Of a stretch of 64,000 nucleotides of DNA, positions 1 through 64,000 are shown in pieces. Source of the DNA: Puniceibacterium sp. IMCC21224 (lineage in GTDB: Bacteria; Pseudomonadota; Alphaproteobacteria; Rhodobacterales; Rhodobacteraceae); the NCBI RefSeq assembly GCF_001038505.1, contig NZ_LDPY01000001.1, positions 2,232,001 to 2,296,000 of the forward strand, given 5' to 3'. The translations under genes were made by a program, and so were the position numbers. How positions within the stretch are numbered: position 1 is the first letter of the stretch; each line of letters opens with the position of its first letter. The notes below the pieces were generated by a model. That model saw nothing but the letters and a program-made list of their open reading frames with translations. It was not told the DNA's origin and ran no database searches.

Positions 1-1052
1 AGTGCCGGAAGATCGCGCAGCCCGGCGGCAATCGCGTCAAGGTCCGCCGCAGGCGCGATCAACTTGGATGCCACGCCCGAGCTTTCTGTCTTGGCCTTCA
101 GCAGCACCCGCAAGAGATCGGCCAGCGCCGGATTGACCTGCATCTTTTCGCGCGATGTATCGGTTTCCGGCAGGTTTTCTTTTGGACAATCCTGACCGGC
201 TTTGACGGCCGCCAGTATCCCCTCGGCAATGTCTCCTCTGCGCGCTTCGCGCAGCAGCAACCGTGAACGCCCCAGGTCTTCCATGGTCGCGGGCTTGGTC
301 GACGCCAGTTCGACCAGCGCGTCGTCCTTGCAGACACGGCTACGCGGAATGTTGCGCTCTTGGGCATAGGTTTCCCGGAACCGCGCCAATTCGCGCACGA
401 TTGCCAAAAAACGCGGCGACGAGGTGCGCGTCTTGACCCGGAGCCAGGCATCCTCGGGTCGGGTGATATAGGTTTCCGGCGCAGTCAGCAGCTGGATCTC
501 TTCGGCCACCCAGCGGTGGCGTCCGGTCTCTTCCAGCTTGTGGGCGAGAAATTCGTAGATCTGGCGCAGATGGGTCACATCCGCCAAAGCATAGCTCTTT
601 TGGGCGTCTGACAGCGGTCGCCGCGACCAGTCGGTAAAGCGCGACGACTTGTCAACCCCCGCTTTTACGATCCGTTTGACCAGAGTTTCGTAGCCAGCCT
701 GTTCGCCAAAGCCACACACCATGGCCGCGACCTGCGTGTCAAACATCGGTTCCGGGATCACCCCGTAATCGACATAGAAGATTTCCAGATCCTGCCGTGC
801 GGCATGGAACACCTTGACCACATCGGTATTGCGGAACAGCGTCATCAACGGGTCCAGTGACAGCCCATCAGCCAGAGGATCCACCAGAACCGCGTTGCTG
901 TCATCCGTACCGGGCAACGCCAGTTGTACTAGACACAGCTTGGAATAATAGGTCCGTTCGCGCAGGAATTCGGTGTCGACCGTAACATAGGGTGCCTGCG
1001 CCGCCTGTTCGCAAAAGTCGGCAAGCTCGGTGGTTGTGGTGATTGTCTTCAT
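1..1052 (-). CDS. rnd: Ribonuclease D (3' end cut by window edge)
   Basis: RNase D is a 3'-5' exoribonuclease that trims the 3' ends of tRNA precursors and other small RNAs in the cytoplasm. The reading frame starts at an ATG (complement of 1050-1052) and runs off the left edge, so the last residues are missing. Visible DEDD-nuclease motifs are VDTEFLRERTYY (Asp26 and Glu28, metal ligands), the FHAARQDLEIF segment near residue 80 and SYALADVTHL near residue 175. A sequence resembling an HRDC domain follows (RFRETYAQERNIPRSRV). The first 180 residues match the family order well. It is transcribed away from the small ORF at 1302. Start and identity are confident; only the C-terminus is unseen. 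Confidence 0.93.
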   Translation of the reverse strand, partial: MKTITTTTELADFCEQAAQAPYVTVDTEFLRERTYYSKLCLVQLALPGTDDSNAVLVDPLADGLSLDPLMTLFRNTDVVKVFHAARQDLEIFYVDYGVIPEPMFDTQVAAMVCGFGEQAGYETLVKRIVKAGVDKSSRFTDWSRRPLSDAQKSYALADVTHLRQIYEFLAHKLEETGRHRWVAEEIQLLTAPETYITRPEDAWLRVKTRTSSPRFLAIVRELARFRETYAQERNIPRSRVCKDDALVELASTKPATMEDLGRSRLLLREARRGDIAEGILAAVKAGQDCPKENLPETDTSREKMQVNPALADLLRVLLKAKTESSGVASKLIAPAADLDAIAAGLRDLPA

Positions 1053-1301
1053 ACGGGCTCCGGCCGATTGTATTTATTGTTATGTCTCACCTAATCCCAT
1101 AACCGCAGCAAAGCAAAGCCTGTCGCGCATCAAACGCTTTCAGTGCGCCGTTCATGACCGCCTAACGATCATTGGACAGCATCGTCGCGCGCTGCCGGAA
1201 CACATCAATATCTGTTATGAATGCCTAAAAAACATTCATTTCACGAATGCATGGCGCGTAGCTATATGCACGCATATGAATGTTTTACCGGAGTTGAAAC
1301 C

Positions 1302-1484
1302 ATGACAACCGTCGAAATCCACGACCTGCACACCGTTGCGGATCACCCCTCGTCCCTGCCCGCGATTCTGGCCGGTGCCGCCCTGCTTTTGCTGATTGGT
1401 GTGCCTGCGCTGATGGCGCCAGCCACTTCGACCACCGCCCTCGACTGGCACGGCAATACCGCGTCGGTAACAACCATCCGCTAG
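1302..1484 (+). CDS. Small single-pass membrane protein, unknown function
   Basis: A 60-residue ORF that I do not recognise. Its predicted protein has a polar N-terminus (MTTVEIHDLHTVADHP), one strongly hydrophobic stretch at about residues 19-41 (AILAGAALLLLIGVPALMA) and a short polar tail, as in a small inner-membrane protein. I chose the ATG at 1302, not the upstream in-frame ATG at 1221, because the extra residues look non-coding (Cys/His/Met-rich). The stop codon overlaps the stop of purN on the other strand by 4 bp, so the two genes converge with no terminator between them. The hydrophobic core and fit between rnd and purN support it, but its size keeps confidence moderate. Confidence 0.5.
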   Translation: MTTVEIHDLHTVADHPSSLPAILAGAALLLLIGVPALMAPATSTTALDWHGNTASVTTIR

Positions 1485-2074
1485 GGCAGTTGCACCAACG
1501 TCCGGTCACCCGTCGCAAAGCGGCGCAGCACCGCCGGATATAGCTGATGCTCTGAAATCAGGACACGCGCGGCCAGGGTGTCGGGCGTGTCGTCGGGCTT
1601 TACAGGAACATAGGCCTGGCCCAGAATCGGACCCAGATCCAGTTGTGGCGTAACCTCATGTACGGTGCAGCCATGCTCGCGATCGCCTGCCTCCAGTGCG
1701 CGGGCGTGGGTGTGCAGCCCGCGGTATTTCGGCAGCAGCGACGGATGAATATTCAGCATCCGCCCCTGCCAGCGCGACACGAACCCCTCGGTCAGCACGC
1801 GCATAAAGCCGGCAAGGCACAAGATATCCGGTTTTGCCGCATCAATCCGCGCATGCAATGCATCCTCGAACGCGGCGCGGTCCCCCTTGAACGGGCGGTG
1901 GTCCACCCAATCGGTATCGACCCCTAGCGCGCGGGCCTTGTCCAGCCCACTCGCGTTTTCAGAATTTGCCATCACCAGAACCGGCCGCGCCGGGTGATCG
2001 CCGGTCATGCTCTTGACCAGCGCCACCATGTTCGAGCCGCCACCGGACAGCAAAATAGCGACGCGTTTGGTCAC
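1481..2074 (-). CDS. purN: Phosphoribosylglycinamide formyltransferase
   Basis: PurN transfers a formyl group from 10-formyltetrahydrofolate to glycinamide ribonucleotide, the third step of de novo purine synthesis. The protein is 197 residues, normal for the family. Visible features are the N-terminal nucleotide-binding segment [11 protein letters not shown], the conserved [10 protein letters not shown] segment, the catalytic stretch [17 protein letters not shown] (Asn/His of the active site) and [17 protein letters not shown] with the catalytic Asp. It lies directly downstream of purM and overlaps it by 4 bp (ATGA), so the two are translationally coupled in one purMN operon. Confidence 0.96.
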
Positions 2075-3117
2075 AAAAGCGATCCGCTATAACGCACTCC
2101 GACACCCGCCGTCACATGCCCCAGTTGGTGGACTGTCTCGCCCTCACCCTCAAGCAACGCAGTCAGATCCGCCGCCCGACCAGGTGCGACCACGGCAATC
2201 ATGCCAATGCCGCAGTTGAAGGTCTTGAGCATTTCAGCCTGATCCATGCCGCCGGTCTGCGCCAGCCACTGAAACACAGCCGGCAGCGTCCAGCCGTCCA
2301 GGTTAATGTCCGCGCCCAATCCCTCGGGCAACACACGCGGCAGGTTTTCGGTCAAACCGCCGCCGGTGATATGGGCCAGTGCATGTACGCCCCCTGCCCG
2401 CACGGCTGCCAGTGTCTGCGTCACATAGAGCCGCGTCGGCGTCAGCAATACCTCACCCAACGACCCATCCCCCCAGGGGCACCTGGCGTCCCAGCCCAGC
2501 CCTGAAACTTCGACCAACTTGCGGACCAGCGAATAGCCATTGGAGTGAACCCCGTCGGACGATAGGCCCAGAAGAACATCGCCCTCGGCGACACCTTCGG
2601 GCAAAGCGGTGCCCCGTTCCATCGCGCCGACGGCAAAGCCGGCAAGATCAAAGTCGCCCGCAGGATACATCCCCGGCATTTCCGCCGTCTCCCCGCCGAT
2701 CAGCGCACAACCCGAGCGTACACAACCCTCAGCGATGCCTTCGATCACCCGGGCGGCACTGTCGGTATCAAGCTTTCCCGTTGCGAAATAATCGAGGAAG
2801 AACAGCGGCTCTGCCCCCTGACACACCAGATCATTGACGCACATTGCCACCAGATCAATGCCGACGCCGTCCAGATGTCCGGTGTCAATTGCGATCCGCA
2901 GTTTGGTGCCAACGCCGTCCGTAGCCGCAACCAGAACCGGATCGCTATACCCCGCACCTTTGAGATCGAATAATGCGCCAAAGCCGCCAAGCCCCGACAT
3001 GGTGCCCGCCCTGTTGGTCCGTTTCGCCGCCGGTTTGATCCGCTCGACCAAGGCGTTGCCCGCGTCGATATCCACACCGGCATCGGCATAGGTGATCCCG
3101 TTCTTGCCTTGGGTCAT
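2071..3117 (-). CDS. purM: Phosphoribosylformylglycinamidine cyclo-ligase (AIR synthetase)
   Basis: PurM closes the imidazole ring of aminoimidazole ribonucleotide using ATP, the fifth step of purine synthesis. The 348-residue protein starts [21 protein letters not shown], typical of the family, and contains the glycine-rich [14 protein letters not shown], the [10 protein letters not shown] motif, [13 protein letters not shown] and [17 protein letters not shown] purine-rich stretch (GGAGACAG) precedes the ATG. It is the first gene of the purMN operon. About 600 bp without a recognisable gene lie upstream, where its promoter must be. Confidence 0.97.
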
Positions 3118-3724
3118 GGTGCTGTCTCCGCATGAAAAGTTGCGGCGGGTTTACAGGAGCTGGTGAAAAAGGAAAAGCGGCCTCTTGATCGTTCCGGCGG
3201 GTCTGGGTCCGTTCATCGCTGATTTATGGCAAACAGGCTTTGTTGACCCAGCATGGACTAAAAAATTTGACCCATTCGAAGCGGTTTTCTTGCGATGTCG
3301 TGATCGGGTCATTTTCGTCGTCTCGTGGCTATTGTGTTTCAATCGCTCGGATACCCCACGCCCAAGTCCATCGGTCTTCAGCAGGCACGCCTTGCCCTGA
3401 CGCATTTTCCGGCGGCACGACAGGAAGGCACCAAGGCCGGTTAAAGATGGGCCGCTGACGGCGCTGTTTTGGGAACACTCAGTACAAATCAGATCCTGTC
3501 ACAGGGGTCGACTGTTCCTCAGTGACTTACTGGTGTTTTCCCTGGCAGCCCCCGAAAGAGATACTGTTCTTCACCGCTGCAAAAGATGAAACCAATCCAA
3601 ATACACCCCCGTTGGGAGACAATTGGGTTCCGTCGAATTTCGAGCCACTCTTCGCCGGATAGGAACGACAGCCAGCCGCACTCCTCTCGTCACGATAACC
3701 CTGCGACACGCAAAATCATGCTGT
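3118..3724. other. Gene-free stretch between purM and cckA
   Basis: About 600 bp without a convincing gene. Short open frames exist on both strands (3151-3405 and 3527-3709 on minus, 3185-3400 on plus), but their translations show no domain, no good ribosome binding site and an odd composition. GC looks lower than in the flanking genes. The purM promoter (minus strand) must lie here, as well as the 3' end of the cckA transcript. It may be a decayed remnant; I cannot identify a parent gene. Confidence 0.5.
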
Positions 3725-6076
3725 TCAGCAAAGCTGGTTGTACACAGTTTCCGCCAGTTCGTTCAATGAGAACGGCTTAGGCAGAAAAACCGAGTTCGGG
3801 ATCGTTTCCTTGTCATCCCCAAATACGTCTTCCGCGTATCCGGACACAAAGACCACCCGTACATCGGGCCGATCAACAAGGGCCTGACGCACCCATGTCG
3901 GCCCGTCCATACCCGGCATAACCACATCGGTTACAAAAACATCAACCGAAAGGCTCTGATCCTGGAGTGTCGTCAAAGCATCTTCTGCGGATTCCGCCTC
4001 GACCACCGTGTAGCCACGCAGACGCAAAGCCCGCGATGCAAAGGCGCGAACCGGCGCTTCGTCCTCTACAAGAAGCACGACGCCAGTGCCCTGATTGCCT
4101 TGTCGTTGCGGCATCTCGATGGGCTGCGAAACCGGAACGCGGGCGGGGGCATCATGGCTCGGGAACAATAGGGTAAAACAGCTTCCGGCACCGACAACGC
4201 TGTCGACAAAAATGAAACCGCCAGTTTGCTTGACGATTCCGTACACCGTCGACAGGCCAAGCCCTGTGCCCTCACCTGTACGTTTTGTCGTGAAGAAAGG
4301 TTCAAACACCTTTTGCAGCTTATCCTGTGGAATACCGGTGCCTTCATCCGTCACTTTGACTGAGACATATGAACCCGGCGCCACAACGGCGCGATCCCGC
4401 AACAGCGGATCTTTCAGCACGCAGCGGCTGGTCTCTATCACGATCGTACCACCCCCCTTCATCGCGTCACGGGCATTGACGACGAGGTTCATCATGACTT
4501 GTTCCAGCTGACGCTTGTCGCCACGAATCGGTGGCAGAACCGGATCATGGCGCAGGGTGAGCGAGACTTTTTCACCCACAAGACGGTTTAGAAGATGCGT
4601 CAGATCAGACAGAGTATCCCGCAGATCGAGGATCTCTGGCCGCAGGGTCTGTTTTCGCGAAAATGCCAAAAGCTGACCGACAAGTGCGGCGGCCCGATTG
4701 GCGTTTTGATTAATCTGAACCAGATCCCCGAAATCGAGATCCCCCTGATCGTGGCGCAGCAATAGCAGATCGCAATGACCCGAAATTGCCGTCAGAAGAT
4801 TGTTGAAGTCATGCGCTATCCCGCCGGCCAACTGACCAATCGCCTGCATCTTCTGACTTTGAACAAACTGCGCTTCGAGCGTCTTAAGCTCGGTCGCGTC
4901 GTTCAGCACCGCGACCAGGACCGGCAACCCGCCTTCCATCACCCGGTTCAGCGTCACCTGTACAAAGACTTCCCGATCCGCGCGCGAAAGCCGCAGGAAT
5001 TCTGATCGATTCAGGCCCCGCCCGGCGGCCGCATCGCCAAGCCAGTCCTTGATTGATCGTCCGAGTCCTTCCATGAACTCGGACAGCATGTGCCCGTCGA
5101 CCACCTCGGCATTCAGCATTTTCTGCGCCTCACGATTAGCACGCAAAACCGTCCCATCCGATGCAACCTTGAGGAGTGGAACCGGGAGCGTGTCAAAACC
5201 TGCTGATCGGTCACGGTCGTGCGAATCGTCGGGGATCGGCAGCAACACCAATTCCTGACGACCGGGCCCGGTTTCGACCAGGCTGGTCAGGAAAAGCACT
5301 GGCCCTTCTAACGTCAAAACCTCATTGGGTCGCCCGGCCTTGACCGGGAGGTCCGCAATGACTTCCTCAAGACGTTTGGGACGTTTTCCGGTAAGTGCGC
5401 GCGCTGCCTCGTTCACGGACAGCACCACGCCGTTGCGGCCGAGCGTCAATACCGGCACTGTCGGTCCATGGCCAGAACGACTATCTGCCGTGGAATCTTC
5501 AAAGAACTCAATGCGCCACAGGAGGCAGTTTTCAGCCATGATTCGCGCGGTGATCCGAACCAGACCACCGCGGATGGCGACATCCTCGCTTGCGACCGCG
5601 TCACTCTCGGCGGCGGACCGCAAGCGGTACAGCAATCCGACCGGATTCGCAAAAACAGGGCGCAAAACCGCAGCGACCGTGGTGCCATCAGCAATCGTAA
5701 AGCGTTTGCGCGCAGCCCCATTGGTATGCAGAACCGCGCCTTCCTGATCGGTGATCATACAACTTGCGAGATCCCGTTCCACAAACGCTGAAATCACGCG
5801 AAACAACCGGCCATGCGACCAAGTTTCGAACATCGTGAGCAGATGTGCCACCAGAGCCATGGTGACAAATGCTGCACCGCCCGCAATCAATCCGACCTGA
5901 ACCGGCGGCTGCGGGGCAAAAAACGCGACCAACAGACACAAGATGCCAAGCGCAAAGACCAGTCCCGTGCGCCGCCGCAGGCTGCGTGATGCCCGCAAAA
6001 CGGTACCCGGTAACAAAATTGCGTCTGACACTACGTTCCCCAAACCTGGTCGATTCGAACCTTGTGAACTACGCAC
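3725..6076 (-). CDS. cckA: Hybrid sensor histidine kinase CckA (cell-cycle phosphorelay)
   Basis: CckA is the membrane hybrid kinase that feeds phosphate through ChpT to the master regulator CtrA in alphaproteobacteria; in Rhodobacterales this controls motility, gene transfer agents and quorum-linked traits. The 783-residue frame shows two membrane spans (about residues 38-54 and 61-84), PAS-like sensor regions (about 100-395), the dimerisation helix with phospho-His422 in GQLAGGIAHDFNNLL, an ATPase domain (N-box NLVVNARDAM near 530, G-boxes DEGTGIP and GEGTGLGLS) and a receiver domain with Asp717 (VTDVVMPGMDG) and Lys767 (LPKPF). The frame opens with GTG at 6076, but a second GTG at 6031 has a better ribosome site (GGGGAA a few bases upstream) and would leave the CtrA box clear of the coding region. 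I therefore regard 6031 as the likelier start. Confidence 0.93.
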   Translation of the reverse strand: MRSSQGSNRPGLGNVVSDAILLPGTVLRASRSLRRRTGLVFALGILCLLVAFFAPQPPVQVGLIAGGAAFVTMALVAHLLTMFETWSHGRLFRVISAFVERDLASCMITDQEGAVLHTNGAARKRFTIADGTTVAAVLRPVFANPVGLLYRLRSAAESDAVASEDVAIRGGLVRITARIMAENCLLWRIEFFEDSTADSRSGHGPTVPVLTLGRNGVVLSVNEAARALTGKRPKRLEEVIADLPVKAGRPNEVLTLEGPVLFLTSLVETGPGRQELVLLPIPDDSHDRDRSAGFDTLPVPLLKVASDGTVLRANREAQKMLNAEVVDGHMLSEFMEGLGRSIKDWLGDAAAGRGLNRSEFLRLSRADREVFVQVTLNRVMEGGLPVLVAVLNDATELKTLEAQFVQSQKMQAIGQLAGGIAHDFNNLLTAISGHCDLLLLRHDQGDLDFGDLVQINQNANRAAALVGQLLAFSRKQTLRPEILDLRDTLSDLTHLLNRLVGEKVSLTLRHDPVLPPIRGDKRQLEQVMMNLVVNARDAMKGGGTIVIETSRCVLKDPLLRDRAVVAPGSYVSVKVTDEGTGIPQDKLQKVFEPFFTTKRTGEGTGLGLSTVYGIVKQTGGFIFVDSVVGAGSCFTLLFPSHDAPARVPVSQPIEMPQRQGNQGTGVVLLVEDEAPVRAFASRALRLRGYTVVEAESAEDALTTLQDQSLSVDVFVTDVVMPGMDGPTWVRQALVDRPDVRVVFVSGYAEDVFGDDKETIPNSVFLPKPFSLNELAETVYNQLC

Positions 6077-6085
6077 CCAAAGCGG

Positions 6086-6100
6086 TTAACCTCATCTTAA
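6086..6100. promoter_or_regulatory. CtrA-box TTAA-N7-TTAA upstream of cckA
   Basis: The sequence TTAACCTCATCTTAA is an exact match to the TTAA-N7-TTAA full CtrA recognition site. It lies 55 bp before the preferred cckA start (GTG at 6031) and 10 bp before the longer alternative start. CtrA is the output of the CckA-ChpT relay, so a site here implies feedback of CtrA on its own kinase gene. It also lies just downstream of the rsmB remnant. Confidence 0.7.
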
Positions 6101-6145
6101 ATCAACCATTCGGATTTAAACATTTTTTTGACGGAACTCAAAAAT

Positions 6146-6616
6146 TCAAACCTTTTGCGCGCAATTTCCAAGACAGGTCACATAAAATCCATCCCCCCTC
6201 GGCGAGCAGAAACTGCCGTTCTGCACCCCTTTCCCACTAGGATTGCGGTCAAGAAATCCCTGAATTTGCTCCTAATTTTCCTCGGTCAACACGGAACATG
6301 TGGCATACGCAAGGGTGCCCCCTTCGCCACCAATGGCGCTGCTAGGTGCCTGAACGGAGCAGAGCTGCGCCAGACCGTCCGTTGCAGCGTCCACCGACCT
6401 TCGGGCGCGCCTCCAGGCTCCACTGCCCGAACAGGGAACGTCGCACAGAACCACATCGTAGGGCCCGCGTGGTTCTTCAACCTGCATCTCCCGTGTGCCT
6501 GCCCGTTCAGCGCGTTGTGGCAAGTCGCGCATGCGCGCGGGATTGGCGCCATGAGTCTCGACAGGTCCCGCTTAGTCTCGCGGCCATGGCCTGTGCCTTG
6601 CCGCCACCGCCTGCGA
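6146..6616 (-). pseudogene. rsmB: C-terminal remnant of RsmB-type rRNA m5C methyltransferase
   Basis: Reading the minus strand gives scattered but ordered pieces of an RsmB/NOL1-type 16S rRNA cytosine-5 methyltransferase. They are the SAM-binding motif GGGGKAQAMAARLSG (about 6565-6610), ARMRDLPQRAERAG, then YDVVLCDVPCSGSGAWRR with the motif-IV cysteine, GGTLAYATCSVLTEEN with the catalytic cysteine, an in-frame TAG, then EQIQGFLDRNP and finally GDGFYVTCLGN before a TGA at 6146. A frameshift after AWRRA (the expected PEGRW is in another frame) and the internal stop show it is dead. The N-terminal 60% is missing: an IS481-family element begins next to the SAM motif. An intact, divergent homologue is at 12858-14027. 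Confidence 0.85.
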
Positions 6617-6889
6617 TATATGGGCCGATCATGCGTTGCATACCTGAGCTATGCCCTATCTGTTCATTCCCGGCTTTTTGTGGATCGGTACTATGATGAA
6701 TTTCCCGGCTCGGAAGTCCAGATTTTGCAGATGTATTCGTATGCCGTGAGGCTGCCGAGTATCTTGAGCCGCGGGCATAGTTGTAGGCTGTCATGAAGTT
6801 GGCGAGATGGGTTCGCAGCTTAGCGTGGATATCGCAATGAAAGCGTTTGACATTTGCGTCCTTGATCGTGCGATTCATCCGTTCGACCC

Positions 6890-6929
6890 GCTGCCCTCTC
6901 GGCGATTGCAAGCAATCGCCGAGAGGGGG
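6890..6929. repeat. Palindromic insert in IS481 transposase (hairpin family, member D)
   Basis: A near-perfect palindrome with 16-bp arms (6894-6909 and 6912-6927; arms CCCTCTCGGCGATTGC and its complement, 2-nt centre) is inserted between the codons for NG and VERM of the transposase. By comparison with the normal NGQVERMNRT motif the net insertion is about 39 nt, in frame. It begins with CCCTCTC like the other inserts in this island, but its terminal part differs. Confidence 0.7.
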
Positions 6930-7241
6930 ACCGTTGGTCCGCGGATGGTTCGGTTTCGCCGGGCGGTGCTCGTTCCCATTGGCCTCGCAGATCATGTCGA
7001 AACGCATTGGCCGAGAATAGATAATGTTGCGGTTCCGGGGTTGCTTGGCGAACTGAATGCCGTTGTCCGTGAGAATGGTGTGGAGCTGATAGGGTACGGC
7101 CTCGAGTATGTGCTGCAGGAATTCCCAGGCAGTGCGCCTGTCGGCCTTATTTACGAGTTGGGTAACGGCGAACTTGCTGGTGCGGTCAATGCCGACAAAG
7201 AGATAGAGCTTGCCTTCCGCAGTCTGCACTTCGCCAATGTC

Positions 7242-7278
7242 CTTTCTCGTGCACGTGAACATGCACTGCCGGGCAGTG
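7242..7278. repeat. 37-nt hairpin insert in IS481 transposase (member A)
   Basis: Removing these 37 nt restores the expected transposase reading FFHI-DIGEVQTAEGKLY across the two flanks, so the borders can be set to the base. The insert starts CTTTCTC, contains an internal stem (GTGCA / TGCAC) and ends with the palindrome CACTGCCGGGCAGTG. Its length is not a multiple of three. Confidence 0.75.
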
Positions 7279-7399
7279 GATGTGAAAGAACCCGATCGGG
7301 TAGCGTTTGAATTTCTGACGCTTTGGCTTGTCTCCCTCAATGTCCGGCAGACGCGATATGCCGTGTCGGTGCAGGCACCAATTAAGGGCTGAGCGTCAA

Positions 7400-7442
7400 C
7401 CTCTCGGAACATTTCCTGCGGAAATACCCTGCCGGGCAGTGG
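7400..7442. repeat. Hairpin insert at a deletion junction (member E)
   Basis: Starts CCTCTC, contains the perfect stem ATTTCC-TGC-GGAAAT (7411-7425) and ends CCCTGCCGGGCAGTGG. It sits exactly where the transposase jumps from the QRS segment to the LTxSALNW segment, so it replaces a deleted stretch. The second IS481 copy has a related insert (15319-15355) at the same left flank but with a different internal stem. Confidence 0.65.
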
Positions 7443-7474
7443 ATCGCTGTATTGCAACTCTGACGGCGTACATG

Positions 7475-7512
7475 CCCTCTCATGGTTTGCTTTGCAAACC
7501 ACTGCCGGGTGG
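7475..7512. repeat. Hairpin insert near IS481 transposase start (member C, copy 1)
   Basis: Starts CCCTCTCAT, contains the stem GGTTTG-CTTTG-CAAACC and ends ACTGCCGGGTGG. It separates the GSAT and HAVR codons of the transposase N-terminus. The same insert, with one base changed in the loop region, is in the second IS481 copy at 15248-15285 at the same place, so it predates the copying of this element. Confidence 0.7.
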
Positions 7513-7550
7513 ACAGTACGTGGCGCTTGACCTGCTCCCCATTGTGTCCG

Positions 7551-7726
7551 CTAATTTAGGTTAGCTCTGTTCAGATTTTGGTCGTCTTTTGATCGGTTAG
7601 CATATTCTGCTGGCGTCAGGCCAGCGAGGCTTGTGTGCGGGCGGTGATGGTTAAAGTCATTGCGCCACGCTGTGATCAGACTGCGTGCATGCCGCAGGTT
7701 GTCGAACAGGTGTTCGTTCAAACACT
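7551..7726 (-). pseudogene. IS3-family orfB, 3' part
   Basis: Reads ECLNEHLFDNLRHARSL..., then FNHHRPHTSLAGLTPAEYANRS and stops at 7551. This is the C-terminal end of an IS3-family OrfB integrase with the conserved HRPH..L.G.TP motif. Its 5' part is at 11043-11536, beyond the inserted transposon. Part of a dead gene. Confidence 0.85.
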
Positions 7727-7751
7727 CGGCCTTATGTATCAAACGCACCAA
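7727..7751 (+). repeat. Left terminal inverted repeat of the transposon
   Basis: 25 bp, begins CGGCCTTATGTATC and ends ACGCACCAA. Perfect inverted match to 11010-11034. The bases just outside (7719-7726, CAAACACT) are repeated directly at 11035-11042. Confidence 0.9.
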
Positions 7752-7794
7752 CAATATATCTGAACAATTCGGCGCTGTGAATCCATAATGGGGT

Positions 7795-8199
7795 ATGGAA
7801 CTTGTCACACAAACCCTAGAGCGCAAACGGGCTGAGATAATCGGGGCTATTAAGAAGCATGAGGCACAGATAGCGCAGGCCAAGCATGACCTAGCGCACA
7901 TCAACGCGACCTTGAAGATCATTGGGGAACCGCAGGGGCGTGGGTACATCGTGTCGCAGGGCTTCTTTGCCAAGGGCGAGATTGCTGCGGTCTGCCAGGG
8001 TCACCTTATTGACGGGCCGCTGAACACCCGTGAACTGGCAGAGCGTGTGATGGGCGAAAAGGGCTTGGACGTATCAGACACCCCATTGCGCAACTCTGTC
8101 GTCTACAAGGTCGTGCAGGCGCTCAGACACGCGCGCAGGCGCAATGCCGTGCGGATGCTAGAGAAGCGTGGCGGGCTATGCGTGTGGGGCGCGATATAG
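7795..8199 (+). CDS. Transposon passenger protein, coiled-coil plus helical domain, unknown
   Basis: A 134-residue protein I do not recognise with certainty. Residues 1-43 are charged and helical (ETLERKRAEIIGAIKKHEAQ style heptads), likely a short coiled coil. Residues 65-130 (AAVCQGHLIDGPLNTRELAERVMGEKGLD...VYKVVQALRHARRR) look like a winged helix-turn-helix followed by a basic C-terminus. A small DNA-binding regulator is plausible; this is inference. It is the first gene inside the left transposon end, with its ATG at 7795 about 45 bp from the inverted repeat, and is transcribed inward. Confidence 0.75.
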   Translation: MELVTQTLERKRAEIIGAIKKHEAQIAQAKHDLAHINATLKIIGEPQGRGYIVSQGFFAKGEIAAVCQGHLIDGPLNTRELAERVMGEKGLDVSDTPLRNSVVYKVVQALRHARRRNAVRMLEKRGGLCVWGAI

Positions 8200-8289
8200 G
8201 GCATGTTGTGCAGGACTTCGGGCCAGATGGGTGTTTGTGGATGCTGGCCCCCGATGGACCAGCATCCTGAGTCAATTTGTCGTCTTGCC

Positions 8290-8511
8290 CTATGCTGCTT
8301 CCTTACAAGCGCATACGAAAAGACGATCCTCGTTGCGGAGAGTGGAGAGAAGGCGGTCACGAAGCTGAGCCGCTGACCCAGCGTAATCAACCCACCATAC
8401 TGTTTCGAGAACCCTGCCCGCTTTTGAAGAAATCGAGCGGATCAGATCATCCATCTCTTTGTGAGACGGAGTTGGGCCGTTGAGATCGTAAGAGAGAAGA
8501 TAACTTGCCAT
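8290..8511 (-). CDS. Small Cas2/VapD-like ferredoxin-fold protein (passenger)
   Basis: A 73-residue protein beginning MASYLLSYDLNGPTPSHKEM. The opening hydrophobic strand ending in SYDL, then a helix, a strand with VWWVDYAGSA, and a C-terminal DRLFVCAC strand recall the small VapD/Cas2-like fold family, seen in proteins often named SinR-like or orphan Cas2-like. That family includes ribonucleases and toxins, but no activity can be read from this sequence. I chose the ATG at 8511 because AGGAG lies 9 nt upstream; the longer frame (from 8574) lacks such a site. No CRISPR array or cas1 is nearby, so a CRISPR role is unlikely. Confidence 0.65.
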   Translation of the reverse strand: MASYLLSYDLNGPTPSHKEMDDLIRSISSKAGRVLETVWWVDYAGSAAQLRDRLLSTLRNEDRLFVCACKEAA

Positions 8512-8631
8512 GAGATGAATCTCCTTTGTTGGCGTTAGATTGACGCCAACAGGAGACTTGACCGTGCTGCTCACCCGTGTAAAAAGAAGGGGTGATCACA
8601 AACTCTAGCCCCTGATGGCTAGTTCGAAATA

Positions 8632-8670
8632 GAGGCGGCAGGGCCACTAACCCCGACCGCCTCAATTTTT
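8632..8670 (+). terminator. Possible rho-independent terminator
   Basis: GAGGCGG (8632-8638) pairs with CCGCCTC (8657-8663), followed by AATTTTT. It could end plus-strand transcription entering from the 7795 gene before it opposes the transposase gene. The loop is long, so this is tentative. Confidence 0.4.
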
Positions 8671-8796
8671 CGTTGATCATGAATCATTTAGCTGGTCTAG
8701 TGGTGTTCCCCTTTCACCCCTACCATCTGTTGTGCCTCAAGCCGCCCGCTGCCAATAGCCCTTCCAGTTGCGCGACACTGGCGAACCCATCGCGTT

Positions 8797-9708
8797 CTAC
8801 ACCACGATCTGCGCCAGTGTGCCGTTGTCGGTGCGGCGGTTATCTTCCAACCATGCGGCGTGGTTTGCATACTGGTAAAGGTATTGAGGCGACACATGGT
8901 GGTGCTGGCCCTCAACCATGCGGCGCAGGCGGCTAAAGAAGCTTTCAACCATGTTGGTGTGTTTGCCGTGGTCGCTGTAAATCTCGGAGTGGTTCACGCG
9001 GTCAACGTAGTGGCCCAAGTGCAATTCATCCCAATGGTTGGCTTCATCCGCTGACATGGTGGACAGGCGCGACACGTTCTCGTTTGCCAGTGCTACACCT
9101 TCGCCCTCGGACATGCCCACGAATGGCAGTGTACGGCCCTCACGCTCACGCAGGGCAATTACAACGCGGCGCTTGCCTGTCTGGTGTTCTTTCTTGCGGC
9201 GATCAACACGATCCACCTTGGCGTTTTCAGGGCGGATATGGCCTCCGAAATACGCACCGTCAATTTCAACATGGCCCTCCAGCACTTCGCCGGTGTGGAC
9301 TTCCCGCGCCATTGCTTCGCGCAGTTTATGGGCCAGTACAAAGGCTGTCTTGTACTGGCAATCAAGGTCACGGCTCAGTTGAACCATGCTCACGCCCTTG
9401 GAGGCGTTCACGATGATGCAGATCGCCGCCCACAGGTCCACAAAGTCCATCTTGCGTGATGCAAAGATTGTGCCGGACGTGACGCTAAACTGGTGGTGAC
9501 ATGCCTTGCACTTGAACTTGCGGCGGGTGGTGATCTTGTAGGCTTCATCAAAACCGCAGCATGGGCAAACAGCTTCGCCATTTGTCTCAGGCCAGCGCAT
9601 CTCGCAAAACGTCTCATAGGCCGCATCTTCGCCAGCTTTGTAAATCGAACGCAGAGAGAGCGTCCGAGATGCTGCTGAAAGAAGGAAGTGTTGGGTCATT
9701 GTCATCAT
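8797..9708 (-). CDS. IS1595/ISXO2-type transposase
   Basis: The mobilising enzyme of the transposon. The protein (about 303 residues from MMTMTQHFLLSAASRTLSL) has an N-terminal zinc ribbon (CPCCGFDE...FKCKACHHQF, about residues 43-70) and an ISXO2-like DDE-type domain. The latter shows HVEIDGAYFGG (first Asp), MSADEANHWDEL (second Asp region) and KHTNMVESFFSRLRRMVEG, the H.N.ESFFS.L.R motif typical of IS1595. I begin at the Met codons at 9700-9708; the open frame extends to 9804 but crosses its likely promoter (ATGTGGATACATC region) and the divergent DUF6471 gene. No frameshift is seen, so it should be active. Confidence 0.92.
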   Translation of the reverse strand: MMTMTQHFLLSAASRTLSLRSIYKAGEDAAYETFCEMRWPETNGEAVCPCCGFDEAYKITTRRKFKCKACHHQFSVTSGTIFASRKMDFVDLWAAICIIVNASKGVSMVQLSRDLDCQYKTAFVLAHKLREAMAREVHTGEVLEGHVEIDGAYFGGHIRPENAKVDRVDRRKKEHQTGKRRVVIALREREGRTLPFVGMSEGEGVALANENVSRLSTMSADEANHWDELHLGHYVDRVNHSEIYSDHGKHTNMVESFFSRLRRMVEGQHHHVSPQYLYQYANHAAWLEDNRRTDNGTLAQIVV

Positions 9709-9802
9709 ATCCAGTGCTGTTGCACTAAATGTGGATACATCATGCACTCTTGTCAAGTGCTTTAGCACCATATATAATGACGAAAATATTATGGAGGGTG
9801 AC

Positions 9803-10027
9803 ATGGTAGACCGTACAGACTGGGAAGAAATGGCGAAGGGGTTGCTTCGGGCTGAAATGGCTCGGCGCGGAACAACATACGCTCAGCTTGTCGAAAAGCT
9901 GGCGGCTATCGGAGTTGAAGACAACGAGAGGAATTTACGCAATAAGGTCAGCAGGGGAAAATTTACCGCAGGATTCCTTTTACAATGCCTTTACGCTCTT
10001 GGATGTTCAAAATTGCAGCTGGATTAG
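9803..10027 (+). CDS. DUF6471 family protein (passenger)
   Basis: A 74-residue protein, MVDRTDWEEMAKGLLRAEMA, continuing with GTTYAQLVEKLAAIGVEDNE, RNLRNKVSRGKFTAGFLLQC and LYALGCSKL. This matches the DUF6471 family of short helix-turn-helix-like proteins in which a W..A..LL..E...RG.TY..L...L...G..E...N..NK..RG.F...F..Q pattern recurs. Such proteins are probably DNA-binding regulators; no function is established here. The ATG at 9803 has GGAGGG 5-10 nt upstream, better than the ATG at 9791 or 9731. It is divergent from the transposase gene (gap about 95 bp) and its 3' end overlaps the next gene by 43 nt, which suggests coupled translation. Confidence 0.75.
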   Translation: MVDRTDWEEMAKGLLRAEMARRGTTYAQLVEKLAAIGVEDNERNLRNKVSRGKFTAGFLLQCLYALGCSKLQLD

Positions 10028-10977
10028 TGTGCTTGGCTTTAATTGGATATGCTGGAAAGTATTCGTGGGACCAGTTTTCAGCCTACCAAGAGGATAAATC
10101 CGACGAACGCATATCCGCATCCCATGATGATGAGTATGCCACCCAACATCGCCCAAGTTCCTGCGGGGCCGTCATGCTCGAAGCTAGCCTCCTTGATGGC
10201 CTTGCTTGTTTGGCCGACAATATAACTGCCAGAGGCGGCGGCAAGCAGGCCGATTATGATTTGAAAGCCCAGCAAGATATGGCGGTATGGGCGTTTGGGA
10301 TGCTTATTATCACCGTCTGGCTTGCTGTTATCACATTTTTTGGTGTTTTCTTTGTCTGGCGAACCCTCAAGTCTACTCAAGACATGGCTAGGGTAACCCG
10401 TGACATCGGGAACCAGCAGACAAAAGCGGCTATACAAACTGTCGAGCAAGGACGAAAAGCCAACGACATCACGAGAGAGGCTATGCAGTCTGCAAACCGG
10501 CCCTTTATCGTCGTGATCCAAAAATTCTCTAATGAAAATGAATGGAGACACGGGAAAGAATCCGGTAGTTGGGAAGTTGAACTTCGGAATTACGGGAACG
10601 GTCCTGCTATCTTGCTTGATGCCCATTGGCAAACATGGGTTGGCCCGAACGAAGAAACTCCAGAGAACCGAAAAAACAAATTGTTGTCCAAGGGATTCGC
10701 TGGGTCTGTCGATGATGACATCATCCACCTGGGCAAATCTATCTCCAAAACTGTGTCGATCCAGAGGCTTGGAGAAGGCCAATTCCCACAAGGCGGCTCT
10801 GGAAACCAGATTACTATGGCGCTCCAAGACGGGAAGATTTTCGGCTGGCTTGATGTTTCCGTCGTCTATGAGAGCCTGTACGGAACCAAGCATGAGACCA
10901 GAGCGCTTTTCCGCATAGAGAATTTCCTCGGAACATCCACGCATTTCGGTGGAAACCAGCGCAACTACCGCACATAA
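9985..10977 (+). CDS. Two-span membrane protein, unknown function (passenger)
   Basis: A 330-residue protein without a family name I can give. It has a membrane span at about residues 7-26 (MFKIAAGLVCLALIGYAG), a loop, a second longer span at about 97-127 (AVWAFGMLIITVWLAVITFF), a helical linker rich in Gln/Lys, then a globular C-terminal domain (residues 165-330) beginning SANRPFIVV. Proteins with this layout are common near phage and mobile elements in alphaproteobacteria. The start overlaps DUF6471 by 43 nt and has only a weak ribosome site (GCAGGA, 14 nt upstream), so the start is uncertain. A 303-codon frame lies antisense (10078-10989) but shows no domain logic. Confidence 0.65.
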   Translation: MPLRSWMFKIAAGLVCLALIGYAGKYSWDQFSAYQEDKSDERISASHDDEYATQHRPSSCGAVMLEASLLDGLACLADNITARGGGKQADYDLKAQQDMAVWAFGMLIITVWLAVITFFGVFFVWRTLKSTQDMARVTRDIGNQQTKAAIQTVEQGRKANDITREAMQSANRPFIVVIQKFSNENEWRHGKESGSWEVELRNYGNGPAILLDAHWQTWVGPNEETPENRKNKLLSKGFAGSVDDDIIHLGKSISKTVSIQRLGEGQFPQGGSGNQITMALQDGKIFGWLDVSVVYESLYGTKHETRALFRIENFLGTSTHFGGNQRNYRT

Positions 10978-11009
10978 TACACTAATCATCCATCACCCCA
11001 TCCCGGTGA

Positions 11010-11034
11010 TTGGTGCGTTTGATACATAAGGCCG
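11010..11034 (-). repeat. Right terminal inverted repeat of the transposon
   Basis: Perfect 25-bp complement of 7727-7751, followed by the direct repeat CAAACACT (11035-11042) that also precedes the left repeat. Confidence 0.9.
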
Positions 11035-11042
11035 CAAACACT

Positions 11043-11536
11043 CATCCCGCATCCTACCGTTGAAGCTTTCCACAAAACCGTTTTGCATGGGCTTGCCAGG
11101 CGCGATGTAATGCCAGTCAACCTTGCGGTCTTCTTGCCACTTCAGGATCGCATTCGAAGTCAGCTTGGTTCCATTGTCGCTGACGACCATGCTGGGATAC
11201 CCCCGCATATCTGCGATCCGATCCAGCTCGCGGGCCACACGTTCGCCCGACAACGAGGTGTAGCCAACAGCAGCCAGACATTCCCGGCTGAAGTCATAGA
11301 TCACGTTCAATATGCGGAAACGACGACCGCACGACAGGCTGTCAGACACGAAGTCGAGCGACCAACGCTTTCGGCCCCTGTGGAATCGCTATGGGTGTTC
11401 TGGTGCCCACTGCACGCTTGCGACCGCTACGTTTACGCACTGTTAACCCTTCTTCGCGGTAGAACCGATACAGCTTCTTCCAATTCACCGCCCAGCCTTC
11501 ACGTTTGAGCAAGATGTGCAGCGGTAATCCCCCCAT
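11043..11536 (-). pseudogene. IS3-family orfB, 5' part, frameshifted and truncated
   Basis: Reads LHILLKREGWAVNWKKLYRF, YREEGLTVRKRSGRKRA, then in another frame [38 protein letters not shown] and [20 protein letters not shown]. These are the DDE core motifs of an IS3-family OrfB. A single-base frameshift lies near 11370: the expected RWSLDFVSD is read only after a shift at GGGCCGAAAGCG. The 5' end is replaced by IS3-family element 2, and the 3' end continues at 7551-7726 beyond the transposon. Confidence 0.85.
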
Positions 11537-11561
11537 TTTTAATGGGGTGCAGCCGTAGAAC

Positions 11562-12389
11562 TTACGCGGCCATTTTCAGTTTCTGTGCGGGTGTGATGCC
11601 GCCGATGCCCATGTTCGGGCGGTCGTTGTTGTAAGTCCAGAGCCATTGCGTGGCGAAGTCTTGGGCCTCCTCGATGTTTTCGATGATGTGTTGGTCCAGC
11701 CATTCATTCCTGACGGTGCGGTTGTAACGTTCGATGTAGGCGTTCTGCTGGGGCTGTCCTGGTTGGATGTGCTGGAGGGTAACACCTTGTTTCTCAGCCC
11801 ATTCCAGCAGCTTGATGCTGATGTATTCAGGGCCATTATCGACCCGGATCGTGCCGGGCTTGCCACGCCATTCGATGATGCGATCGAGGCTCCGGATCAC
11901 GCGTTCAGCAGGCAATGAAAAGTCGACCTCAATGCCAAGCCCTTCGCGGTTGAAGTCGTCCAGCACGTTCAGCAGTCGAAACTGACGACCGTCGCTCAGC
12001 CTGTCGGCCATAAAGTCCATCGACCAGGTCATGTTGGGGGCCTCGGGTACCGCCAGCGCGTCGGGTTTATCCCGCTTTAGCCGTTTGCGGGGCTTAATCC
12101 GCAGGTTCAGTTCCAGCGCGCAATAGATGCGATAGACCCGCTTATGGTTCCACGGATGACCTTTGACGTTGCGCAGGTGCAGATAGCAAAGTCCGAAGCC
12201 CCAAGTCTTCCTCGTATCCGTCAGCCCGACAAGCAAATCGGCAATCTGTTCGTTCTCATCGCTCAGAAGCGGGCTGTAGCGATAGCAGGTCTCGCTAACC
12301 CCAAAGGTGCGGCACGCCACGGCGACACTGACCCCGCGTCGCTCTACCGCCGTTGCGGCCATCTCTCGTCGCTGAGATGGCCCAGTCAC
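11562..12389 (-). CDS. IS3-family transposase OrfB (integrase core)
   Basis: A 275-residue DDE integrase with an N-terminal HTH_21-like part ([20 protein letters not shown]) and the catalytic residues in [12 protein letters not shown] (Asp), [12 protein letters not shown] (Asp) and [17 protein letters not shown] (Glu). It starts at the ATG at 12389, overlapping orfA by 4 nt. In IS3 elements the active enzyme is normally an OrfAB fusion made by -1 frameshifting; a run of six A (minus strand, 12390-12395) just before the orfA stop is well placed for it. No defect is visible. Confidence 0.92.
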
Positions 12390-12667
12390 TTTTTTCCAAG
12401 GGCTTCCTTCAGCAACTCGTTCTGCATGCTCAACTCTGCGAACATCTTCTTCAGGCGTCGGTTCTCGTCTTCAAGCGCCTTGGTCTGCGCGATCATTGAA
12501 GCATCCATCCCGCCATACTTCGCCCGCCATTTGTAAAAGGACGCTGTGCTCATACCATGTTCGCGGCAAAGCTCGGCCACCGGAACACCGCCTTCGGCCT
12601 GGCGCAGGATCGCAAGGATCTGCGGCTCACTGTATCTCGTCATCTTCATCTGAATCTCCTCATGCAT
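12386..12667 (-). CDS. IS3-family transposase OrfA (helix-turn-helix)
   Basis: A 93-residue protein with a homeodomain-like HTH ([20 protein letters not shown], then [20 protein letters not shown]) and a C-terminal leucine zipper ([20 protein letters not shown]). This is the standard DNA-binding subunit of IS3 elements. The ATG at 12649 ([10 protein letters not shown]) is an equally good start. The gene ends ALGKK in the A6 run followed by TGA, where frameshifting into orfB is expected. Confidence 0.9.
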
Positions 12668-12857
12668 CTTGCCGAGAAAATTCTACTTCCGCAGCCCCTT
12701 ACTTTCGGGGGGGATTACCGGGGGATTACCAATAAATCACGCTCAAACCGCTCGTCACATGCCCAAACCACGGCTCAGCGCGACCAATAAGCTTGATCGC
12801 TGAGCAAAATGGCCGCAACCGTCAGCCGGTCTGCGTTCTACTCGGGAATGTCGGCTC

Positions 12858-14027
12858 TTAATTCCTGCAAAGGACAGCACAATAAAATCCATCACCACCC
12901 TCCAGGGGCGTAAAATGGTGGTCTGACAAAAGGGAGAAATCCTTATTGTGATCCAAAAATTTCTCTACTTGAAATTCGTTCTCCCGTTGGAATAGCGAGC
13001 ATGTCGCATAGACAAGGTGGCCTTGAGGCCTAACTAGTGCGGAAACTTGGTCAAATATTTCTTGTTGTCGCTGAATGACTTGATCAAGCTTTTCTTGGTT
13101 CAATAACCACTTCCCTTGCGGATCACGGCGCCATGACCCGCTGCCGGAACAGGGAGCATCAACGAGAACAGTGTCGAATTGTGATCCGTGGACTAGACTT
13201 TCAATGGAAACCTGTTTGACAGACGTGCCAGCTCTTGAGGCTCTTGGCTGTAAATCTTTCATTCTACGTGCGTCTACATCATGGGCGTAGAAAACTCCAG
13301 AAACGCGTCCAGCCACGGCCAAGACCTTGCCTCCTGCCCCAGCGCAAAAATCAAGCAGCTTTTGTCCTGTTTGCAGTGGGACCAAGTCAGCAACCGCTTG
13401 GGATGATGCATCCTGCAGCTCGACCTCACCATTTAGGAATGACGTTGAGTTACGGATCTTCCGCGCCCCTTCCAAAACTTGAACAGCAGATGGCGACAAC
13501 GGACTGATCTGCCCGATTATTCCTTCGGTAGCGAGTGAATCGATAGCATCACCCCGATTCAATTTCGAAAGATTTACGCGAAGATAGATGGGTGCCCTGA
13601 TTCTCAAAGCCTGGGTAATCGCCGCAGCTTTGTCGCCATAGGATCGGACTAATTCGGGCCAAATCCAATCTGGAAAGTCAGCACTTTCGCTAGCAACAAA
13701 GCCCTCTATTATACCTGAAATACGTTCATCATCACTCAGCTTTGGTGGTGCATAACCATCTACTCCGAAGATGGTTTCTGGATCTTGCCCCGACGCCCGA
13801 ACATAACCGAGTAAAAGCGCCCGCCCTGTCTGGCCTCCGCCGATCTCAGAAAAGCTCTGCATATTCCTAAGCACATCAAATAAAATATCCCCGATTGCGG
13901 CCCTATCCTTTGAACCAGCGTACCGATTGTTGCGCCCCCAGTTTGCTAGGGCCCTATCGGCTAGTTCTCCCGATTGGATATAATCGATTAAACCAATTGC
14001 GGCGTTAATCCGTGCTGCTGGTGTCAT
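12858..14027 (-). CDS. RsmB-type rRNA (cytosine-5) methyltransferase, complete divergent copy
   Basis: A 389-residue protein of the RsmB/NSUN family, which methylates a cytosine in 16S rRNA using SAM. The N-terminal NusB-like region (INAAIGLIDYI...) is followed by a pre-methyltransferase segment (PIYLRVNLSK), SAM motif LLDFCAGAGGKVLAVAGRVS (about residue 220), DTVLVDAPCSGSGSWRRDPQ with motif-IV cysteine, and HLVYATCSLFQREN with the catalytic cysteine. It ends GGDGFYCAVLCRN. Base composition is clearly more AT-rich than the core genes, and it lies between insertion sequences, so it was probably acquired. It could replace the broken rsmB at 6146-6616. Its start overlaps the stop of an upstream truncated gene. 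Confidence 0.88.
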   Translation of the reverse strand: MTPAARINAAIGLIDYIQSGELADRALANWGRNNRYAGSKDRAAIGDILFDVLRNMQSFSEIGGGQTGRALLLGYVRASGQDPETIFGVDGYAPPKLSDDERISGIIEGFVASESADFPDWIWPELVRSYGDKAAAITQALRIRAPIYLRVNLSKLNRGDAIDSLATEGIIGQISPLSPSAVQVLEGARKIRNSTSFLNGEVELQDASSQAVADLVPLQTGQKLLDFCAGAGGKVLAVAGRVSGVFYAHDVDARRMKDLQPRASRAGTSVKQVSIESLVHGSQFDTVLVDAPCSGSGSWRRDPQGKWLLNQEKLDQVIQRQQEIFDQVSALVRPQGHLVYATCSLFQRENEFQVEKFLDHNKDFSLLSDHHFTPLEGGDGFYCAVLCRN

Positions 14028-14251
14028 AGTTCTCTTCTCTCGGGCACTAAATATTTTGCGCTAAAATCGCTAGTGATGGCATTGCCGTTTCTACTAGAAA
14101 TCTCGATGATTTTATTGAGTTTGATTACCTCATTTCGCAATCTGTCCCGCTCTATGATCCACGCTTGGGCTTCGGATGAGGCCTTCTGCAGTGCATCTTC
14201 ATAGAATGCAATATTCTCACGGTTTTTTCCCTGTCCACGGTTTTTGGAGCG
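14024..14251 (-). pseudogene. 3' end of a truncated gene, coiled-coil tail
   Basis: An open frame without a start codon reads RSKNRGQGKNRENIAFYEDA, then LQKASSEAQAWIIERDRL, RNEVIKLNKIIEISS and ends ...EREL-like residues at a TGA that overlaps the ATG of the methyltransferase gene. The ERDRLRNEVIKLNKIIE stretch is coiled-coil-like. Low GC and tight coupling suggest it travelled with the methyltransferase gene as part of a foreign operon. Its 5' part is gone; the IS5-family end is at about 14307. I do not recognise the parent protein. Confidence 0.55.
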
Positions 14252-14360
14252 TCAGAAAACCACGCTGTTGAACCAAAAGCCAATCGTGCACAGACCTCTC
14301 TGAGATGACTGTGTTGCGTAAATCGGGTGGCGGCCAAACCTCCCCTTTCCCCAGACACAC

Positions 14361-15059
14361 TTATCCCGCGGCCTCTGTGACGGGTATGCCGAGCGCGGTG
14401 AAGCCGTTCATGACGGCAACACGGACCTGAAGCTCGGCAACCTGACGTTCAGGGGCCCGTGCCATCAGCCGTTGGCCCAGCAGTTTCAAGCAGTGCATCT
14501 TCGTCTCGACGCGACTTCGGCGGTGGTAGCCACTCCATTTTGGCCAAAGCGCGCGGCCGAGATATTTCGATGCCCGGAGGGCCTCGTTACGCGCAACCGC
14601 TCCGGCCGTATCTGGGGTCCAGGGCTTGGCATTCTTGCGGGGCGGGATCACGGCATGGGCGCCCCGTTCGGCGATGGTATGGTGGCACTTGCGTGTATCG
14701 TATAGGCACCGTCTGCGGTAACGCTGCCGATCTCCTGATCGGGCGGGATCTGGTCCAGCAGTTCCGGCAGCATGGGCGCGTCCCCGATATCGCTTCTGGT
14801 GGACTCGACCGCTCGGATTTCCAGTGTTTTCTCATCTATCCCGAGGTGGACCTTGCGCCAGACGCGGCGCTTGGTGCCACCCACTGCCCGGCAGTCGAAA
14901 CGCAGTTCCGATGAGAGGGATGCTTGCGGGCATTCCACTCCCCTTCGCCCTCCACCTTTATCCCGGTCAGTGGATCGTCAGCGAGCCCCGGCGCTTGAGC
15001 GCTTCGTTGTAGGCCCGCCAGTTCTTGATCTTGTAGGACGGGGGTGATGGTCTGCTCAT
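14361..15059 (-). pseudogene. IS5-family transposase, deleted and frameshifted
   Basis: The N-terminus (MSRPSPPSYKIKNWRAYNEA, from 15059) runs to RGSLTI and then jumps, by a deletion of about 100 codons, to TGIKVEGEGEWNARKH. A 38-nt hairpin insert (14882-14919) shifts the frame before GTKRRVWRKVHLGIDEKTLE. After SVTADGAY another shift leads to IPPRKNAKPWTPDTAG and the end RVAVMNGFTALGIPVTEAAG. The parts match the DDE_Tnp_1-type IS5 transposase common in Rhodobacterales. It cannot be functional. Confidence 0.85.
14882..14919. repeat. 38-nt hairpin insert in IS5 transposase (member B)
   Basis: On the minus strand it starts CCCTCTCAT, has a stem CGGAAC-TGC-GTTTCG (one G-U pair) and ends CTGCCGGGCAGTG. 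Removing it rejoins NARKH with GGTKRRVW, the normal transposase sequence. It has the same ends as the inserts in the unrelated IS481 transposase, but a different stem. Confidence 0.75.
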
Positions 15060-15247
15060 GTCCCACAGCTATCACGCTGGATTCACCGGGAAAATCCCAA
15101 ACCCGATTTGCCCAACAGAGTCATCTTGAGGTCATGATGAGGCGGGTTTCTTATGTGTTTGGTCCCATGGTTTGATGGTGCGATCCTTTCTGAGGAATGG
15201 AAGGAAGGCATATGGGACAAGTTCGTCACGGGAGCGCCACGTACTGT

Positions 15248-15285
15248 CCACCCGGCAGTGGTTTGCAAAGTAAACCATGAGAGGG
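15248..15285. repeat. Hairpin insert in IS481 copy 2 (member C, copy 2)
   Basis: Reverse complement of the 7475-7512 insert apart from one base in the loop (stem GGTTT/AAACC kept). It separates GSAT and HAVR in the transposase start exactly as in copy 1. Confidence 0.7.
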
Positions 15286-15318
15286 CATGTACGCCGTCAG
15301 AGTTGCAACACAGCGATC

Positions 15319-15355
15319 CCACTGCCCGGCAGGGTTATGCGAAGCATGATCCGGA
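15319..15355. repeat. Hairpin insert in IS481 copy 2 (member F)
   Basis: On the minus strand it starts near TGTCTCC, contains the stem ATGC-TTC-GCAT and ends CCCTGCCGGGCAGTGG. It joins the QRS codons directly to the RTAWEF region, so it lies at a deletion junction, as member E does in copy 1. Confidence 0.6.
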
Positions 15356-15450
15356 GACAGGCGCACTGCCTGGGAGTTCCTGCAGCACATACTCGAGGCC
15401 GTACCCTATCAGGTCCACACCCTTCTCACGGACAACGGCATTCAGTATCT

Positions 15451-15745
15451 GCAGCGTGACGAAGCCGGGCTGCAGGACCAATCTCCCAAGCCAAAACACG
15501 TCTGGAATCGCATCCCTGATGAGGTGCGGCGTAAAGTCGTCACACTGGCTTTGACGCAGACGGAGCTGTCGCCGGGGGAACTGGCGGTGACCTTCACAGA
15601 CCACGAAAGCTACTTTGTATCAGAGGCTTCGGTCGATCGCGCGCTGAAGGCGCATGACCTGATCACCAGCCCGGCCTTCATTGCAATCAAGGCGGCCAGC
15701 GCGCCGCATAATCAAAGCAACCAGATGCGCCAGAATCTCTCTTAG
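15451..15745 (+). pseudogene. IS3-family orfB fragment
   Basis: Reads QDQSPKPKHVWNRIPDEVRR, KVVTLALTQTELSPGELAVT, FTDHESYFVSEASVDRALKA and HDLITSPAFIAIKAA, then decays. This is the region before the DDE core of a common Rhodobacterales IS3-family OrfB. The 5' end is fused to the IS481 fragment and the catalytic core is missing. Confidence 0.8.
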
Positions 15746-16179
15746 TTTAGAGAGCTCTTGGACTCAAAAAAACTCTGACGACGGACAATTTTGAAGCCTT
15801 GCCCAAAGTTCCCATGGAAACCCTTTTCTACATCAGCAAAACGCTGAATGACTTGGCTGACAGCAACACGGCACACTATGCGCCGGAGACGGCGATGATA
15901 ATCACCCAAGAACTGGTCGTAACCGGTGTCTTGAACGAAGGCAGGCATTTGAACGATGCCCTGTATTGGCTACCGATCGGGCGCTTGAGGGTTTGAAATC
16001 GATGGAGGCTGGCACCCAACGCACCAGCAACATTTCTGGCCAGTTCGGTTCAAAGAGCCACCAGTTTCGGGCTTAGGTTGGTACGAATTGGAAGCGCGTT
16101 ATTGATGGCGGGGTTTTGGGCGGGTTGGGCGACCACCCTTTCGTAATTTAGCTTAATATTAATTACTTAACACATGATT
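15746..16179. other. Unassigned stretch between IS fragments and tRNA-Gly
   Basis: Two overlapping short frames exist: plus 15799-15996 (MPKVPMETLFYISKTLNDLA...) and minus 15742-15948. The plus frame has a protein-like look (ALPKVPMETLFYISKT, NTAHYAPETAMIITQELVVT) but no clear ribosome site and no family I recognise. From about 16000 to 16179 I see nothing but an AT-rich run before the tRNA. No integrase or attachment-site repeat of the tRNA end was found. Confidence 0.4.
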
Positions 16180-16253
16180 TGGAGCGGGTAGCGGGAATCG
16201 AACCCGCACTTCAGGCTTGGGAAGCCGGCGCGCTACCACTACACCATACCCGC
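16180..16253 (-). tRNA. tRNA-Gly (anticodon CCC)
   Basis: The minus strand folds as a tRNA. The acceptor GCGGGTA pairs with TACCCGC, the discriminator is T, and the encoded CCA is at 16180-16182. The D-loop is GTGTAGTGGTAGC, the anticodon loop TTCCCAA (anticodon CCC) and the T-arm GCGGG-TTCGATT-CCCGC. The anticodon stem CCGGC/GCCTG has one C-U mismatch at pair 28-42. It marks the right border of the mobile-element island. Confidence 0.93.
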
Positions 16254-16419
16254 AACACGGCTTCACTACTCTGGCGATCAACCGCTGGCAAGCGTTATCT
16301 CTTGCCCCATCCAGGACCGCTCAATCTGCGCCTCACGACCGAGGAAACGTCGTAGAAACCGGAAATCATGGTGAGCGTGGGTGGCTATGCACCCAATCAG
16401 GTGTCGCGCTGCAACAAGC

Positions 16420-17163
16420 CTACCCATGCACCCGTGTATACGTGCCTTTGCCCGCCAGAATTCCGCGAAAACCGCCCGGTTCGTCCAGCGAAAAGACGAT
16501 GATCGGCAGATTGTTGTCGCGCGCCAGCGCGATGGCACTCGCGTCCATGACTTTGAGGTGCTTGGCAAGGCAATCGTCATAGCTCACATTGTCATAGCGC
16601 ACGGCGTCGTCGTGTTTCATCGGGTCCTTGTCATAGACGCCATCCACCTTGGTTCCCTTGAAGATCGCCTGACAGGCCATTTCATTGGCACGCAGGGTCG
16701 CGGCGGTGTCAGTGGTGAAATAGGGGTTGCCGGTGCCGGCGGCAAAAATGCAGACGCGCTTCTTCTCAAGATGGCGAACGGCGCGACGGCGAATATACGG
16801 CTCGCAAACCTGATCCATCGGAATGGCGCTGATCGTGCGGGTAAAGACCCCCAGCTCTTCCAGCGACGACTGCATCGCCAGCGCGTTCATCACTGTGGCC
16901 AGCATCCCCATGTAATCGGCGGTGGTGCGCTCCATTCCCTGGGCCGACCCCTGAAGCCCGCGAAAGATGTTGCCGCCGCCAATAACCATACAGATCTCGA
17001 CACCCATATCGTGGACCGACTTGACCTCGCGTGCGATGCGCTCCACGGTTGGCGGATGCAGGCCAAAGCCCTGATCGCCCATCAGCGCCTCACCCGAGAT
17101 TTTCAGCATCACACGTTTGTATGCACTCTTGTCGGTCACGATTTTGGGGGATGTGTCAGCCAT
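16420..17163 (-). CDS. pyrH: UMP kinase
   Basis: PyrH phosphorylates UMP to UDP with ATP, an essential step of pyrimidine nucleotide synthesis; the bacterial enzyme is a hexamer regulated by GTP and UTP. The 247-residue protein (from [17 protein letters not shown]) has [19 protein letters not shown], the GGGNIFRG motif, [20 protein letters not shown] and the C-terminal GTYTRVHG. The open frame continues upstream to 17427, but that part overlaps the divergent miaA gene and has no family match, so I use the ATG at 17163. No frr or tsf gene is adjacent, unlike in many genomes. Confidence 0.96.
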
Positions 17164-17308
17164 GTTGCGCTCCGTCTCGCCTCGGTACAGGATCGTGGGC
17201 ATATTTGGCGGAAAACCAGGGACGGGGCAATGCCAACCGGGCGCAGTTGCCCAAATGAACCTAACGTCGCCCGAAGGCTGCATGTTGCGCTGAACCAAAG
17301 GACCCCTG

Positions 17309-18196
17309 ATGTATCCGACAGAGGCGCTTGACCCCGGTAGGCCGGTGTTGATCGCAGGCCCCACCGCCTGCGGCAAATCCGAACTGGCCCTGCGCATCGC
17401 CGAGACGCAGGGCGGTGTGATTGTCAACGCTGACGCGTTGCAGGTGTATGACAGCTGGCGCGTACTGTCCGCCCGTCCTTCTGTGGCCGACGAGGCGCGT
17501 GCGCCGCATGCGTTGTATGGTCATATCGGGGCGGATCAGGCCTATTCTGTTGGACACTGGTTGCGCGAAGTCGAGCCGATTATTGCGGGTCCGTTACGGC
17601 CGATCATCATTGGCGGCACCGGGCTATATCTGACCGCGCTGACTGAAGGTCTGGCGCCGATTCCGGCCACTCCGGCGGAAATCCGGGCCAAGGCGGACGC
17701 GCTGCTGCGCAGTCACGGGCTGGTGAATCTGCTGAGCGATCTGGACGCCGACACCCGCGCCCGGATTGACACAGCCAACCCGATGCGTGTCCAGCGCGCC
17801 TGGGAGGTGCAGCACGCCACCGGACGGTCGATCGCGCAATGGCAGGACGACACGCCACCGCCGCTTTTGCCGCTCGACCAGGCAACGTCGTTGTTGATCG
17901 ACGCGCCAAAGGACTGGCTGACCCCGCGCATCGAGCAGCGGTTTTCCAGGATGATTCGTGACGGCGCGCTGGATGAGGCCCGTGCCAATCTGGCCGACTA
18001 CGACCCCATGCGCCCCTCCGCCCGTGCTATCGGCGCCCCCGAGTTGATTGCTCATCTGCGCGGCGAGATCACTCTGGCCGAGGCGCAGGACCGGGCCACC
18101 ATCGCCACACGGCAATTTGCCAAACGCCAGCGCACATGGTTTCGCGCGCGGATGAAAGCCTGGCACAGCCTGTCCCCCGAGGCCCTGAGGGCATGA
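17309..18196 (+). CDS. miaA: tRNA dimethylallyltransferase
   Basis: MiaA transfers a dimethylallyl group to N6 of A37 in tRNAs that read UNN codons. The 295-residue protein has the P-loop [18 protein letters not shown] (about residues 13-30), then [17 protein letters not shown] (substrate tRNA and DMAPP region), [20 protein letters not shown] and the C-terminal [16 protein letters not shown] motif. It is divergent from pyrH and overlaps the next gene by 4 nt (ATGA). Confidence 0.95.
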
Positions 18197-19047
18197 GCAC
18201 CCTGCCCGCCTTTCTGCGTGACCGAAGTGCGGGGATGGGTCGGCACGACACCCGTAAATTCCGCAGTATGACACTGGTACAGTTGGGTCTGGGCGCCCCG
18301 TGGAAACTGAGCACGTTGCACGATCGTCATGATGATCTGCTGATCTGGGTGACCAAAGGCCAGGGCCGCGTCATCATGAACGGGGTACGGCGTGGCATCG
18401 GCACCCATAACGCGGTGTTTCTGCCTGCGGGGACGCTGTGGTCCGTTGACCTTGGACCACAGAGCTTTGCGCAGGTGGTCACCAGTCCTCCGGGTCTGAT
18501 CGCGCGACTGCCAAAGCAAGCGTTGCATCTGCGGATCCGCGACAGCCTGGCTCAGGCCGAAATCCTGGCCGAGATCGAGGCGATGCAACGCGAAATCACC
18601 CGAGACCGCCCATTGTTGCAGGACGCGCTTGAGGCGCATGTGCGGCTTATCGCGGTCTGGTTGCAACGCCAGATGGTGGCAGGAGCAATCGACCTGCCCA
18701 AGGACACTGCAGCACACCGTCTGGTGCGGCGTTTCGTGCTGGATCTGGTGCGCGACTTTCGAACCGACCGGGTGATGGCGGATTATGCTGCGGCGTTGGA
18801 TGTTACTCCGACACATCTGACCCGCGTCTGCCGTGCGGCCTGTGGCAAGACGGCTTCCGAAATGCTGGTCGAACGGCGGCTCTACGAGGCGCGGCTGCTG
18901 CTCTCTGCCCCCGCGCCCGCAATCCGCGAAATTGCCAGTGATCTGGGCTTTCATTCGGCGGCTTATTTCACGCGCTTTATCCAGACCCACACCGGGCTGA
19001 CCCCCAGCGCCTTGCGCAAACACAGCCTTGGGCAGCCGACCCGCTGA
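18193..19047 (+). CDS. AraC-family transcriptional regulator
   Basis: A 284-residue regulator with an N-terminal cupin-like sensor domain ([15 protein letters not shown]... [17 protein letters not shown], about residues 48-95) and a C-terminal double helix-turn-helix ([20 protein letters not shown] and [20 protein letters not shown], about residues 195-270). The start ATG overlaps the miaA stop, so they are likely co-transcribed. The ABC importer genes that follow on the same strand are its most probable target; the effector is unknown. Confidence 0.85.
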
Positions 19048-19311
19048 AGAATTTTGCGCCAGATACCGGCAGTGTCGGATCACCGTTTACAAATAATTGG
19101 GTTGCACAATGACAGGTGTCGCTTTTGAATGGGATTCATGTCGCTAACGTACCCCAGAATGCCGAATGCAGTCGTTGACGCCCCAGTCTTTCTGGTGCCG
19201 AATACCTAACAAGAGGGGCTGCGCCGGGTGAAAGACAACCAAAGGCAGTCGGCCAACGCCAAATCACATCGCAAGCCCCCAAACTATTTTATGTGTCACA
19301 GGGAGAACAAG

Positions 19312-20982
19312 ATGACGCACACGAAACCCACCCGGCAGGTGCACCCCGCCGCCCGGATGTATGCAAACGAACTCAGGGCGGGTCAGATCGACCGGCGCGA
19401 ATTCCTGACACGTGTCACCGCGTTGGGCGTCAGCGCGTCAGCGGCCTATGCGCTGGGTGGTCTTGGCTCTCCTGCTCAGGCAGCGGCACATGTACAGAGC
19501 GGCGGTACCATGCGGATTCAGCAGCAGGTGCGGGCGCTCAAGGATCCGCGGACCATGGATTGGACGCAAATTTCGAACTTTACCCGTGGGTGGCTCGAAT
19601 ACATGGTTGAATACAACCGTGACGGCAGCCTGCGCGGCATGTTGATCGAAAGCTGGGAAACCAACGACGACGCCACTGAATACGTCCTGCATGTCCGTCC
19701 CGGTGTCACCTGGAGCAATGGCGACGCCTTCAACGCTGATGATGTGATCCGGATGCTGGACTACTGGTGCGACAAGGATGTCGAGGGCAATTCGATGGCC
19801 GGGCGTATGGCCGTGATTGTCGACCCCAACACCAACAAGCTGCTCGAAGGTGCAGCCACCAAGGTGGACGATCTGACCGTCGCCCTCAAGCTGCCGGCGC
19901 CTGACATTTCGATTGTTGTTGGCATGGCAGACTATCCCGCCGCCGTGGTGCATTCCAGCTTTAACCCGGACACCATGCTGTCCGACCCGATCGGCACCGG
20001 GCCGTATTTTCCGGAATCGCTCGAGGTTGGCGTCAAAGGCGTGCTGGTCAAAAAACCCGATCACACCTGGTGGGGCACCGACGCCGAAGGGATCGGCGGG
20101 GCATATCTCGATAAGATCGAATTCATCGACTACGGCACCGACCCGTCGGCCTGGATTGCGGCGGTCGAATCCGAAGAAGTTGACATGCTCTATGAGAACG
20201 TCAACGAATTCATTGAGATCGGCGATGCTATCGGCTGGGAAAAATCCGAAGTTGTGACGGGTGCGACTGTTGCTCTGCGATTTAACCAGCAAACGCTGGT
20301 CGGAGATACGCCGCCCTATGCCGATCTGAAGGTACGTCAGGCGTTGATGCAGGCCGTCGACAATGCGGTCTGTCTGGAACTGGGCTATGCGGGGCTGGGT
20401 GTTCAGGCTGACAACTTCCACGTCGCGCCGGTCCATCCGGAATATGCCGATATCGGTCGGCCCAAATATGACCCCGATGGATCGGTCGCCCTGCTCGAAG
20501 AAGCCGGAATGGCGGATTTCGAACACGAGTTGATCACGCTTGATGACGGGTTCACCAAGAACACCGGTGATGCCGCTGCCGCGATGATGCGCGACGCGGG
20601 GATCAACGTGAAACGTACGGTGCTGCCGGGATCGACCTTTTGGAACGACTGGGCTAAATATCCGCTGTCGATTACCGAATGGAACCACCGCCCGCTGGGT
20701 GTGCAGGTGATTGCACTGGCCTACCGCACCGGCGAAGCCTGGAACGAAGCGGGCTATTCTAACCCCGAATTCGACGCCAAACTGAACGCGGCAATGTCGA
20801 TTGCCGATGCCGATGCACGTCGCGAGGTGATGGTAGAGATCGAGACGATCCTGCAAAACGATGCCGTGGTTATTCAGCCTTACTGGCGCTCGCTTTATCG
20901 TCATTTCGCGCCGGGTGTCATCGGTGCCGAAATGCACCCAAGCTTTGAGATCCACGTCTACAAGCTGGGTTTCGCGGCCTAA
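19312..20982 (+). CDS. ABC peptide-type substrate-binding protein (Tat-exported)
   Basis: A family-5 extracellular solute-binding protein (SBP_bac_5) of 556 residues, the periplasmic receptor of an oligopeptide/opine/nickel-type importer. The N-terminus has the twin-arginine signature [13 protein letters not shown] followed by a hydrophobic stretch and AQAAA cleavage region, so export is by Tat. Family segments include [38 protein letters not shown] and [11 protein letters not shown] start at the ATG at 19312, which has GGGAGA 8 nt upstream; the frame upstream to 19228 lacks a site. First gene of the importer operon, with a stable stem-loop just after its stop. Confidence 0.9.
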
Positions 20983-20988
20983 ACCCTG

Positions 20989-21017
20989 ACCGGAGGGGTG
21001 CGTTGCACTCCTCCGGT
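20989..21017 (+). promoter_or_regulatory. mRNA stem-loop after the binding-protein gene
   Basis: ACCGGAGGGGTGC (20989-21001), loop GTT, then GCACTCCTCCGGT: a 13-bp stem with one G-U pair. There is no strong T-run, so it is more likely a 3' stabiliser or partial attenuator that keeps binding-protein mRNA above permease mRNA, as is common in ABC operons. Confidence 0.6.
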
Positions 21018-21087
21018 TTCCCCGGCACGCCGGGCCACCGACCAGACCGGGGATCAACCCCGCGCGTTTCACTCCACGGGGGTATAA

Positions 21088-22134
21088 ATGGGACTGTTCA
21101 TATTGCGGCGGCTCTGGGTGATGATCCTGACCGCGCTCGCACTGACCTTTATCGTCTTTGCCCTGACCAACCTTTACCCCAATCTGGAAAAACTGGCCAA
21201 GAGCCAGGGCAATTTCCGCATGACCGATGAACAGGTCGCGACATGGCTGGGCAACCGCGGCTATTTGCAGCCGACATTGTCGAAATATGGCCAATGGCTG
21301 GGCGTAGTGCCCGGCTATGTAATCACCGGCACCGATGATGCAACCCGCGCGCGTTGCGCTGAACCCGGTCAGCCTGCAGATGAGGCGCGCAGCTATTGCG
21401 GTGTCCTGCAGGGCGACTGGGGCCTTTCGTCGGTGTTCAAGGATGATGTCAGCAGCATCGTCGCAACGCGGCTTGGTCTCACCGCCAAACTGATGTTCTG
21501 GGTCATGGTGTTGATGGTGCCGTCAGCCCTGCTTTTGGGGGTGCTGGCCGGCATGCGCGAAGGGTCGCGCACCGACCGGGTGCTGTCGACTGTGGCCATC
21601 ACCACCACAGCCACGCCGGAATATGTGTCCGGCGTCATCCTGATCGCGGTCTTCAGCTCAACCGCCGTTGGTCTGAAATGGTTTAAAGGCACAGCCACCA
21701 GCGCCATGGATGATGCCAATTTCGGCAACTTCTTTCTGCCGGTGTTGACCATTGCGCTGTATGGCATGGGCTATATTGCCCGGATGACACGAGCGTCGAT
21801 GGCCGAGGTGATGACCGCGCAATATATCCGCACCGCGCGGCTCAAGGGCGTGTCGTTTTCGAATATCGTCATGAAACATGCCCTGCGCAACGCGCTGATC
21901 GCGCCCTTCACGGTGATCATGCTGCAATTTCCCTGGCTGCTGAATGGCGTGGTGATCGTCGAGACATTGTTCAACTACAAGGGCTTTGGCTGGACGCTGG
22001 TACAGGCCGCCGGCAACAACGACATTGAATTGCTTCTGGGGGTTTCAGTCGTCTCGGTTGTCGTGGTGTTGGTGACGCAACTTATTTCCGACATCGGCTA
22101 TGTCTACCTCAACCCACGCATCAGCGTATCCTAA
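21088..22134 (+). CDS. ABC importer permease 1 (DppB/OppB-like)
   Basis: A 348-residue inner-membrane permease of the dipeptide/oligopeptide class. The first span is at residues 7-27 (RLWVMILTALALTFIVFALT) and there are about five more between 135 and 340. The conserved cytoplasmic EAA loop is ARMTRASMAEVMTAQYIRTA followed by RLKGVS. A large periplasmic loop (about residues 40-125) is longer than in DppB of E. coli, and contains a CAEPGQPADEARSYC segment with two cysteines. It pairs with the next gene, 12 bp downstream, to form the channel. Confidence 0.9.
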   Translation: MGLFILRRLWVMILTALALTFIVFALTNLYPNLEKLAKSQGNFRMTDEQVATWLGNRGYLQPTLSKYGQWLGVVPGYVITGTDDATRARCAEPGQPADEARSYCGVLQGDWGLSSVFKDDVSSIVATRLGLTAKLMFWVMVLMVPSALLLGVLAGMREGSRTDRVLSTVAITTTATPEYVSGVILIAVFSSTAVGLKWFKGTATSAMDDANFGNFFLPVLTIALYGMGYIARMTRASMAEVMTAQYIRTARLKGVSFSNIVMKHALRNALIAPFTVIMLQFPWLLNGVVIVETLFNYKGFGWTLVQAAGNNDIELLLGVSVVSVVVVLVTQLISDIGYVYLNPRISVS

Positions 22135-22146
22135 GGAGGAACGGAC

Positions 22147-23337
22147 ATGGAACCCCTCAACTGGGCCGAGATTATCCTTCGCGTCGTGCTGCAACTCAGC
22201 CCGGTCTGGATCGCGCTGGTGCTGACCTTTGTCACCTCGATCATGTTCAAGCGGCGCCTTGGCCTGTATGGCAAGCTGTTCGATTCCCTGATCGGGATGA
22301 TTGGGTTCGCCATGGTGATGTTCTGGGTCTTTACCGGCATCTTTGGCGCGCTCGACATGATTGTGACCCATGACCCCCTGGCACAGATCACCGCGATGAA
22401 GAACAAGGTGCCGGGCACACCGGTCAGCGGTGCCGATGACGCCTATCCCTATTTTCTGCTGGGGGGGGACAACCTGGCCCGTGACGTGTTCAGCCGGATG
22501 GTCACTGGCGCCTGGGTCGTGGTGCAGATCGCACCGCTGGCGACGCTGTTTGCGTTTATGGTGGGGATCACGCTGGGGCTGCCTGCCGGGTATTATGGCG
22601 GTAAGCTGGACACGCTGCTGTCGTTCCTGGCCAATCTGATCCTCGCGTTTCCGGTAATCCTGCTGTTCTATCTGCTGGTCACGCCCGAGATCATCGCCAC
22701 CGGCATTCCCAACTATATGGCGACATTCCTGTTCGTATTTCCGCTAGTGTTCGCGGCAATCCTGCTGAATTCGCGCTATCATACCCGGCCAGGTGTGCGG
22801 ACACCGCTGATGATTTCCGTATTGGGCGTGTTAGGCTGGCTTTACCTGTCTCTGATCTCGGAGGTGGGGTCTGCCGTGCAGGTGATCCCCGGATTTGTCG
22901 ATCTGTTCGATGTGCCGGGCGGTATTTTGGTGGTGTTTGTGTCAGTGGTGTTTGTTAATTCGCCCACAGTGTTCCGCATCGTGCGCGGCCTGACCATGGA
23001 CATCAAGACCCGCGATTATGTTGCCGCCGCCCAGACTCGTGGCGAAGGTCCGTGGTACATCATGCTGTGGGAAATCCTGCCAAACGCGCGTGGGCCGCTG
23101 ATCGTCGATTTTTGCCTGCGTATCGGTTACACCACAATCCTGCTGGGCACTTTGGGGTTCTTTGGCCTGGGCCTGCCGCCCGAAAGCCCGGATTGGGGCA
23201 GCACCATCAATGAGGGGCGCAAGCTGCTGTCAATATATCTGCACCCGGCGCTGGTGCCAGCGCTGTCGCTGCTGTCGCTGGTTCTGGGACTGAATCTGCT
23301 GGCGGACGGGCTGCGCGAAGAATCGCTCAAGGATTGA
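22147..23337 (+). CDS. ABC importer permease 2 (DppC/OppC-like)
   Basis: A 396-residue permease, longer than usual (about 300) because of extra spans at the N-terminus and between residues 175 and 275. The DppC signature LLGGDNLARDVFSRMVTGAW is at about residues 101-120, and the EAA loop DYVAAAQTRGEGPWYIMLWE leads into ILPNARGPLIVDFCLRIGYT. A strong ribosome site (AAGGAGG) precedes the ATG. The expanded membrane part places it with a Rhodobacterales-specific subtype of the family; the transported substrate cannot be named from sequence. Confidence 0.9.
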   Translation: MEPLNWAEIILRVVLQLSPVWIALVLTFVTSIMFKRRLGLYGKLFDSLIGMIGFAMVMFWVFTGIFGALDMIVTHDPLAQITAMKNKVPGTPVSGADDAYPYFLLGGDNLARDVFSRMVTGAWVVVQIAPLATLFAFMVGITLGLPAGYYGGKLDTLLSFLANLILAFPVILLFYLLVTPEIIATGIPNYMATFLFVFPLVFAAILLNSRYHTRPGVRTPLMISVLGVLGWLYLSLISEVGSAVQVIPGFVDLFDVPGGILVVFVSVVFVNSPTVFRIVRGLTMDIKTRDYVAAAQTRGEGPWYIMLWEILPNARGPLIVDFCLRIGYTTILLGTLGFFGLGLPPESPDWGSTINEGRKLLSIYLHPALVPALSLLSLVLGLNLLADGLREESLKD

Positions 23338-23426
23338 GCACTGCGACTGTGGTGGACGTCTTTTTGCGTATTTGAAAAGAGAAGAAGCAGGGGCCGTCAC
23401 ACCCTGCCATGAGCCGGGAGAGAAAG

Positions 23427-25511
23427 ATGAAAGACAGTTACGATGGACCGATCCTTGAGATCGAATTGCTTTCTATTTCCTTCTTCACCCGGTTGAGGGA
23501 GATCCCCGCCGTCATGGATTTCTCGGTCAAGGTAATGCCGGGTGAAGCCGTCGGGCTGGTTGGCGAATCTGGTTGCGGCAAGAGTACCGTAGCGCTGGGC
23601 GTGATGCAGGATCTAGGCAAAAACGGCCGTATCGTCGGCGGGTCGATCAAATTCAAAGGCCGCGACCTGAGCCAGATGACGCATGAGGAGTTGCGCCAGA
23701 TCCGTGGGTCCGAGATTGCTATGATCTATCAGGAACCGATGGCCTCGCTCAACCCGGCGATGAAGATCGGGCAGCAGCTGATGGAAGTCCCGATGATCCA
23801 TCAAGGCATGTCGCAGCAGGACGCCTTTGACCGCGCGTTGCAGGTTGTCACTGATGTCAAACTGCCCGATCCTCGGCGTATATTGGACGCCTACCCGCAT
23901 CAGCTATCTGGTGGCCAGCAGCAGCGCATTGTCATTGCAATGGCGCTGATGTCGGAACCGGCGCTGCTGATCCTGGACGAACCGACAACTGCGCTTGACG
24001 TCACTGTCGAGGCGGCGATTGTCGAACTGGTCAAAGATCTGGGGCGCAAATACGGCACCTCGATGCTGTTCATTTCCCATAACCTTGGGCTGGTTCTGGA
24101 AACCTGCGACAGACTATGCGTGATGTATTCCGGTGAGGCGGTCGAACGCGGCAGTATCACCGATGTCTTTGATAACATGCGCCATCCCTACACGCAGGCG
24201 CTGTTCCGGTCGATCCCGCTGCCGGGTGCCCACAAGAATGCGCGCCCGCTGATTGCGATTCCGGGTAATTTCCCCTTGCCGCATGAGCGCCCCGAAGGCT
24301 GCAATTTTGGCCCCCGCTGTGACTACTTTGACAAGGGGCGCTGCGATGCCAAGCATATCTTTATGGTCCCGGTGCCCGAAAATGAGCTACATGAAACCCG
24401 CTGTCTGCGAGTGAAAGAGATCGACTGGAACGCGGCGCCGCAGCTTGCTGATATCAAACGAAAAGGTGAGATCGGCAAAGTGATCCTGAAGATGCAGGAT
24501 CTTCGAAAGTATTATGAGGTCAGCGCCAATGCGCTGTTTGGCAAATCGGGTGCCACCAAGGTGGTCAAAGCCAATGAAACCCTGAGTTTCGAAGCCCACG
24601 AATCCGAGACTTTGGCTATTGTCGGGGAATCCGGGTGCGGCAAGAGCACCTTTGCCAAGGTGTTGATGGGGCTTGAGACCGCAACATCGGGTGAGATCCT
24701 GCTCGACAATCACAATATTGAGACGACGCCGATCGACAAGCGCGACACCAAGACCGTGGCCGATGTGCAGATGGTGTTTCAGAACCCGTTTGACACGCTA
24801 AACCCATCTATGAGCGTCGGGCGGCAAATCATTCGCGCGCTTGAGATTTTTGGCGTTGGCAATACAGAGTCCGAGCGCCGCGAGCGAATGCTGCAACTGC
24901 TTGACCTGGTCAAACTGCCGCGCGCATTTGCCGAACGGATGCCGCGTCAGTTGTCAGGCGGCCAGAAGCAGCGTGTCGGCATTGCCCGTGCCTTTGCGGG
25001 CGATGCGCGGATCGTGGTTGCGGACGAACCCGTGTCGGCGCTGGACGTTTCGGTGCAGGCCGCTGTGACAGATCTGTTGATGGAGATTCAGCGCGAGCAC
25101 AAGACAACCCTGTTGTTCATTTCGCATGACCTGAGCATCGTGCGTTATCTCAGCGACCGGGTGATGGTGATGTATCTGGGCCATGTGGTCGAATTGGGCA
25201 CAACCGATCAGGTTTTTTCGCCCCCCTATCACCCCTATACCGAGGCGCTGCTGTCCGCCGTGCCAATTGCCGACACGCGGGTCAAGAAAAAGCATATTGT
25301 GCTTGAGGGCGATATCCCGTCAGCCATGAACCCGCCACCGGGCTGCCCGTTCCAGACACGCTGCCGCTGGAAATCGCAGGTCGACGGCAATCTTTGTGAA
25401 ACCGAGGTGCCGCCCGTGCGCATGGTCGCTGAGGGGCATCAGATCAAGTGCCACCTGTCAGACCTAAGATTCAGCGAGATGGAACCGGTGATTGAGATTG
25501 CAGCCGAGTAG
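23427..25511 (+). CDS. ABC importer ATPase, two nucleotide-binding domains fused (DppD-DppF-like)
   Basis: A 694-residue protein carrying both ATPases of the importer. Domain 1 (about residues 5-325) has Walker A GESGCGKST, signature LSGGQQQRIVIAMAL and Walker B LLILDEPTTALD. Domain 2 (about 350-680) has a second GESGCGKST, LSGGQKQRVGIARAF and IVVADEPVSALD. Each ends in an oligopeptide-type C-terminal region with the cysteine pattern CNFGPRCDYFDKGRC / CPFQTRCRWK. I start at the ATG at 23427, which has GGGAGAG 5 nt upstream; an in-frame ATG at 23409 is weaker. Last gene of the operon. Confidence 0.92.
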   Translation: MKDSYDGPILEIELLSISFFTRLREIPAVMDFSVKVMPGEAVGLVGESGCGKSTVALGVMQDLGKNGRIVGGSIKFKGRDLSQMTHEELRQIRGSEIAMIYQEPMASLNPAMKIGQQLMEVPMIHQGMSQQDAFDRALQVVTDVKLPDPRRILDAYPHQLSGGQQQRIVIAMALMSEPALLILDEPTTALDVTVEAAIVELVKDLGRKYGTSMLFISHNLGLVLETCDRLCVMYSGEAVERGSITDVFDNMRHPYTQALFRSIPLPGAHKNARPLIAIPGNFPLPHERPEGCNFGPRCDYFDKGRCDAKHIFMVPVPENELHETRCLRVKEIDWNAAPQLADIKRKGEIGKVILKMQDLRKYYEVSANALFGKSGATKVVKANETLSFEAHESETLAIVGESGCGKSTFAKVLMGLETATSGEILLDNHNIETTPIDKRDTKTVADVQMVFQNPFDTLNPSMSVGRQIIRALEIFGVGNTESERRERMLQLLDLVKLPRAFAERMPRQLSGGQKQRVGIARAFAGDARIVVADEPVSALDVSVQAAVTDLLMEIQREHKTTLLFISHDLSIVRYLSDRVMVMYLGHVVELGTTDQVFSPPYHPYTEALLSAVPIADTRVKKKHIVLEGDIPSAMNPPPGCPFQTRCRWKSQVDGNLCETEVPPVRMVAEGHQIKCHLSDLRFSEMEPVIEIAAE

Positions 25512-25562
25512 AACGCTGGATTTCCCCGGCGAAACAATGTGCTGCTGGGGCCAGATGACGTT

Positions 25563-26264
25563 TCAGACCGACAAATAGGCGTCCCGCACTTCGGGCCGCG
25601 CATCGAGATCCGCAATAGTGCCGGCGAATTTCTGGGTGCCGTGTTCGATGATCACCGCCTCGTCCGCGACAGCTTTGGCAAAATGAAGGTTCTGTTCCGA
25701 CAACAGCACTGTCAGCCCCTCGCTCTTGAGTTGCAGAATTGCGCGGGCCATCTGTTCGACGATCACCGGCGCGATCCCTTCGGACGGTTCGTCGAGCAAG
25801 ACGAGGCTGGGATTGCCCATCAGCGTTCGGGCGATGGTCAGCATCTGCTGTTCGCCACCCGACAGTGCCTTGCCCCGGTTGGACCGCCGTTCGGCGAGGT
25901 TGGGAAAGAGATCGAACAACATATCCTCGGTCCAGAAGGTGGTGCCTTGGCGTCGCGGCTGGCGCCCGACTTCGAGGTTTTCCAGAACCGTGAGATCGGT
26001 AAAAATCCGTCGCTCTTCGGGTACATAGCCAAGGCCCAGCTTGGCCACCTTGTGCGGGGCCAGGCCGACCAGATCGACCCCTTCGAACCGGACGGAGCCA
26101 CCGCGCGGGCGCACAAGCTGCATGATCGATTTCATCGTCGTGGTCTTGCCCGCGCCATTGCGCCCCAACAGCGCCACCACCTGCCCGCGCGCCATATCGA
26201 ACGACAGATCGCTCAGAACATGCGCCTTGCCGTAAAAGGCGTTGATTCCCGAAAGTTCAAGCAT
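25563..26264 (-). CDS. livF: Branched-chain-amino-acid-type ABC ATPase LivF
   Basis: A 233-residue ATPase with Walker A LLGRNGAGKTTTMKSI, signature ALSGGEQQMLTIARTL and Walker B SLVLLDEPSEGIAP, the standard LivF layout. It energises uptake of a hydrophobic amino acid or an aromatic or other small acid; Liv-type systems often serve aromatic substrates in catabolic clusters. The ATG at 26264 overlaps the livG stop by 8 nt. It is the last gene of an operon that begins with the Rieske oxygenase gene at 31312 and converges on the peptide importer. Confidence 0.94.
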   Translation of the reverse strand: MLELSGINAFYGKAHVLSDLSFDMARGQVVALLGRNGAGKTTTMKSIMQLVRPRGGSVRFEGVDLVGLAPHKVAKLGLGYVPEERRIFTDLTVLENLEVGRQPRRQGTTFWTEDMLFDLFPNLAERRSNRGKALSGGEQQMLTIARTLMGNPSLVLLDEPSEGIAPVIVEQMARAILQLKSEGLTVLLSEQNLHFAKAVADEAVIIEHGTQKFAGTIADLDARPEVRDAYLSV

Positions 26265-27036
26265 CTGCCTGCGCCTCATCCTTGTTGAACAGCGTGCCGC
26301 CGCCCAGATATACCTCTTGGACCCGCGGATCGTTGCGGATTTCGGACACGCTGCCGTTGGCAATCAACTGCCCGCGGTTCAGCACCATGATCCGATGGGA
26401 ATGGGCAAAGACCACATCCATGTCGTGTTCGGTAAACAGCACCGACACACCCCGATCGCGCACGATATCAGCTGTCAGCTGCATCAGTGCAATTCGTTCG
26501 GACGGGGCCATGCCCGCCGTCGGTTCGTCCATCAGCAACAGGGTAGGATCATGGCTCAGCGCGATCGCCAGCTCCAACCGTTTGAGATCGCCGTAGGCCA
26601 GCACGGCACAGTGACGCTCCGCCTGATCCGCCATGCCAACAAGGTCAAGAAAGCCTATTGCCTCGGCACGATACAAATCGCGCGCCCGCGCCCGCAGCGA
26701 AAACACCTTGCGATGGTGCGAGATTAGCGCCATCTGCACATTCTCGATCACGGTCATCGACTGGTAGGTGCCGGTGATCTGAAACGTTCGCCCGACGCCG
26801 CGCCGCCAGATATTGCGCGGGCGTTTGCCGGTGATGTCGGTGCCGTTCAGCACAACCGTCCCGGCGCTGGGTTTAAGCTGCCCCATGAGCATGTTGAAAC
26901 AGGTGCTTTTGCCCGCGCCATTGGGACCGATCAGCGCCAGCAGTTCAGCCTTGCCCAGTTCAAAGGACACGCCATCCACAGCGGTGATCGCGTCAAAGCG
27001 TTTGGTCAGATCAGAGACCGCCAGAACCGGTGTCAT
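26257..27036 (-). CDS. livG: Branched-chain-amino-acid-type ABC ATPase LivG
   Basis: A 259-residue ATPase with Walker A ALIGPNGAGKSTCFNMLMGQ, signature region VLAYGDLKRLELAIALSHDP and Walker B TLLLMDEPTAGMAP, followed by the BCA_ABC-type C-terminal tail. AYG in place of SGG in the signature is usual for LivG. Start overlaps the end of the permease gene by 4 nt and its end overlaps livF, showing translational coupling. Confidence 0.94.
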   Translation of the reverse strand: MTPVLAVSDLTKRFDAITAVDGVSFELGKAELLALIGPNGAGKSTCFNMLMGQLKPSAGTVVLNGTDITGKRPRNIWRRGVGRTFQITGTYQSMTVIENVQMALISHHRKVFSLRARARDLYRAEAIGFLDLVGMADQAERHCAVLAYGDLKRLELAIALSHDPTLLLMDEPTAGMAPSERIALMQLTADIVRDRGVSVLFTEHDMDVVFAHSHRIMVLNRGQLIANGSVSEIRNDPRVQEVYLGGGTLFNKDEAQADA

Positions 27037-28892
27037 CGTTCATCCTCCATTCGGGTCAGGCCCATGCGGTCAGTCAGTTTACGCAGGCTGCCGACAATGC
27101 CATCGGGTGCCAGGATCACCACGGCGATGATCATCAAGCCAAGCGCCAGTCGCCAGTATTCGAAACGCGTCAGGTAATCTTTGATCCCCTCAAGAAAGGC
27201 GCCGCCAACGATACCGCCTGACAGGGTTTTCACGCCACCCAGGAACACGACAATCAGCGCATCAAAGCTGCGGGCGATGTCCAGTTCGTTCGGGAAAATG
27301 CTGCCCTTGGAAAATACGAACAGTCCGCCGGCGACCCCCGCCATCGCACCGGCAAAGGCAAACGCGACCCATTGCACCCGCTTGGTGTCGATGCCGGTGG
27401 CTTCGGCCTGGCGGGTGCTGTCACGCGCGGCGCGCAGGGCGTAGCCGAACGGCGCATGCGCGGCCTGACGCAGCAGCAACATGCCGCCCACGGTGATCAC
27501 GAGGGTCAGGTAGAAATAGACCGACGGTGAATTTGCCCAATCTGACGGCCAGATATCGACCAGCCCGTCATCGCCGCCGGTCACGTCGCCCCACTGGAAT
27601 ACCAGCGACCATAGCAATTGTGCGCAGGCCAACGTCAGCATGGCAAAATACACGCCTGTCAGGCGCAGGCAGACCCAGCCGATGATCACCGCTGACAGCC
27701 CTGCCCCCAACGGCGCGAGAACCAGCGCCAGCTCCATCGGGGTATCGGCATACGTCACCAGCAGTGCTGCAACATAGGCGCCACCGCCAAAGAAGGCGGC
27801 GTGGCCGAACGACACCAACCCGCCAAGCCCGAGTAGGAAATGCAGTGACGCGGCAAAGAGGCAGAATATCAGGATATCGGTGATCAGAACCGAGGCAAAG
27901 CTGGACCCGAACACTGGCACCAGCGCCAGCAAAGCCAACCCAGCCACCACCAGCATCCGCGCCCGCGGACCGGCCGGGCGGATCGGGCGTTCGGGTTCGC
28001 CGACCTGACCGTGTTCGCCGGCAATCTCTTCGCGGCCCAGCAGGCCGTAGGGCCGCACCATCAGCACAGCCACCATCACCACGAACATCAGCACCAGCGT
28101 CGATTGCGGCAGGTACGTCACGCCAAACACGTTCAGCACAGAAATCAGCACTGCCGCCAGATAGGCACCCGGCAGCGATCCCATGCCGCCAATCACCACG
28201 ACAACAAAGACCGACGCGAGGATGTTGAAATCCATCAGCAGATCGGCACCACCTTTGGGCAGTTGCACCGCGCCACCCAGACCTGCCAGCGCACAGCCCA
28301 GGAAAAAGACCCCGGTGAACAACCACGCCTGATTGACGCCAAGCGCGCCGACCATCTCGCGGTCCTGCGTCGCGGCGCGGACCAGCACGCCAACGCGGGT
28401 GCGAGTGATCAGGTACCACAGGGCAAAGGCAACAAACGGCGTCATCGCGATCAGCGCAAGGTCATATTGCGGCACCGGTTCACCCATGATCCGCACGATG
28501 CCGCGCAACCCCGGCGCACGCGGGCCAAGCCGGTCCTCGGCGCCCCAGATCATCAGCACAAGATCCTGAATGACCAGAATGACGCCAAAGGTCGCAACCA
28601 GCTGGAATAACTCCGGTGCGCGGTAGACCGGACGCAGCACGCAAATTTCGACAATTACGCCGATCAGCCCGACGATGACGCCGGTCAACAGGATTGCGCC
28701 CCAAAAACCGACAGAACCGGGCAGAACATCCATCAGCGTGACACCGATGTAGGCCCCCAGCATGTAGAACGACCCATGCGCAAAGTTGACGACGCGGGTC
28801 ACGCCAAAGATCAACGACAGGCCCGAAGCGACCATGAAAAGGGCGCTCGCGTTGGCAAGCCCGGTCAATATCTGTGCAAGGACAAGGCCCAT
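27033..28892 (-). CDS. Fused ABC permease LivH-LivM
   Basis: A 619-residue inner-membrane protein that joins the two permeases of a Liv-type importer in one chain. LivH-like residues 1-290 begin MGLVLAQILTGLANASALFM and contain NFAHGSFYMLGAYIGV and GALGVNQAWLFTGVFFLG. A polar linker (about 290-310, GEHGQVGEPERPIRPAGPRA) leads to the LivM-like half with GLGGLVSFGHAAFFGGGAYV and the EAA-like ALRAARDSTRQAEATGIDTK. The fusion is common in Roseobacter relatives. About 105 bp with a stable hairpin separate it from the binding-protein gene upstream. Confidence 0.93.
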   Translation of the reverse strand: MGLVLAQILTGLANASALFMVASGLSLIFGVTRVVNFAHGSFYMLGAYIGVTLMDVLPGSVGFWGAILLTGVIVGLIGVIVEICVLRPVYRAPELFQLVATFGVILVIQDLVLMIWGAEDRLGPRAPGLRGIVRIMGEPVPQYDLALIAMTPFVAFALWYLITRTRVGVLVRAATQDREMVGALGVNQAWLFTGVFFLGCALAGLGGAVQLPKGGADLLMDFNILASVFVVVVIGGMGSLPGAYLAAVLISVLNVFGVTYLPQSTLVLMFVVMVAVLMVRPYGLLGREEIAGEHGQVGEPERPIRPAGPRARMLVVAGLALLALVPVFGSSFASVLITDILIFCLFAASLHFLLGLGGLVSFGHAAFFGGGAYVAALLVTYADTPMELALVLAPLGAGLSAVIIGWVCLRLTGVYFAMLTLACAQLLWSLVFQWGDVTGGDDGLVDIWPSDWANSPSVYFYLTLVITVGGMLLLRQAAHAPFGYALRAARDSTRQAEATGIDTKRVQWVAFAFAGAMAGVAGGLFVFSKGSIFPNELDIARSFDALIVVFLGGVKTLSGGIVGGAFLEGIKDYLTRFEYWRLALGLMIIAVVILAPDGIVGSLRKLTDRMGLTRMEDER

Positions 28893-28967
28893 GAATACAT
28901 CCTGTAGGAAAGTTTGCGGATGTCACGCACCGGCACGATGTCGCGCAGCGTGACAGTGGCAGGTGTG

Positions 28968-28989
28968 GCCCCGGTGCGAACACCGGGGC
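28968..28989 (-). promoter_or_regulatory. Stable mRNA hairpin after the Liv binding-protein gene
   Basis: A 9-bp perfect GC-rich stem GCCCCGGTG / CACCGGGGC. On the minus strand (the transcript) the loop is TTCG, an exceptionally stable tetraloop. No T-run follows, so it is probably a 3'-end stabiliser between binding protein and permease messages. Confidence 0.65.
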
Positions 28990-28998
28990 ACGGTCTGC

Positions 28999-30207
28999 TT
29001 AGTTGGACTGCGGGCGCATCGCGCGCACTTCGTCATCGCTCGGCAAATAGTCGGCACCGTCTTTGTAGGTCCAGTCGACCATGACACCGGCGCCATCCTT
29101 GATCGCGGTTTTGCCGACAAAGGCCCCCATCGTCGACTGGTGATCTAGCGCGCGATAGGTGATCGTTCCCATTGGCGTATCCACGTTGAGATCAGCAAAG
29201 GCGGCGCGGATTTCTTCGGTTTCGGTCGAGCCGGCCTTGGCGATGACAGTCGCAATGCTCTGCGCGGTCATGTAGCCAACGATCGATCCCAGACGCGGGT
29301 AATCGTCATACGCTGCCTTATAGGCATTGACGAAATCAAGGTTCGCGCCTTCGGGAAAATCGTACCAGGGGTAGCCGGTGACGATCCAGCCCTCAGGTGC
29401 CTCATCGCCCAGCGGATCAAGATACTCCGGCTCGCCCGACAGCAGACCCAACACGGTGCGGCCTTCAAATACGCCGCGCGTGCCACCCTCGCGCACCAGC
29501 TTGGCCAGATCGGTGCCAAAGGTGACGTTGTAGATCGCGTCGGGCTTGGCCCGCTCCAGCGCCTGAACCTCGGCGCCGGCGTCTATCTTGAACAGGGCCG
29601 GCCATTGCTCGGTCACAAATTCCACTTCGGGTTTGAGCGCGGTCAGCGTTTTCTTGAACGCCGCAACCGCATCTTTTCCATAGGCATAGTTGGGCGCGAT
29701 GGTTGCGAATTTAACGGCGTCAGTCTTGGCGGCCTCTTCCGCCAGCATTGCGGCCTGCATGTAGGTCGAAGACCGCAGACGGAAGGTGTAGTCGTTGCCA
29801 TTCTCCCAGACCACGGCATCGGCCAGCGGCTCGGACGCGAGATAGATGTATTTCTTTTCGGCGGCGAGCGACGCAATCGCAAGACCGACATTCGACAGAA
29901 TCGACCCGGTCAGCATCACGGCGCCGTCGCGGGTCATCAGTTCTTCTGCGATCTTGATCGCTTCGCCGGGATCGCCCTGATCGTCGCGAAAGATGAATTC
30001 CAGCGGCTTGCCCAGCACACCGCCGGCGTCGTTGATCTGACCGACGGCCAGCTCGATCCCCTGCTTATAGGGCTCGGCAAAGGCGGCCATGCGTTTGTAA
30101 TGGTTGATTTCGCCAATTTTGATCGTGTCCTGCGCCAGGGCAGGCAGACCGGCCACGGCCAGGGCTGCGCCTGACATCAGGCCATTCAGGAAAGTCTTGC
30201 GGTTCAT
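28999..30207 (-). CDS. Liv-type ABC substrate-binding protein
   Basis: A 402-residue periplasmic binding protein of the Leu/Ile/Val-receptor type (Peripla_BP_6). The signal peptide is MNRKTFLNGLMSGAALAVAG with cleavage near ALAQD. Mature protein segments include DTIKIGEINHYKRMAAFAEP, YKQGIELAVGQINDAGGVLG and GDEAPEGWIVTGYPWYDFPE. The ATG at 30207 has GAGAGGA 6 nt upstream; the open frame reaching 30483 overlaps the oxygenase gene and is spurious there. Location directly after the Rieske oxygenase (37 bp) links the imported substrate to that enzyme. Confidence 0.93.
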   Translation of the reverse strand: MNRKTFLNGLMSGAALAVAGLPALAQDTIKIGEINHYKRMAAFAEPYKQGIELAVGQINDAGGVLGKPLEFIFRDDQGDPGEAIKIAEELMTRDGAVMLTGSILSNVGLAIASLAAEKKYIYLASEPLADAVVWENGNDYTFRLRSSTYMQAAMLAEEAAKTDAVKFATIAPNYAYGKDAVAAFKKTLTALKPEVEFVTEQWPALFKIDAGAEVQALERAKPDAIYNVTFGTDLAKLVREGGTRGVFEGRTVLGLLSGEPEYLDPLGDEAPEGWIVTGYPWYDFPEGANLDFVNAYKAAYDDYPRLGSIVGYMTAQSIATVIAKAGSTETEEIRAAFADLNVDTPMGTITYRALDHQSTMGAFVGKTAIKDGAGVMVDWTYKDGADYLPSDDEVRAMRPQSN

Positions 30208-30244
30208 CTTAATTCCTCTCTGTGGAGCTTTTGTTCTTATTGCA

Positions 30245-31312
30245 TCATTCGTGTTGAATGAAGGTCGGCGCAACAGGTTCTCCGAGATCTTCGGTCGTTT
30301 CCGCTTCGACCAGATCGCGAATCCGTTTGCGGTAGACATTTGGGCCCTTGTCGATGGCGATGCGGATCGGCTTGCGTTTCTGTGGACGCTTTTCTTCGGC
30401 ATGGCATGCTTCGAGGATCTCTTTGTCCTCGGCAAAGGCGATCTTGAACATCGCGTCCATCTGGCCAGAGGCTGCTTCGTCACCCACCGCCGTGTTGCGC
30501 AGATGCATCCAGTGGTCGATGGTATAATCCTCGGTTACCGGGGTGACAAAGTGCAGCGCAAAGATGCGCACCCCCTTGTTGCGGTCATCCTCGGGCAGGT
30601 TCAGCGCGGCATCGGCACTGCCAAAATCAATCACTGCCGTGCTGGGCAAATGCAGATAATAATAGTGCCAGCGATCAACGTTGCCGGAAAATCCGCCGAA
30701 TTTCTGAAAGAACCCAATGGGGGGCGCATCGCGAATCCAGCGCCAGGCAACGATGGCTTTGCCTTGGGTGCTGACATGCACCGGGACGTTTTCACTGCTG
30801 GCGTTGCCCAGCGTGGTAGGATGGACAAAGCTCACGTGGGCGGGATCAACCAGGTTTTCAGCAACATTGAGATAGTTTGCCTCAATATGCAGCCCTTCAC
30901 CCTGATGCGCGTGCCAGGCAGGGTCCGAGAATTCGGGCAAATCAAACACGGTATCGGTGTCAGCCAATGTTGGATCGCCCATCCAGATCCAGACGATTCC
31001 GTGCCTTTCATGCACGGCGTAGGCGTCGACATAGGCCGACGCAGGCAGGTTGTCCTGCCCCGGTACACGGGTGCATTTGCCCTGGCCGTTAAATGTCATG
31101 CCGTGATAGCCGCACTGGATCGTGTCGCCGATGCGCTTGCCTTTGGACAAAGGCAGTTGGCGGTGCGGGCAGCGATCCTCGAGCGCGACAACCTCGCCGG
31201 TCGATGTCCGGTACATCACCAGCGTCTGGCCGGTGATGGTCAGGGCCACCAGATCGTCGCCAAAGTCGCGGGACCAACCGGCGACGTACCAGGCGTTTCG
31301 GATGAATGGCAT
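30245..31312 (-). CDS. Rieske non-heme iron oxygenase (VanA-like demethylase type)
   Basis: A 355-residue oxygenase alpha subunit. The Rieske [2Fe-2S] motif is CPHRQLPLSKG...IQCGYHG (about residues 47-70), and the catalytic mononuclear iron site is in ENLVDPAHVSFVHPTTLG (about 158-175; His, His) with a later Asp. Family members include vanillate, toluate and dicamba demethylases and stachydrine or carnitine oxygenases, so oxidative removal of an O- or N-methyl group is likely. The matching reductase (VanB-like) is not in the window. First gene of the operon with the Liv importer; ATG at 31312 follows GGAAGG. Divergent from the marR gene. Confidence 0.88.
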   Translation of the reverse strand: MPFIRNAWYVAGWSRDFGDDLVALTITGQTLVMYRTSTGEVVALEDRCPHRQLPLSKGKRIGDTIQCGYHGMTFNGQGKCTRVPGQDNLPASAYVDAYAVHERHGIVWIWMGDPTLADTDTVFDLPEFSDPAWHAHQGEGLHIEANYLNVAENLVDPAHVSFVHPTTLGNASSENVPVHVSTQGKAIVAWRWIRDAPPIGFFQKFGGFSGNVDRWHYYYLHLPSTAVIDFGSADAALNLPEDDRNKGVRIFALHFVTPVTEDYTIDHWMHLRNTAVGDEAASGQMDAMFKIAFAEDKEILEACHAEEKRPQKRKPIRIAIDKGPNVYRKRIRDLVEAETTEDLGEPVAPTFIQHE

Positions 31313-31402
31313 CTGCCTTCCTTTCGCTATCAGCGTCGCCTGCAACCCAAGGTATAGGCCGTTTGGCGCGGTGCCTCACTGGATCAATACGGCACCAAAT
31401 TA

Positions 31403-31420
31403 TTGTTCGTTGTCAAACAA
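31403..31420. promoter_or_regulatory. Inverted repeat, candidate MarR operator
   Basis: TTGTTCG-TTGT-CAAACAA has 7-nt arms matching in 6 positions. It lies in the 203-bp gap between the divergent Rieske oxygenase and marR genes, where a MarR dimer site is expected. Confidence 0.45.
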
Positions 31421-31515
31421 AATTTTCGACGTCTGTTTTTCAGGTTTTCTGCGGTGGACGCTCCGGCGGTTCCGTGAAACTATCCCCGAGTCAAACGAAA
31501 TCCGGACCCATTTGC

Positions 31516-31962
31516 ATGACTGACACCGCATCAGACGGCCCCATCGAAACCGACACAGCACCCTATCGTCTGGACGAGCAGATCGGGTTTAAGTTGCGGC
31601 TGGCCAACCAGAAGCATCTTGAGATTTTTGCACGCCGGATGCCCGAGGTAACGCCGACACAATTCGCCGTATTGTCCAAGCTGCGCGACCTGGAATCCTT
31701 GTCTCAGAACCACTTGGGGCGCCTTGTTGGGATGGATGCCGCAACCACCAAGGGGGTTGTTGACCGGTTGCGTGTCAAAGGGTTGGTGATCAGCCGCCCG
31801 TCCAGTACGGACATGCGGCGGCTGGACATTTCGCTGACCGAGGCCGGGCTGGCCTTTGCAGGTCAGGCCATCAGCACAGCCCAAGAGATTTCTGCCGAAA
31901 CCTCGACCAACCTGACGGCACGGGAATTGTCACGCCTGCTGTCCCTGCTGGACAAACTTTAG
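31516..31962 (+). CDS. MarR-family transcriptional regulator
   Basis: A 148-residue winged-helix regulator. The core is VTPTQFAVLSKLRDLESLSQ, NHLGRLVGMDAATTKGVVDR (recognition helix), LRVKGLVISRPSSTDMRRLD (wing) and SLTEAGLAFAGQAI. MarR proteins near aromatic catabolic genes usually repress them until the substrate or its CoA ester binds. It is divergent from the oxygenase-importer operon and convergent with the AA_synth genes (22 bp between stops). I use the ATG at 31516; upstream codons to 31306 overlap the oxygenase promoter. Confidence 0.88.
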   Translation: MTDTASDGPIETDTAPYRLDEQIGFKLRLANQKHLEIFARRMPEVTPTQFAVLSKLRDLESLSQNHLGRLVGMDAATTKGVVDRLRVKGLVISRPSSTDMRRLDISLTEAGLAFAGQAISTAQEISAETSTNLTARELSRLLSLLDKL

Positions 31963-31984
31963 GTAGGCGCGACTTTATTCGTAC

Positions 31985-32569
31985 CTAACGCAGCCCGTCT
32001 TTGCCTTCAGCCTCGGCATGGGTCAGCCCGCCGACACGCGGTAATGGGCGCCCGGAATCGGTCACGGCCACAGCGACCATGATTTCATTCGCACGCGGGG
32101 AATCGTTCAGGCGTACTTCGATGCCGTCAAAATGGCTGCGCACATATGCGGCATCCTTGTGCCCCAACGGCACGTCCAGAACCTGCCCCGGCCCGCCCAT
32201 CTTTTTTGAGGACGGCACCAGAGCCGCCCCTTTTTCCACCGCTTTGCGCAAAGGTGCGCCAAGTTTGGGATGCAGGATTGCTGCGGCGTGTTCCAGTTCA
32301 CCATTTTCGCCAACCATCGCGGCCTTGCCATAGCTTTCCGCCTGCGCCGAAGTGATTCCCAGCGCCGCGACACAGCGGTCACCCAGCAAGCCACCCAGTT
32401 CCGCACCAATATCCATCAGCGGTGCCAGATCTTCGGTGTAACTGCCCGCAAAGGGGTTGGTGATGACCGCCACGGCCACCGCTTTGCGCGTCGGAGGAGA
32501 GATGTCGCGCCCGATCTCGCGATGCGTTTCTTCGACCCAGACGGCGATCTTGCGAATTTCTGCGCTCAT
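31985..32569 (-). CDS. AA_synth (DUF1185) family protein, copy 2
   Basis: A 194-residue protein of the 'amino acid synthesis' family (PF06684), whose reaction is not firmly established. Conserved segments are EIRKIAVWVEETHREIG, VAVITNPFAGSYTEDLAPLM, AMVGENGELEHAAAILHPKL, GAPLRKAVEKGAALVPSSKK and YVRSHFDGIEVRLNDSPRAN. It overlaps copy 1 by 4 nt (ATGA). The two proteins are related but clearly diverged, so they may form a heteromer. Position at the end of the 6-hydroxynicotinate reductase operon points to a role in that pathway, perhaps acting on the ring-opened product; this is inference. Confidence 0.85.
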   Translation of the reverse strand: MSAEIRKIAVWVEETHREIGRDISPPTRKAVAVAVITNPFAGSYTEDLAPLMDIGAELGGLLGDRCVAALGITSAQAESYGKAAMVGENGELEHAAAILHPKLGAPLRKAVEKGAALVPSSKKMGGPGQVLDVPLGHKDAAYVRSHFDGIEVRLNDSPRANEIMVAVAVTDSGRPLPRVGGLTHAEAEGKDGLR

Positions 32570-33150
32570 CTCAATCCATCCTCACCCTTGATGGCGTCTG
32601 CCGCCAAACCGCCCATACGCGCGTGGACCCGCGCACCCGTTGTCATCACCAGCACAAAGACCAACTCGTCCGCGCGGGGGGAATCGTTCAGACCCACTTC
32701 CATCGAATCGAAATGGCTGCGCACATATGAGGCGTCGATATGGGTGATCGGCACGTCCAGCCGGGTGCCCACCGCACCAACCTTTTTCGCCGAGGGGACA
32801 ATCGCCTTGGCCCCGCCCAGCACGTCGCGCATGGCATAGCCGCCGGGCGCGTGCCACAGCGCGCCATGCTCAATCTCGCCTGCGGCACCGACGATCGAGC
32901 CTTTTCCATAGCCCTGCACCACCTTGGGATCACCGCCCAGCATGGTTACCAACCGCTGCGCCAGCTCAAGGCCCAGCGGTTCGAGATCCTTCATAAACGA
33001 TTGCACGTCTTCGACATAGCTGCCGGCAAACGGGTTCTTGATCACCGCCAACGCGGCGGCGCGGCGCACCGGGGTTTCGGCGCGCGGGCCGCCTTCGTGA
33101 TAGATTTCTTCCAGCGCGGTGGCGATCTTGCGGATCTCGACGTCAGGCAT
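32566..33150 (-). CDS. AA_synth (DUF1185) family protein, copy 1
   Basis: A 194-residue paralogue of the next gene. Segments are EIRKIATALEEIYHEGGPRA, ALAVIKNPFAGSYVEDVQSF, GSIVGAAGEIEHGALWHAPG, LGGAKAIVPSAKKVGAVGTR and YVRSHFDSMEVGLNDSPRAD. The shared K-NPFAGSY, G-xxGExEHxA and RSHFD-xxEV-LNDSPRA motifs are likely functional positions. It overlaps the upstream UPF0280 gene by 8 nt and the downstream copy by 4 nt, so all are produced together. Function unknown beyond family level. Confidence 0.85.
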   Translation of the reverse strand: MPDVEIRKIATALEEIYHEGGPRAETPVRRAAALAVIKNPFAGSYVEDVQSFMKDLEPLGLELAQRLVTMLGGDPKVVQGYGKGSIVGAAGEIEHGALWHAPGGYAMRDVLGGAKAIVPSAKKVGAVGTRLDVPITHIDASYVRSHFDSMEVGLNDSPRADELVFVLVMTTGARVHARMGGLAADAIKGEDGLR

Positions 33151-34015
33151 GCTCAGGGGTCTTTCCAGTTATGGTCAGGTCTTGTTCAATTTTGTGGCGC
33201 GGCAGGCCAACGCTGCACATGGCACCACGCAGAAACAGCGCCGCACCGGCGATCAGCCCGCGGTCGGCCAGATCCTGCGCCCGGCGGGTCCCGTGATCAA
33301 GGGCTGTGTCGATCTCGGAACGGGATAATGCGCCCACATGGGTCACCGTCAGGCGATGGCCCAGGTCACTGTCGGGGTCACGGTCTTGCGCTGGAACGCG
33401 GGCAATCGCGGGGTGCCCGGGCAAGTCAACCGCGTTGGCGATCAGCGTCGCCGCCACATCCGCCTGCGCCGCGGTTTGTGCCAGCACCGTCACGGAATCC
33501 GCGATGCCCAGCGACAGGCTGCGCCCGCCCTGCCCGCTGGTCGCGATGCCGCGCCACGGGTCCGTTGCTGTCAGCGTCAACTCTCCGAGCGACCGCCCCG
33601 CAGACGCGGCCATCGCCACGGCAAAGCGTGCGTCCCCCATAAGGTGCAGCGCGATATCCCCGCCGTTGTTCACATAGGCGCGGTATAGCGGCACCGCATC
33701 GGTCATGGCGGCCAGAACCGTTTCAGCCACTGCGCCGGCAACCGCCGCCATCGGGGTGACAAAGCCGTCCGCTGCATGGGGTCTGACAGCCGCAACCATC
33801 CGGCGGGCAATTGCACCGTTCAGGTCCGGTCCGACGTTGCTGCGCAAAAGCGGCAGTTCTGGCACCAGTTCGGACAGAATGGTGGCAAAGCGCCGCTCAG
33901 CCGCTGCAAAAGCGTGTTCCCGCGCGCCGGCTTCTCCTTCGGCCCCGATGACCAGATCAATCGGGCCATGGTGCAAATGCAGGCGGGTGCCGTTGGACAG
34001 ACGGGCCGATTGCAT
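33143..34015 (-). CDS. UPF0280 family protein (ApbE-like fold)
   Basis: A 290-residue protein of the UPF0280 family, which is distantly related to the flavin transferase ApbE. Recognisable segments are HHGPIDLVIGAEGEAGAREH, VTPMAAVAGAVAETVLAAMT, AYVNNGGDIALHLMGDARFA and GIATSGQGGRSLSLGIADSV, the last two resembling the ApbE NxGGD and ASG motifs. A role in placing or handling a flavin on the neighbouring 6-hydroxynicotinate reductase is plausible but unproven. Start ATG overlaps the stop of that gene. Confidence 0.85.
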   Translation of the reverse strand: MQSARLSNGTRLHLHHGPIDLVIGAEGEAGAREHAFAAAERRFATILSELVPELPLLRSNVGPDLNGAIARRMVAAVRPHAADGFVTPMAAVAGAVAETVLAAMTDAVPLYRAYVNNGGDIALHLMGDARFAVAMAASAGRSLGELTLTATDPWRGIATSGQGGRSLSLGIADSVTVLAQTAAQADVAATLIANAVDLPGHPAIARVPAQDRDPDSDLGHRLTVTHVGALSRSEIDTALDHGTRRAQDLADRGLIAGAALFLRGAMCSVGLPRHKIEQDLTITGKTPEHA

Positions 34016-35508
34016 CAGCCTCGGCCCCTCGGTCGGCTGGGCCAGCGATAGTTCTGCCGGGCATGAGGATCCGGCTGACTGTCATTGGGCAGCAGTTTGC
34101 GGATAGTTGGGCTAAGCACCGTATCGAGCGGCTGAATATGGTCCGAATGCCCGCCAAGCGCGCTGTAATCCGACGCCCGCAGCGTGAATTCGATCGGTGC
34201 AACCAGCGCAGGCGTCGGCACGTAGCCAAAAGAATTTGTTGGCATTTCCATCACATCCGCCATCACGGTTATGCCGCCACCGGGCCAGACATAGGCCTCG
34301 GCCCCGCCGCAGGACACATAGGTCAGCGCATCCTTGACTGACCGCGTGAGACGCACCGGATTTTCCGTCACGCCAGCCCGCAGACTGCCGCCCGCGCCGC
34401 CCATGAACAAAACCGAACACAGCGACGGTTCGCAATTTTCAGCGATGCGTTCCGCCACAGCCAGCAGCGGTGGCGAAATTTCGGCAGGTTGCGGTTGCAG
34501 ATCATCGTCCAGCACAAAATAGGCCCATTGTTCGCCGGTGGTCGAAATCATCAGCAGCCGCAGTCCCGGCCAGGCCAGCTTGGGATCGGCGGGTTTCAGG
34601 ATCGTCAGTGGATCCTGCACATTGGTGCCACCCCATCCAGTACCGGGTTCGGCCACCTGAAAATAGCGCCCCGGCGTAGATCGACGGCCTTTGACCTTGA
34701 TCCCCGAGGCCCGCATATCCAGACCGCGCCCGGCTTCGTGTTCGCTAAGGACACCGGTGATGTGATCGTCGACCACAACAACCTCGTCGACATGGCCGTA
34801 CCATTGTTTAGCAAACATGCCGATGGTGGCAGAGCCACAGCCGACGCGCATCAGTTTCTCCGGCTCACCGTTGATCACCGGCGCCTGCCCGGCCTGCACG
34901 ATCAGTTCCACACCTTCGTCGATCTGCATGGTCACCGCTTCGCGATTGCATAGGCGCAGCAGTGCGTCGCAGGTCACGCGGCCCTCTTTCTTGGACCCAC
35001 CCGTCAGGTGTTCAACCCCACCCAGTGACAGCATTTTTGAGCCATATTCCGATGTCATGACATGGCCGATCGCCTCGCCATCGACGCGCACGATGGCGCG
35101 TTCGTGACCGATGTGCCGGTCGGTGTCGATCTTAACCTTGACGCCGCAATAGCTGAAAATGCCTTCGGTCACGACGGTGACCATATCGACGCCATCGACC
35201 TCTTGGCTGACGATAAACGGCGCGGGTTTGTAATCGGGATAGGTGGTCCCGGCCCCGACAGCCGTGACAAACTGGCGATGGCCCTGAATCACGTCGCCGT
35301 CCCAGTCCTGCGCATTTTCGCCCCGGTCCAGAAAGGCCACGGCAGGCACGCCGCGTTCGATCACGGTCAGCGGGTCCAGCCGCACGAGTTCGCCGCCATG
35401 GTTGGCGTAGCGGTCACATGCACCGGATTTTCCGTCAGCGATGTAACACATCACCGGGCAGGCGTCGCAGCGGATCTTTTCAGATTTGGGGGATGCGTCT
35501 TCAGGCAT
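34015..35508 (-). CDS. 6-hydroxynicotinate reductase
   Basis: A 497-residue protein matching the enzyme first known from nicotinate fermentation in Eubacterium barkeri (Hnr), which reduces 6-hydroxynicotinate to 1,4,5,6-tetrahydro-6-oxonicotinate. The N-terminus KIRCDACPVMCYIADGKSGACDRY has four cysteines for an iron-sulfur cluster. Long conserved stretches include TTYPDYKPAPFIVSQEVDGV, GIFSYCGVKVKIDTDRHIGH and GTGWGGTNVQDPLTILKPAD. The ATG at 35508 overlaps the end of the molybdenum hydroxylase gene by 8 nt. In an aerobic Roseobacter the pathway would resemble that of Azorhizobium, leading to a glutarate-type product. Confidence 0.85.
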   Translation of the reverse strand: MPEDASPKSEKIRCDACPVMCYIADGKSGACDRYANHGGELVRLDPLTVIERGVPAVAFLDRGENAQDWDGDVIQGHRQFVTAVGAGTTYPDYKPAPFIVSQEVDGVDMVTVVTEGIFSYCGVKVKIDTDRHIGHERAIVRVDGEAIGHVMTSEYGSKMLSLGGVEHLTGGSKKEGRVTCDALLRLCNREAVTMQIDEGVELIVQAGQAPVINGEPEKLMRVGCGSATIGMFAKQWYGHVDEVVVVDDHITGVLSEHEAGRGLDMRASGIKVKGRRSTPGRYFQVAEPGTGWGGTNVQDPLTILKPADPKLAWPGLRLLMISTTGEQWAYFVLDDDLQPQPAEISPPLLAVAERIAENCEPSLCSVLFMGGAGGSLRAGVTENPVRLTRSVKDALTYVSCGGAEAYVWPGGGITVMADVMEMPTNSFGYVPTPALVAPIEFTLRASDYSALGGHSDHIQPLDTVLSPTIRKLLPNDSQPDPHARQNYRWPSRPRGRG

Positions 35509-38248
35509 GTCCAGCCTCCTTGAGGGCAGCGCGCACCCGCGCCGGGGTGGCGGGCACACGAGTGATGCGCGCACCGGTGGCATTGCGGATCGCGTTAAGG
35601 AGCGCGGGGGCTGTCGGGATCAGAGCGTGCTCGCCCAAACCCTTGGCACCGTAAGGTCCATGGGCGTCAGGTTCTTCGATGATCACGGTGTCGATGGGCG
35701 GGATATCCCCGATGGTCGGGATCAGGTAGTCGTGCAGGTTCTCGGTCCGCCCTGGCACAAATTCCTCCATCAATGCCATGCCAAGGCCCTGCGCGACACC
35801 GCCCTGTACTTGCCCTTCGACCAGCAGCGGGTTGATCGCCTGACCGACATCATGGGCTGCCACGATGCGTAGCGTGCGAACAGTCCCCAGCGCCAGATCA
35901 ACCTCGACCAGGGCCAGATGCGCGGCATAGCCGTACTGGGCGTAGGGATCGCCCTGCCCGTTTTCGTCCAGCGGTTTGGTGGGCGGATCATAGCTTTCTT
36001 GGGCGCGCAGGGTGTATCCTTCGGCGTCGGCGCTAAGTGTGCTGAGGTCGATCAGATGCGTCTGCCCTCCGTCAACGATGCTGATCGTACCCGCTGCCAC
36101 ACGCAGCTCTGCTGCGTCTGACGCATTGACCCGACGCAGGATATCAGCACGCAGCGCTTCCCCCGTCAGCCGCGCGGCATTTCCGGACACAAAGGTCTGG
36201 CGCGAGGCGGATGTTTTACCCGCATCCGGCGTGTGGTCTGTATCAGCATCAGCACGGGTGACAGCCATCACCGACACACCCAAGGCGCGGGCGAAAATCT
36301 GCGTGATCACAGTGTTGGAGCCCTGCCCGATATCCATCGCCCCCTGATGCAGCACGATGGTGCCGTCGGCGCGGATTCCGGCCTTGAAGGTTGACGGGTT
36401 CGGCAATGAGGTATTGCCACAGCCATACCAGCCCGCCGCAATTCCGACGCCGCGCTTCACCGCTTGGTTTTCGGCGTTGAATGCCGCGCAATCCGCCTGC
36501 GCCTGTTGCCAGTCGGCACGCAGCGCGGTCAGGCATTGGCGAATGCCAACACCCTGCGCAAAGGTCTGGCCGCAGATCGTCGGCACGTCGTTGTCCAGTG
36601 CGTTGAGTAGCCGGAACTCCAGCGCATCCATCCCCAGCTTGTCCGCCAACTCGTCGAACAGGCTTTCCTGCGCGATGGCCGATTGCGGCACACCAAAGCC
36701 GCGAAACGCACCTGACGGCGGGCAATGGGTGTAGATCGCCCGCGATTTGGCGTGATAATCCGCAACCCGGTACGGTCCAGACGCATGGATCGGAACCCGG
36801 TTGGCCACGGTCGGGCCCCAGGACGCATAGGCCCCGGTATTGAAATCCCCCTGAAACGCCATGCCGCTCAGCCGCCCATCAGTGGTGGCCCCCACGGACA
36901 TGGTGATGCTGGCCGGATGGCGTTTGGTTGTCGATTGCATCGATTCAACACGGCTGTAGGTCAAACGCACGGGGCGCCCGGTCTTGATCGCCGCCAGCGC
37001 AAGGAAGGGCTGGACCGATACGTCAATCTTAGAGCCAAAGCCACCGCCAACCGCCGTGGGAACAATGCGGATCTGGTCGCGCGGCAGATCAAGGATGCGC
37101 ATCAGCGCGTCCTGATCCATTACCGGGGCCTGAGTGCAGGCCTGCACCACGACCCGTGTGCCGTCCATATAGGCGAACCCGGCCTCGGGTTCGATATAGG
37201 CATGTTCGACAAAGCCGGTTTGGAAACTGCCGCTTACCGTGATATCGGCCCGCACCAACGCGGCCTGCGCATCACCACATTGGACAAATCCACCGCACAT
37301 GATGTTCTGCGCATGCCCCGGATGCAGCAGCGGCGCACCGTCGGCCAGCGCCTGCGGGACATCCATCAGCGCTGGCTTTTCAGTCCAGGACACGGGAAAT
37401 GATGCAATATCAAATTCTTGCACGGCATCAGAAGTCAGAACAACTGCCGCGACAGCCTCGCCCCGGAACCGACACGTCGTTTCAGCAAAGACCGGCTGGT
37501 CAATGAACCCCGGAATAACCCCAAAGAGGTTGGTGCCGGGAATATCTTTGGCTGACAGAACTGCCTCGACCCCGGGCGTCGCGCTTTGCCACGCGTCCAG
37601 ATCGCCGAACACAAATTCCGCGTGGGCAAACGGCGACCGGATGATCCGAAGCACCTGCGCGTCCTGCACCGCGACATCATCGCCAAAGCGTTCGCGGCCC
37701 GTGACTTTGTCCAGCCCGTCGAGGCGGCGGATCGTGGTACCAACGTCGCCGGACCCCTCGGCCAGCACCGGACCATGCGCGCCAACCACGGCGTCAATGA
37801 TCTTGCGATAGCCAGTGCAACGGCACAGCACTCCGCCAAGCGCATTCTGCACCTGATCCACATCTGGCTGTGGCACAGCCCGCAGCAACGCCACGGCGGA
37901 CACCATCATGCCCGGCGTACAGATGCCGCATTGCGCCGCCTGATGCGCCTGAAAGCTTTCTATAAGGGCAGCGACATTTTCGTCCTTGCCCCGCACCAGC
38001 CCGGCCAGCGTTTCGACACGTGCGCCCATGGCCTGTTGCGTCGGCATCAGGCAGGCACAAACCGGCGCGCCATCCACCAGCACCGTGCAGGCACCGCAAT
38101 CACCGGCATTGCAGCCGACCTTGACATCACGACTGTCAAGCCGCTCGCGCAGGGAATGCGACAGTCGCTCGCCGGGGATTGCCTCGACTTCGACCATTGT
38201 GCCGTTCAGCTCGAACGCCGTCACGGACCAGGACAGGGATTTATCCAT
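35501..38248 (-). CDS. Molybdenum hydroxylase, fused [2Fe-2S] and Mo-cofactor subunits (nicotinate dehydrogenase-like)
   Basis: A 915-residue xanthine-dehydrogenase-family protein. Residues 8-165 carry two [2Fe-2S] clusters: CNAGDCGACTVLVDGAPVC and, later, CGICTPGM...CRCTGYRK. From about 175 on comes the molybdopterin-binding part (RLDGLDKVTGRERFGDDVAV, GGGFGSKIDVSVQPFLALAA, SGAFRGFGVPQSAIAQESLF) ending with KGLGEHALIPTAPALLNAIR, whose Glu is the expected catalytic base. It partners the FAD protein encoded just upstream (8-nt overlap). Downstream 6-hydroxynicotinate reductase makes nicotinate 6-hydroxylation the most likely reaction. The ATG at 38248 follows AGGAG at 7 nt, better than the one at 38254. 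Confidence 0.88.
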   Translation of the reverse strand: MDKSLSWSVTAFELNGTMVEVEAIPGERLSHSLRERLDSRDVKVGCNAGDCGACTVLVDGAPVCACLMPTQQAMGARVETLAGLVRGKDENVAALIESFQAHQAAQCGICTPGMMVSAVALLRAVPQPDVDQVQNALGGVLCRCTGYRKIIDAVVGAHGPVLAEGSGDVGTTIRRLDGLDKVTGRERFGDDVAVQDAQVLRIIRSPFAHAEFVFGDLDAWQSATPGVEAVLSAKDIPGTNLFGVIPGFIDQPVFAETTCRFRGEAVAAVVLTSDAVQEFDIASFPVSWTEKPALMDVPQALADGAPLLHPGHAQNIMCGGFVQCGDAQAALVRADITVSGSFQTGFVEHAYIEPEAGFAYMDGTRVVVQACTQAPVMDQDALMRILDLPRDQIRIVPTAVGGGFGSKIDVSVQPFLALAAIKTGRPVRLTYSRVESMQSTTKRHPASITMSVGATTDGRLSGMAFQGDFNTGAYASWGPTVANRVPIHASGPYRVADYHAKSRAIYTHCPPSGAFRGFGVPQSAIAQESLFDELADKLGMDALEFRLLNALDNDVPTICGQTFAQGVGIRQCLTALRADWQQAQADCAAFNAENQAVKRGVGIAAGWYGCGNTSLPNPSTFKAGIRADGTIVLHQGAMDIGQGSNTVITQIFARALGVSVMAVTRADADTDHTPDAGKTSASRQTFVSGNAARLTGEALRADILRRVNASDAAELRVAAGTISIVDGGQTHLIDLSTLSADAEGYTLRAQESYDPPTKPLDENGQGDPYAQYGYAAHLALVEVDLALGTVRTLRIVAAHDVGQAINPLLVEGQVQGGVAQGLGMALMEEFVPGRTENLHDYLIPTIGDIPPIDTVIIEEPDAHGPYGAKGLGEHALIPTAPALLNAIRNATGARITRVPATPARVRAALKEAGHA

Positions 38249-39083
38249 CAGCATTCTCCTTTATGGCCAGATGCACCGCGCGCACGCAAAGCTCGGATAT
38301 CGTTGAAAGCCGGTACTCGGCCGTGCCCCGCATGTCTGTGATAGGTGCCAGCGACGCCAGATGCGCAGGCTGGATGCGCGCGGCGAAGTCGTCCGCCGCA
38401 GCGCCCGTCAGTGCAGCCTCTAGCGCATAAAGCCGCTGCGCCACTGCTGAACAGGCCCCAACCGCAATGCGAGCCGAAGCAATCCGGCCCTCTCGCATCT
38501 CGACAATGGCAGCCACCATGGCGATTGAGATCACCAGATACTTGCGCGAACCAAGCTTGAGAAACGCGCCCCGCGCAGATGTAGGCTGATCCGGCACAAA
38601 GACGCCTGTCACCAGTTCGCCAGGTTGCAATGCGGTTTGGCGCACCCCCTTTAGAAAATCATGCAGCGGCAGGCTGCGCACGCCATTTTTCGACGCAATC
38701 CGCACTTGCGCATCCAGCGTCAGCAGTGGTGGCACACCATCCGCAGCGGGCGAGGCGTTGCAGATATTGCCCACAACGGTGCCCGCGTTCTGGATCTGGA
38801 TCGACCCGACCTCACGTGCCGCAGCACGCAAACCACCAAAGAATGACGGCAATTCCGCGCGCAAGATGTCGCTCCAGCGGGCGGTGGCCCCGATGATCCA
38901 ACCTCCGTCGATCTTCGACACCCCACTCAGGCCCGCAAGCCGGGTAATATCCAGGATATCGCCCGTGGCCGCACGATCCCCGCGCGAGGGAAACCAATCC
39001 GTGGCCCCGGCGACGATAGACACGCTGCCCCCGGCCAGAGTGTCCAGCGCCACATTCAGATCGGTCGGAGCATGGTAGGCCAT
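38241..39083 (-). CDS. Molybdenum hydroxylase FAD-binding subunit
   Basis: A 280-residue FAD subunit of a xanthine-dehydrogenase-type enzyme (CoxM/XdhA-like). The FAD motifs are VSIVAGATDWFPSRGD (about 20-35) and TVVGNICNASPAADGVPPLL (about 105-124), then KLGSRKYLVISIAMVAAIVE and the C-terminal CO-dehydrogenase flavoprotein domain. It passes electrons from the fused Fe-S/Mo protein to an acceptor. First gene of the nicotinate operon. I place the start at the second of two adjacent ATGs (39083) because GAGGG lies just upstream; 39086 is possible. The long frame to 39428 is not supported. Confidence 0.88.
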   Translation of the reverse strand: MAYHAPTDLNVALDTLAGGSVSIVAGATDWFPSRGDRAATGDILDITRLAGLSGVSKIDGGWIIGATARWSDILRAELPSFFGGLRAAAREVGSIQIQNAGTVVGNICNASPAADGVPPLLTLDAQVRIASKNGVRSLPLHDFLKGVRQTALQPGELVTGVFVPDQPTSARGAFLKLGSRKYLVISIAMVAAIVEMREGRIASARIAVGACSAVAQRLYALEAALTGAAADDFAARIQPAHLASLAPITDMRGTAEYRLSTISELCVRAVHLAIKENADG

Positions 39084-39566
39084 CATCCCTCGCTTTTTTG
39101 TATATTTCCGCGGCTCGCCGGATACGGTTCGCTGAGTCTGTGTAATTTCGTTTGTATACGAATAGAAGTCTCTTGCCCCCATTCTGTCAAACCCTAAATC
39201 ACGGTGGTGCAAAATCCACCCGGCAGCACATGTCAAAAAGCGCTTTGTTGACCACAAATGCGGCGGGTTTGGCGCTGGCCGCTTACGCACGGCCGAATTC
39301 TTTGGGCGCATGGGCTGGTATCGGGTACCCTGGCTGCGTATCCGCAGATGTGGATCAGAACATTTCTGCACCAGAGTCACGGCTCGGACCAGTGGCGCGG
39401 CAGGGGCAGCGGCGGGACTTTGAAACATCTAACTCTCTCCGGCCAACCATATTGTTAGTGCACAAATAATTATCCCCTCAACAAAAGCGCCCAACAACAG
39501 ATACTGATCACCCTTGATCCGCCAAATATTCCTGTTAGCGTTCAAATGAAACATGAGGGACACGAC
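39084..39566. other. Intergenic region between divergent nicotinate genes
   Basis: About 480 bp between the FAD-subunit gene (minus) and the enamidase gene (plus). No convincing gene. It must hold both promoters. One near-palindrome with a GTATAC core is listed separately, and a related TTTTGTATATTT lies at 39094-39106 close to the minus-strand start. The middle part (39240-39430) has short frames on both strands with no family features. Confidence 0.6.
39149..39163. promoter_or_regulatory. GTATAC palindrome, candidate GntR-type operator
   Basis: CGTTTGTATACGAAT centres on GTATAC with arms TTTGTA / TACGAA (5 of 6 matched). Such TTGTATACAA-like sites are typical of GntR regulators. It lies 66 bp before the FAD-subunit start. 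No gntR gene is in the window, so the regulator is unknown. Confidence 0.4.
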
Positions 39567-40742
39567 ATGGCAGACAATCAGCAGAAACTAGTCATCCGGA
39601 ACATCGGCCTGATGCTGTCGGGCAAGATCGAAGAGCCAATCCTCGACGCAGACTGTATTATTGCACTGGATGGCAAGATCAGCGCCTGGGGGCGTGAAAA
39701 GGATCTGGATACCGAGGGGGCGACAACCCTGATTGATGCCAATGGCGTCACGCTCGCCCCCGGGCTGATCGACAGCCATATTCACCCGGTGGTCGGCGAC
39801 TACACCCCGCGCCAGCAGCAATTGCATTGGATCGACAGTACCCTGCATGGTGGCGTTACGACGCTGATTTCCGCCGGCGAAGTCCATATGCCAGGACGCC
39901 CCAAGGATATCGTCGGGCTGAAGGCGATGGCGATTGCGTCGCAGCGCTGGTACGAGAACTTTCGCCCATCCGGGGTCAAGGTTCATGCCGGCGCGCCAGT
40001 GATCGAACACGGGCTGGAAGAGCAGGATTTCAAAGATCTGGCCGACGCCGGTGTCAAACTGCTGGGCGAGGTTGGGCTGGGGTCGGTCAAGGACGGCAAG
40101 ACCGCGCGGCAAATGGTCGAATGGGCACGTAAATACGGCATTCAAAGCACGATTCACACTGGTGGCCCGTCAATCCCCGGCTCTGGCCTGATCGACGCGG
40201 ATATGGTTCTTGAGACCGGAACAGATGTGGTCGGGCATATCAACGGTGGCCATTCCGCCCTGCCCGATGACCAGATCATTTGCCTTTGCGAAAGCTGCAC
40301 AGCGGCGCTGGAAATCGTGCACAACGGCAATGAACGCGCGGCCCTGCTGACCTTGAATACCGCGCGCGAGTTGGACAAACTGGATCAGATCATTTTGGGT
40401 ACGGATGGCCCTGCAGGTTCGGGGGTGCAGCCACTCGGGATCTTGCGAATGGTTGCGATGTTGTCGTCACTCGGAAATATTCCGGCCGAGATCGCGTTTT
40501 GCTTTGCCAACGGCAATACAGCGCGTCGCCGCGAGTTGGACACCGGCCTGATCGAAATTGGCATGGCCGCCGATTTTGTTCTGATGGACCAGGCGCAGCA
40601 CGCCCCCGGAAAATCTATGCTCGAGTCGGTACAATACGGCAACCTACCCGGCGTCGGGATGACGGTAATCGACGGCGTAGTCTGTAGCCAGCGCAGCAGA
40701 AACACACCACCCGCCTGGCGATTGCCATCGGTGGTGAGCTAA
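39567..40742 (+). CDS. Enamidase (nicotinate pathway amidohydrolase)
   Basis: A 391-residue amidohydrolase resembling enamidase of Eubacterium barkeri, which hydrolyses 1,4,5,6-tetrahydro-6-oxonicotinate to 2-formylglutarate and ammonia. The metal-binding start is LAPGLIDSHIHPVVGDYTP (HxH, about residues 66-73), with VKVHAGAPVIEHGL, STIHTGGPSIPGSGLIDADM, VVGHINGGHSALPDDQI and LIILGTDGPAG-like QIILGTDGPAGSGVQPLGIL carrying further ligands. Divergent from, and functionally following, the 6-hydroxynicotinate reductase operon. ATG at 39567 (MADNQQKL) has GAGGGA 9 nt upstream; the frame opens at 39546. Confidence 0.85.
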   Translation: MADNQQKLVIRNIGLMLSGKIEEPILDADCIIALDGKISAWGREKDLDTEGATTLIDANGVTLAPGLIDSHIHPVVGDYTPRQQQLHWIDSTLHGGVTTLISAGEVHMPGRPKDIVGLKAMAIASQRWYENFRPSGVKVHAGAPVIEHGLEEQDFKDLADAGVKLLGEVGLGSVKDGKTARQMVEWARKYGIQSTIHTGGPSIPGSGLIDADMVLETGTDVVGHINGGHSALPDDQIICLCESCTAALEIVHNGNERAALLTLNTARELDKLDQIILGTDGPAGSGVQPLGILRMVAMLSSLGNIPAEIAFCFANGNTARRRELDTGLIEIGMAADFVLMDQAQHAPGKSMLESVQYGNLPGVGMTVIDGVVCSQRSRNTPPAWRLPSVVS

Positions 40743-40843
40743 AGCCGCATCGTCCTATCCGCTCCATGGCAACCAGACGCGACCCAAAACTGTCACGTAA
40801 GGTTATGGGTCGCTTCATTACATTGCACGGCCTGCCCGGACGG

Positions 40844-41626
40844 TTATTTTCCCCGCCAAACCGGATCGCGCTTTTCAGAAAAGGCCCGCGCGCCTTCAAG
40901 TTGATCCTCGGAGCTATAAAGCGCATCCACTGTCGGGAATTGCCGCTTGGTGATCCGGTTCATAGCATCCTGAAATGTCATGTCCTCGGCCTGGCGCACC
41001 ACCTCTTTGATCGCGGCATAGACCAGTGGCGGCCCAGACGCGAGCCGATCCCCCAGGTTCCGGGATTCGGTCATCAAATCTTTGGCCGGGTAAAGATGAT
41101 TGACCAAACCCCAGCGGGCCGCTTCCTCGGCGTCGATCCAGCGTCCGGTCAGCAGCATTTCCATGGCGATATGATAGGGAATACGCTTTGGCAGCTTGAT
41201 GCTGGCGGCATCGGCCAGGGTGCCGGACCGGATTTCAGGCAGGGCGAATGTTGCGTGATCGGCAGCCAGAATGATATCTGCGGACAGTGCCAGCTCTAGA
41301 CCGCCACCGCAGCAGATTCCGTTCACCGCCGCGATGACCGGTTTGTTCAGGTCGCGCAATTCCTGCAGTCCGCCAAAACCACCTACACCATAATCGCCAT
41401 CAACAGCATCGCCGTCCGCAGCCGCCTTGAGATCCCATCCGGGGCAAAAGAACTTATCTCCGGCACCCGTGACGATAGCAACGCGCAAGGTCGCATCGTC
41501 GCGAAAATCGCGGAACACGTCGCCCATCAGACGACTGGTCACCAGGTCAATTGCATTGGCCTTTGGCCGATCCAACGTCACCTCGAGCACCGCACCGCGT
41601 CGTTCCGTACGTACCGGACCAGTCAT
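40844..41626 (-). CDS. caiD: Carnitinyl-CoA dehydratase (crotonobetainyl-CoA hydratase)
   Basis: A 260-residue crotonase that interconverts crotonobetainyl-CoA and L-carnitinyl-CoA. The agreement with E. coli CaiD is close along the whole length: VTLDRPKANAID, FRDDATLRVAIVTGAGDKFF, GWDLKAAADGDAVDGDYGVG, KPVIAAVNGICCGGGLELAL, then SEDQLEGARAFSEKRDPVWR at the end. Oxyanion-hole glycines are in the GWDLKAA and GGGLELA regions. It is the last gene of the carnitine block, 115 bp after the acyl-CoA synthetase. Confidence 0.9.
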   Translation of the reverse strand: MTGPVRTERRGAVLEVTLDRPKANAIDLVTSRLMGDVFRDFRDDATLRVAIVTGAGDKFFCPGWDLKAAADGDAVDGDYGVGGFGGLQELRDLNKPVIAAVNGICCGGGLELALSADIILAADHATFALPEIRSGTLADAASIKLPKRIPYHIAMEMLLTGRWIDAEEAARWGLVNHLYPAKDLMTESRNLGDRLASGPPLVYAAIKEVVRQAEDMTFQDAMNRITKRQFPTVDALYSSEDQLEGARAFSEKRDPVWRGK

Positions 41627-41741
41627 TTATCTCTCCTCACAGCTGTATCTGAGTCTGGGTCAGGGCTTTGGGTGGCGCCAGCGGCAATGACCGCGCGACG
41701 CCCATAAATCGAAACGTCCAGCAAACGCACACCCACTTACT

Positions 41742-43760
41742 TTAGTCGGCAATCCTGATGATCGCGTCCACTGCAACCGCACGGTTCGGACCGGCAATCA
41801 GCGGATTGATCTCAACCTCCGTGACGCAACCGTCTTGCGCGATAACATAGTCCTGTATCGCCAAAACAGCATGTTCGACCGCTGCGATATCGACAGGATC
41901 CGCCCCACGATAGCCCGACAGCCGTGGCGCGATTCGCAAACGACCAAGGGCCGCGCGGATATCGGCGCCAGAAATCGGCAACAGCAAGGATTGCGTATCG
42001 CACCAAAGCTCGGTCAATACGCCACCGGCCCCAAGCGTCAGGACATAGCCATGCGCCGGATCCGCGACGACCCCGATCAACAGCTCAACACCCGGCGGCA
42101 CCATTTCCTCGACCATGAACGCCTGTCCGCCCATGGTCAGGGCCGCAGTTTGCACCGCATCGGCACCGCGCAGATTCAGTATCACGCCGCCGGTGTCGGA
42201 TTTGTGCGCGATTCCGCGCGCTTTCAGTGCGACCAGACCCATGTTGGCCGCCGCCTGTGCCGCGGCTTCGGCACTATTCGTCACCGCGTTTTGCGGAATA
42301 TCGAGGCCATATTCAGCCAAGACGCCTTTCGCCTCCGCCTCGTCCAGCAGACGGGGGGGCGGGCGCGCGACCGCAGGCAACACCGGCGCGGGTTGGTGCC
42401 ATATTTGTCCCAGCGTGATCACAGCCGACACCGCATCGAGGGCCGTTTCCAACCCGCTAAGTGGGATCAACCCCTTTTGAATCAGGTTCTGCGCGATTTC
42501 TTCGGGCATGGTGTCGGGCAGACTCGACACAAGCGCCAGCGGCATCCCGACCCTTGACCGTGCCTCGGCAGCCGCAGAGATCAATTCGTCCCAGCCGCGC
42601 GGTTGACCGCGATCATTGCGGGGAAAATCCACGACCAGGAGCGTCAGCACCGCCGCGCCGCGCATCATATCGGCAAAGACCTGGGCCATATCGTCGATCT
42701 GCCCCCAGATGAACGTATGATAGTCCAGCGGATTGCTCAGCGTCACAAACGGCCCGAGTTTCGCGCCCAGCTGGTCAAGCTGCCGATCGCTAAGCGGCGC
42801 AAACTTGATTTCGCGCCGGGCGGCGGCGTCGGATACCAGGCTGGATTCACCGCCAGAGCAGGCAAGCGCCGCAATCTGGTTTGCAGGCAACGGGCCGGTG
42901 AAATGCAGCAATTTCAATGTTTCCAGCAGCGCATCCAGCGATTGAACCCGCACCATTCCGAGCCGCGCAATCAACGCGGCGGCCCCCGCATCCGACCCCG
43001 CCAGCGATGCGGTATGGGACACGGCCGTCGCCCGCGCAGCATCGGATGTTCCGGTTTTGAGCACCACAATCGACTTGCCCAATTTCCAGGCCTGCTCAGC
43101 CAGCGTCTCGAACGCGCGCAGATCACCAAAGCCCTCGACGTGCATGCCCAAGGCGGTGACACGTTCATCCGCCAGCAACGCAGCCCCGATCTGCGCCAAT
43201 CCGGTCTGTGCCTGATTGCCAGCCGTGACCATATAAGCGATGGGCAGGCCGCGCCGCTGCATCGTCAGATTTAGCGCGATGTTGGAACTTTGGGTGACAA
43301 TCGCAACGCCGCGGGTCACAGGAACCAGACCATGTACATCCGGCCACAAAGACGCCCGGTCCAGCGCATTGACAAAACCGTAGCAATTGGGACCGAGGAT
43401 CGGCATATCCCCCGCGGCCGCGACCAAGGCCGCGTTCAGGTCGCCGCCATCCGCAACCTCCTTGAAACCGCTTGCAAAGCAGACCGCCCCGCCAGTTCCG
43501 CGTTTCGATAGCGCCGCGACCACATCAATCGTCGCGTTCCGGTTCACCCCGACAAAGGCCGCATCCGGAACACCCGGCAACTCTGCGACGCTGCCATAGG
43601 CGCGCACCCCGGCCACCATCGCGGCACTGGGATGCACCGGCCATACATTCCAAGCATACCCTATGCTCTGCAACCCCTGGATCACGGCGCGGCACCACGC
43701 TCCGCCGCCGATCACGGCAATCGAACGCGGCTTCATCAGACGGGACAGTCGTTGAGTCAT
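41742..43760 (-). CDS. Acyl-CoA synthetase, NDP-forming (CoA ligase family)
   Basis: A 672-residue ligase of the acetate-CoA ligase (NDP-forming) type. It has an N-terminal CoA-binding domain (PRSIAVIGGGAWCRAVIQGL), succinyl-CoA-ligase-like flavodoxin folds (GGAVCFASGFKEVADGGDLN, LGPNCYGFVNALDR, VAIVTQSSNIALNLTMQRRG, FTGPLPANQIAALACSGGES) and a C-terminal ATP-grasp domain (VALKARGIAHKSDTGGVILN, EEMVPPGVELLIGVVADPAH). The position between CaiD and acyl-CoA dehydrogenase suggests it activates carnitine, crotonobetaine or gamma-butyrobetaine with CoA, a job done by the unrelated CaiC in E. coli. Gap of 135 bp to the upstream gene. Confidence 0.88.
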   Translation of the reverse strand: MTQRLSRLMKPRSIAVIGGGAWCRAVIQGLQSIGYAWNVWPVHPSAAMVAGVRAYGSVAELPGVPDAAFVGVNRNATIDVVAALSKRGTGGAVCFASGFKEVADGGDLNAALVAAAGDMPILGPNCYGFVNALDRASLWPDVHGLVPVTRGVAIVTQSSNIALNLTMQRRGLPIAYMVTAGNQAQTGLAQIGAALLADERVTALGMHVEGFGDLRAFETLAEQAWKLGKSIVVLKTGTSDAARATAVSHTASLAGSDAGAAALIARLGMVRVQSLDALLETLKLLHFTGPLPANQIAALACSGGESSLVSDAAARREIKFAPLSDRQLDQLGAKLGPFVTLSNPLDYHTFIWGQIDDMAQVFADMMRGAAVLTLLVVDFPRNDRGQPRGWDELISAAAEARSRVGMPLALVSSLPDTMPEEIAQNLIQKGLIPLSGLETALDAVSAVITLGQIWHQPAPVLPAVARPPPRLLDEAEAKGVLAEYGLDIPQNAVTNSAEAAAQAAANMGLVALKARGIAHKSDTGGVILNLRGADAVQTAALTMGGQAFMVEEMVPPGVELLIGVVADPAHGYVLTLGAGGVLTELWCDTQSLLLPISGADIRAALGRLRIAPRLSGYRGADPVDIAAVEHAVLAIQDYVIAQDGCVTEVEINPLIAGPNRAVAVDAIIRIAD

Positions 43761-43895
43761 GGCAAAGCATCAGCCTTTGGGACGCGCGGTATTCGCCGAC
43801 GGCGCGGTTTTGACAAGATGAAGCAAAGGGTTAGCTCATCCAATGCATCTATGCGTGGAAAACCGACCAGCGCAAGGGCCAGAGCGCGGAAACCG

Positions 43896-45056
43896 CTATG
43901 CGCCGAGGGGGCGCAGCAATTCGCGACTGATAATGTGGCGCTGAATCTCGGATGTGCCGTCCCAAATCCGTTCAACCCGGGCGTCACGCCAGAACCGGGC
44001 GATGGGCAGGTCGTCCATCAACCCCATACCACCATGGATCTGCAACGTTGCATCGGTAACGCGCGCCAGCATTTCCGAAGCATAGAGCTTGGCCGAGGCT
44101 ATCTCTCGATTGGCTGGCAGTCCCTGATCCAGTCGCCAGGCCGCAGCAAGGGTCAGCCAGTCCGCGGCGTCAATTTCCGTCACCATATCAGCCAATTGAA
44201 AGCTGACACCCTGGAATTTGCCAATCGGCTGGCCAAATTGCTGACGGTCTGCGGCGTAAGACTGCGCATGGTCAAACACCCGTCGCGCCCGGCCAACCGA
44301 CATCGTGGCAACCGTAATACGCGTGGCATATAGCCATTCGTTCATCACCGCGAATCCACCGTCAACCGCGCCCAGAACCTGAGCATCCGGTAGGCGACAA
44401 TCATCGAACTCAAGGATGCAATTGGCGTAACCCTTGTGGCTAACGCTTTGATATCCTGCGCGAACCGTGAATCCCGGATGACCGAGATCGACCAGAAAAC
44501 AGGTGATCCGCTTTTTCGGGCCATGGGCGGTGTCATCAACCCCGGTCGCGACAAAAACGATAAAGAAATCAGCATGATCTGCGCCAGAGATAAAGTGCTT
44601 TGTGCCGTTCAGAATCCAGTCACCGCCATCGCGCCGCGCGGTTGTCTTCATACTGCGCACGTCCGATCCCGCATCGGGTTCGGTCATTGCCAGCGCATCC
44701 ATCTTTTCGCCGCGCACAGCGGGTTTCAGATAGCGTTCCGCCTGTTCGTCGGTACAGGCCATCAGAATGTTCTGCGGTCGACCAAAGAAATGCGTCAGAG
44801 CCATAGAGCCACGGCCAAGCTCGCGTTCCACCAGTGCAAAATCCACGTGGCCCAGACCAGCCCCGCCCGCAGATTCCGGGAAATTGCAGGCGTAGAATCC
44901 CAGGTCCAGCACCTTTGAGCGGATCTCCTGCGCAATCTCTTTGGGGACTGAATTCTGGCGTTCTACCAGATCCTCGTGTGGATAAATCTCTCGCTCGACA
45001 AAGCTGCGAACGGTATCGACGATCATCTCTTGTTCCGGGGTCAGACCAAAATGCAT
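43896..45056 (-). CDS. Acyl-CoA dehydrogenase (likely gamma-butyrobetainyl-CoA or crotonobetainyl-CoA specific)
   Basis: A 386-residue FAD-dependent acyl-CoA dehydrogenase with the usual order: N-terminal helices (LTPEQEMIVDTVRSFVEREI), ALAMTEPDAGSDVRSMKTTA, ILNGTKHFISGADHADFFIV, then C-terminal LQIHGGMGLMDDLPIARFWR and RVERIWDGTSEIQRHIISRE. The Glu in the IWDGTSEIQ area belongs to the usual family tail; I did not fix the catalytic base. The ATG at 45056 is 1 nt after the stop of the carnitine dehydrogenase gene. With CaiD it would convert gamma-butyrobetainyl-CoA to carnitinyl-CoA; substrate is inferred from neighbours. Confidence 0.88.
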   Translation of the reverse strand: MHFGLTPEQEMIVDTVRSFVEREIYPHEDLVERQNSVPKEIAQEIRSKVLDLGFYACNFPESAGGAGLGHVDFALVERELGRGSMALTHFFGRPQNILMACTDEQAERYLKPAVRGEKMDALAMTEPDAGSDVRSMKTTARRDGGDWILNGTKHFISGADHADFFIVFVATGVDDTAHGPKKRITCFLVDLGHPGFTVRAGYQSVSHKGYANCILEFDDCRLPDAQVLGAVDGGFAVMNEWLYATRITVATMSVGRARRVFDHAQSYAADRQQFGQPIGKFQGVSFQLADMVTEIDAADWLTLAAAWRLDQGLPANREIASAKLYASEMLARVTDATLQIHGGMGLMDDLPIARFWRDARVERIWDGTSEIQRHIISRELLRPLGA

Positions 45057-45057
45057 A

Positions 45058-46467
45058 TCAGGACTCTGCGTGTTGCGCGGCAAGCTGGTCCAGCGCCGCC
45101 TGTACCGGCGGCAATGGCGGACAGGATTTTCGGGTTTCCAGGCTGACATGTAGCATAAACTGATCGCATGTTGCCAGAATTTCGTCATCCGATCCGCGCC
45201 GCATCTCATGGAAAAGGCCTAGTTTTTTTCCATCCGCCAGTGTCACGCGGGTGGCCACACGGAACACTTCTCCGGCATGGGTTTCATTAAGATAGCGTAT
45301 TTTCGTCTCAGCCGTGAAATAGCTATGACCGGCCGCGATATAGGCGCGGTCGGCGCCAATATGGGTCATCACCTCTTCAGACGCATCCGAGAACACCTGC
45401 CCGTATCGCCCCTCGTTCATGTGGCCGTTCATATCGGTCCAATCCACCGGTACACTGCGGTTCTGGGTGATCAGCGGCACCGTCGCTGTCAGCGGAGCGC
45501 GCAGTGTATTTTCGTGCTCGAACAAAAGCTTACCCGCCGCAGCGCCCTGCTGTTTGAGCGCACGCATCATCGCCACAAGGTTGTCGTCGCGCAGACGTTC
45601 AAGTTCGCGGATTGTCGCATGGCCCGACTGTGCATCGGACTGCCCGGCAATCAGGTCGACCAGGTCGTCGGTGAATTCGGGAACATCGGTCAGCTTGGTC
45701 CAGGGCCATTGCAGGCAGGGACCGAACTGAGCCATGAAATGTTTCATACCCGCCTCGCCGCCAGCGACGCGATAGGTTTCAAACAGGCCCATCTGCCCCC
45801 AGCGCAGGCCAAAGCCATAGCGGATCGCGTTGTCTATTTCTTCGGTGGTGGCGATGCCGTCCTTGACCAGCCACAGCGCTTCGCGCCAGACCGCTTCAAG
45901 AAAGCGGTCGGCAATATGGGCGTCGATTTCGGCCCGGACATGCAGTGGATACATGCCAATAGATTTCAAGATTTCCTGCGCTTTGACAATGTCTTGTGGC
46001 GTGTTCCTCTGGCTAGGGACAAGCTCCACCAAGGGCAACAGATAGACCGGGTTAAACGGGTGCGCGACCATGATCTGTTCCGGTCGGCGCGCACCGTGCT
46101 GCAATTCGGACGGTTTGAACCCGGATGTCGATGAACCGATGAGCGCGTCAGTCGAGCAGAACGCCTGAACCTCTTGAAAAACCTTGTGTTTCAGCTCTAA
46201 TTTTTCGGGAACGCTTTCTTGAATCCAATCCGCCCCGACAACGGTGTCGCTGATGGTGTCGCAAAACACGATCTGTTCGCGCACGGGCATCGGTGTGTCA
46301 TACAGCATCGGAAGGGCGCGCCCGGCGTTGGCCATGATCGCGTCCATCTTGCGACCGGCCTCGGGATCTGGATCAAAAATGCGCACCTGCCACCCCATAA
46401 GGGCAAACCGCGCCGCCCAGCCACCGCCGATCACGCCACCGCCAATAATCGCTGCTGTCTGTGTCAT
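45058..46467 (-). CDS. L-carnitine dehydrogenase fused to betainyl-CoA thioesterase
   Basis: A 469-residue two-domain enzyme. Residues 1-320 form a 3-hydroxyacyl-CoA-dehydrogenase-like L-carnitine dehydrogenase: NAD motif IIGGGVIGGGWAARFALMGW, then DALIGSSTSGFKPSEL, MVAHPFNPVYLLPLVELVP (catalytic His) and ALWLVKDGIATTEEIDNAIR. Residues about 335-469 are a hot-dog thioesterase (PVDWTDMNGHMNEGRYGQVF; YLNETHAGEVFRVATRV). The first domain makes 3-dehydrocarnitine with NAD; the second would release glycine betaine from betainyl-CoA. In Pseudomonas these are separate proteins (CdhA, CdhB). ATG at 46467 overlaps the SDR gene stop (ATGA). Confidence 0.9.
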   Translation of the reverse strand: MTQTAAIIGGGVIGGGWAARFALMGWQVRIFDPDPEAGRKMDAIMANAGRALPMLYDTPMPVREQIVFCDTISDTVVGADWIQESVPEKLELKHKVFQEVQAFCSTDALIGSSTSGFKPSELQHGARRPEQIMVAHPFNPVYLLPLVELVPSQRNTPQDIVKAQEILKSIGMYPLHVRAEIDAHIADRFLEAVWREALWLVKDGIATTEEIDNAIRYGFGLRWGQMGLFETYRVAGGEAGMKHFMAQFGPCLQWPWTKLTDVPEFTDDLVDLIAGQSDAQSGHATIRELERLRDDNLVAMMRALKQQGAAAGKLLFEHENTLRAPLTATVPLITQNRSVPVDWTDMNGHMNEGRYGQVFSDASEEVMTHIGADRAYIAAGHSYFTAETKIRYLNETHAGEVFRVATRVTLADGKKLGLFHEMRRGSDDEILATCDQFMLHVSLETRKSCPPLPPVQAALDQLAAQHAES

Positions 46468-47225
46468 GGTACCAATGTCTCCGTATGTCCGTCGATGGCC
46501 AGTGTCTGGCCCGAGATGCGGCGCGCCTGCGGTGAGGCGAGCCATAGAACGCTGTCCGCCACGTCCTGCGCTGTGACCCAACTGCGCAAGGAAACGCCCT
46601 TAACATATTGTGTGCGAACAAATTCCTGCGTCTGACTCGAGGCAGCCGCCTCCATCGCCACAACGCGATCCATGCGGTCGCCGTCGACGGCACCGGGACA
46701 GATCGCATTGACGCGGATGCCCGCCGGGCCAAGTTCCATCGCCAGCGTTTTCATCAGCCCAATCACGCCCCATTTCGCGGTCGCATAGGGGCTGCGCAAT
46801 GGATAACCGAACTGGCCCGCGGTCGAGGACGTCAGCACAATCAGGCCCGAACCCTGTGCCCGCATCACCCGCGCTGCCCAGCGGCAGGTCAGGAACGTGC
46901 CGTTCAGGGTCACGTTCAGACAGGTCTGCCATGCGGCATAATCCAGATCCTCTATCCGGCCTACCGGACCGCCGGTGCCAGCATTGGCACAAACCACATC
47001 AGCACCGCCCCACAAACTTTCGACGGTCCTGAGAAAGGTCTGCATCGCGGCCTCGTCCGTCACATCGGCCACCATCGCGATGTGGTCCGGATGCGCTGAC
47101 GCATAGCCTGCAATTGCCGCCGCGTCCGAGTCGCAGACGGCAATCTGCGCGCCCTGCCCGGCAAAGGCGTCAGAAATGGCACGGCCGATGCCCGTCGCGC
47201 CGCCAGTGATCACAACCCGGCTCAC
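46464..47225 (-). CDS. Short-chain dehydrogenase/reductase
   Basis: A 253-residue SDR enzyme. The NAD(P) motif VVITGGATGIGRAISDAFAG is at the N-terminus, ANAGTGG (about 82-88) and the catalytic Ser-Tyr-Lys triad are in VLTSSTAGQFGYPLRSPYAT followed by AKWGVIGLMK, and the end is ISGQTLAIDGHTE. Substrate unknown; a D-carnitine dehydrogenase or a 3-hydroxy acid dehydrogenase of the same pathway is possible. I start at the GTG (complement of 47223-47225) that overlaps the lipoprotein gene stop by 4 nt; the frame to 47261 overlaps that gene further and lacks family residues. Confidence 0.85.
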   Translation of the reverse strand: MSRVVITGGATGIGRAISDAFAGQGAQIAVCDSDAAAIAGYASAHPDHIAMVADVTDEAAMQTFLRTVESLWGGADVVCANAGTGGPVGRIEDLDYAAWQTCLNVTLNGTFLTCRWAARVMRAQGSGLIVLTSSTAGQFGYPLRSPYATAKWGVIGLMKTLAMELGPAGIRVNAICPGAVDGDRMDRVVAMEAAASSQTQEFVRTQYVKGVSLRSWVTAQDVADSVLWLASPQARRISGQTLAIDGHTETLVP

Positions 47226-47683
47226 GGCGCCATCACGCGGCTTAGGTCGTAGCCGTACCAATCGAGGATCTCGCGCGCGACCTTCAGTCTGTCCGGGCTG
47301 CTGGTTGCTGCCCGGTCCATGATCCAGACGCGTGCCCCCCCAGGATCACCCAACGCTGCCGTGCGGTCGCTGATGTCGATCCAATGGACCCAGAGCGCGC
47401 CCTCCTCGGTCTGAAAGCGGCCCTGACCAAGTGACGTGAACGACGTTATCATTGTGCCATCAACGGTCTCAACGCGCAACTGATCCGTCGCGATCCTGAT
47501 ACGCGTCCCCGGTTCCAGCCCCGCTCCTTGCACCACGATCCAGTCACCGGCTAGCCGGTCCGGCGTCGCGTCCAGTTGTGACGCGATCTGCGCCGTCGGA
47601 TTGCGCAGCGGTACCGGCCCGGCAGGCGGCGGCGCGCTGGCGCACCCTGCCAGCACCAGACATAGCGCAGCCGGAATCCTCAT
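47222..47683 (-). CDS. Lipocalin-like lipoprotein
   Basis: A 153-residue protein with a lipoprotein signal (MRIPAALCLVLAGCASAPPP, lipobox LAGC with Cys14). The mature part has lipocalin hallmarks: DRLAGDWIVVQGAG (equivalent of the GxW motif), a beta-strand-rich middle, ARVWIMDRAA and the terminal EILDWYGYDLSRV seen in Blc-type lipocalins. It would be anchored in a membrane facing the periplasm. Its place inside the carnitine operon, with 4-nt overlaps to genes on both sides, is unexpected for a lipocalin and suggests a role in binding an acyl or acylcarnitine compound (inference). Confidence 0.8.
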   Translation of the reverse strand: MRIPAALCLVLAGCASAPPPAGPVPLRNPTAQIASQLDATPDRLAGDWIVVQGAGLEPGTRIRIATDQLRVETVDGTMITSFTSLGQGRFQTEEGALWVHWIDISDRTAALGDPGGARVWIMDRAATSSPDRLKVAREILDWYGYDLSRVMAP

Positions 47684-48594
47684 CGTGCCACCGGCGCACG
47701 TTTCGTCAGCCCCAAGCGTGTCCGAACCTCGGCCGGGGTCATCACCCTGGCCCCCAGGTTTTCAACGATCCCCACCGCCCGTTCGACCAATTCCGCGTTG
47801 GTGGCCAACTGCCCCTTGCCGAGCCAGAGGTTGTCTTCTAGCCCGACACGCACATTGCCACCGGCAAGCACGCTCGCCGCGACATAGGGCATCTGGTGCC
47901 GCCCCAGCGCGAAGGCTGAAAAATTCCAATCATTCGGCACGTTGTTCACCATCGCCAGTAAGGTATTGAGATCGTCCGGCGCGCCCCAGGGCACCCCCAT
48001 ACACAATTGAACCAAGGCAGGCGAATCCAGGACGCCCTCCTCCACCAACTGTTTGGCGAACCACAGATGACCGGTGTCAAACGCCTCAATCTCGGGTTTG
48101 ACGCCAAGCTCGGTCATCATTTGGCCCATGGCGCGCAACATGCCAGGCGTGTTGGTCATCACGTAATCGGCCTCGGCGAAATTCATCGTGCCGCAGTCCA
48201 GCGTACAAAGTTCCGGCAAGCATTCAGCGATATGTGCGACCCGCTCGGTCGCGCCAACCATGTCGGTTCCGCGGCCCAGTGGCAACGGCGTCTCAACACC
48301 ACCGAAAACGATGTCTCCGCCCATGCCGGCTGTCAGGTTCAGAACCACATCCACTTCGGCGTCGCGGATTCGGTCGGTCACCTCGCGGTACAGGTCGAGC
48401 CGTCGCGACGGCGCACCGCTGTCAGGATCGCGCACGTGACAATGCACAATGGCTGCCCCGGCACGTGCAGCATCTATCGCGCTGTCAGCGATCTGCTGCG
48501 GCGAACGCGGCACATGTGGCGACCGATCCTGCGTGCCGCCCGATCCGGTCACGGCGCAGGTGATGAACACGTCCTTCGACATTTGTAGCGGCAT
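47680..48594 (-). CDS. Beta-keto acid cleavage enzyme (DUF849/BKACE), dehydrocarnitine type
   Basis: A 304-residue BKACE protein, a zinc enzyme that cleaves a beta-keto acid with acetyl-CoA. Here 3-dehydrocarnitine plus acetyl-CoA would give betainyl-CoA and acetoacetate. Zn-binding HCHVRDP (about residues 45-51), VVLNLTAGMGGDIVFGG, LCTLDCGTMNFAEADYVMTN, IEAFDTGHLWFAKQLVEEGV and GGNVRVGLEDNLWLGKGQLA follow the family pattern. The ATG at 48594 has AAAGGAAAG upstream. First gene of the operon; divergent from the GlxA-type regulator, as in Pseudomonas cdh loci. Confidence 0.9.
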   Translation of the reverse strand: MPLQMSKDVFITCAVTGSGGTQDRSPHVPRSPQQIADSAIDAARAGAAIVHCHVRDPDSGAPSRRLDLYREVTDRIRDAEVDVVLNLTAGMGGDIVFGGVETPLPLGRGTDMVGATERVAHIAECLPELCTLDCGTMNFAEADYVMTNTPGMLRAMGQMMTELGVKPEIEAFDTGHLWFAKQLVEEGVLDSPALVQLCMGVPWGAPDDLNTLLAMVNNVPNDWNFSAFALGRHQMPYVAASVLAGGNVRVGLEDNLWLGKGQLATNAELVERAVGIVENLGARVMTPAEVRTRLGLTKRAPVAR

Positions 48595-48666
48595 GGTCTT
48601 TCCTTTGCTGTTGATGGCAGCATCGGCGCTGGCAGAAACCCGAGCCATGCGCTAACAGCCAAAATC

Positions 48667-49656
48667 ATGCCAAAACAGACAGAACCCACGACACGCCCGA
48701 TCAAGATCGCCTTTCTCCTGTTCGACCGGTTCTCGAACCTGTGTCTTGCCAATTGTCTGGAACCGATGCGGGCGGCCAACACGTTCGCCCCACACCCGGC
48801 CTATCGCTGGCGGTTCCTGACGCCGGACGGTGCGCCGGTCCGCTCAAGCTCGGGGCTGACTGTGTCACCGGATTGCTCGGTGGCTGGAATGACGCCCGTA
48901 GACCGGCTGTTCATCGTGGCAAGCTATGACCACCTGGCACATGACACTCCCGCAACGCGCCGCCTGCTGGCTCGCGCGGCAGGACAGTCGCAGCTGGTGG
49001 CCGGTCTCGATGCCGGGGCCTGGCTGATGGCGAGCGCCGGATTGCTGCACGGACGACAAGCGACAATCCACTGGGATCTGTTGGACGCTTTCAGCGAACG
49101 GTTTCTGCAGGTCAACGTGATCCGCGCGCCACATCTGCGCGACGGCGACCGGCTGACCTGCGCCGGGGCAATGGCCGCGTTCGATATGACCCACAACATG
49201 ATCCGCACCGATCTGGGACCGGCGATTGCCCTTGATGTCGAAGGATTGTTCCTGACCGACCGCCCCACCCTGCAACCTGCCCCCAAACGCGGTGATGCGC
49301 TGGTCCGGCGAGCGTTGGACATGATGCGCACCGAACTGGAAACACCGCTGACGCTTGGGGTGCTGGCCCGTCGGGTGGGCACGACACCGCGCACCCTGAC
49401 CCGCCGGTGCCAGGCCGCTCTGGGGCTGACACCGGGGGTGCTGTATCGTCACATTCGCCTCTCGGCCGCACGGCAGATGGTCGAAGGATCAAGCAGCAGT
49501 ATTGCTGAAATAGCTCTGCGCTGCGGCTACGAAGATCCAGCGGCGCTGACCCGTGCCTTTCGCCTGCGCTTTGGCTGCGCCCCCCGGCAAATGCGGCTCA
49601 GATCTGCCGCGACCGCACCACAAATTCGCACCGAAAACGCCACAGATCGCATGTAG
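48667..49656 (+). CDS. GlxA/CdhR-type AraC regulator
   Basis: A 329-residue regulator with an N-terminal DJ-1/PfpI-like sensor domain (IKIAFLLFDRFSNLCLANCL...; VAGLDAGAWLMASAGLLHGR) and a C-terminal AraC double HTH (TLGVLARRVGTTPRTLTRRC; SIAEIALRCGYEDPAALTRA). GlxA-type proteins such as CdhR and GbdR activate carnitine and glycine betaine catabolic genes in Pseudomonas. Being divergent from the BKACE gene (72 bp gap), it is the probable activator of the carnitine operon. Its start ATG at 48667 is clear. Confidence 0.88.
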   Translation: MPKQTEPTTRPIKIAFLLFDRFSNLCLANCLEPMRAANTFAPHPAYRWRFLTPDGAPVRSSSGLTVSPDCSVAGMTPVDRLFIVASYDHLAHDTPATRRLLARAAGQSQLVAGLDAGAWLMASAGLLHGRQATIHWDLLDAFSERFLQVNVIRAPHLRDGDRLTCAGAMAAFDMTHNMIRTDLGPAIALDVEGLFLTDRPTLQPAPKRGDALVRRALDMMRTELETPLTLGVLARRVGTTPRTLTRRCQAALGLTPGVLYRHIRLSAARQMVEGSSSSIAEIALRCGYEDPAALTRAFRLRFGCAPRQMRLRSAATAPQIRTENATDRM

Positions 49657-49684
49657 CATGGTCCTCCGGGGCAAGGAGAGGACG

Positions 49685-49993
49685 ATGCGCCACAACACAG
49701 ATGCGCTGCGGGCGACGCAGATCAAACGGCTGTTTGCCCTGTATGCGGCGCATATGAATCAGCAATCTGCCGACCATCCGGGCGAATATCGCGTCGTGTC
49801 ACCCGGATTTGCACGCGATTTTCAGCAACGCGCAATCGCCTCGTTGCGGTTCAGCCCTGAGCCCGATCAGTCGCCCGACCCCAAGCTTCCGCGAAACCCG
49901 GTGGCCACGACAAACTTCTCGGAACTATCGGCCCGCGAGGCGGGTGGTTTCACATTCGCAACCTTAACAAAACGCTGCTTGAGCAGCTTCTGA
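49685..49993 (+). CDS. Small hypothetical protein overlapping rlmE
   Basis: A 102-residue frame, [40 protein letters not shown] and onward, that I do not recognise. A good ribosome site (AAGGAGAGG) precedes the ATG at 49685 and the N-terminal 60 residues look protein-like. However the last 127 bp run antisense into rlmE, where the composition is dictated by that gene. It may be a real gene whose 3' end overlaps, or an accident. No domain seen. Confidence 0.35.
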
Positions 49994-50601
49994 AGCTCAC
50001 CCTCAGCCCCGCCAGCCAGCACCTTGGCGACAAATGTGCCACCATCTTCCAGCACGTCAAAGGCGAAATAGGCCGCAGCCTCACACAGCGCGATGATCCG
50101 CAAATGGTCGGTCTGCTTATGACCGGACGAAGACGCCGCCATGTCCGACATCACCACATCGGCCTTGCCCCCCAGCCATTCCTTGACCTGCTGATCCGCA
50201 TCATCCTCCAGAAAATCGAGCTGGTGCAGGGTCGCCCCCGCGATCGGCTCAATTTCTTGCAGATCAATCCCCAGAATGGTGCCCACAGCCTTACCGCTAC
50301 GTTCGCCGAGCGCGTTGATGCGCTTGACGGCGACCTGACACCATCCGCCGGGCGCACACCCCAGATCGACAACCCGTGCTCCGGGCACGAGAAACCGAAA
50401 CTTTTCGTCCAGCTCCAGAATCTTGAACGCGGCCCGCCCGCGATAGCCTTCGGCCTGCGCTCGCTTGACATAGGGATCGTTCAGCTGACGCTGCAACCAG
50501 CGGGTCGAGCTCAGCGTGCGCCCCCGGGCGGTCTTGACCTTGACCTTGAGATCGCGTTGCCCGCGTCCCGAAGTGTTCTTGCCCGTCGGTTCCTTGGCCA
50601 T
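49867..50601 (-). CDS. rlmE: 23S rRNA (uridine-2'-O)-methyltransferase
   Basis: RlmE (FtsJ/RrmJ) 2'-O-methylates U2552 of 23S rRNA with SAM, a late step of large-subunit assembly. The 244-residue protein has a basic N-terminus, [16 protein letters not shown] (catalytic Lys), SAM site [40 protein letters not shown] (catalytic Asp) and [14 protein letters not shown] (catalytic Lys). The ATG at 50601 begins [17 protein letters not shown], normal for alphaproteobacterial RlmE; the upstream frame to 50643 is not needed. Confidence 0.94.
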
Positions 50602-50715
50602 GACCTGTGCTTCTTCTCTTCTTAAATACGCAAAACCCGCCATCTCGGCGGATACAGAGGCCGTTATTTATGCGCAGAACCGCAATGTAGCAAGGACTGC
50701 CGCTCTCAGACCCAC

Positions 50716-51828
50716 TCAGAACGGGCCGTCCTCCAGTACCCCGTCCGCCGACATCTGCGCATACAGCAACCCTTCGCGCAGCCCCCGGTCGGCCACCGAC
50801 AACCGGTCCGTCGGCCAGCAGCGCAGCAGTGCCTGAAGGATCGCCGCCCCAGACATGATCAGCGCCTGGCGGTCCTGACCGATGCGTGGATCGCGGCGTC
50901 GTCCGATAGGGCCAAGTTCCAGATAACGGTTGATCACCGTCTCGATCTGGTCGCTGGTCATTCGCAGTCCATCCACCTTGGTCCGGTCATAGCGGCGCAA
51001 TCCCAGATGACTGGCCGCGACAGTGGTCACGGTGCCCGAGGTGCCTACAATCTGGAACCCCTCGCGGGTCTGCTCGTCCTTGTAGGGGGCGAATTCTGCC
51101 AGATTTTCCTCGAAAAACCAGCTCATCAGCGCATAGCGCGCGGCATCGTCCTCAACATCAGAGAATTGGTCGCGCAGCGTCGCCACGCCCAGCGGCACAG
51201 AAATCCAATCCACCACCTTGGCGGCGGGAAACGGACTCTCCAACTGATGGAATCCTGCATGCAGGCGCATGATGGCTTTGGGCCGTTCGATATGCGGCAC
51301 CGAACTCAGGTCGATCCACACCAGTTCGGTTGACCCACCGCCGATATCCACCACCAGCAATTGTTCGGTCTTCGTCGACACCAGCGGCGCACAGGATATC
51401 ACGGCAAGCCGCGCCTCCTCCTCGGGCTGGATGATTTCCAGTTTCAGCCCGGTCTCGCGCTCGACCTGACGGATAAAGTCGCGGGCGTTCTCTGCCCGCC
51501 GACAGGCTTCGGTCGCGACCAATCGCATCCGCCGCACATTGTGCCGCGCGATCTTTTGTTTGCAGACCTTTAGCGCCGCCACGGTCCGCCCCATCGAGGC
51601 ACGACCGAGACGACCGGATTTCTCCAGCCCCGCGCCAAGCTGCACGGATTTGGAAAAGCTGTCGATCACATGAAACTGATTGCCCTTTGGCTGGGCAATC
51701 AACATGCGACAGGAATTTGTGCCCAGATCCAGCGCGGCATAGAGCTCGGCAGGGTCAGGCCTCTCGGGTGCGGGGCGCTCGACCGGTTTCGGGAATGCGC
51801 CCACACCCATGGGACGCTCTGGCGCCAT
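50716..51828 (-). CDS. Ppx/GppA family exopolyphosphatase
   Basis: A 370-residue phosphatase of the Ppx/GppA family, which hydrolyses polyphosphate or pppGpp. The ASKHA-type ATPase motifs are AALDLGTNSCRMLIAQPKGN (phosphate 1, about residue 32), RLVATEACRRAENARDFIRQ and LLVVDIGGGSTELVWIDLSS (phosphate 2). The first 25 residues are proline-rich and unusual. It lies upstream of rlmE on the same strand with 114 bp between, a pairing seen in other Rhodobacterales. Confidence 0.9.
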   Translation of the reverse strand: MAPERPMGVGAFPKPVERPAPERPDPAELYAALDLGTNSCRMLIAQPKGNQFHVIDSFSKSVQLGAGLEKSGRLGRASMGRTVAALKVCKQKIARHNVRRMRLVATEACRRAENARDFIRQVERETGLKLEIIQPEEEARLAVISCAPLVSTKTEQLLVVDIGGGSTELVWIDLSSVPHIERPKAIMRLHAGFHQLESPFPAAKVVDWISVPLGVATLRDQFSDVEDDAARYALMSWFFEENLAEFAPYKDEQTREGFQIVGTSGTVTTVAASHLGLRRYDRTKVDGLRMTSDQIETVINRYLELGPIGRRRDPRIGQDRQALIMSGAAILQALLRCWPTDRLSVADRGLREGLLYAQMSADGVLEDGPF

Positions 51829-52227
51829 TCTTTTTGCGCCTTCCGTTTATACAGTTGCCTGCACGATACGCAGCCACTGCCCGCGCCGCAAGTTCCGATA
51901 GCACCCGTTCACAGGGGTTTGTCAGAATTGTCTGGCGCACCCCGCAGGTGACGCTACGGAAGCTGGAGGTGATGCGACTGTCGATCCGATTCCGGGAATA
52001 GCCAACCCACCCCCTCTTGCCCAGCCCAACCCGCTCGAAGTGAATGCGCCTCATGTTGCGGGTGAACCGTTTTCCACTTCGCTGCGGTGGCCCCTGCCGA
52101 CATTCTCGCCTAGGGTCGGCGCTGCAATGTCACAAGGTCGCTCCTTGCGCGTCAAAAGTCGAAATCCGCCCCCGTCGCGCCACCGCGCCGGACTAAACAA
52201 GAGCTACCGGAACAAAGGGAATCATCC
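51829..52227. other. Gene-free stretch
   Basis: About 400 bp between the divergent ppx gene and the one-carbon cluster. Only short frames without domain logic are present (for example minus 51755-52054, Arg/Cys-rich). It must contain the promoters of both flanking transcription units; I see no clear operator or RNA element. Confidence 0.5.
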
Positions 52228-52524
52228 ATGGCCGACGTCACTATCGTTTTCTGGCGCGACATCCCGGCTCAGGTCATCGTGGGACGCGGTCGCTCTGGCG
52301 CCAAGGCCCAGTTGCCTGAACGGTTCGAGCAGGCGATTGACCGCGCCGCCATGAAAACCGGTGCGGCTGGTACGGATGACTACCTTGCCGAGTGGCGCAA
52401 AGCTGCCCCCTATCCGGTCGAGGGCGTGCCCTCGGACATCGCCGCATCCGAGGCACAGCGCCTTGATGCTGAATACGATCAGGAGCGGATCAAATCCTTG
52501 ATCGCGAACGACGGCTGGGCGTAA
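52228..52524 (+). CDS. Small 'virulence factor' family protein
   Basis: A 98-residue protein, MADVTIVFWRDIPAQVIVGR, GRSGAKAQLPERFEQAIDRA, ending SLIANDGWA. It matches the short family labelled virulence factor (PF13769), whose role is not known. In Rhodobacterales it recurrently precedes a MetF-like reductase and a methyltetrahydrofolate methyltransferase, as here, so a one-carbon role is more likely than virulence (inference). ATG at 52228 has AAAGGGAA upstream. First gene of a four-gene operon. Confidence 0.8.
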   Translation: MADVTIVFWRDIPAQVIVGRGRSGAKAQLPERFEQAIDRAAMKTGAAGTDDYLAEWRKAAPYPVEGVPSDIAASEAQRLDAEYDQERIKSLIANDGWA

Positions 52525-52549
52525 GCCCTTGAGGATATGGGAGTCCGTG

Positions 52550-53479
52550 ATGGCGCTTTTGAACTTCAGGAAACGTGATGCGGCGCCACAAGGCGTGAAT
52601 GGTCAGGTCGAGGCCCTGCTTGACGGCTATTCAATCGAGGTAATGCCGCGCACCGCCGAGAAGATCGAGTGTTTTGCGGATCTGTTGCCGACCGGCACGC
52701 GCGTCTACATCGCCCATATCGACGGCACCCCGATCGAGGATATGGTCGCCACCGCCAAACGCCTGAACGCCGAAGGGTATCCGGTGATGCCGCATTTCCC
52801 CGCGCGCATCATCAAGGACAAGGCCACGTTGGGCGACTGGATCGCCCGTTATCAAGGCGAGGCGGATGTACGTCAGGCGCTGCTTCTCGCGGGCGGCGTG
52901 TCAGAACCACATGGCGACTTCGACAGTTCAATGCAACTGATGGAAACAGGGCTGTTCGACAAGGCCGGTTTTACCCGACTGCACGTCGCGGGACACCCCG
53001 AAGGCAACCGCGATATCGACCCAAAGGGCGGCGACGCGGCGGTGATGGACGCGCTGCGCTGGAAACAGGCGTTTTCGGAGCGCACCGATGCGCAGATGGC
53101 GCTGGCAACGCAGTTCGCCTTTGACGCAGACCCGATCATCGCCTGGGCGGATGCCCTGCGCGACGCCGGGATCACCCTGCCGATCCATATTGGCATCGCA
53201 GGTCCGGCCAAACTGCAGACCCTGATCAAGTTTGCCATTGCCTGCGGGGTTGGCCCATCGCTGAAGGTGCTTCAAAAACGTGCCATGGATGTGACCAAGC
53301 TGCTGTTGCCATATGAGCCGACTGAGGTGCTGACCAAACTGGCGGCGCACAAGGCCAATCACCCCGACTTTGGCGTCACCAACGTGCATTTCTTTCCGCT
53401 TGGCGGGATCAAGACCAATGCGGAATGGGCAATTGCCAACGGCGGCACCTCTGGTACACCTGCCTCACAGCAGGCCTGA
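52550..53479 (+). CDS. Methylenetetrahydrofolate reductase-like protein
   Basis: A 309-residue protein of the methylenetetrahydrofolate reductase (MetF) superfamily, an FAD enzyme reducing methylene- to methyl-tetrahydrofolate (or the reverse direction in methyl oxidation). Segments are YSIEVMPRTAEKIECFADLL, GTPIEDMVATAKRLNAEGYP, VMPHFPARIIKDKATLGDWI, QALLLAGGVSEPHGDFDSSM and HPEGNRDIDPKGGDAAVMDA. It is a divergent branch relative to housekeeping MetF. The ATG at 52550 follows GGGAG; the frame opens at 52529 but lacks a site there. Confidence 0.85.
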   Translation: MALLNFRKRDAAPQGVNGQVEALLDGYSIEVMPRTAEKIECFADLLPTGTRVYIAHIDGTPIEDMVATAKRLNAEGYPVMPHFPARIIKDKATLGDWIARYQGEADVRQALLLAGGVSEPHGDFDSSMQLMETGLFDKAGFTRLHVAGHPEGNRDIDPKGGDAAVMDALRWKQAFSERTDAQMALATQFAFDADPIIAWADALRDAGITLPIHIGIAGPAKLQTLIKFAIACGVGPSLKVLQKRAMDVTKLLLPYEPTEVLTKLAAHKANHPDFGVTNVHFFPLGGIKTNAEWAIANGGTSGTPASQQA

Positions 53480-53499
53480 AAGGTACCGATTACAGCACT

Positions 53500-54162
53500 A
53501 TGACACTGGCACTTCTCTTTGATCTCGATGGCACATTGCTGCACACCGATCCCCTGCATGCGGCAGTCTTTTCCGAGCTGTTCGCACAGCGCGGGCGGCA
53601 AATTGATGACGCATTCTACCTCCACCATGTCCATGGGCGACAAAACCTCGACATCTTTGGCGAGCATTTCCCAAACGAGGATGCACAGACCCTGAGCAAT
53701 ATCAAAGAAGCCGCCTTTCGCGCCCGGCTAGGCGCGCAGATGCCAACACCGGGGCTGGCAGCCCTGCTCGACCAGGCCGAGACGCAGGGTTGGCCGGTTG
53801 CCGTTGTCACCAACGCGCCGCGCGACAACGCTGAGGTTATGCTGGCCGCCATCGGGATGCGCCAGCGCTTTGATACGCTGATCATCGGGGACGAATGTGA
53901 CCGGGGCAAACCCGATCCCGCGCCCTACCGCGCCGCAATGGCCGCACTTGGCGTCGCCCCAGACATCTGCATCGCATTCGAGGACAGCCCCTCGGGCGTC
54001 GCGTCGGGTGTCGCAGCGGGCGCGTTGACCATCGGGTTGCGATCCTCGCTGACTGATGCAGCGTTGCGTGCGGCGGGTGCTGTGGCCAGCATCGCGGATT
54101 TCACCGACCCAATCCTGCCGGGGCTGCTGTCCCGGCGCCTTTCATCCCAAGGAGTGTCCTGA
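53500..54162 (+). CDS. HAD-family phosphatase
   Basis: A 220-residue haloacid-dehalogenase-type hydrolase, beta-phosphoglucomutase/phosphoglycolate-phosphatase-like. Motif I is LLFDLDGTLLHTDPLH, motif II VAVVTNAPRDN, motif III RGKPDPAPY and motif IV CIAFEDSPSGVASG. Substrate unknown. It lies between the MetF-like and methyltransferase genes on the same strand (gaps 20 and 2 bp), so it is part of the one-carbon operon, perhaps as a metabolite-repair phosphatase (inference). Start at the ATG at 53500; the upstream frame overlaps the previous gene. Confidence 0.87.
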   Translation: MTLALLFDLDGTLLHTDPLHAAVFSELFAQRGRQIDDAFYLHHVHGRQNLDIFGEHFPNEDAQTLSNIKEAAFRARLGAQMPTPGLAALLDQAETQGWPVAVVTNAPRDNAEVMLAAIGMRQRFDTLIIGDECDRGKPDPAPYRAAMAALGVAPDICIAFEDSPSGVASGVAAGALTIGLRSSLTDAALRAAGAVASIADFTDPILPGLLSRRLSSQGVS

Positions 54163-54164
54163 GC

Positions 54165-55241
54165 ATGACTCGCACGATCGTCGAATCGAAAACGAAAACC
54201 GCCATTATCGGGTTCGATCAGCCCTTCTGCGTCATTGGCGAACGGATCAACCCGACGGGTCGCAAGATCCTCGCGGCAGAACTGGAACAGGACGATTTCA
54301 GTCGGGTCGAGGCCGATGCCATTGCCCAGGTCGCCGCCGGCGCCACGATTCTGGACGTGAATTCAGGTGCAGTGTTTTCCAACAAGATGGCCGAAGATCC
54401 GCGCTATGCCGACAACAACTTTGTCGAACCAATGCTGATGCCGGAACTGATCAAACGGGTGCAGGCGGTGGTTGATGTGCCCCTGTGCATCGACAGCTCG
54501 GTTCCCGGCGCGCTGCTCGCCGGGCTGGAAGCCTGCGAAGGTCGCCCGCTGCTGAATTCCGTCACCGGCGAAGAAGAGCGGATGGAACTGGTTCTGCCAC
54601 TGGTCAAGAAATTCAACGTGCCGGTGGTGGCGATTTCGAATGATGACACCGGCATCTCCGAAGATCCCGACGTGCGGTTTGCCGTGGCGAAAAAGATCGT
54701 CGAACGCGCCGCAGATTTTGGCATTCCGGCGCATGACATCGTGGTCGATCCGCTGGTGATGCCAATTGGGGCGATGGGGACTGCCGGTTTGCAGGTTTTT
54801 GCGCTGGTCCGGCGTCTGCGGGATGAGTTGGGTGTCAATACCACCTGCGGTGCCTCCAACATCTCATTCGGGTTGCCCAACAGGCACGGTATCAACAATG
54901 CCTTCCTGCCGATGGCGATGGCCTGCGGTATGACCAGCGCGATCATGAACCCGATCGCCCTGCCCATCGGCCCGACCAAGATAGCCGAGAAGCGTGCAGC
55001 GGTTGCGGCCGCGGGCATCGTGTTGCCCCCCGACATGGACGATGAGGCGTTCTGCGTCATGTTCGGGTTGGGCAGCACCAAACCCCGCGCAGGCAAGGAA
55101 ATGGAGGCGATCCGCGCTGCCAACTTCCTGACCGACAACGATTCTTCTGGTGCGCAGTGGATTCAGTTCAACCGTGATCCTGCCGCCGAATCTGGTGGCG
55201 CGGGCGGACGTCGCGCTGGTGGACGCCGCCGCCGGGGATGA
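54165..55241 (+). CDS. Methyltetrahydrofolate:corrinoid methyltransferase (pterin-binding)
   Basis: A 358-residue pterin-binding TIM-barrel protein like MtgA/AcsE or the folate module of MetH, which moves a methyl group between tetrahydrofolate and a corrinoid protein. Segments: FCVIGERINPTGRKILAAEL, AGATILDVNSGAVFSNKMAE, PLCIDSSVPGALLAGLEACE, LLNSVTGEEERMELVLPLVK, VSNDDTG-like VAISNDDTGISEDPD and NTTCGASNISFGLPNRHGIN. No corrinoid-binding protein or substrate:corrinoid methyltransferase is adjacent. The C-terminal 16 residues are a Gly/Arg-rich tail (AGGRRAGGRRRRG), unusual for the family. Confidence 0.87.
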   Translation: MTRTIVESKTKTAIIGFDQPFCVIGERINPTGRKILAAELEQDDFSRVEADAIAQVAAGATILDVNSGAVFSNKMAEDPRYADNNFVEPMLMPELIKRVQAVVDVPLCIDSSVPGALLAGLEACEGRPLLNSVTGEEERMELVLPLVKKFNVPVVAISNDDTGISEDPDVRFAVAKKIVERAADFGIPAHDIVVDPLVMPIGAMGTAGLQVFALVRRLRDELGVNTTCGASNISFGLPNRHGINNAFLPMAMACGMTSAIMNPIALPIGPTKIAEKRAAVAAAGIVLPPDMDDEAFCVMFGLGSTKPRAGKEMEAIRAANFLTDNDSSGAQWIQFNRDPAAESGGAGGRRAGGRRRRG

Positions 55242-55270
55242 CATGTAAGGGGGCGGTATTGCAGCCGCCC

Positions 55271-55948
55271 TCAGCCCATGCTGCTGCGCACCGTCCGATT
55301 GCGCGCGCGGCGTGCATCATCCTGCCAACTCCAGAACGCGAAACCACCCCAGACGATGCAATAGCCCGCGCCAAACGCCAGCGTCACCCAGCCCGGCACC
55401 GGACCAATGGCCGCGCGGGCAACAAATTGCCCGGCAGAGGTCAGCGGTTCGGGATGCACCAGCAGTTTGCCGATATACGCAGTGGTCTGGATCAGCAAAA
55501 TCCATAGATAATTGCGCCGGATCCGTCGGCCTATCGCCACCCACATCGACACATGATAGCGCGGATGCCAATAATCCTCGGCCAGGGTTTGCTGCCACCC
55601 CTCCTCAAGATGGACATCGCCGTCATGTAACATTCGGGCAAAGAAATGCACCTCGAGCCAGCGACAGCGCGCCCGCCAGACGTTGAAGTAGCGATAGCGC
55701 CGCGCTTCGAGCATCAGAAAGAACAGGATCAGGATGCCAACCAGAATGAGCGGCAGCGGTGACGCCACCGGTGAGGAAAACGCAATCGACAGCGCAATTC
55801 CCAGCGTCACGACCGACCAGTTTGTGGTGGTGTCCAAGCGGGTGCGCCACAGCGTAGAGCGATACACCTCACCGCGGTAAAGATGCGCGATTGCCCCGAT
55901 TTCGGCAGCGTCCAACGCCTTGCGGTCCTTTGGCCCTCCGGTCGACAT
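55271..55948 (-). CDS. DUF2270 family membrane protein
   Basis: A 225-residue inner-membrane protein of the DUF2270 family. After a polar start (MSTGGPKDRKALDAAEIGAI, AHLYRGEVYRSTLWRTRLDT) come spans at about 48-63 and 66-88 (SPLPLILVGILILFFLMLEA), then RRYRYFNVWRARCRWLEVHF, and further spans at about 145-160 and 180-205. Function unknown. ATG at 55948 follows GGGAGG at 8 nt; the frame to 55984 is not needed. It converges with the methyltransferase gene. Confidence 0.87.
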   Translation of the reverse strand: MSTGGPKDRKALDAAEIGAIAHLYRGEVYRSTLWRTRLDTTTNWSVVTLGIALSIAFSSPVASPLPLILVGILILFFLMLEARRYRYFNVWRARCRWLEVHFFARMLHDGDVHLEEGWQQTLAEDYWHPRYHVSMWVAIGRRIRRNYLWILLIQTTAYIGKLLVHPEPLTSAGQFVARAAIGPVPGWVTLAFGAGYCIVWGGFAFWSWQDDARRARNRTVRSSMG

Positions 55949-56147
55949 GGTGCATCCTCCCTTCTTGTAGACAGGGTGCACCATGGTGAATTTTTCGGCA
56001 ACCTCAGTCGCTCATGCCCGCAAAAATTGCGAAATATAAATTCAGCTCGGGTGTGCCGTAACTGCGTCCAAAACACTCAAATGCGTCGACCGGCGTTAGC
56101 GCTGGTCACAGAAAATGTTATTCGCGCGCAGGGTATCCCAAGGGGTT

Positions 56148-56432
56148 TCAACAGGGGCTGGAGCAAAGATTTTCGCAAGGGATGCCATCATTGTCGCCAT
56201 CGCGTTTACGCTGACCACATTGCAACAGTTTGTAGCAAGCCTCGGCGCAAGAACTGAGGCGCTTGCAACTGACATCGCTGCAGTCATAGGCTTGCGCTAG
56301 GCGCAAGGCGTCGAACCTCTCTGAAACAGCTGCTGGCGCCACAACGGTACTCGCCGGGTCGCGCGAATACAAAGTATCGCCCCAGGCAGGTTCAGCTAGC
56401 ATGAGCAGGCAGATCGCTAAGGAGGTCCGCAT
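56148..56432 (-). CDS. Excalibur-domain secreted protein
   Basis: A 94-residue exported protein. The signal peptide is MRTSLAICLLMLAEPAWG (cleavage near AWGDT). The C-terminus has the Excalibur calcium-binding motif (CAEACYKLLQCGQRKRDGDN followed by DGIPCENLC), in which DGDNDGIPCE coordinates calcium; cysteines are probably disulfide-bonded in the periplasm. Role unknown. The gap to its neighbours is about 200 bp on either side, so it is probably monocistronic. Confidence 0.85.
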   Translation of the reverse strand: MRTSLAICLLMLAEPAWGDTLYSRDPASTVVAPAAVSERFDALRLAQAYDCSDVSCKRLSSCAEACYKLLQCGQRKRDGDNDGIPCENLCSSPC

Positions 56433-56633
56433 CTTGCGTCATTTCAAAATAGTTAACGAATGATTAAAATCTGAACCGGACTCCATAAAAAATCAAGCAA
56501 GAAACAAACAAGAAACCTGCGGCGTTAAGCGTCGCTGGCTCCGGCGTTCGGATCAGAGCCGGTTGCGTTCTGACATCACAAACCGGTTGATACTAGAGAT
56601 CCGGCGCCGCTTGTTGTCAGCTAAAGCCTATGT

Positions 56634-57191
56634 TCAGGGGATGATGCGTGAATATTTGGTCCCGTCGAGCGTGGCACCGGCGCGCAACCCGGCCTGACCA
56701 AAGATCACTGCGATCACCGGGGACAACGATGTCGTCGTCTCGGCGGCCAGCGTTTCGCCACCGTCAGGGATGGCATATTCGATGTTTGCGCCACCAGCCC
56801 AGCCCGGCGAGCGGCGGAATTCAAGCAACGCTTCTTCGGTCATAAAGAACATAACATGCGCGTATTGCTGCGCGCCGATCTGCAGGCCCGCGCTTGCCTT
56901 GGTGGTCGAATAGTAATCGACGGTCACATCGCCGACCCGCAGCGCACCACGCCCATAGGCCCCCCCCAGGCCAAGCCCGGCCTCGGTCACCAGCGGCATC
57001 ACTAGAACACCGGTTGATTTTTCCCGCAGCGCGCGCGTGCCGGGATACTGGTTGTACAACTGCGACAGGGTCGCATCGACGCGCGCGTCAATTGTTTCGC
57101 TGCCACGGCTTCCGATACCGTTTCCGCAGGCGGCAACCAACGTCGCTGCGCCAAGCGCTAGGACAAAGCCGCGTCTGTTGAGATGTTTCAT
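56634..57191 (-). CDS. SYLF (YSC84-type) lipoprotein
   Basis: A 185-residue protein with a lipoprotein signal sequence (MKHLNRRGFVLALGAATLVA then AC, lipobox LVAAC with Cys22) and a SYLF/Ysc84 lipid-binding domain: YPGTRALREKSTGVLVMPLV, EAGLGLGGAYGRGALRVGDV, SAGLQIGAQQYAHVMFFMTE and AVIFGQAGLRAGATLDGTKY. RRGF before the hydrophobic core could also be a Tat signal. It likely sits at the outer membrane on the periplasmic side. Function of bacterial SYLF lipoproteins is not settled. Confidence 0.88.
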   Translation of the reverse strand: MKHLNRRGFVLALGAATLVAACGNGIGSRGSETIDARVDATLSQLYNQYPGTRALREKSTGVLVMPLVTEAGLGLGGAYGRGALRVGDVTVDYYSTTKASAGLQIGAQQYAHVMFFMTEEALLEFRRSPGWAGGANIEYAIPDGGETLAAETTTSLSPVIAVIFGQAGLRAGATLDGTKYSRIIP

Positions 57192-57312
57192 GGGATTGCT
57201 CTTTCGATAATATACACTGCCTCGGGTCCGGCTGTTTCGCCAGTTATGCAGGGATCATACCCCCATACAGATCGGTTGTCATCCCATACGAACCACAATA
57301 GGCGGTATCAAG

Positions 57313-58311
57313 TTACCCGTTCAGCAAACGCGCGGCGGCCGGGGCAAAATACGTCAGCACACCATCGCAACCGGCCCGTTTGAACGCCATCAGCGATTCC
57401 AGCATCACGCGATCGCCATCGACCCAGCCATTCTGCGCCGCACCCGCAAGCATCGCGTATTCGCCCGACACCTGATAGGCAAAGGTTGGGGCGCCAAACA
57501 TATCCTTGGCGCGGCGGCAGATATCCAGATAAGGCATCCCCGGTTTGATCATCACCATATCGGCACCTTCGGACAGATCCCGTTCGATCAGGCGCATCGC
57601 CTCATCGCTGTTGGCGGGATCCATTTGATAGGTCTTTTTGTCCCCCTTGAGAGCCCCTGACGCCCCGACCGCGTCGCGAAACGGGCCGTAAAAGGCGGAC
57701 GCGTATTTTGCCGCATAGCTCAGCAGGCACACATTGCTGTGCCCTGCCCCCTCTAGCGCGCCGCGCAGCGCCCCGATGCGCCCATCCATCATATCCGATG
57801 GCCCGATGATATCCGCGCCCGCATCCGCCTGACTAAGCGCCTGTTTTACCAATGCCTCGACCGTGCGATCGTTGACGATCTCACCATTCTCGACAAAGCC
57901 GTCGTGGCCGTTGATGTTGTAGGGGTCCAGAGCCACATCCGTCATCACCACCATGTCCGGCACCGCCGCTTTGATCGCGCGGGTGGCGGTGTTGCTCAGG
58001 TTGCCAGGGTTCCATGCCTCGGCGCAATCTTCGGTCTTGAGCGCGGGGTCGGTATAGGGAAACAGGCAGATCGCCGGGATTCCCAATGCATAGGCGTCAA
58101 CCGCTGCCGTCACCACCTTGTCGACCGACCGGCGCACCACACCGGGCATCGAGGCAATGGGTTCCTCGACCCCGTCGCCGTCGCGCACAAACACCGGCCA
58201 GATGAAATCCGCCGGGGTTAGCGCCGTCTCGCGGACGAGATCGCGCAGCGCCGGGGTGCGGCGCACCCGACGTAAACGTGTTGCGGGAAAAGCGGCAATG
58301 GTCGGTTTCAT
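57313..58311 (-). CDS. hemB: Porphobilinogen synthase (delta-aminolevulinate dehydratase)
   Basis: HemB condenses two 5-aminolevulinate molecules to porphobilinogen for haem, B12 and bacteriochlorophyll synthesis. The 332-residue protein has VFVRDGDGVEEPIASMPGV, the metal-site region DVALDPYNINGHDG, catalytic lysines in LLSYAAKYASAFYGPFRDA and DMVMIKPGMPYLDI. DVALDPY replaces the DVCLCEY of zinc enzymes, so this is the Mg/K-dependent, zinc-free type found in Rhodobacter. ATG at 58311 (MKPTIAAFPATRLRR) fits the family; the frame to 58377 is spurious. Confidence 0.96.
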   Translation of the reverse strand: MKPTIAAFPATRLRRVRRTPALRDLVRETALTPADFIWPVFVRDGDGVEEPIASMPGVVRRSVDKVVTAAVDAYALGIPAICLFPYTDPALKTEDCAEAWNPGNLSNTATRAIKAAVPDMVVMTDVALDPYNINGHDGFVENGEIVNDRTVEALVKQALSQADAGADIIGPSDMMDGRIGALRGALEGAGHSNVCLLSYAAKYASAFYGPFRDAVGASGALKGDKKTYQMDPANSDEAMRLIERDLSEGADMVMIKPGMPYLDICRRAKDMFGAPTFAYQVSGEYAMLAGAAQNGWVDGDRVMLESLMAFKRAGCDGVLTYFAPAAARLLNG

Positions 58312-58448
58312 CGGTTCGGTCCTTGTAAACGCCTTCTTTGGGTGGCATGGAATGGCGGCTATCTCAAGGGTTGCCATCGCCGCGCGATCCTGAATTCACG
58401 TCGGACGGTGCCTGCATCGACCCGCCTCACAGACCAAAGGGCCGAAAT

Positions 58449-58976
58449 TTGGACTGGCATCTCATTGTCTTTGAAGTGATCGACGTGCGATCCTTCTCGA
58501 ACCTCTGGTACTGGATTGCGCTGGCGGTTGTGTGGTCGTCTGCCAGTCACTGGGTTCTGGGTGTCCCATTCGACATGGTGTCGCGCGCGCGACGACACGG
58601 GGATCAGGCCGAAGCGGATCTGACCGACCTTGTGCGCATCAACTCCAACCGGCTGGTCTACATCGTTCAAGAGACCGGGTTGTGGATTTTGGGGCTTGGG
58701 TGTTTCCTGCTAACGGCACTGATGGTGCTGGGGTTTATCTATTGGGTGGAACTGGCGCAGGCGGTGTTCTTTTTGGCCTTTCCCATGACGCTGGTCGGCA
58801 TTCTGAGTCTGCGCACCGCGGCAAAGGTTTATGCCGACGGGCCCACCGGGCCGGAATTGTACAAGCGCCTGTCGCGGTTGCGGATCGGGACACAGGTCAT
58901 CGGCATGATCTCGATCTTTGTCACCTCACTGTGGGGGATGTACCAGAACTTGTCCGCCAGCTTTCTGGGCGGTTGA
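58449..58976 (+). CDS. Conserved membrane protein (often labelled 'component of SufBCD complex')
   Basis: A 175-residue membrane protein conserved in Roseobacter relatives and often given the unproven name component of SufBCD complex. The start is most likely a TTG at 58449, because the family begins (M)DW..-VFE-ID-RSFSNLWYW and no ATG or other family-like residues precede DWHLIVFEVIDVRSFSNLWY. Spans are at about residues 14-32 (NLWYWIALAVVWSSASHWVL), 77-98, 100-120 and 150-170. No suf genes are nearby. Divergent from hemB and upstream of mfd. Confidence 0.75.
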   Translation: MDWHLIVFEVIDVRSFSNLWYWIALAVVWSSASHWVLGVPFDMVSRARRHGDQAEADLTDLVRINSNRLVYIVQETGLWILGLGCFLLTALMVLGFIYWVELAQAVFFLAFPMTLVGILSLRTAAKVYADGPTGPELYKRLSRLRIGTQVIGMISIFVTSLWGMYQNLSASFLGG

Positions 58977-59009
58977 CGCCGCGCGTCATCCGCGCCATGT
59001 GATCGCCAC

Positions 59010-62501
<3,492 letters not shown>

Positions 62502-62577
62502 CACGCAGTTCCGGCCCGATCATGCCGGACGGATGATCTGTTTCGGATTTGCGACCTCCCTCTCAAGGGGCCGCAGG

Positions 62578-62847
62578 TCAGTGGTAGCGGAATTCTCCGA
62601 CCACTTGCCGCCATTCTCCGGCGCCAATCATCTTACGATGGGTATAGCGCACGGAATGCAGCGGACCTTCGATCGTGTTTTGCCAGAACTCTATGAACTC
62701 AAACAGTTTCTGGTGATCCGGCGCCAGATCGTAATCCTGCCAGATGTAGGTGTTGAGCACGTTTTTATAGTCTGGCATGCGGTAAAAGAATTCGGCTGTG
62801 GTCAGTCCATAGCCGCGCAGCATCAGTTCGGTTTCGTTGCCCTGCAT
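62578..62847 (-). CDS. Usg family protein
   Basis: An 89-residue protein, MQGNETELMLRGYGLTTAEF, FYRMPDYKNVLNTYIWQDYD, ending RQVVGEFRYH. It matches the Usg family of small alphaproteobacterial proteins (named from a frame upstream of a trp gene). The Y.MPD....L..Y.WQ..D..P..P.L..F..FW pattern is clear. No function is known. It converges with mfd and is divergent from gyrA with about 195 bp between. Confidence 0.88.
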   Translation of the reverse strand: MQGNETELMLRGYGLTTAEFFYRMPDYKNVLNTYIWQDYDLAPDHQKLFEFIEFWQNTIEGPLHSVRYTHRKMIGAGEWRQVVGEFRYH

Positions 62848-63042
62848 TGATCCATCCTTTCGTTCGCCTCATGAACTTTAGAATCATGGCAGGGAGTAAT
62901 TTACTTTTCAATAAAAACAGTGTGTTAGCAATCATGCCCGCTGGCTGCCAGAATTGGCGACGACCCACCATTGCGCCCTATATCCTGCTTCTGTTATACG
63001 TTTTGTAACAAGATATAGCAGACTAACAGATGGGCAGACCAC

Positions 63043-64000
63043 GTGAGCGATACGCCGGAACCACCTGAAAATACAGACGAAAACACGCCAGAGCGTCCGA
63101 TCTTCCTTGGTCCGAACATTTCGATCACCGAGGAGATGAAGAAAAGCTATCTCGATTACGCAATGAGCGTAATCGTGAGTCGTGCGATTCCGGATCTGCG
63201 CGACGGCCTAAAACCTGTGCACCGCAGAATCCTCTATGCCATGCATGAGACCAACAACAGCCACGACAAACCCTACCGCAAATCCGCGCGCCCCGTTGGC
63301 GACGTGATGGGTAAATACCACCCGCATGGCGACTCTGCGATCTATGACGCGCTGGTGCGGATGGCGCAGGATTTTTCGATGTCGCTGCCGTTGCTGGATG
63401 GTCAGGGCAACTTTGGCTCGATGGACGGCGATAACGCTGCGGCGATGCGCTATACCGAAGTGCGGATGGACAAGCCCGCCGCGTTTCTTTTGAACGACAT
63501 CGACAAGGATACCGTCGATTTTCAGGACAATTATGATGGCAAGGACCGTGAACCGACGGTCCTGCCCGCACGCTATCCCAACATGCTCGTCAATGGGGCT
63601 GGCGGTATTGCCGTTGGCATGGCCACCAACATCCCGCCGCACAATCTGGGCGAAGTCATTGACGCCTGCCTTGCGCTGATCACTGACTCTGACCTGACCT
63701 CAGAGCAGTTGATTGAATATGTCCCCGGCCCTGACTTCCCGACGGGCGGCTACATGCTGGGACGTTCCGGCGCCCGCAAAGCGTACCTTGAGGGCCGCGG
63801 TAGCGTCATCATCCGCTCCAAGACCCGCGTCGAGGAAATTCGCAAGGACCGCTGGGCCATCGTCATCGACGAGATCCCCTATCAGGTCAACAAGGCCACG
63901 ATGATCGAAAAGATCGCCGAGGCCGCCCGCGAAAAGCGGATCGAAGGCATCTCTCATGTGCAGGACGAATCCGATCGCAATGGTGTGCGTGTGGTGATCG
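63043..64000 (+). CDS. gyrA: DNA gyrase subunit A (3' end cut by window edge)
   Basis: GyrA is the cleavage-religation subunit of DNA gyrase. The visible 319 residues start at a GTG (63043, [20 protein letters not shown]) and include [40 protein letters not shown], the quinolone-site region [20 protein letters not shown] with Ser and Asp at the positions of E. coli Ser83 and Asp87 (sensitive type), and [10 protein letters not shown] with the active-site tyrosine. No ATG lies in frame upstream. The gene runs off the right edge. Confidence 0.96.

Follow-up and report, generated by a model that had tools for sequence, protein, structure and literature searches.

A mostly alphaproteobacterial IS1595 transposon subfamily with a fixed core, two exchangeable cargo slots and DUF6471 as its predicted regulator

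Background

In the passages of PMC8101967 that concern it, the IS1595 family is described as having a single transposase gene, and the corresponding passages of PMC3129680, PMC7986276 and PMC8101967 (citing Siguier, Gagnevin and Chandler 2009) describe transporter IS (tIS) members that carry passenger genes. The window analysed here, that is, the whole stretch of 64,000 nucleotides from Puniceibacterium sp. IMCC21224, contains an element that resembles the tIS of these passages in its one IS1595 transposase gene (zinc ribbon and DDE_Tnp_IS1595) accompanied by further non-transposase genes, in its 8-bp duplication and in its terminal inverted repeats, which are common to copies across the family. 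As far as those passages describe the tIS, the element is unlike them in its three-gene core with two variable slots, in its divergent DUF6471 gene with covarying operators and in the fast, separate turnover of the slots. No description of such a core, of slots with this turnover or of such a regulator and operators was found in the literature covered, in which Siguier et al. 2009 is represented by the passages that cite it.

The DUF6471 protein resembles Xre/Cro-type autoregulators (C.BclI, C.Esp1396I, HipB, ClgR, 434 repressor) in being, according to its model, a compact helical HTH protein whose gene has inverted repeats around its promoter, and differs from them in standing beside a transposase gene and in that its specificity seems to vary among the members of a single mobile family. 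The defence-like genes in some slots also liken the present family to the general class of defence islands and of defence transposons with cargo; unlike these, its transposase-bearing elements are small (about 2.3-5.2 kb), usually hold from one to a few genes in each slot and carry one IS1595 transposase. We give a probability of roughly 0.8 to the explanation that the element belongs to an IS1595 subfamily with a constant core and swapped slots, in which DUF6471 is a class-specific repressor of the transposase gene and of itself.

Results and discussion

Element borders and transposase

The first-pass annotation had described an IS1595-type transposon that has perfect ends and an 8-bp duplication and carries additional genes, and this was right. 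The two 25-nt ends are 100% complementary, and CAAACACT stands exactly on both sides of them. When the flanks are fused around a single copy of this duplication, an IS3 orfB frame is restored, as had been proposed, which is open for 173 codons through DECL-NEHLF. The duplications and the empty site point to past transposition of the element. All five annotated open reading frames were found (Table 1), and Pfam supports the ISXO2-like DDE domain, the IS1595 zinc ribbon and DUF6471. The expectation that the 25-bp repeat recurs at further sites held for other genomes, in which the family was seen, and failed for the window's own genome, where the ends are present as a single pair only and thus no second insertion site was seen.

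Table 1 Features of the element. Positions are those of the window; Strand is given as a dot where a feature has none assigned.
Feature	Position	Strand	Basis
Target duplication, left copy (CAAACACT)	7719..7726	.	duplication match and empty IS3 frame
Left terminal inverted repeat, 25 nt	7727..7751	+	100% complementary to the right repeat
Core gene 1, coiled-coil and winged-helix-like protein, 134 aa	7795..8199	+	ORF, relatives
36-bp remnant of the 3' end of another left gene, past the stop codon	8205..8240	+	scar search
Slot-1 cargo, small Cas2-like protein	8290..8511	-	ORF, relatives
Core gene 2, IS1595 transposase, zinc ribbon and DDE	8797..9699	-	ORF, Pfam, relatives
Predicted operator O1, AGTGC-TGTT-GCACT, transposase leader	9713..9726	.	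inverted repeat
Sigma-70-like promoter for DUF6471, TTGTCA-17-TATAAT	9750..9778	+	11/12 consensus positions
Predicted operator O3, GTGCT-TT-AGCAC, DUF6471 promoter spacer	9757..9768	.	inverted repeat
Core gene 3, DUF6471, predicted Xre-type HTH regulator	9803..10027	+	Pfam, model; alternative start 9791
Slot-2 cargo, membrane protein	9985..10977	+	ORF; 43-nt overlap of its start with DUF6471
Right terminal inverted repeat, 25 nt	11010..11034	+	100% complementary to the left repeat
Target duplication, right copy	11035..11042	.	duplication match

The transposase matches PF12762 (E 5.7e-35) and PF12760 (E 2.7e-14) in Pfam and scores 138 bits against NF033547 (cut-off 75). Its reading frame is open up to 9804, and relatives place the start at about 9699 instead. 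At the other end the frame stops early, at 8797, so that about 20 C-terminal residues conserved in relatives are missing, and because the transposase ends early the window copy is probably no longer self-mobile.

A fixed core across the family

At least one element end (up to 3 mismatches) was found in 56 of 390 order-level genomes, compared to 1 match in total for the backward control pattern. We delimited 97 distinct elements, 80 of which have an exact 8-bp duplication (37 of 45 and 43 of 52 in the two sets), a proportion that is to be read knowing that the duplication was itself a help in choosing the end pairs. DUF6471 is present in all 25 transposase-bearing elements that were recovered by their ends alone, and a left open reading frame of at least 95 aa, starting at most 115 nt from the left end, is present in 78 of the 87 transposase-bearing elements. 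A divergent IS1595 transposase, sometimes fragmentary, adjoins DUF6471 in 73 of 80 DUF6471 loci picked without regard to transposase. Judged by sequence, the window element is a member of a mostly alphaproteobacterial IS1595 transposon subfamily with a fixed arrangement that runs from the left end through the coiled-coil/wHTH-like gene, slot 1, the transposase (-), the operator region, DUF6471 (+) and slot 2 to the right end. The four passengers of the first-pass annotation are therefore of two kinds: the Cas2-like and membrane genes are cargo, and the HTH gene and DUF6471 are core, because of the 25/25 and 78/87 occurrences.

The left core gene starts at element position 69, the most frequent start position among relatives, and the profile of its protein has as best match in the PDB the conserved hypothetical protein 2g9w (E 0.014), which we take to be BlaI-like. 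The 36-bp scar at the slot-1 border is found in 13 of the 97 elements (up to 6 mismatches) and in none of the shuffles, and suggests an earlier exchange at this border.

Turnover and content of the slots

In the 62 pairs of elements with transposases at least 90% identical, slot-1 DNA is common to 4 pairs, slot-2 DNA to 1 and both to 0; L087 and L135 have transposases that are 98% identical and differ in both slots. Slot-1 DNA is similar in 33 pairs, none of which is similar in slot-2 DNA. By these comparisons slot DNA changes far faster than the core, and the two slots are exchanged separately. The annotation had suggested that the four small genes may form a defence, toxin-antitoxin or maintenance module on an IS1595 element, which as one system would act together and be co-inherited. 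All four are indeed enclosed by the same ends, slot-1 genes of several relatives resemble toxin-antitoxin or phage-defence genes, and the window and L135 agree in having a Cas2-like gene in slot 1 and a membrane-family gene in slot 2, the slot-2 DNA being dissimilar. However, the HTH gene and DUF6471 are present with any cargo, slot 2 of L093 and L195 holds other proteins although their slot 1 is Cas2-like, and neither cargo protein of the window matches a defence family. Since 0 of the 33 pairs share slot 2, the window's gene combination is not a co-inherited module, and we consider a four-gene system highly improbable.

The contents of the slots among relatives include Panacea, BstA-like, HEC-09, PDC-S05, PDC-S42 and methyltransferase genes. 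Of the genes examined, most in slot 2 and many in slot 1 belong to no known family, and some slots look empty or fragmentary, as would be expected if the slots held unselected, neutral junk from imprecise capture. Against this, KilA-N/Bro-N, Panacea, NYN and Cas2-like cargo recur beside different cores, PADLOC models are matched at 1e-5 or better by 8 of 20 hand-picked cargo proteins, and the mini-elements L096, L095 and L115 keep cargo and an exact duplication without a transposase, so that neutral content appears very unlikely. Under exchange of selected cargo, co-resident elements would recombine within conserved stretches, namely the end of the left gene, transposase-DUF6471 and the right end. 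The host would tend to keep an element for its cargo, which in slot 1 often resembles toxin-antitoxin or phage-defence genes.

The window's two cargo proteins match no known family, toxin, antitoxin or defence model in Pfam, NCBIfam or PADLOC, and a benefit to the host from them is thus a guess. The slot-2 protein has a helical N-terminus with membrane spans as read from the sequence, a long coiled coil and a C-terminal beta-sandwich. The Cas2/VapD-like label of the slot-1 protein found no support in Pfam, NCBIfam or PADLOC: PF09827 (Cas2) matched neither the window protein nor four relatives. At E up to 1 its profile matched no VapD or Cas2 chain, or any chain, in the PDB. In hhalign the profile aligned with that of Cas2 at a probability of 23% over 9 columns (0.1% for the negative control DUF6471). 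Its likeness to the Cas2/VapD ferredoxin-fold proteins lies in its small size and in a first strand with Y-D at its end, like that of the Cas2 alignment; unlike CRISPR Cas2, it is accompanied by no Cas1 among the Pfam-scanned ORFs of the window element. The gene is slot-1 cargo in L093, L135 and L195 (60-71% identity), whose proteins have a longer C-terminus, and distantly in L144 and L151. Checked against the annotation's refuting condition, that the passengers occur apart from these ends in most genomes, the gene was matched in 4 of 198 family genomes, and in 3 of these 4 the roughly 13 kb examined hold no such ends, so that it also occurs apart.

DUF6471 and its predicted operators

The DUF6471 protein scores 110.6 bits against PF20075 (Pfam gathering score 26.8), and its AlphaFold2 model has a pLDDT of 94. 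Foldseek matches of the model are the Xre-type regulators ClgR, HipB, C.BclI, C.Esp1396I and 434 repressor, with probability 0.87-1.00, TM by query 0.55-0.70 and E 0.07 or worse; none reached an E of 0.001 or less, and the sequence had no meaningful match among PDB chains (best E 0.31). By the fold of its model DUF6471 is an Xre-type HTH protein, with a predicted recognition helix at 42-51 and R43 and R46 as candidate specificity residues.

Inverted repeats are found at up to three places between DUF6471 and the transposase gene. The O1 repeat, counted where its arms pair at 5 or more of 6 positions, is present in 52 of 78 elements (shuffles: mean 4.2, maximum 10); O2 has no clear palindrome in the window. 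The promoter scan (at least 9/12) gave 1 site in the window and an average of 0.6 sites in shuffles. From these sites and from their covariation with the recognition helix, described below, we infer that DUF6471 represses the transposase gene and itself, with diversifying specificity. Restriction-modification C proteins, which have a similar fold, can activate as well as repress, and DUF6471 could likewise bind the repeats as an activator that stimulates transposase expression, or as a transpososome factor that assembles with the transposase; repeats at up to three places could give graded control. In the window, the location of O3 between the -35 and -10 of the predicted DUF6471 promoter and of O1 in the transposase leader are classical positions for repression, however, and the repeats are distant from the element ends, which leaves either of these roles unlikely.

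Covariation of DUF6471 with the operators

We denote the residues 2 and 5 of the DUF6471 recognition helix as X1X2; their covariation with the inverted repeats is the strongest result of the analysis. In 72 elements, with operator classes that were set after inspecting the data and that left 6 of 78 elements unclassified, VR goes with GTAA (24/30), VA/AA with ATAT (10/10), RR with GCAC (6/8), AR with GCAT (8/13), PR with ATCA (6/9) and KA with CCCT (2/2). With each 90% transposase cluster represented by a single element (n=54), the MI between operator and X1X2 is 1.63, with a permuted maximum of 0.87 (0/5000). Bias-corrected MI with the operators is 0.94 for X1 and 0.56 for X2, compared to 0.36 and 0.18 for the best transposase and left-gene columns, a contrast that depends on the bias correction, as the uncorrected values are close (X1 1.25, left gene 1.08, transposase 1.04). 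In tree-aware pairs, VR with GTA changed the same way 8.3 times on average and 0.0 times in the opposite way (median p 0.0078); significance was reached for VR only, and AR, RR, X2=A and PR have the same direction with at most 5 supported pairs each. The AR test had an occasional opposite pair.

Part of this covariation could come from joint transfer by recombination, because DUF6471 adjoins its operators. In the extreme case linkage would be the only cause, with DUF6471 and the repeats moving together and the repeats being read by, for example, the transposase or the left wHTH-like protein. Operator class and X1X2 each change 41 times on the transposase tree, and therefore the blocks do recombine; among third codon positions, those of residues 39, 36 and 41 have MI of 0.53, 0.43 and 0.42, the strongest single base is +17 (1.04, near O2), and the bases -18 (0.61) and +60 (0.70) outside the repeats covary as well. 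However, the largest in-protein signals are at the non-synonymous codon positions of X1 and X2, third codon positions averaging 0.10, and the covarying bases are dyad-symmetric around O1 (-6/+5, -4/+3, -3/+2). Where X1X2 is AR or VR, the long and the short form of DUF6471 have operator classes in common. In partial Mantel tests (n=58) given the transposase, operator distance is correlated with DUF6471 (r 0.30, 0/2000) and not with the left gene (r -0.03, 1640/2000). We consider linkage as the sole cause quite improbable, and it may add to the signal. The DNA-reading residues of this small predicted regulator seem to have changed together with the sites beside the transposase gene.

Conclusions

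As a repressor, a DUF6471 dimer would bind the inverted repeats in the divergent promoter region and shut down both the transposase gene and its own gene, and consequently copies of equal specificity would silence each other and diverged copies would escape. A further and more tentative possibility, which we rate somewhat below even odds, is that DUF6471 represses only elements with matching operators, that a code of about two residues, at helix positions 2 and 5, allows new immunity groups to form, and that copies of switched specificity, having escaped the resident repressors, coexist, recombine in their common core and swap defence-like cargo. If this is true, IS1595 elements are a small two-slot vehicle that shuffles such cargo.

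DUF6471, a domain of unknown function, gains a specific predicted role and a proposed amino-acid-to-base code from natural variation. The family presents a very small transposon in which the engine is kept and the load changes in two slots, being phage-defence-like in several cases. Such elements would make it easier to understand how one defence gene at a time can pass between alphaproteobacteria without a large island, and how copies of a transposon may control each other.

Delimitation of the family and state of the window copy

Relatives of the window element were collected by gene searches of 198 family genomes, from which the surroundings of the relatives were fetched, and by the element ends alone, in which 390 order-level genomes were searched and gave 58 stretches. 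A DUF6471 profile was also searched against 84,980 species, each represented by a single genome; the best 80 of 230 relatives were used, so this sample is biased to the DUF6471 type of the window. At least one real end (at most 3 mismatches) was present in 56 of the 390 order-level genomes, and a backward control pattern gave 1 match. We delimited 45 elements in a first survey and 56 in a second, 4 of which were identical to elements of the first, leaving 97 unique elements. Exact 8-bp duplications flank 37/45 elements of the first survey and 43/52 of the second; these counts are not fully independent, since the duplication helped to pick candidate pairs, most strongly in the second survey. 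A scan of IMG/VR with the left gene gave 25 pattern matches, with no relative among them. In the gene search of family genomes, two DUF6471 matches occurred together in one genome only, side by side. One family element (L195) comes from beyond the alphaproteobacteria, on a contig of an Arenimonas MAG that may be contaminated.

The first-pass annotation had described perfect ends, an 8-bp target duplication and an interrupted IS3 frame, and all three were borne out: the ends are perfect inverted repeats of 25 nt, the duplication is exact, and an IS3 frame of 173 codons, running through DECL-NEHLF, is recovered once the flanks are joined. The empty frame rests on the joined flanks; the other IS3 copies in the same genome are partial. 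This pair of element ends is the only one in its genome, and an in-frame stop in the transposase removes about 20 C-terminal residues that are conserved in relatives; some relatives have an intact transposase. Because of the early stop and the single copy, the window element is probably not self-mobile now.

Features of the window element and of its relatives. Column Locus denotes the window or a locus (L) fetched from another genome, whose own coordinates are used. Column Slot denotes the cargo position: 1, between the left gene and the transposase; 2, right of DUF6471.
Locus	Slot	Coordinates	Feature
Window		7727-11034	IS1595-type transposon
Window		7000-7726, 11043-12700	IS3-type orfB fragments around the element, some interrupted or truncated
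Window		8797-8799	In-frame stop in transposase
Window	2	9985-10027	43-nt overlap of DUF6471 and membrane genes
L003		3965-5350	Simpler plasmid relative
L004		3923-5309	Simpler plasmid relative
L043, L048, L070	1		SocA/Panacea proteins
L044	1		KilA-N protein with BstA-like C-terminal part
L045	1		Bro-N protein with BstA-like C-terminal part
L052	1		DUF4258 and MqsA-like pair
L069	1		NYN/HEC-09
L071	1		RhuM/PDC-S05
L089	1		SDH-type protease
L178	1		ORF6N/PDC-S05
L179	1		DNA methyltransferase
L053	2		M78 peptidase pair
L093	2		PDC-S42-like protein (PADLOC candidate PDC-S42), similar in length to the family of about 280 aa, not matched to it
L056	2	5763-6605	Recurrent family of about 280 aa
L064	2	1836-2672	Same family
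L073	2	2949-3809	Same family
L115	2	5108-5971	Same family
L072	2	333-1181	Same family
L089	2	3357-4211	Same family
L099		1048-2661	537-aa protein with GxxGxGKT motif (genome G256), adjoining a fragment of the same family

Core genes

The DUF6471 helix motif is present in all 36 transposase-bearing elements of the first survey (11 found via gene searches and 25 via ends alone); in the 51 further transposase-bearing elements of the second survey it is present by selection. A divergent IS1595 transposase matched at 73 of the 80 DUF6471 loci, in some as a fragment only (e.g. L132, L197, L200). A left open reading frame of at least 95 aa, starting at most 115 nt from the left end, was found in 78/87 elements, and its commonest start, position 69, is also that of the window. 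From these counts we take the HTH-like protein and DUF6471 to be parts of the element, so that two of the four genes first annotated as passengers move to the core. The left gene has no Pfam, NCBIfam or PADLOC match above cut-off, and its best PDB profile match has E 0.014.

A simpler relative, consisting of a left gene and a convergent transposase, occurs on plasmids of Paracoccus yeei and Limimaricola variabilis, with the DUF6471 motif absent within the fetched stretch. Mini-elements with family-type ends and no transposase were also seen (L096, L117, L122, L115, L095, L075), with exact 8-bp duplications in L096, L115, L095 and L075. Some retain DUF6471 and the membrane gene, and in L096 the start of a left gene is fused to DUF6471.

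DUF6471 and its predicted operators

DUF6471 was absent from the literature searched, and a search for coevolution of transposon repressor, operator and recognition helix found nothing. Inverted repeats between the transposase and DUF6471 genes lie about 13 nt (O1), 35 nt (O2) and 66 nt (O3) from the transposase start; not every element has all three, and the window lacks a clear O2. Of 113 unique intergenic regions, 86 contained a recognisable anchor; in 78 of them both proteins were of sufficient length, and 72 could be assigned an operator class. The classes were defined once the repeats had been seen, and 6 unclassed rows were left out. At O1, at least 5 of the 6 arm positions are matched in 52/78 regions (shuffles: mean 4.2, maximum 10), and the half-sites vary from element to element.

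The operator class is predicted by residues X1 and X2 of the DUF6471 motif E-X1-N-[VIL]-X2-N-K. The pair VR goes with GTAA in 24/30 (5 GTAT, 1 GCAA), VA or AA with ATAT in 10/10, RR with GCAC in 6/8, AR with GCAT in 8/13, PR with ATCA in 6/9 and KA with CCCT in 2/2. The window protein is of the RR class, with X1 and X2 at residues 43 and 46. The association persists when each 90% transposase cluster is represented by a single element (n=54; 0/5000 permutations). Partial Mantel tests gave r 0.30 (0/2000) for DUF6471 given the transposase and r -0.03 (1640/2000) for the left gene. Bias-corrected MI is 0.94 for X1 and 0.56 for X2, against a mean of 0.10 for third codon positions and best columns of 0.36 in the transposase and 0.18 in the left gene; without correction the best columns are closer (DUF6471 1.25, transposase 1.04, left gene 1.08). 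On the transposase tree, a mean of 8.3 pairs change VR with GTA in the same way and 0 in the opposite way (median p 0.0078); the remaining classes point in the same direction, but their pairs are too few for a test, and AR has an occasional opposite pair. At O1, the covarying bases are placed symmetrically around the centre of the repeat. Some third codon positions of DUF6471 reach MI 0.42-0.53, the base with the strongest covariation is +17, close to O2, and some positions beyond the repeats (-18, +60) also covary, so that either linkage adds to the signal or alignment offsets blur it.

The DUF6471 model is a four-helix HTH (pLDDT 94), whose closest structures are Xre-type regulators, including restriction-modification C proteins; the best E of the PDB profile search was 0.31. 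In the model, X1 and X2 occupy positions 2 and 5 of the predicted recognition helix, which are those that usually read the bases. O3 of the window falls within a predicted TTGTCA-17-TATAAT promoter, and promoter-like sites for DUF6471 were found in 39/86 regions compared to 18.6 in shuffles. Taking the covariation, the HTH model and the position of O3 together, we read DUF6471 as a putative autoregulated repressor of the transposase.

Cargo of the two slots

Insertion sequences with passenger genes are already known (PMC3129680, PMC7986276). The literature search covered IS1595 passenger genes, ISNha5, transporter IS, toxin-antitoxin, anti-phage and defence cargo, accessory genes and alphaproteobacterial helix-turn-helix proteins. 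Among the papers listed, none describes a two-slot IS1595 family in its title or abstract start; the founding 2009 IS1595 paper, outside this comparison, may already describe it.

Of 20 cargo proteins chosen by hand, with a preference for recognisable ones, 8 had a PADLOC match at 1e-5 or better. The window slot-1 protein, labelled Cas2/VapD-like in the first-pass annotation, has nothing above cut-off in Pfam, NCBIfam or PADLOC, and its profile found no PDB match at E up to 1. The identity was not confirmed by hhalign or by comparison with Pfam Cas2 proteins from a search of 100 genomes, in which 12 of the 22 matches were aligned; Cas2 membership is not supported at the sequence level. Similar slot-1 cargo occurs in L093, L135 and L195, whose versions are longer than that of the window, with distant forms in L144 and L151; L180, a candidate by slot-1 DNA similarity, was dropped as it contains no Cas2-like frame.

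The commonest slot-2 content is a diverse membrane family, with 13 clustered proteins in the first survey and 41/56 in the second, which favours the membrane-family DUF6471 type. The window member, whose membrane spans were read from sequence, has no Pfam, NCBIfam or PADLOC match above cut-off and a best PDB profile E of 0.12. Its model (mean pLDDT 77.8, pTM 0.51) is helical at the N-terminus, with a long coiled coil, and forms a beta-sandwich at the C-terminus; ApaG-type domains are among the best PDB matches of this sandwich (E 1.8e-5 to 1.7e-4, TM by target 0.54-0.65). In the window and in relatives, the start of the membrane gene lies within DUF6471 at a near-constant place, which suggests that the two genes are translationally coupled. 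In the recurrent family of about 280 aa, the three proteins submitted (L056, L072, L089) had no Pfam match; the L099 protein is bracketed by family ends that lie 4.9 kb from each other and have no matching duplication. Other slot-2 proteins of relatives fell into no family.

Turnover and proposed exchange of the slots

Slots were compared in the 80 of 87 elements with both slots long enough. In 62 pairs whose transposases share at least 90% identity, slot-1 DNA was similar in 4, slot-2 DNA in 1 and both in 0; the corresponding values for 768 pairs at 80-90% identity were 15, 21 and 0. None of the 33 pairs with similar slot-1 DNA had similar slot-2 DNA, and some of them (e.g. window/L135) have slot-2 proteins from the same diverse membrane family. 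L087 and L135 have 98% identical transposases and similar left genes, and differ in both slots.

In 3 of 9 compared pairs (L048/L196, L070/L134, L164/L161) the similarity is confined to a block that starts near the transposase stop and ends near the point within DUF6471 where the slot-2 gene begins. A 36-bp segment encoding VVQDFGPDGCLW lies near the 3' end of left genes with differing N-terminal types; at up to 6 mismatches it was found in 13/97 elements and in 0 of shuffled sequence. In the window and L193 it is an untranslated remnant after the left-gene stop codon. The shared blocks and this remnant fit an exchange of slots through recombination within shared blocks.
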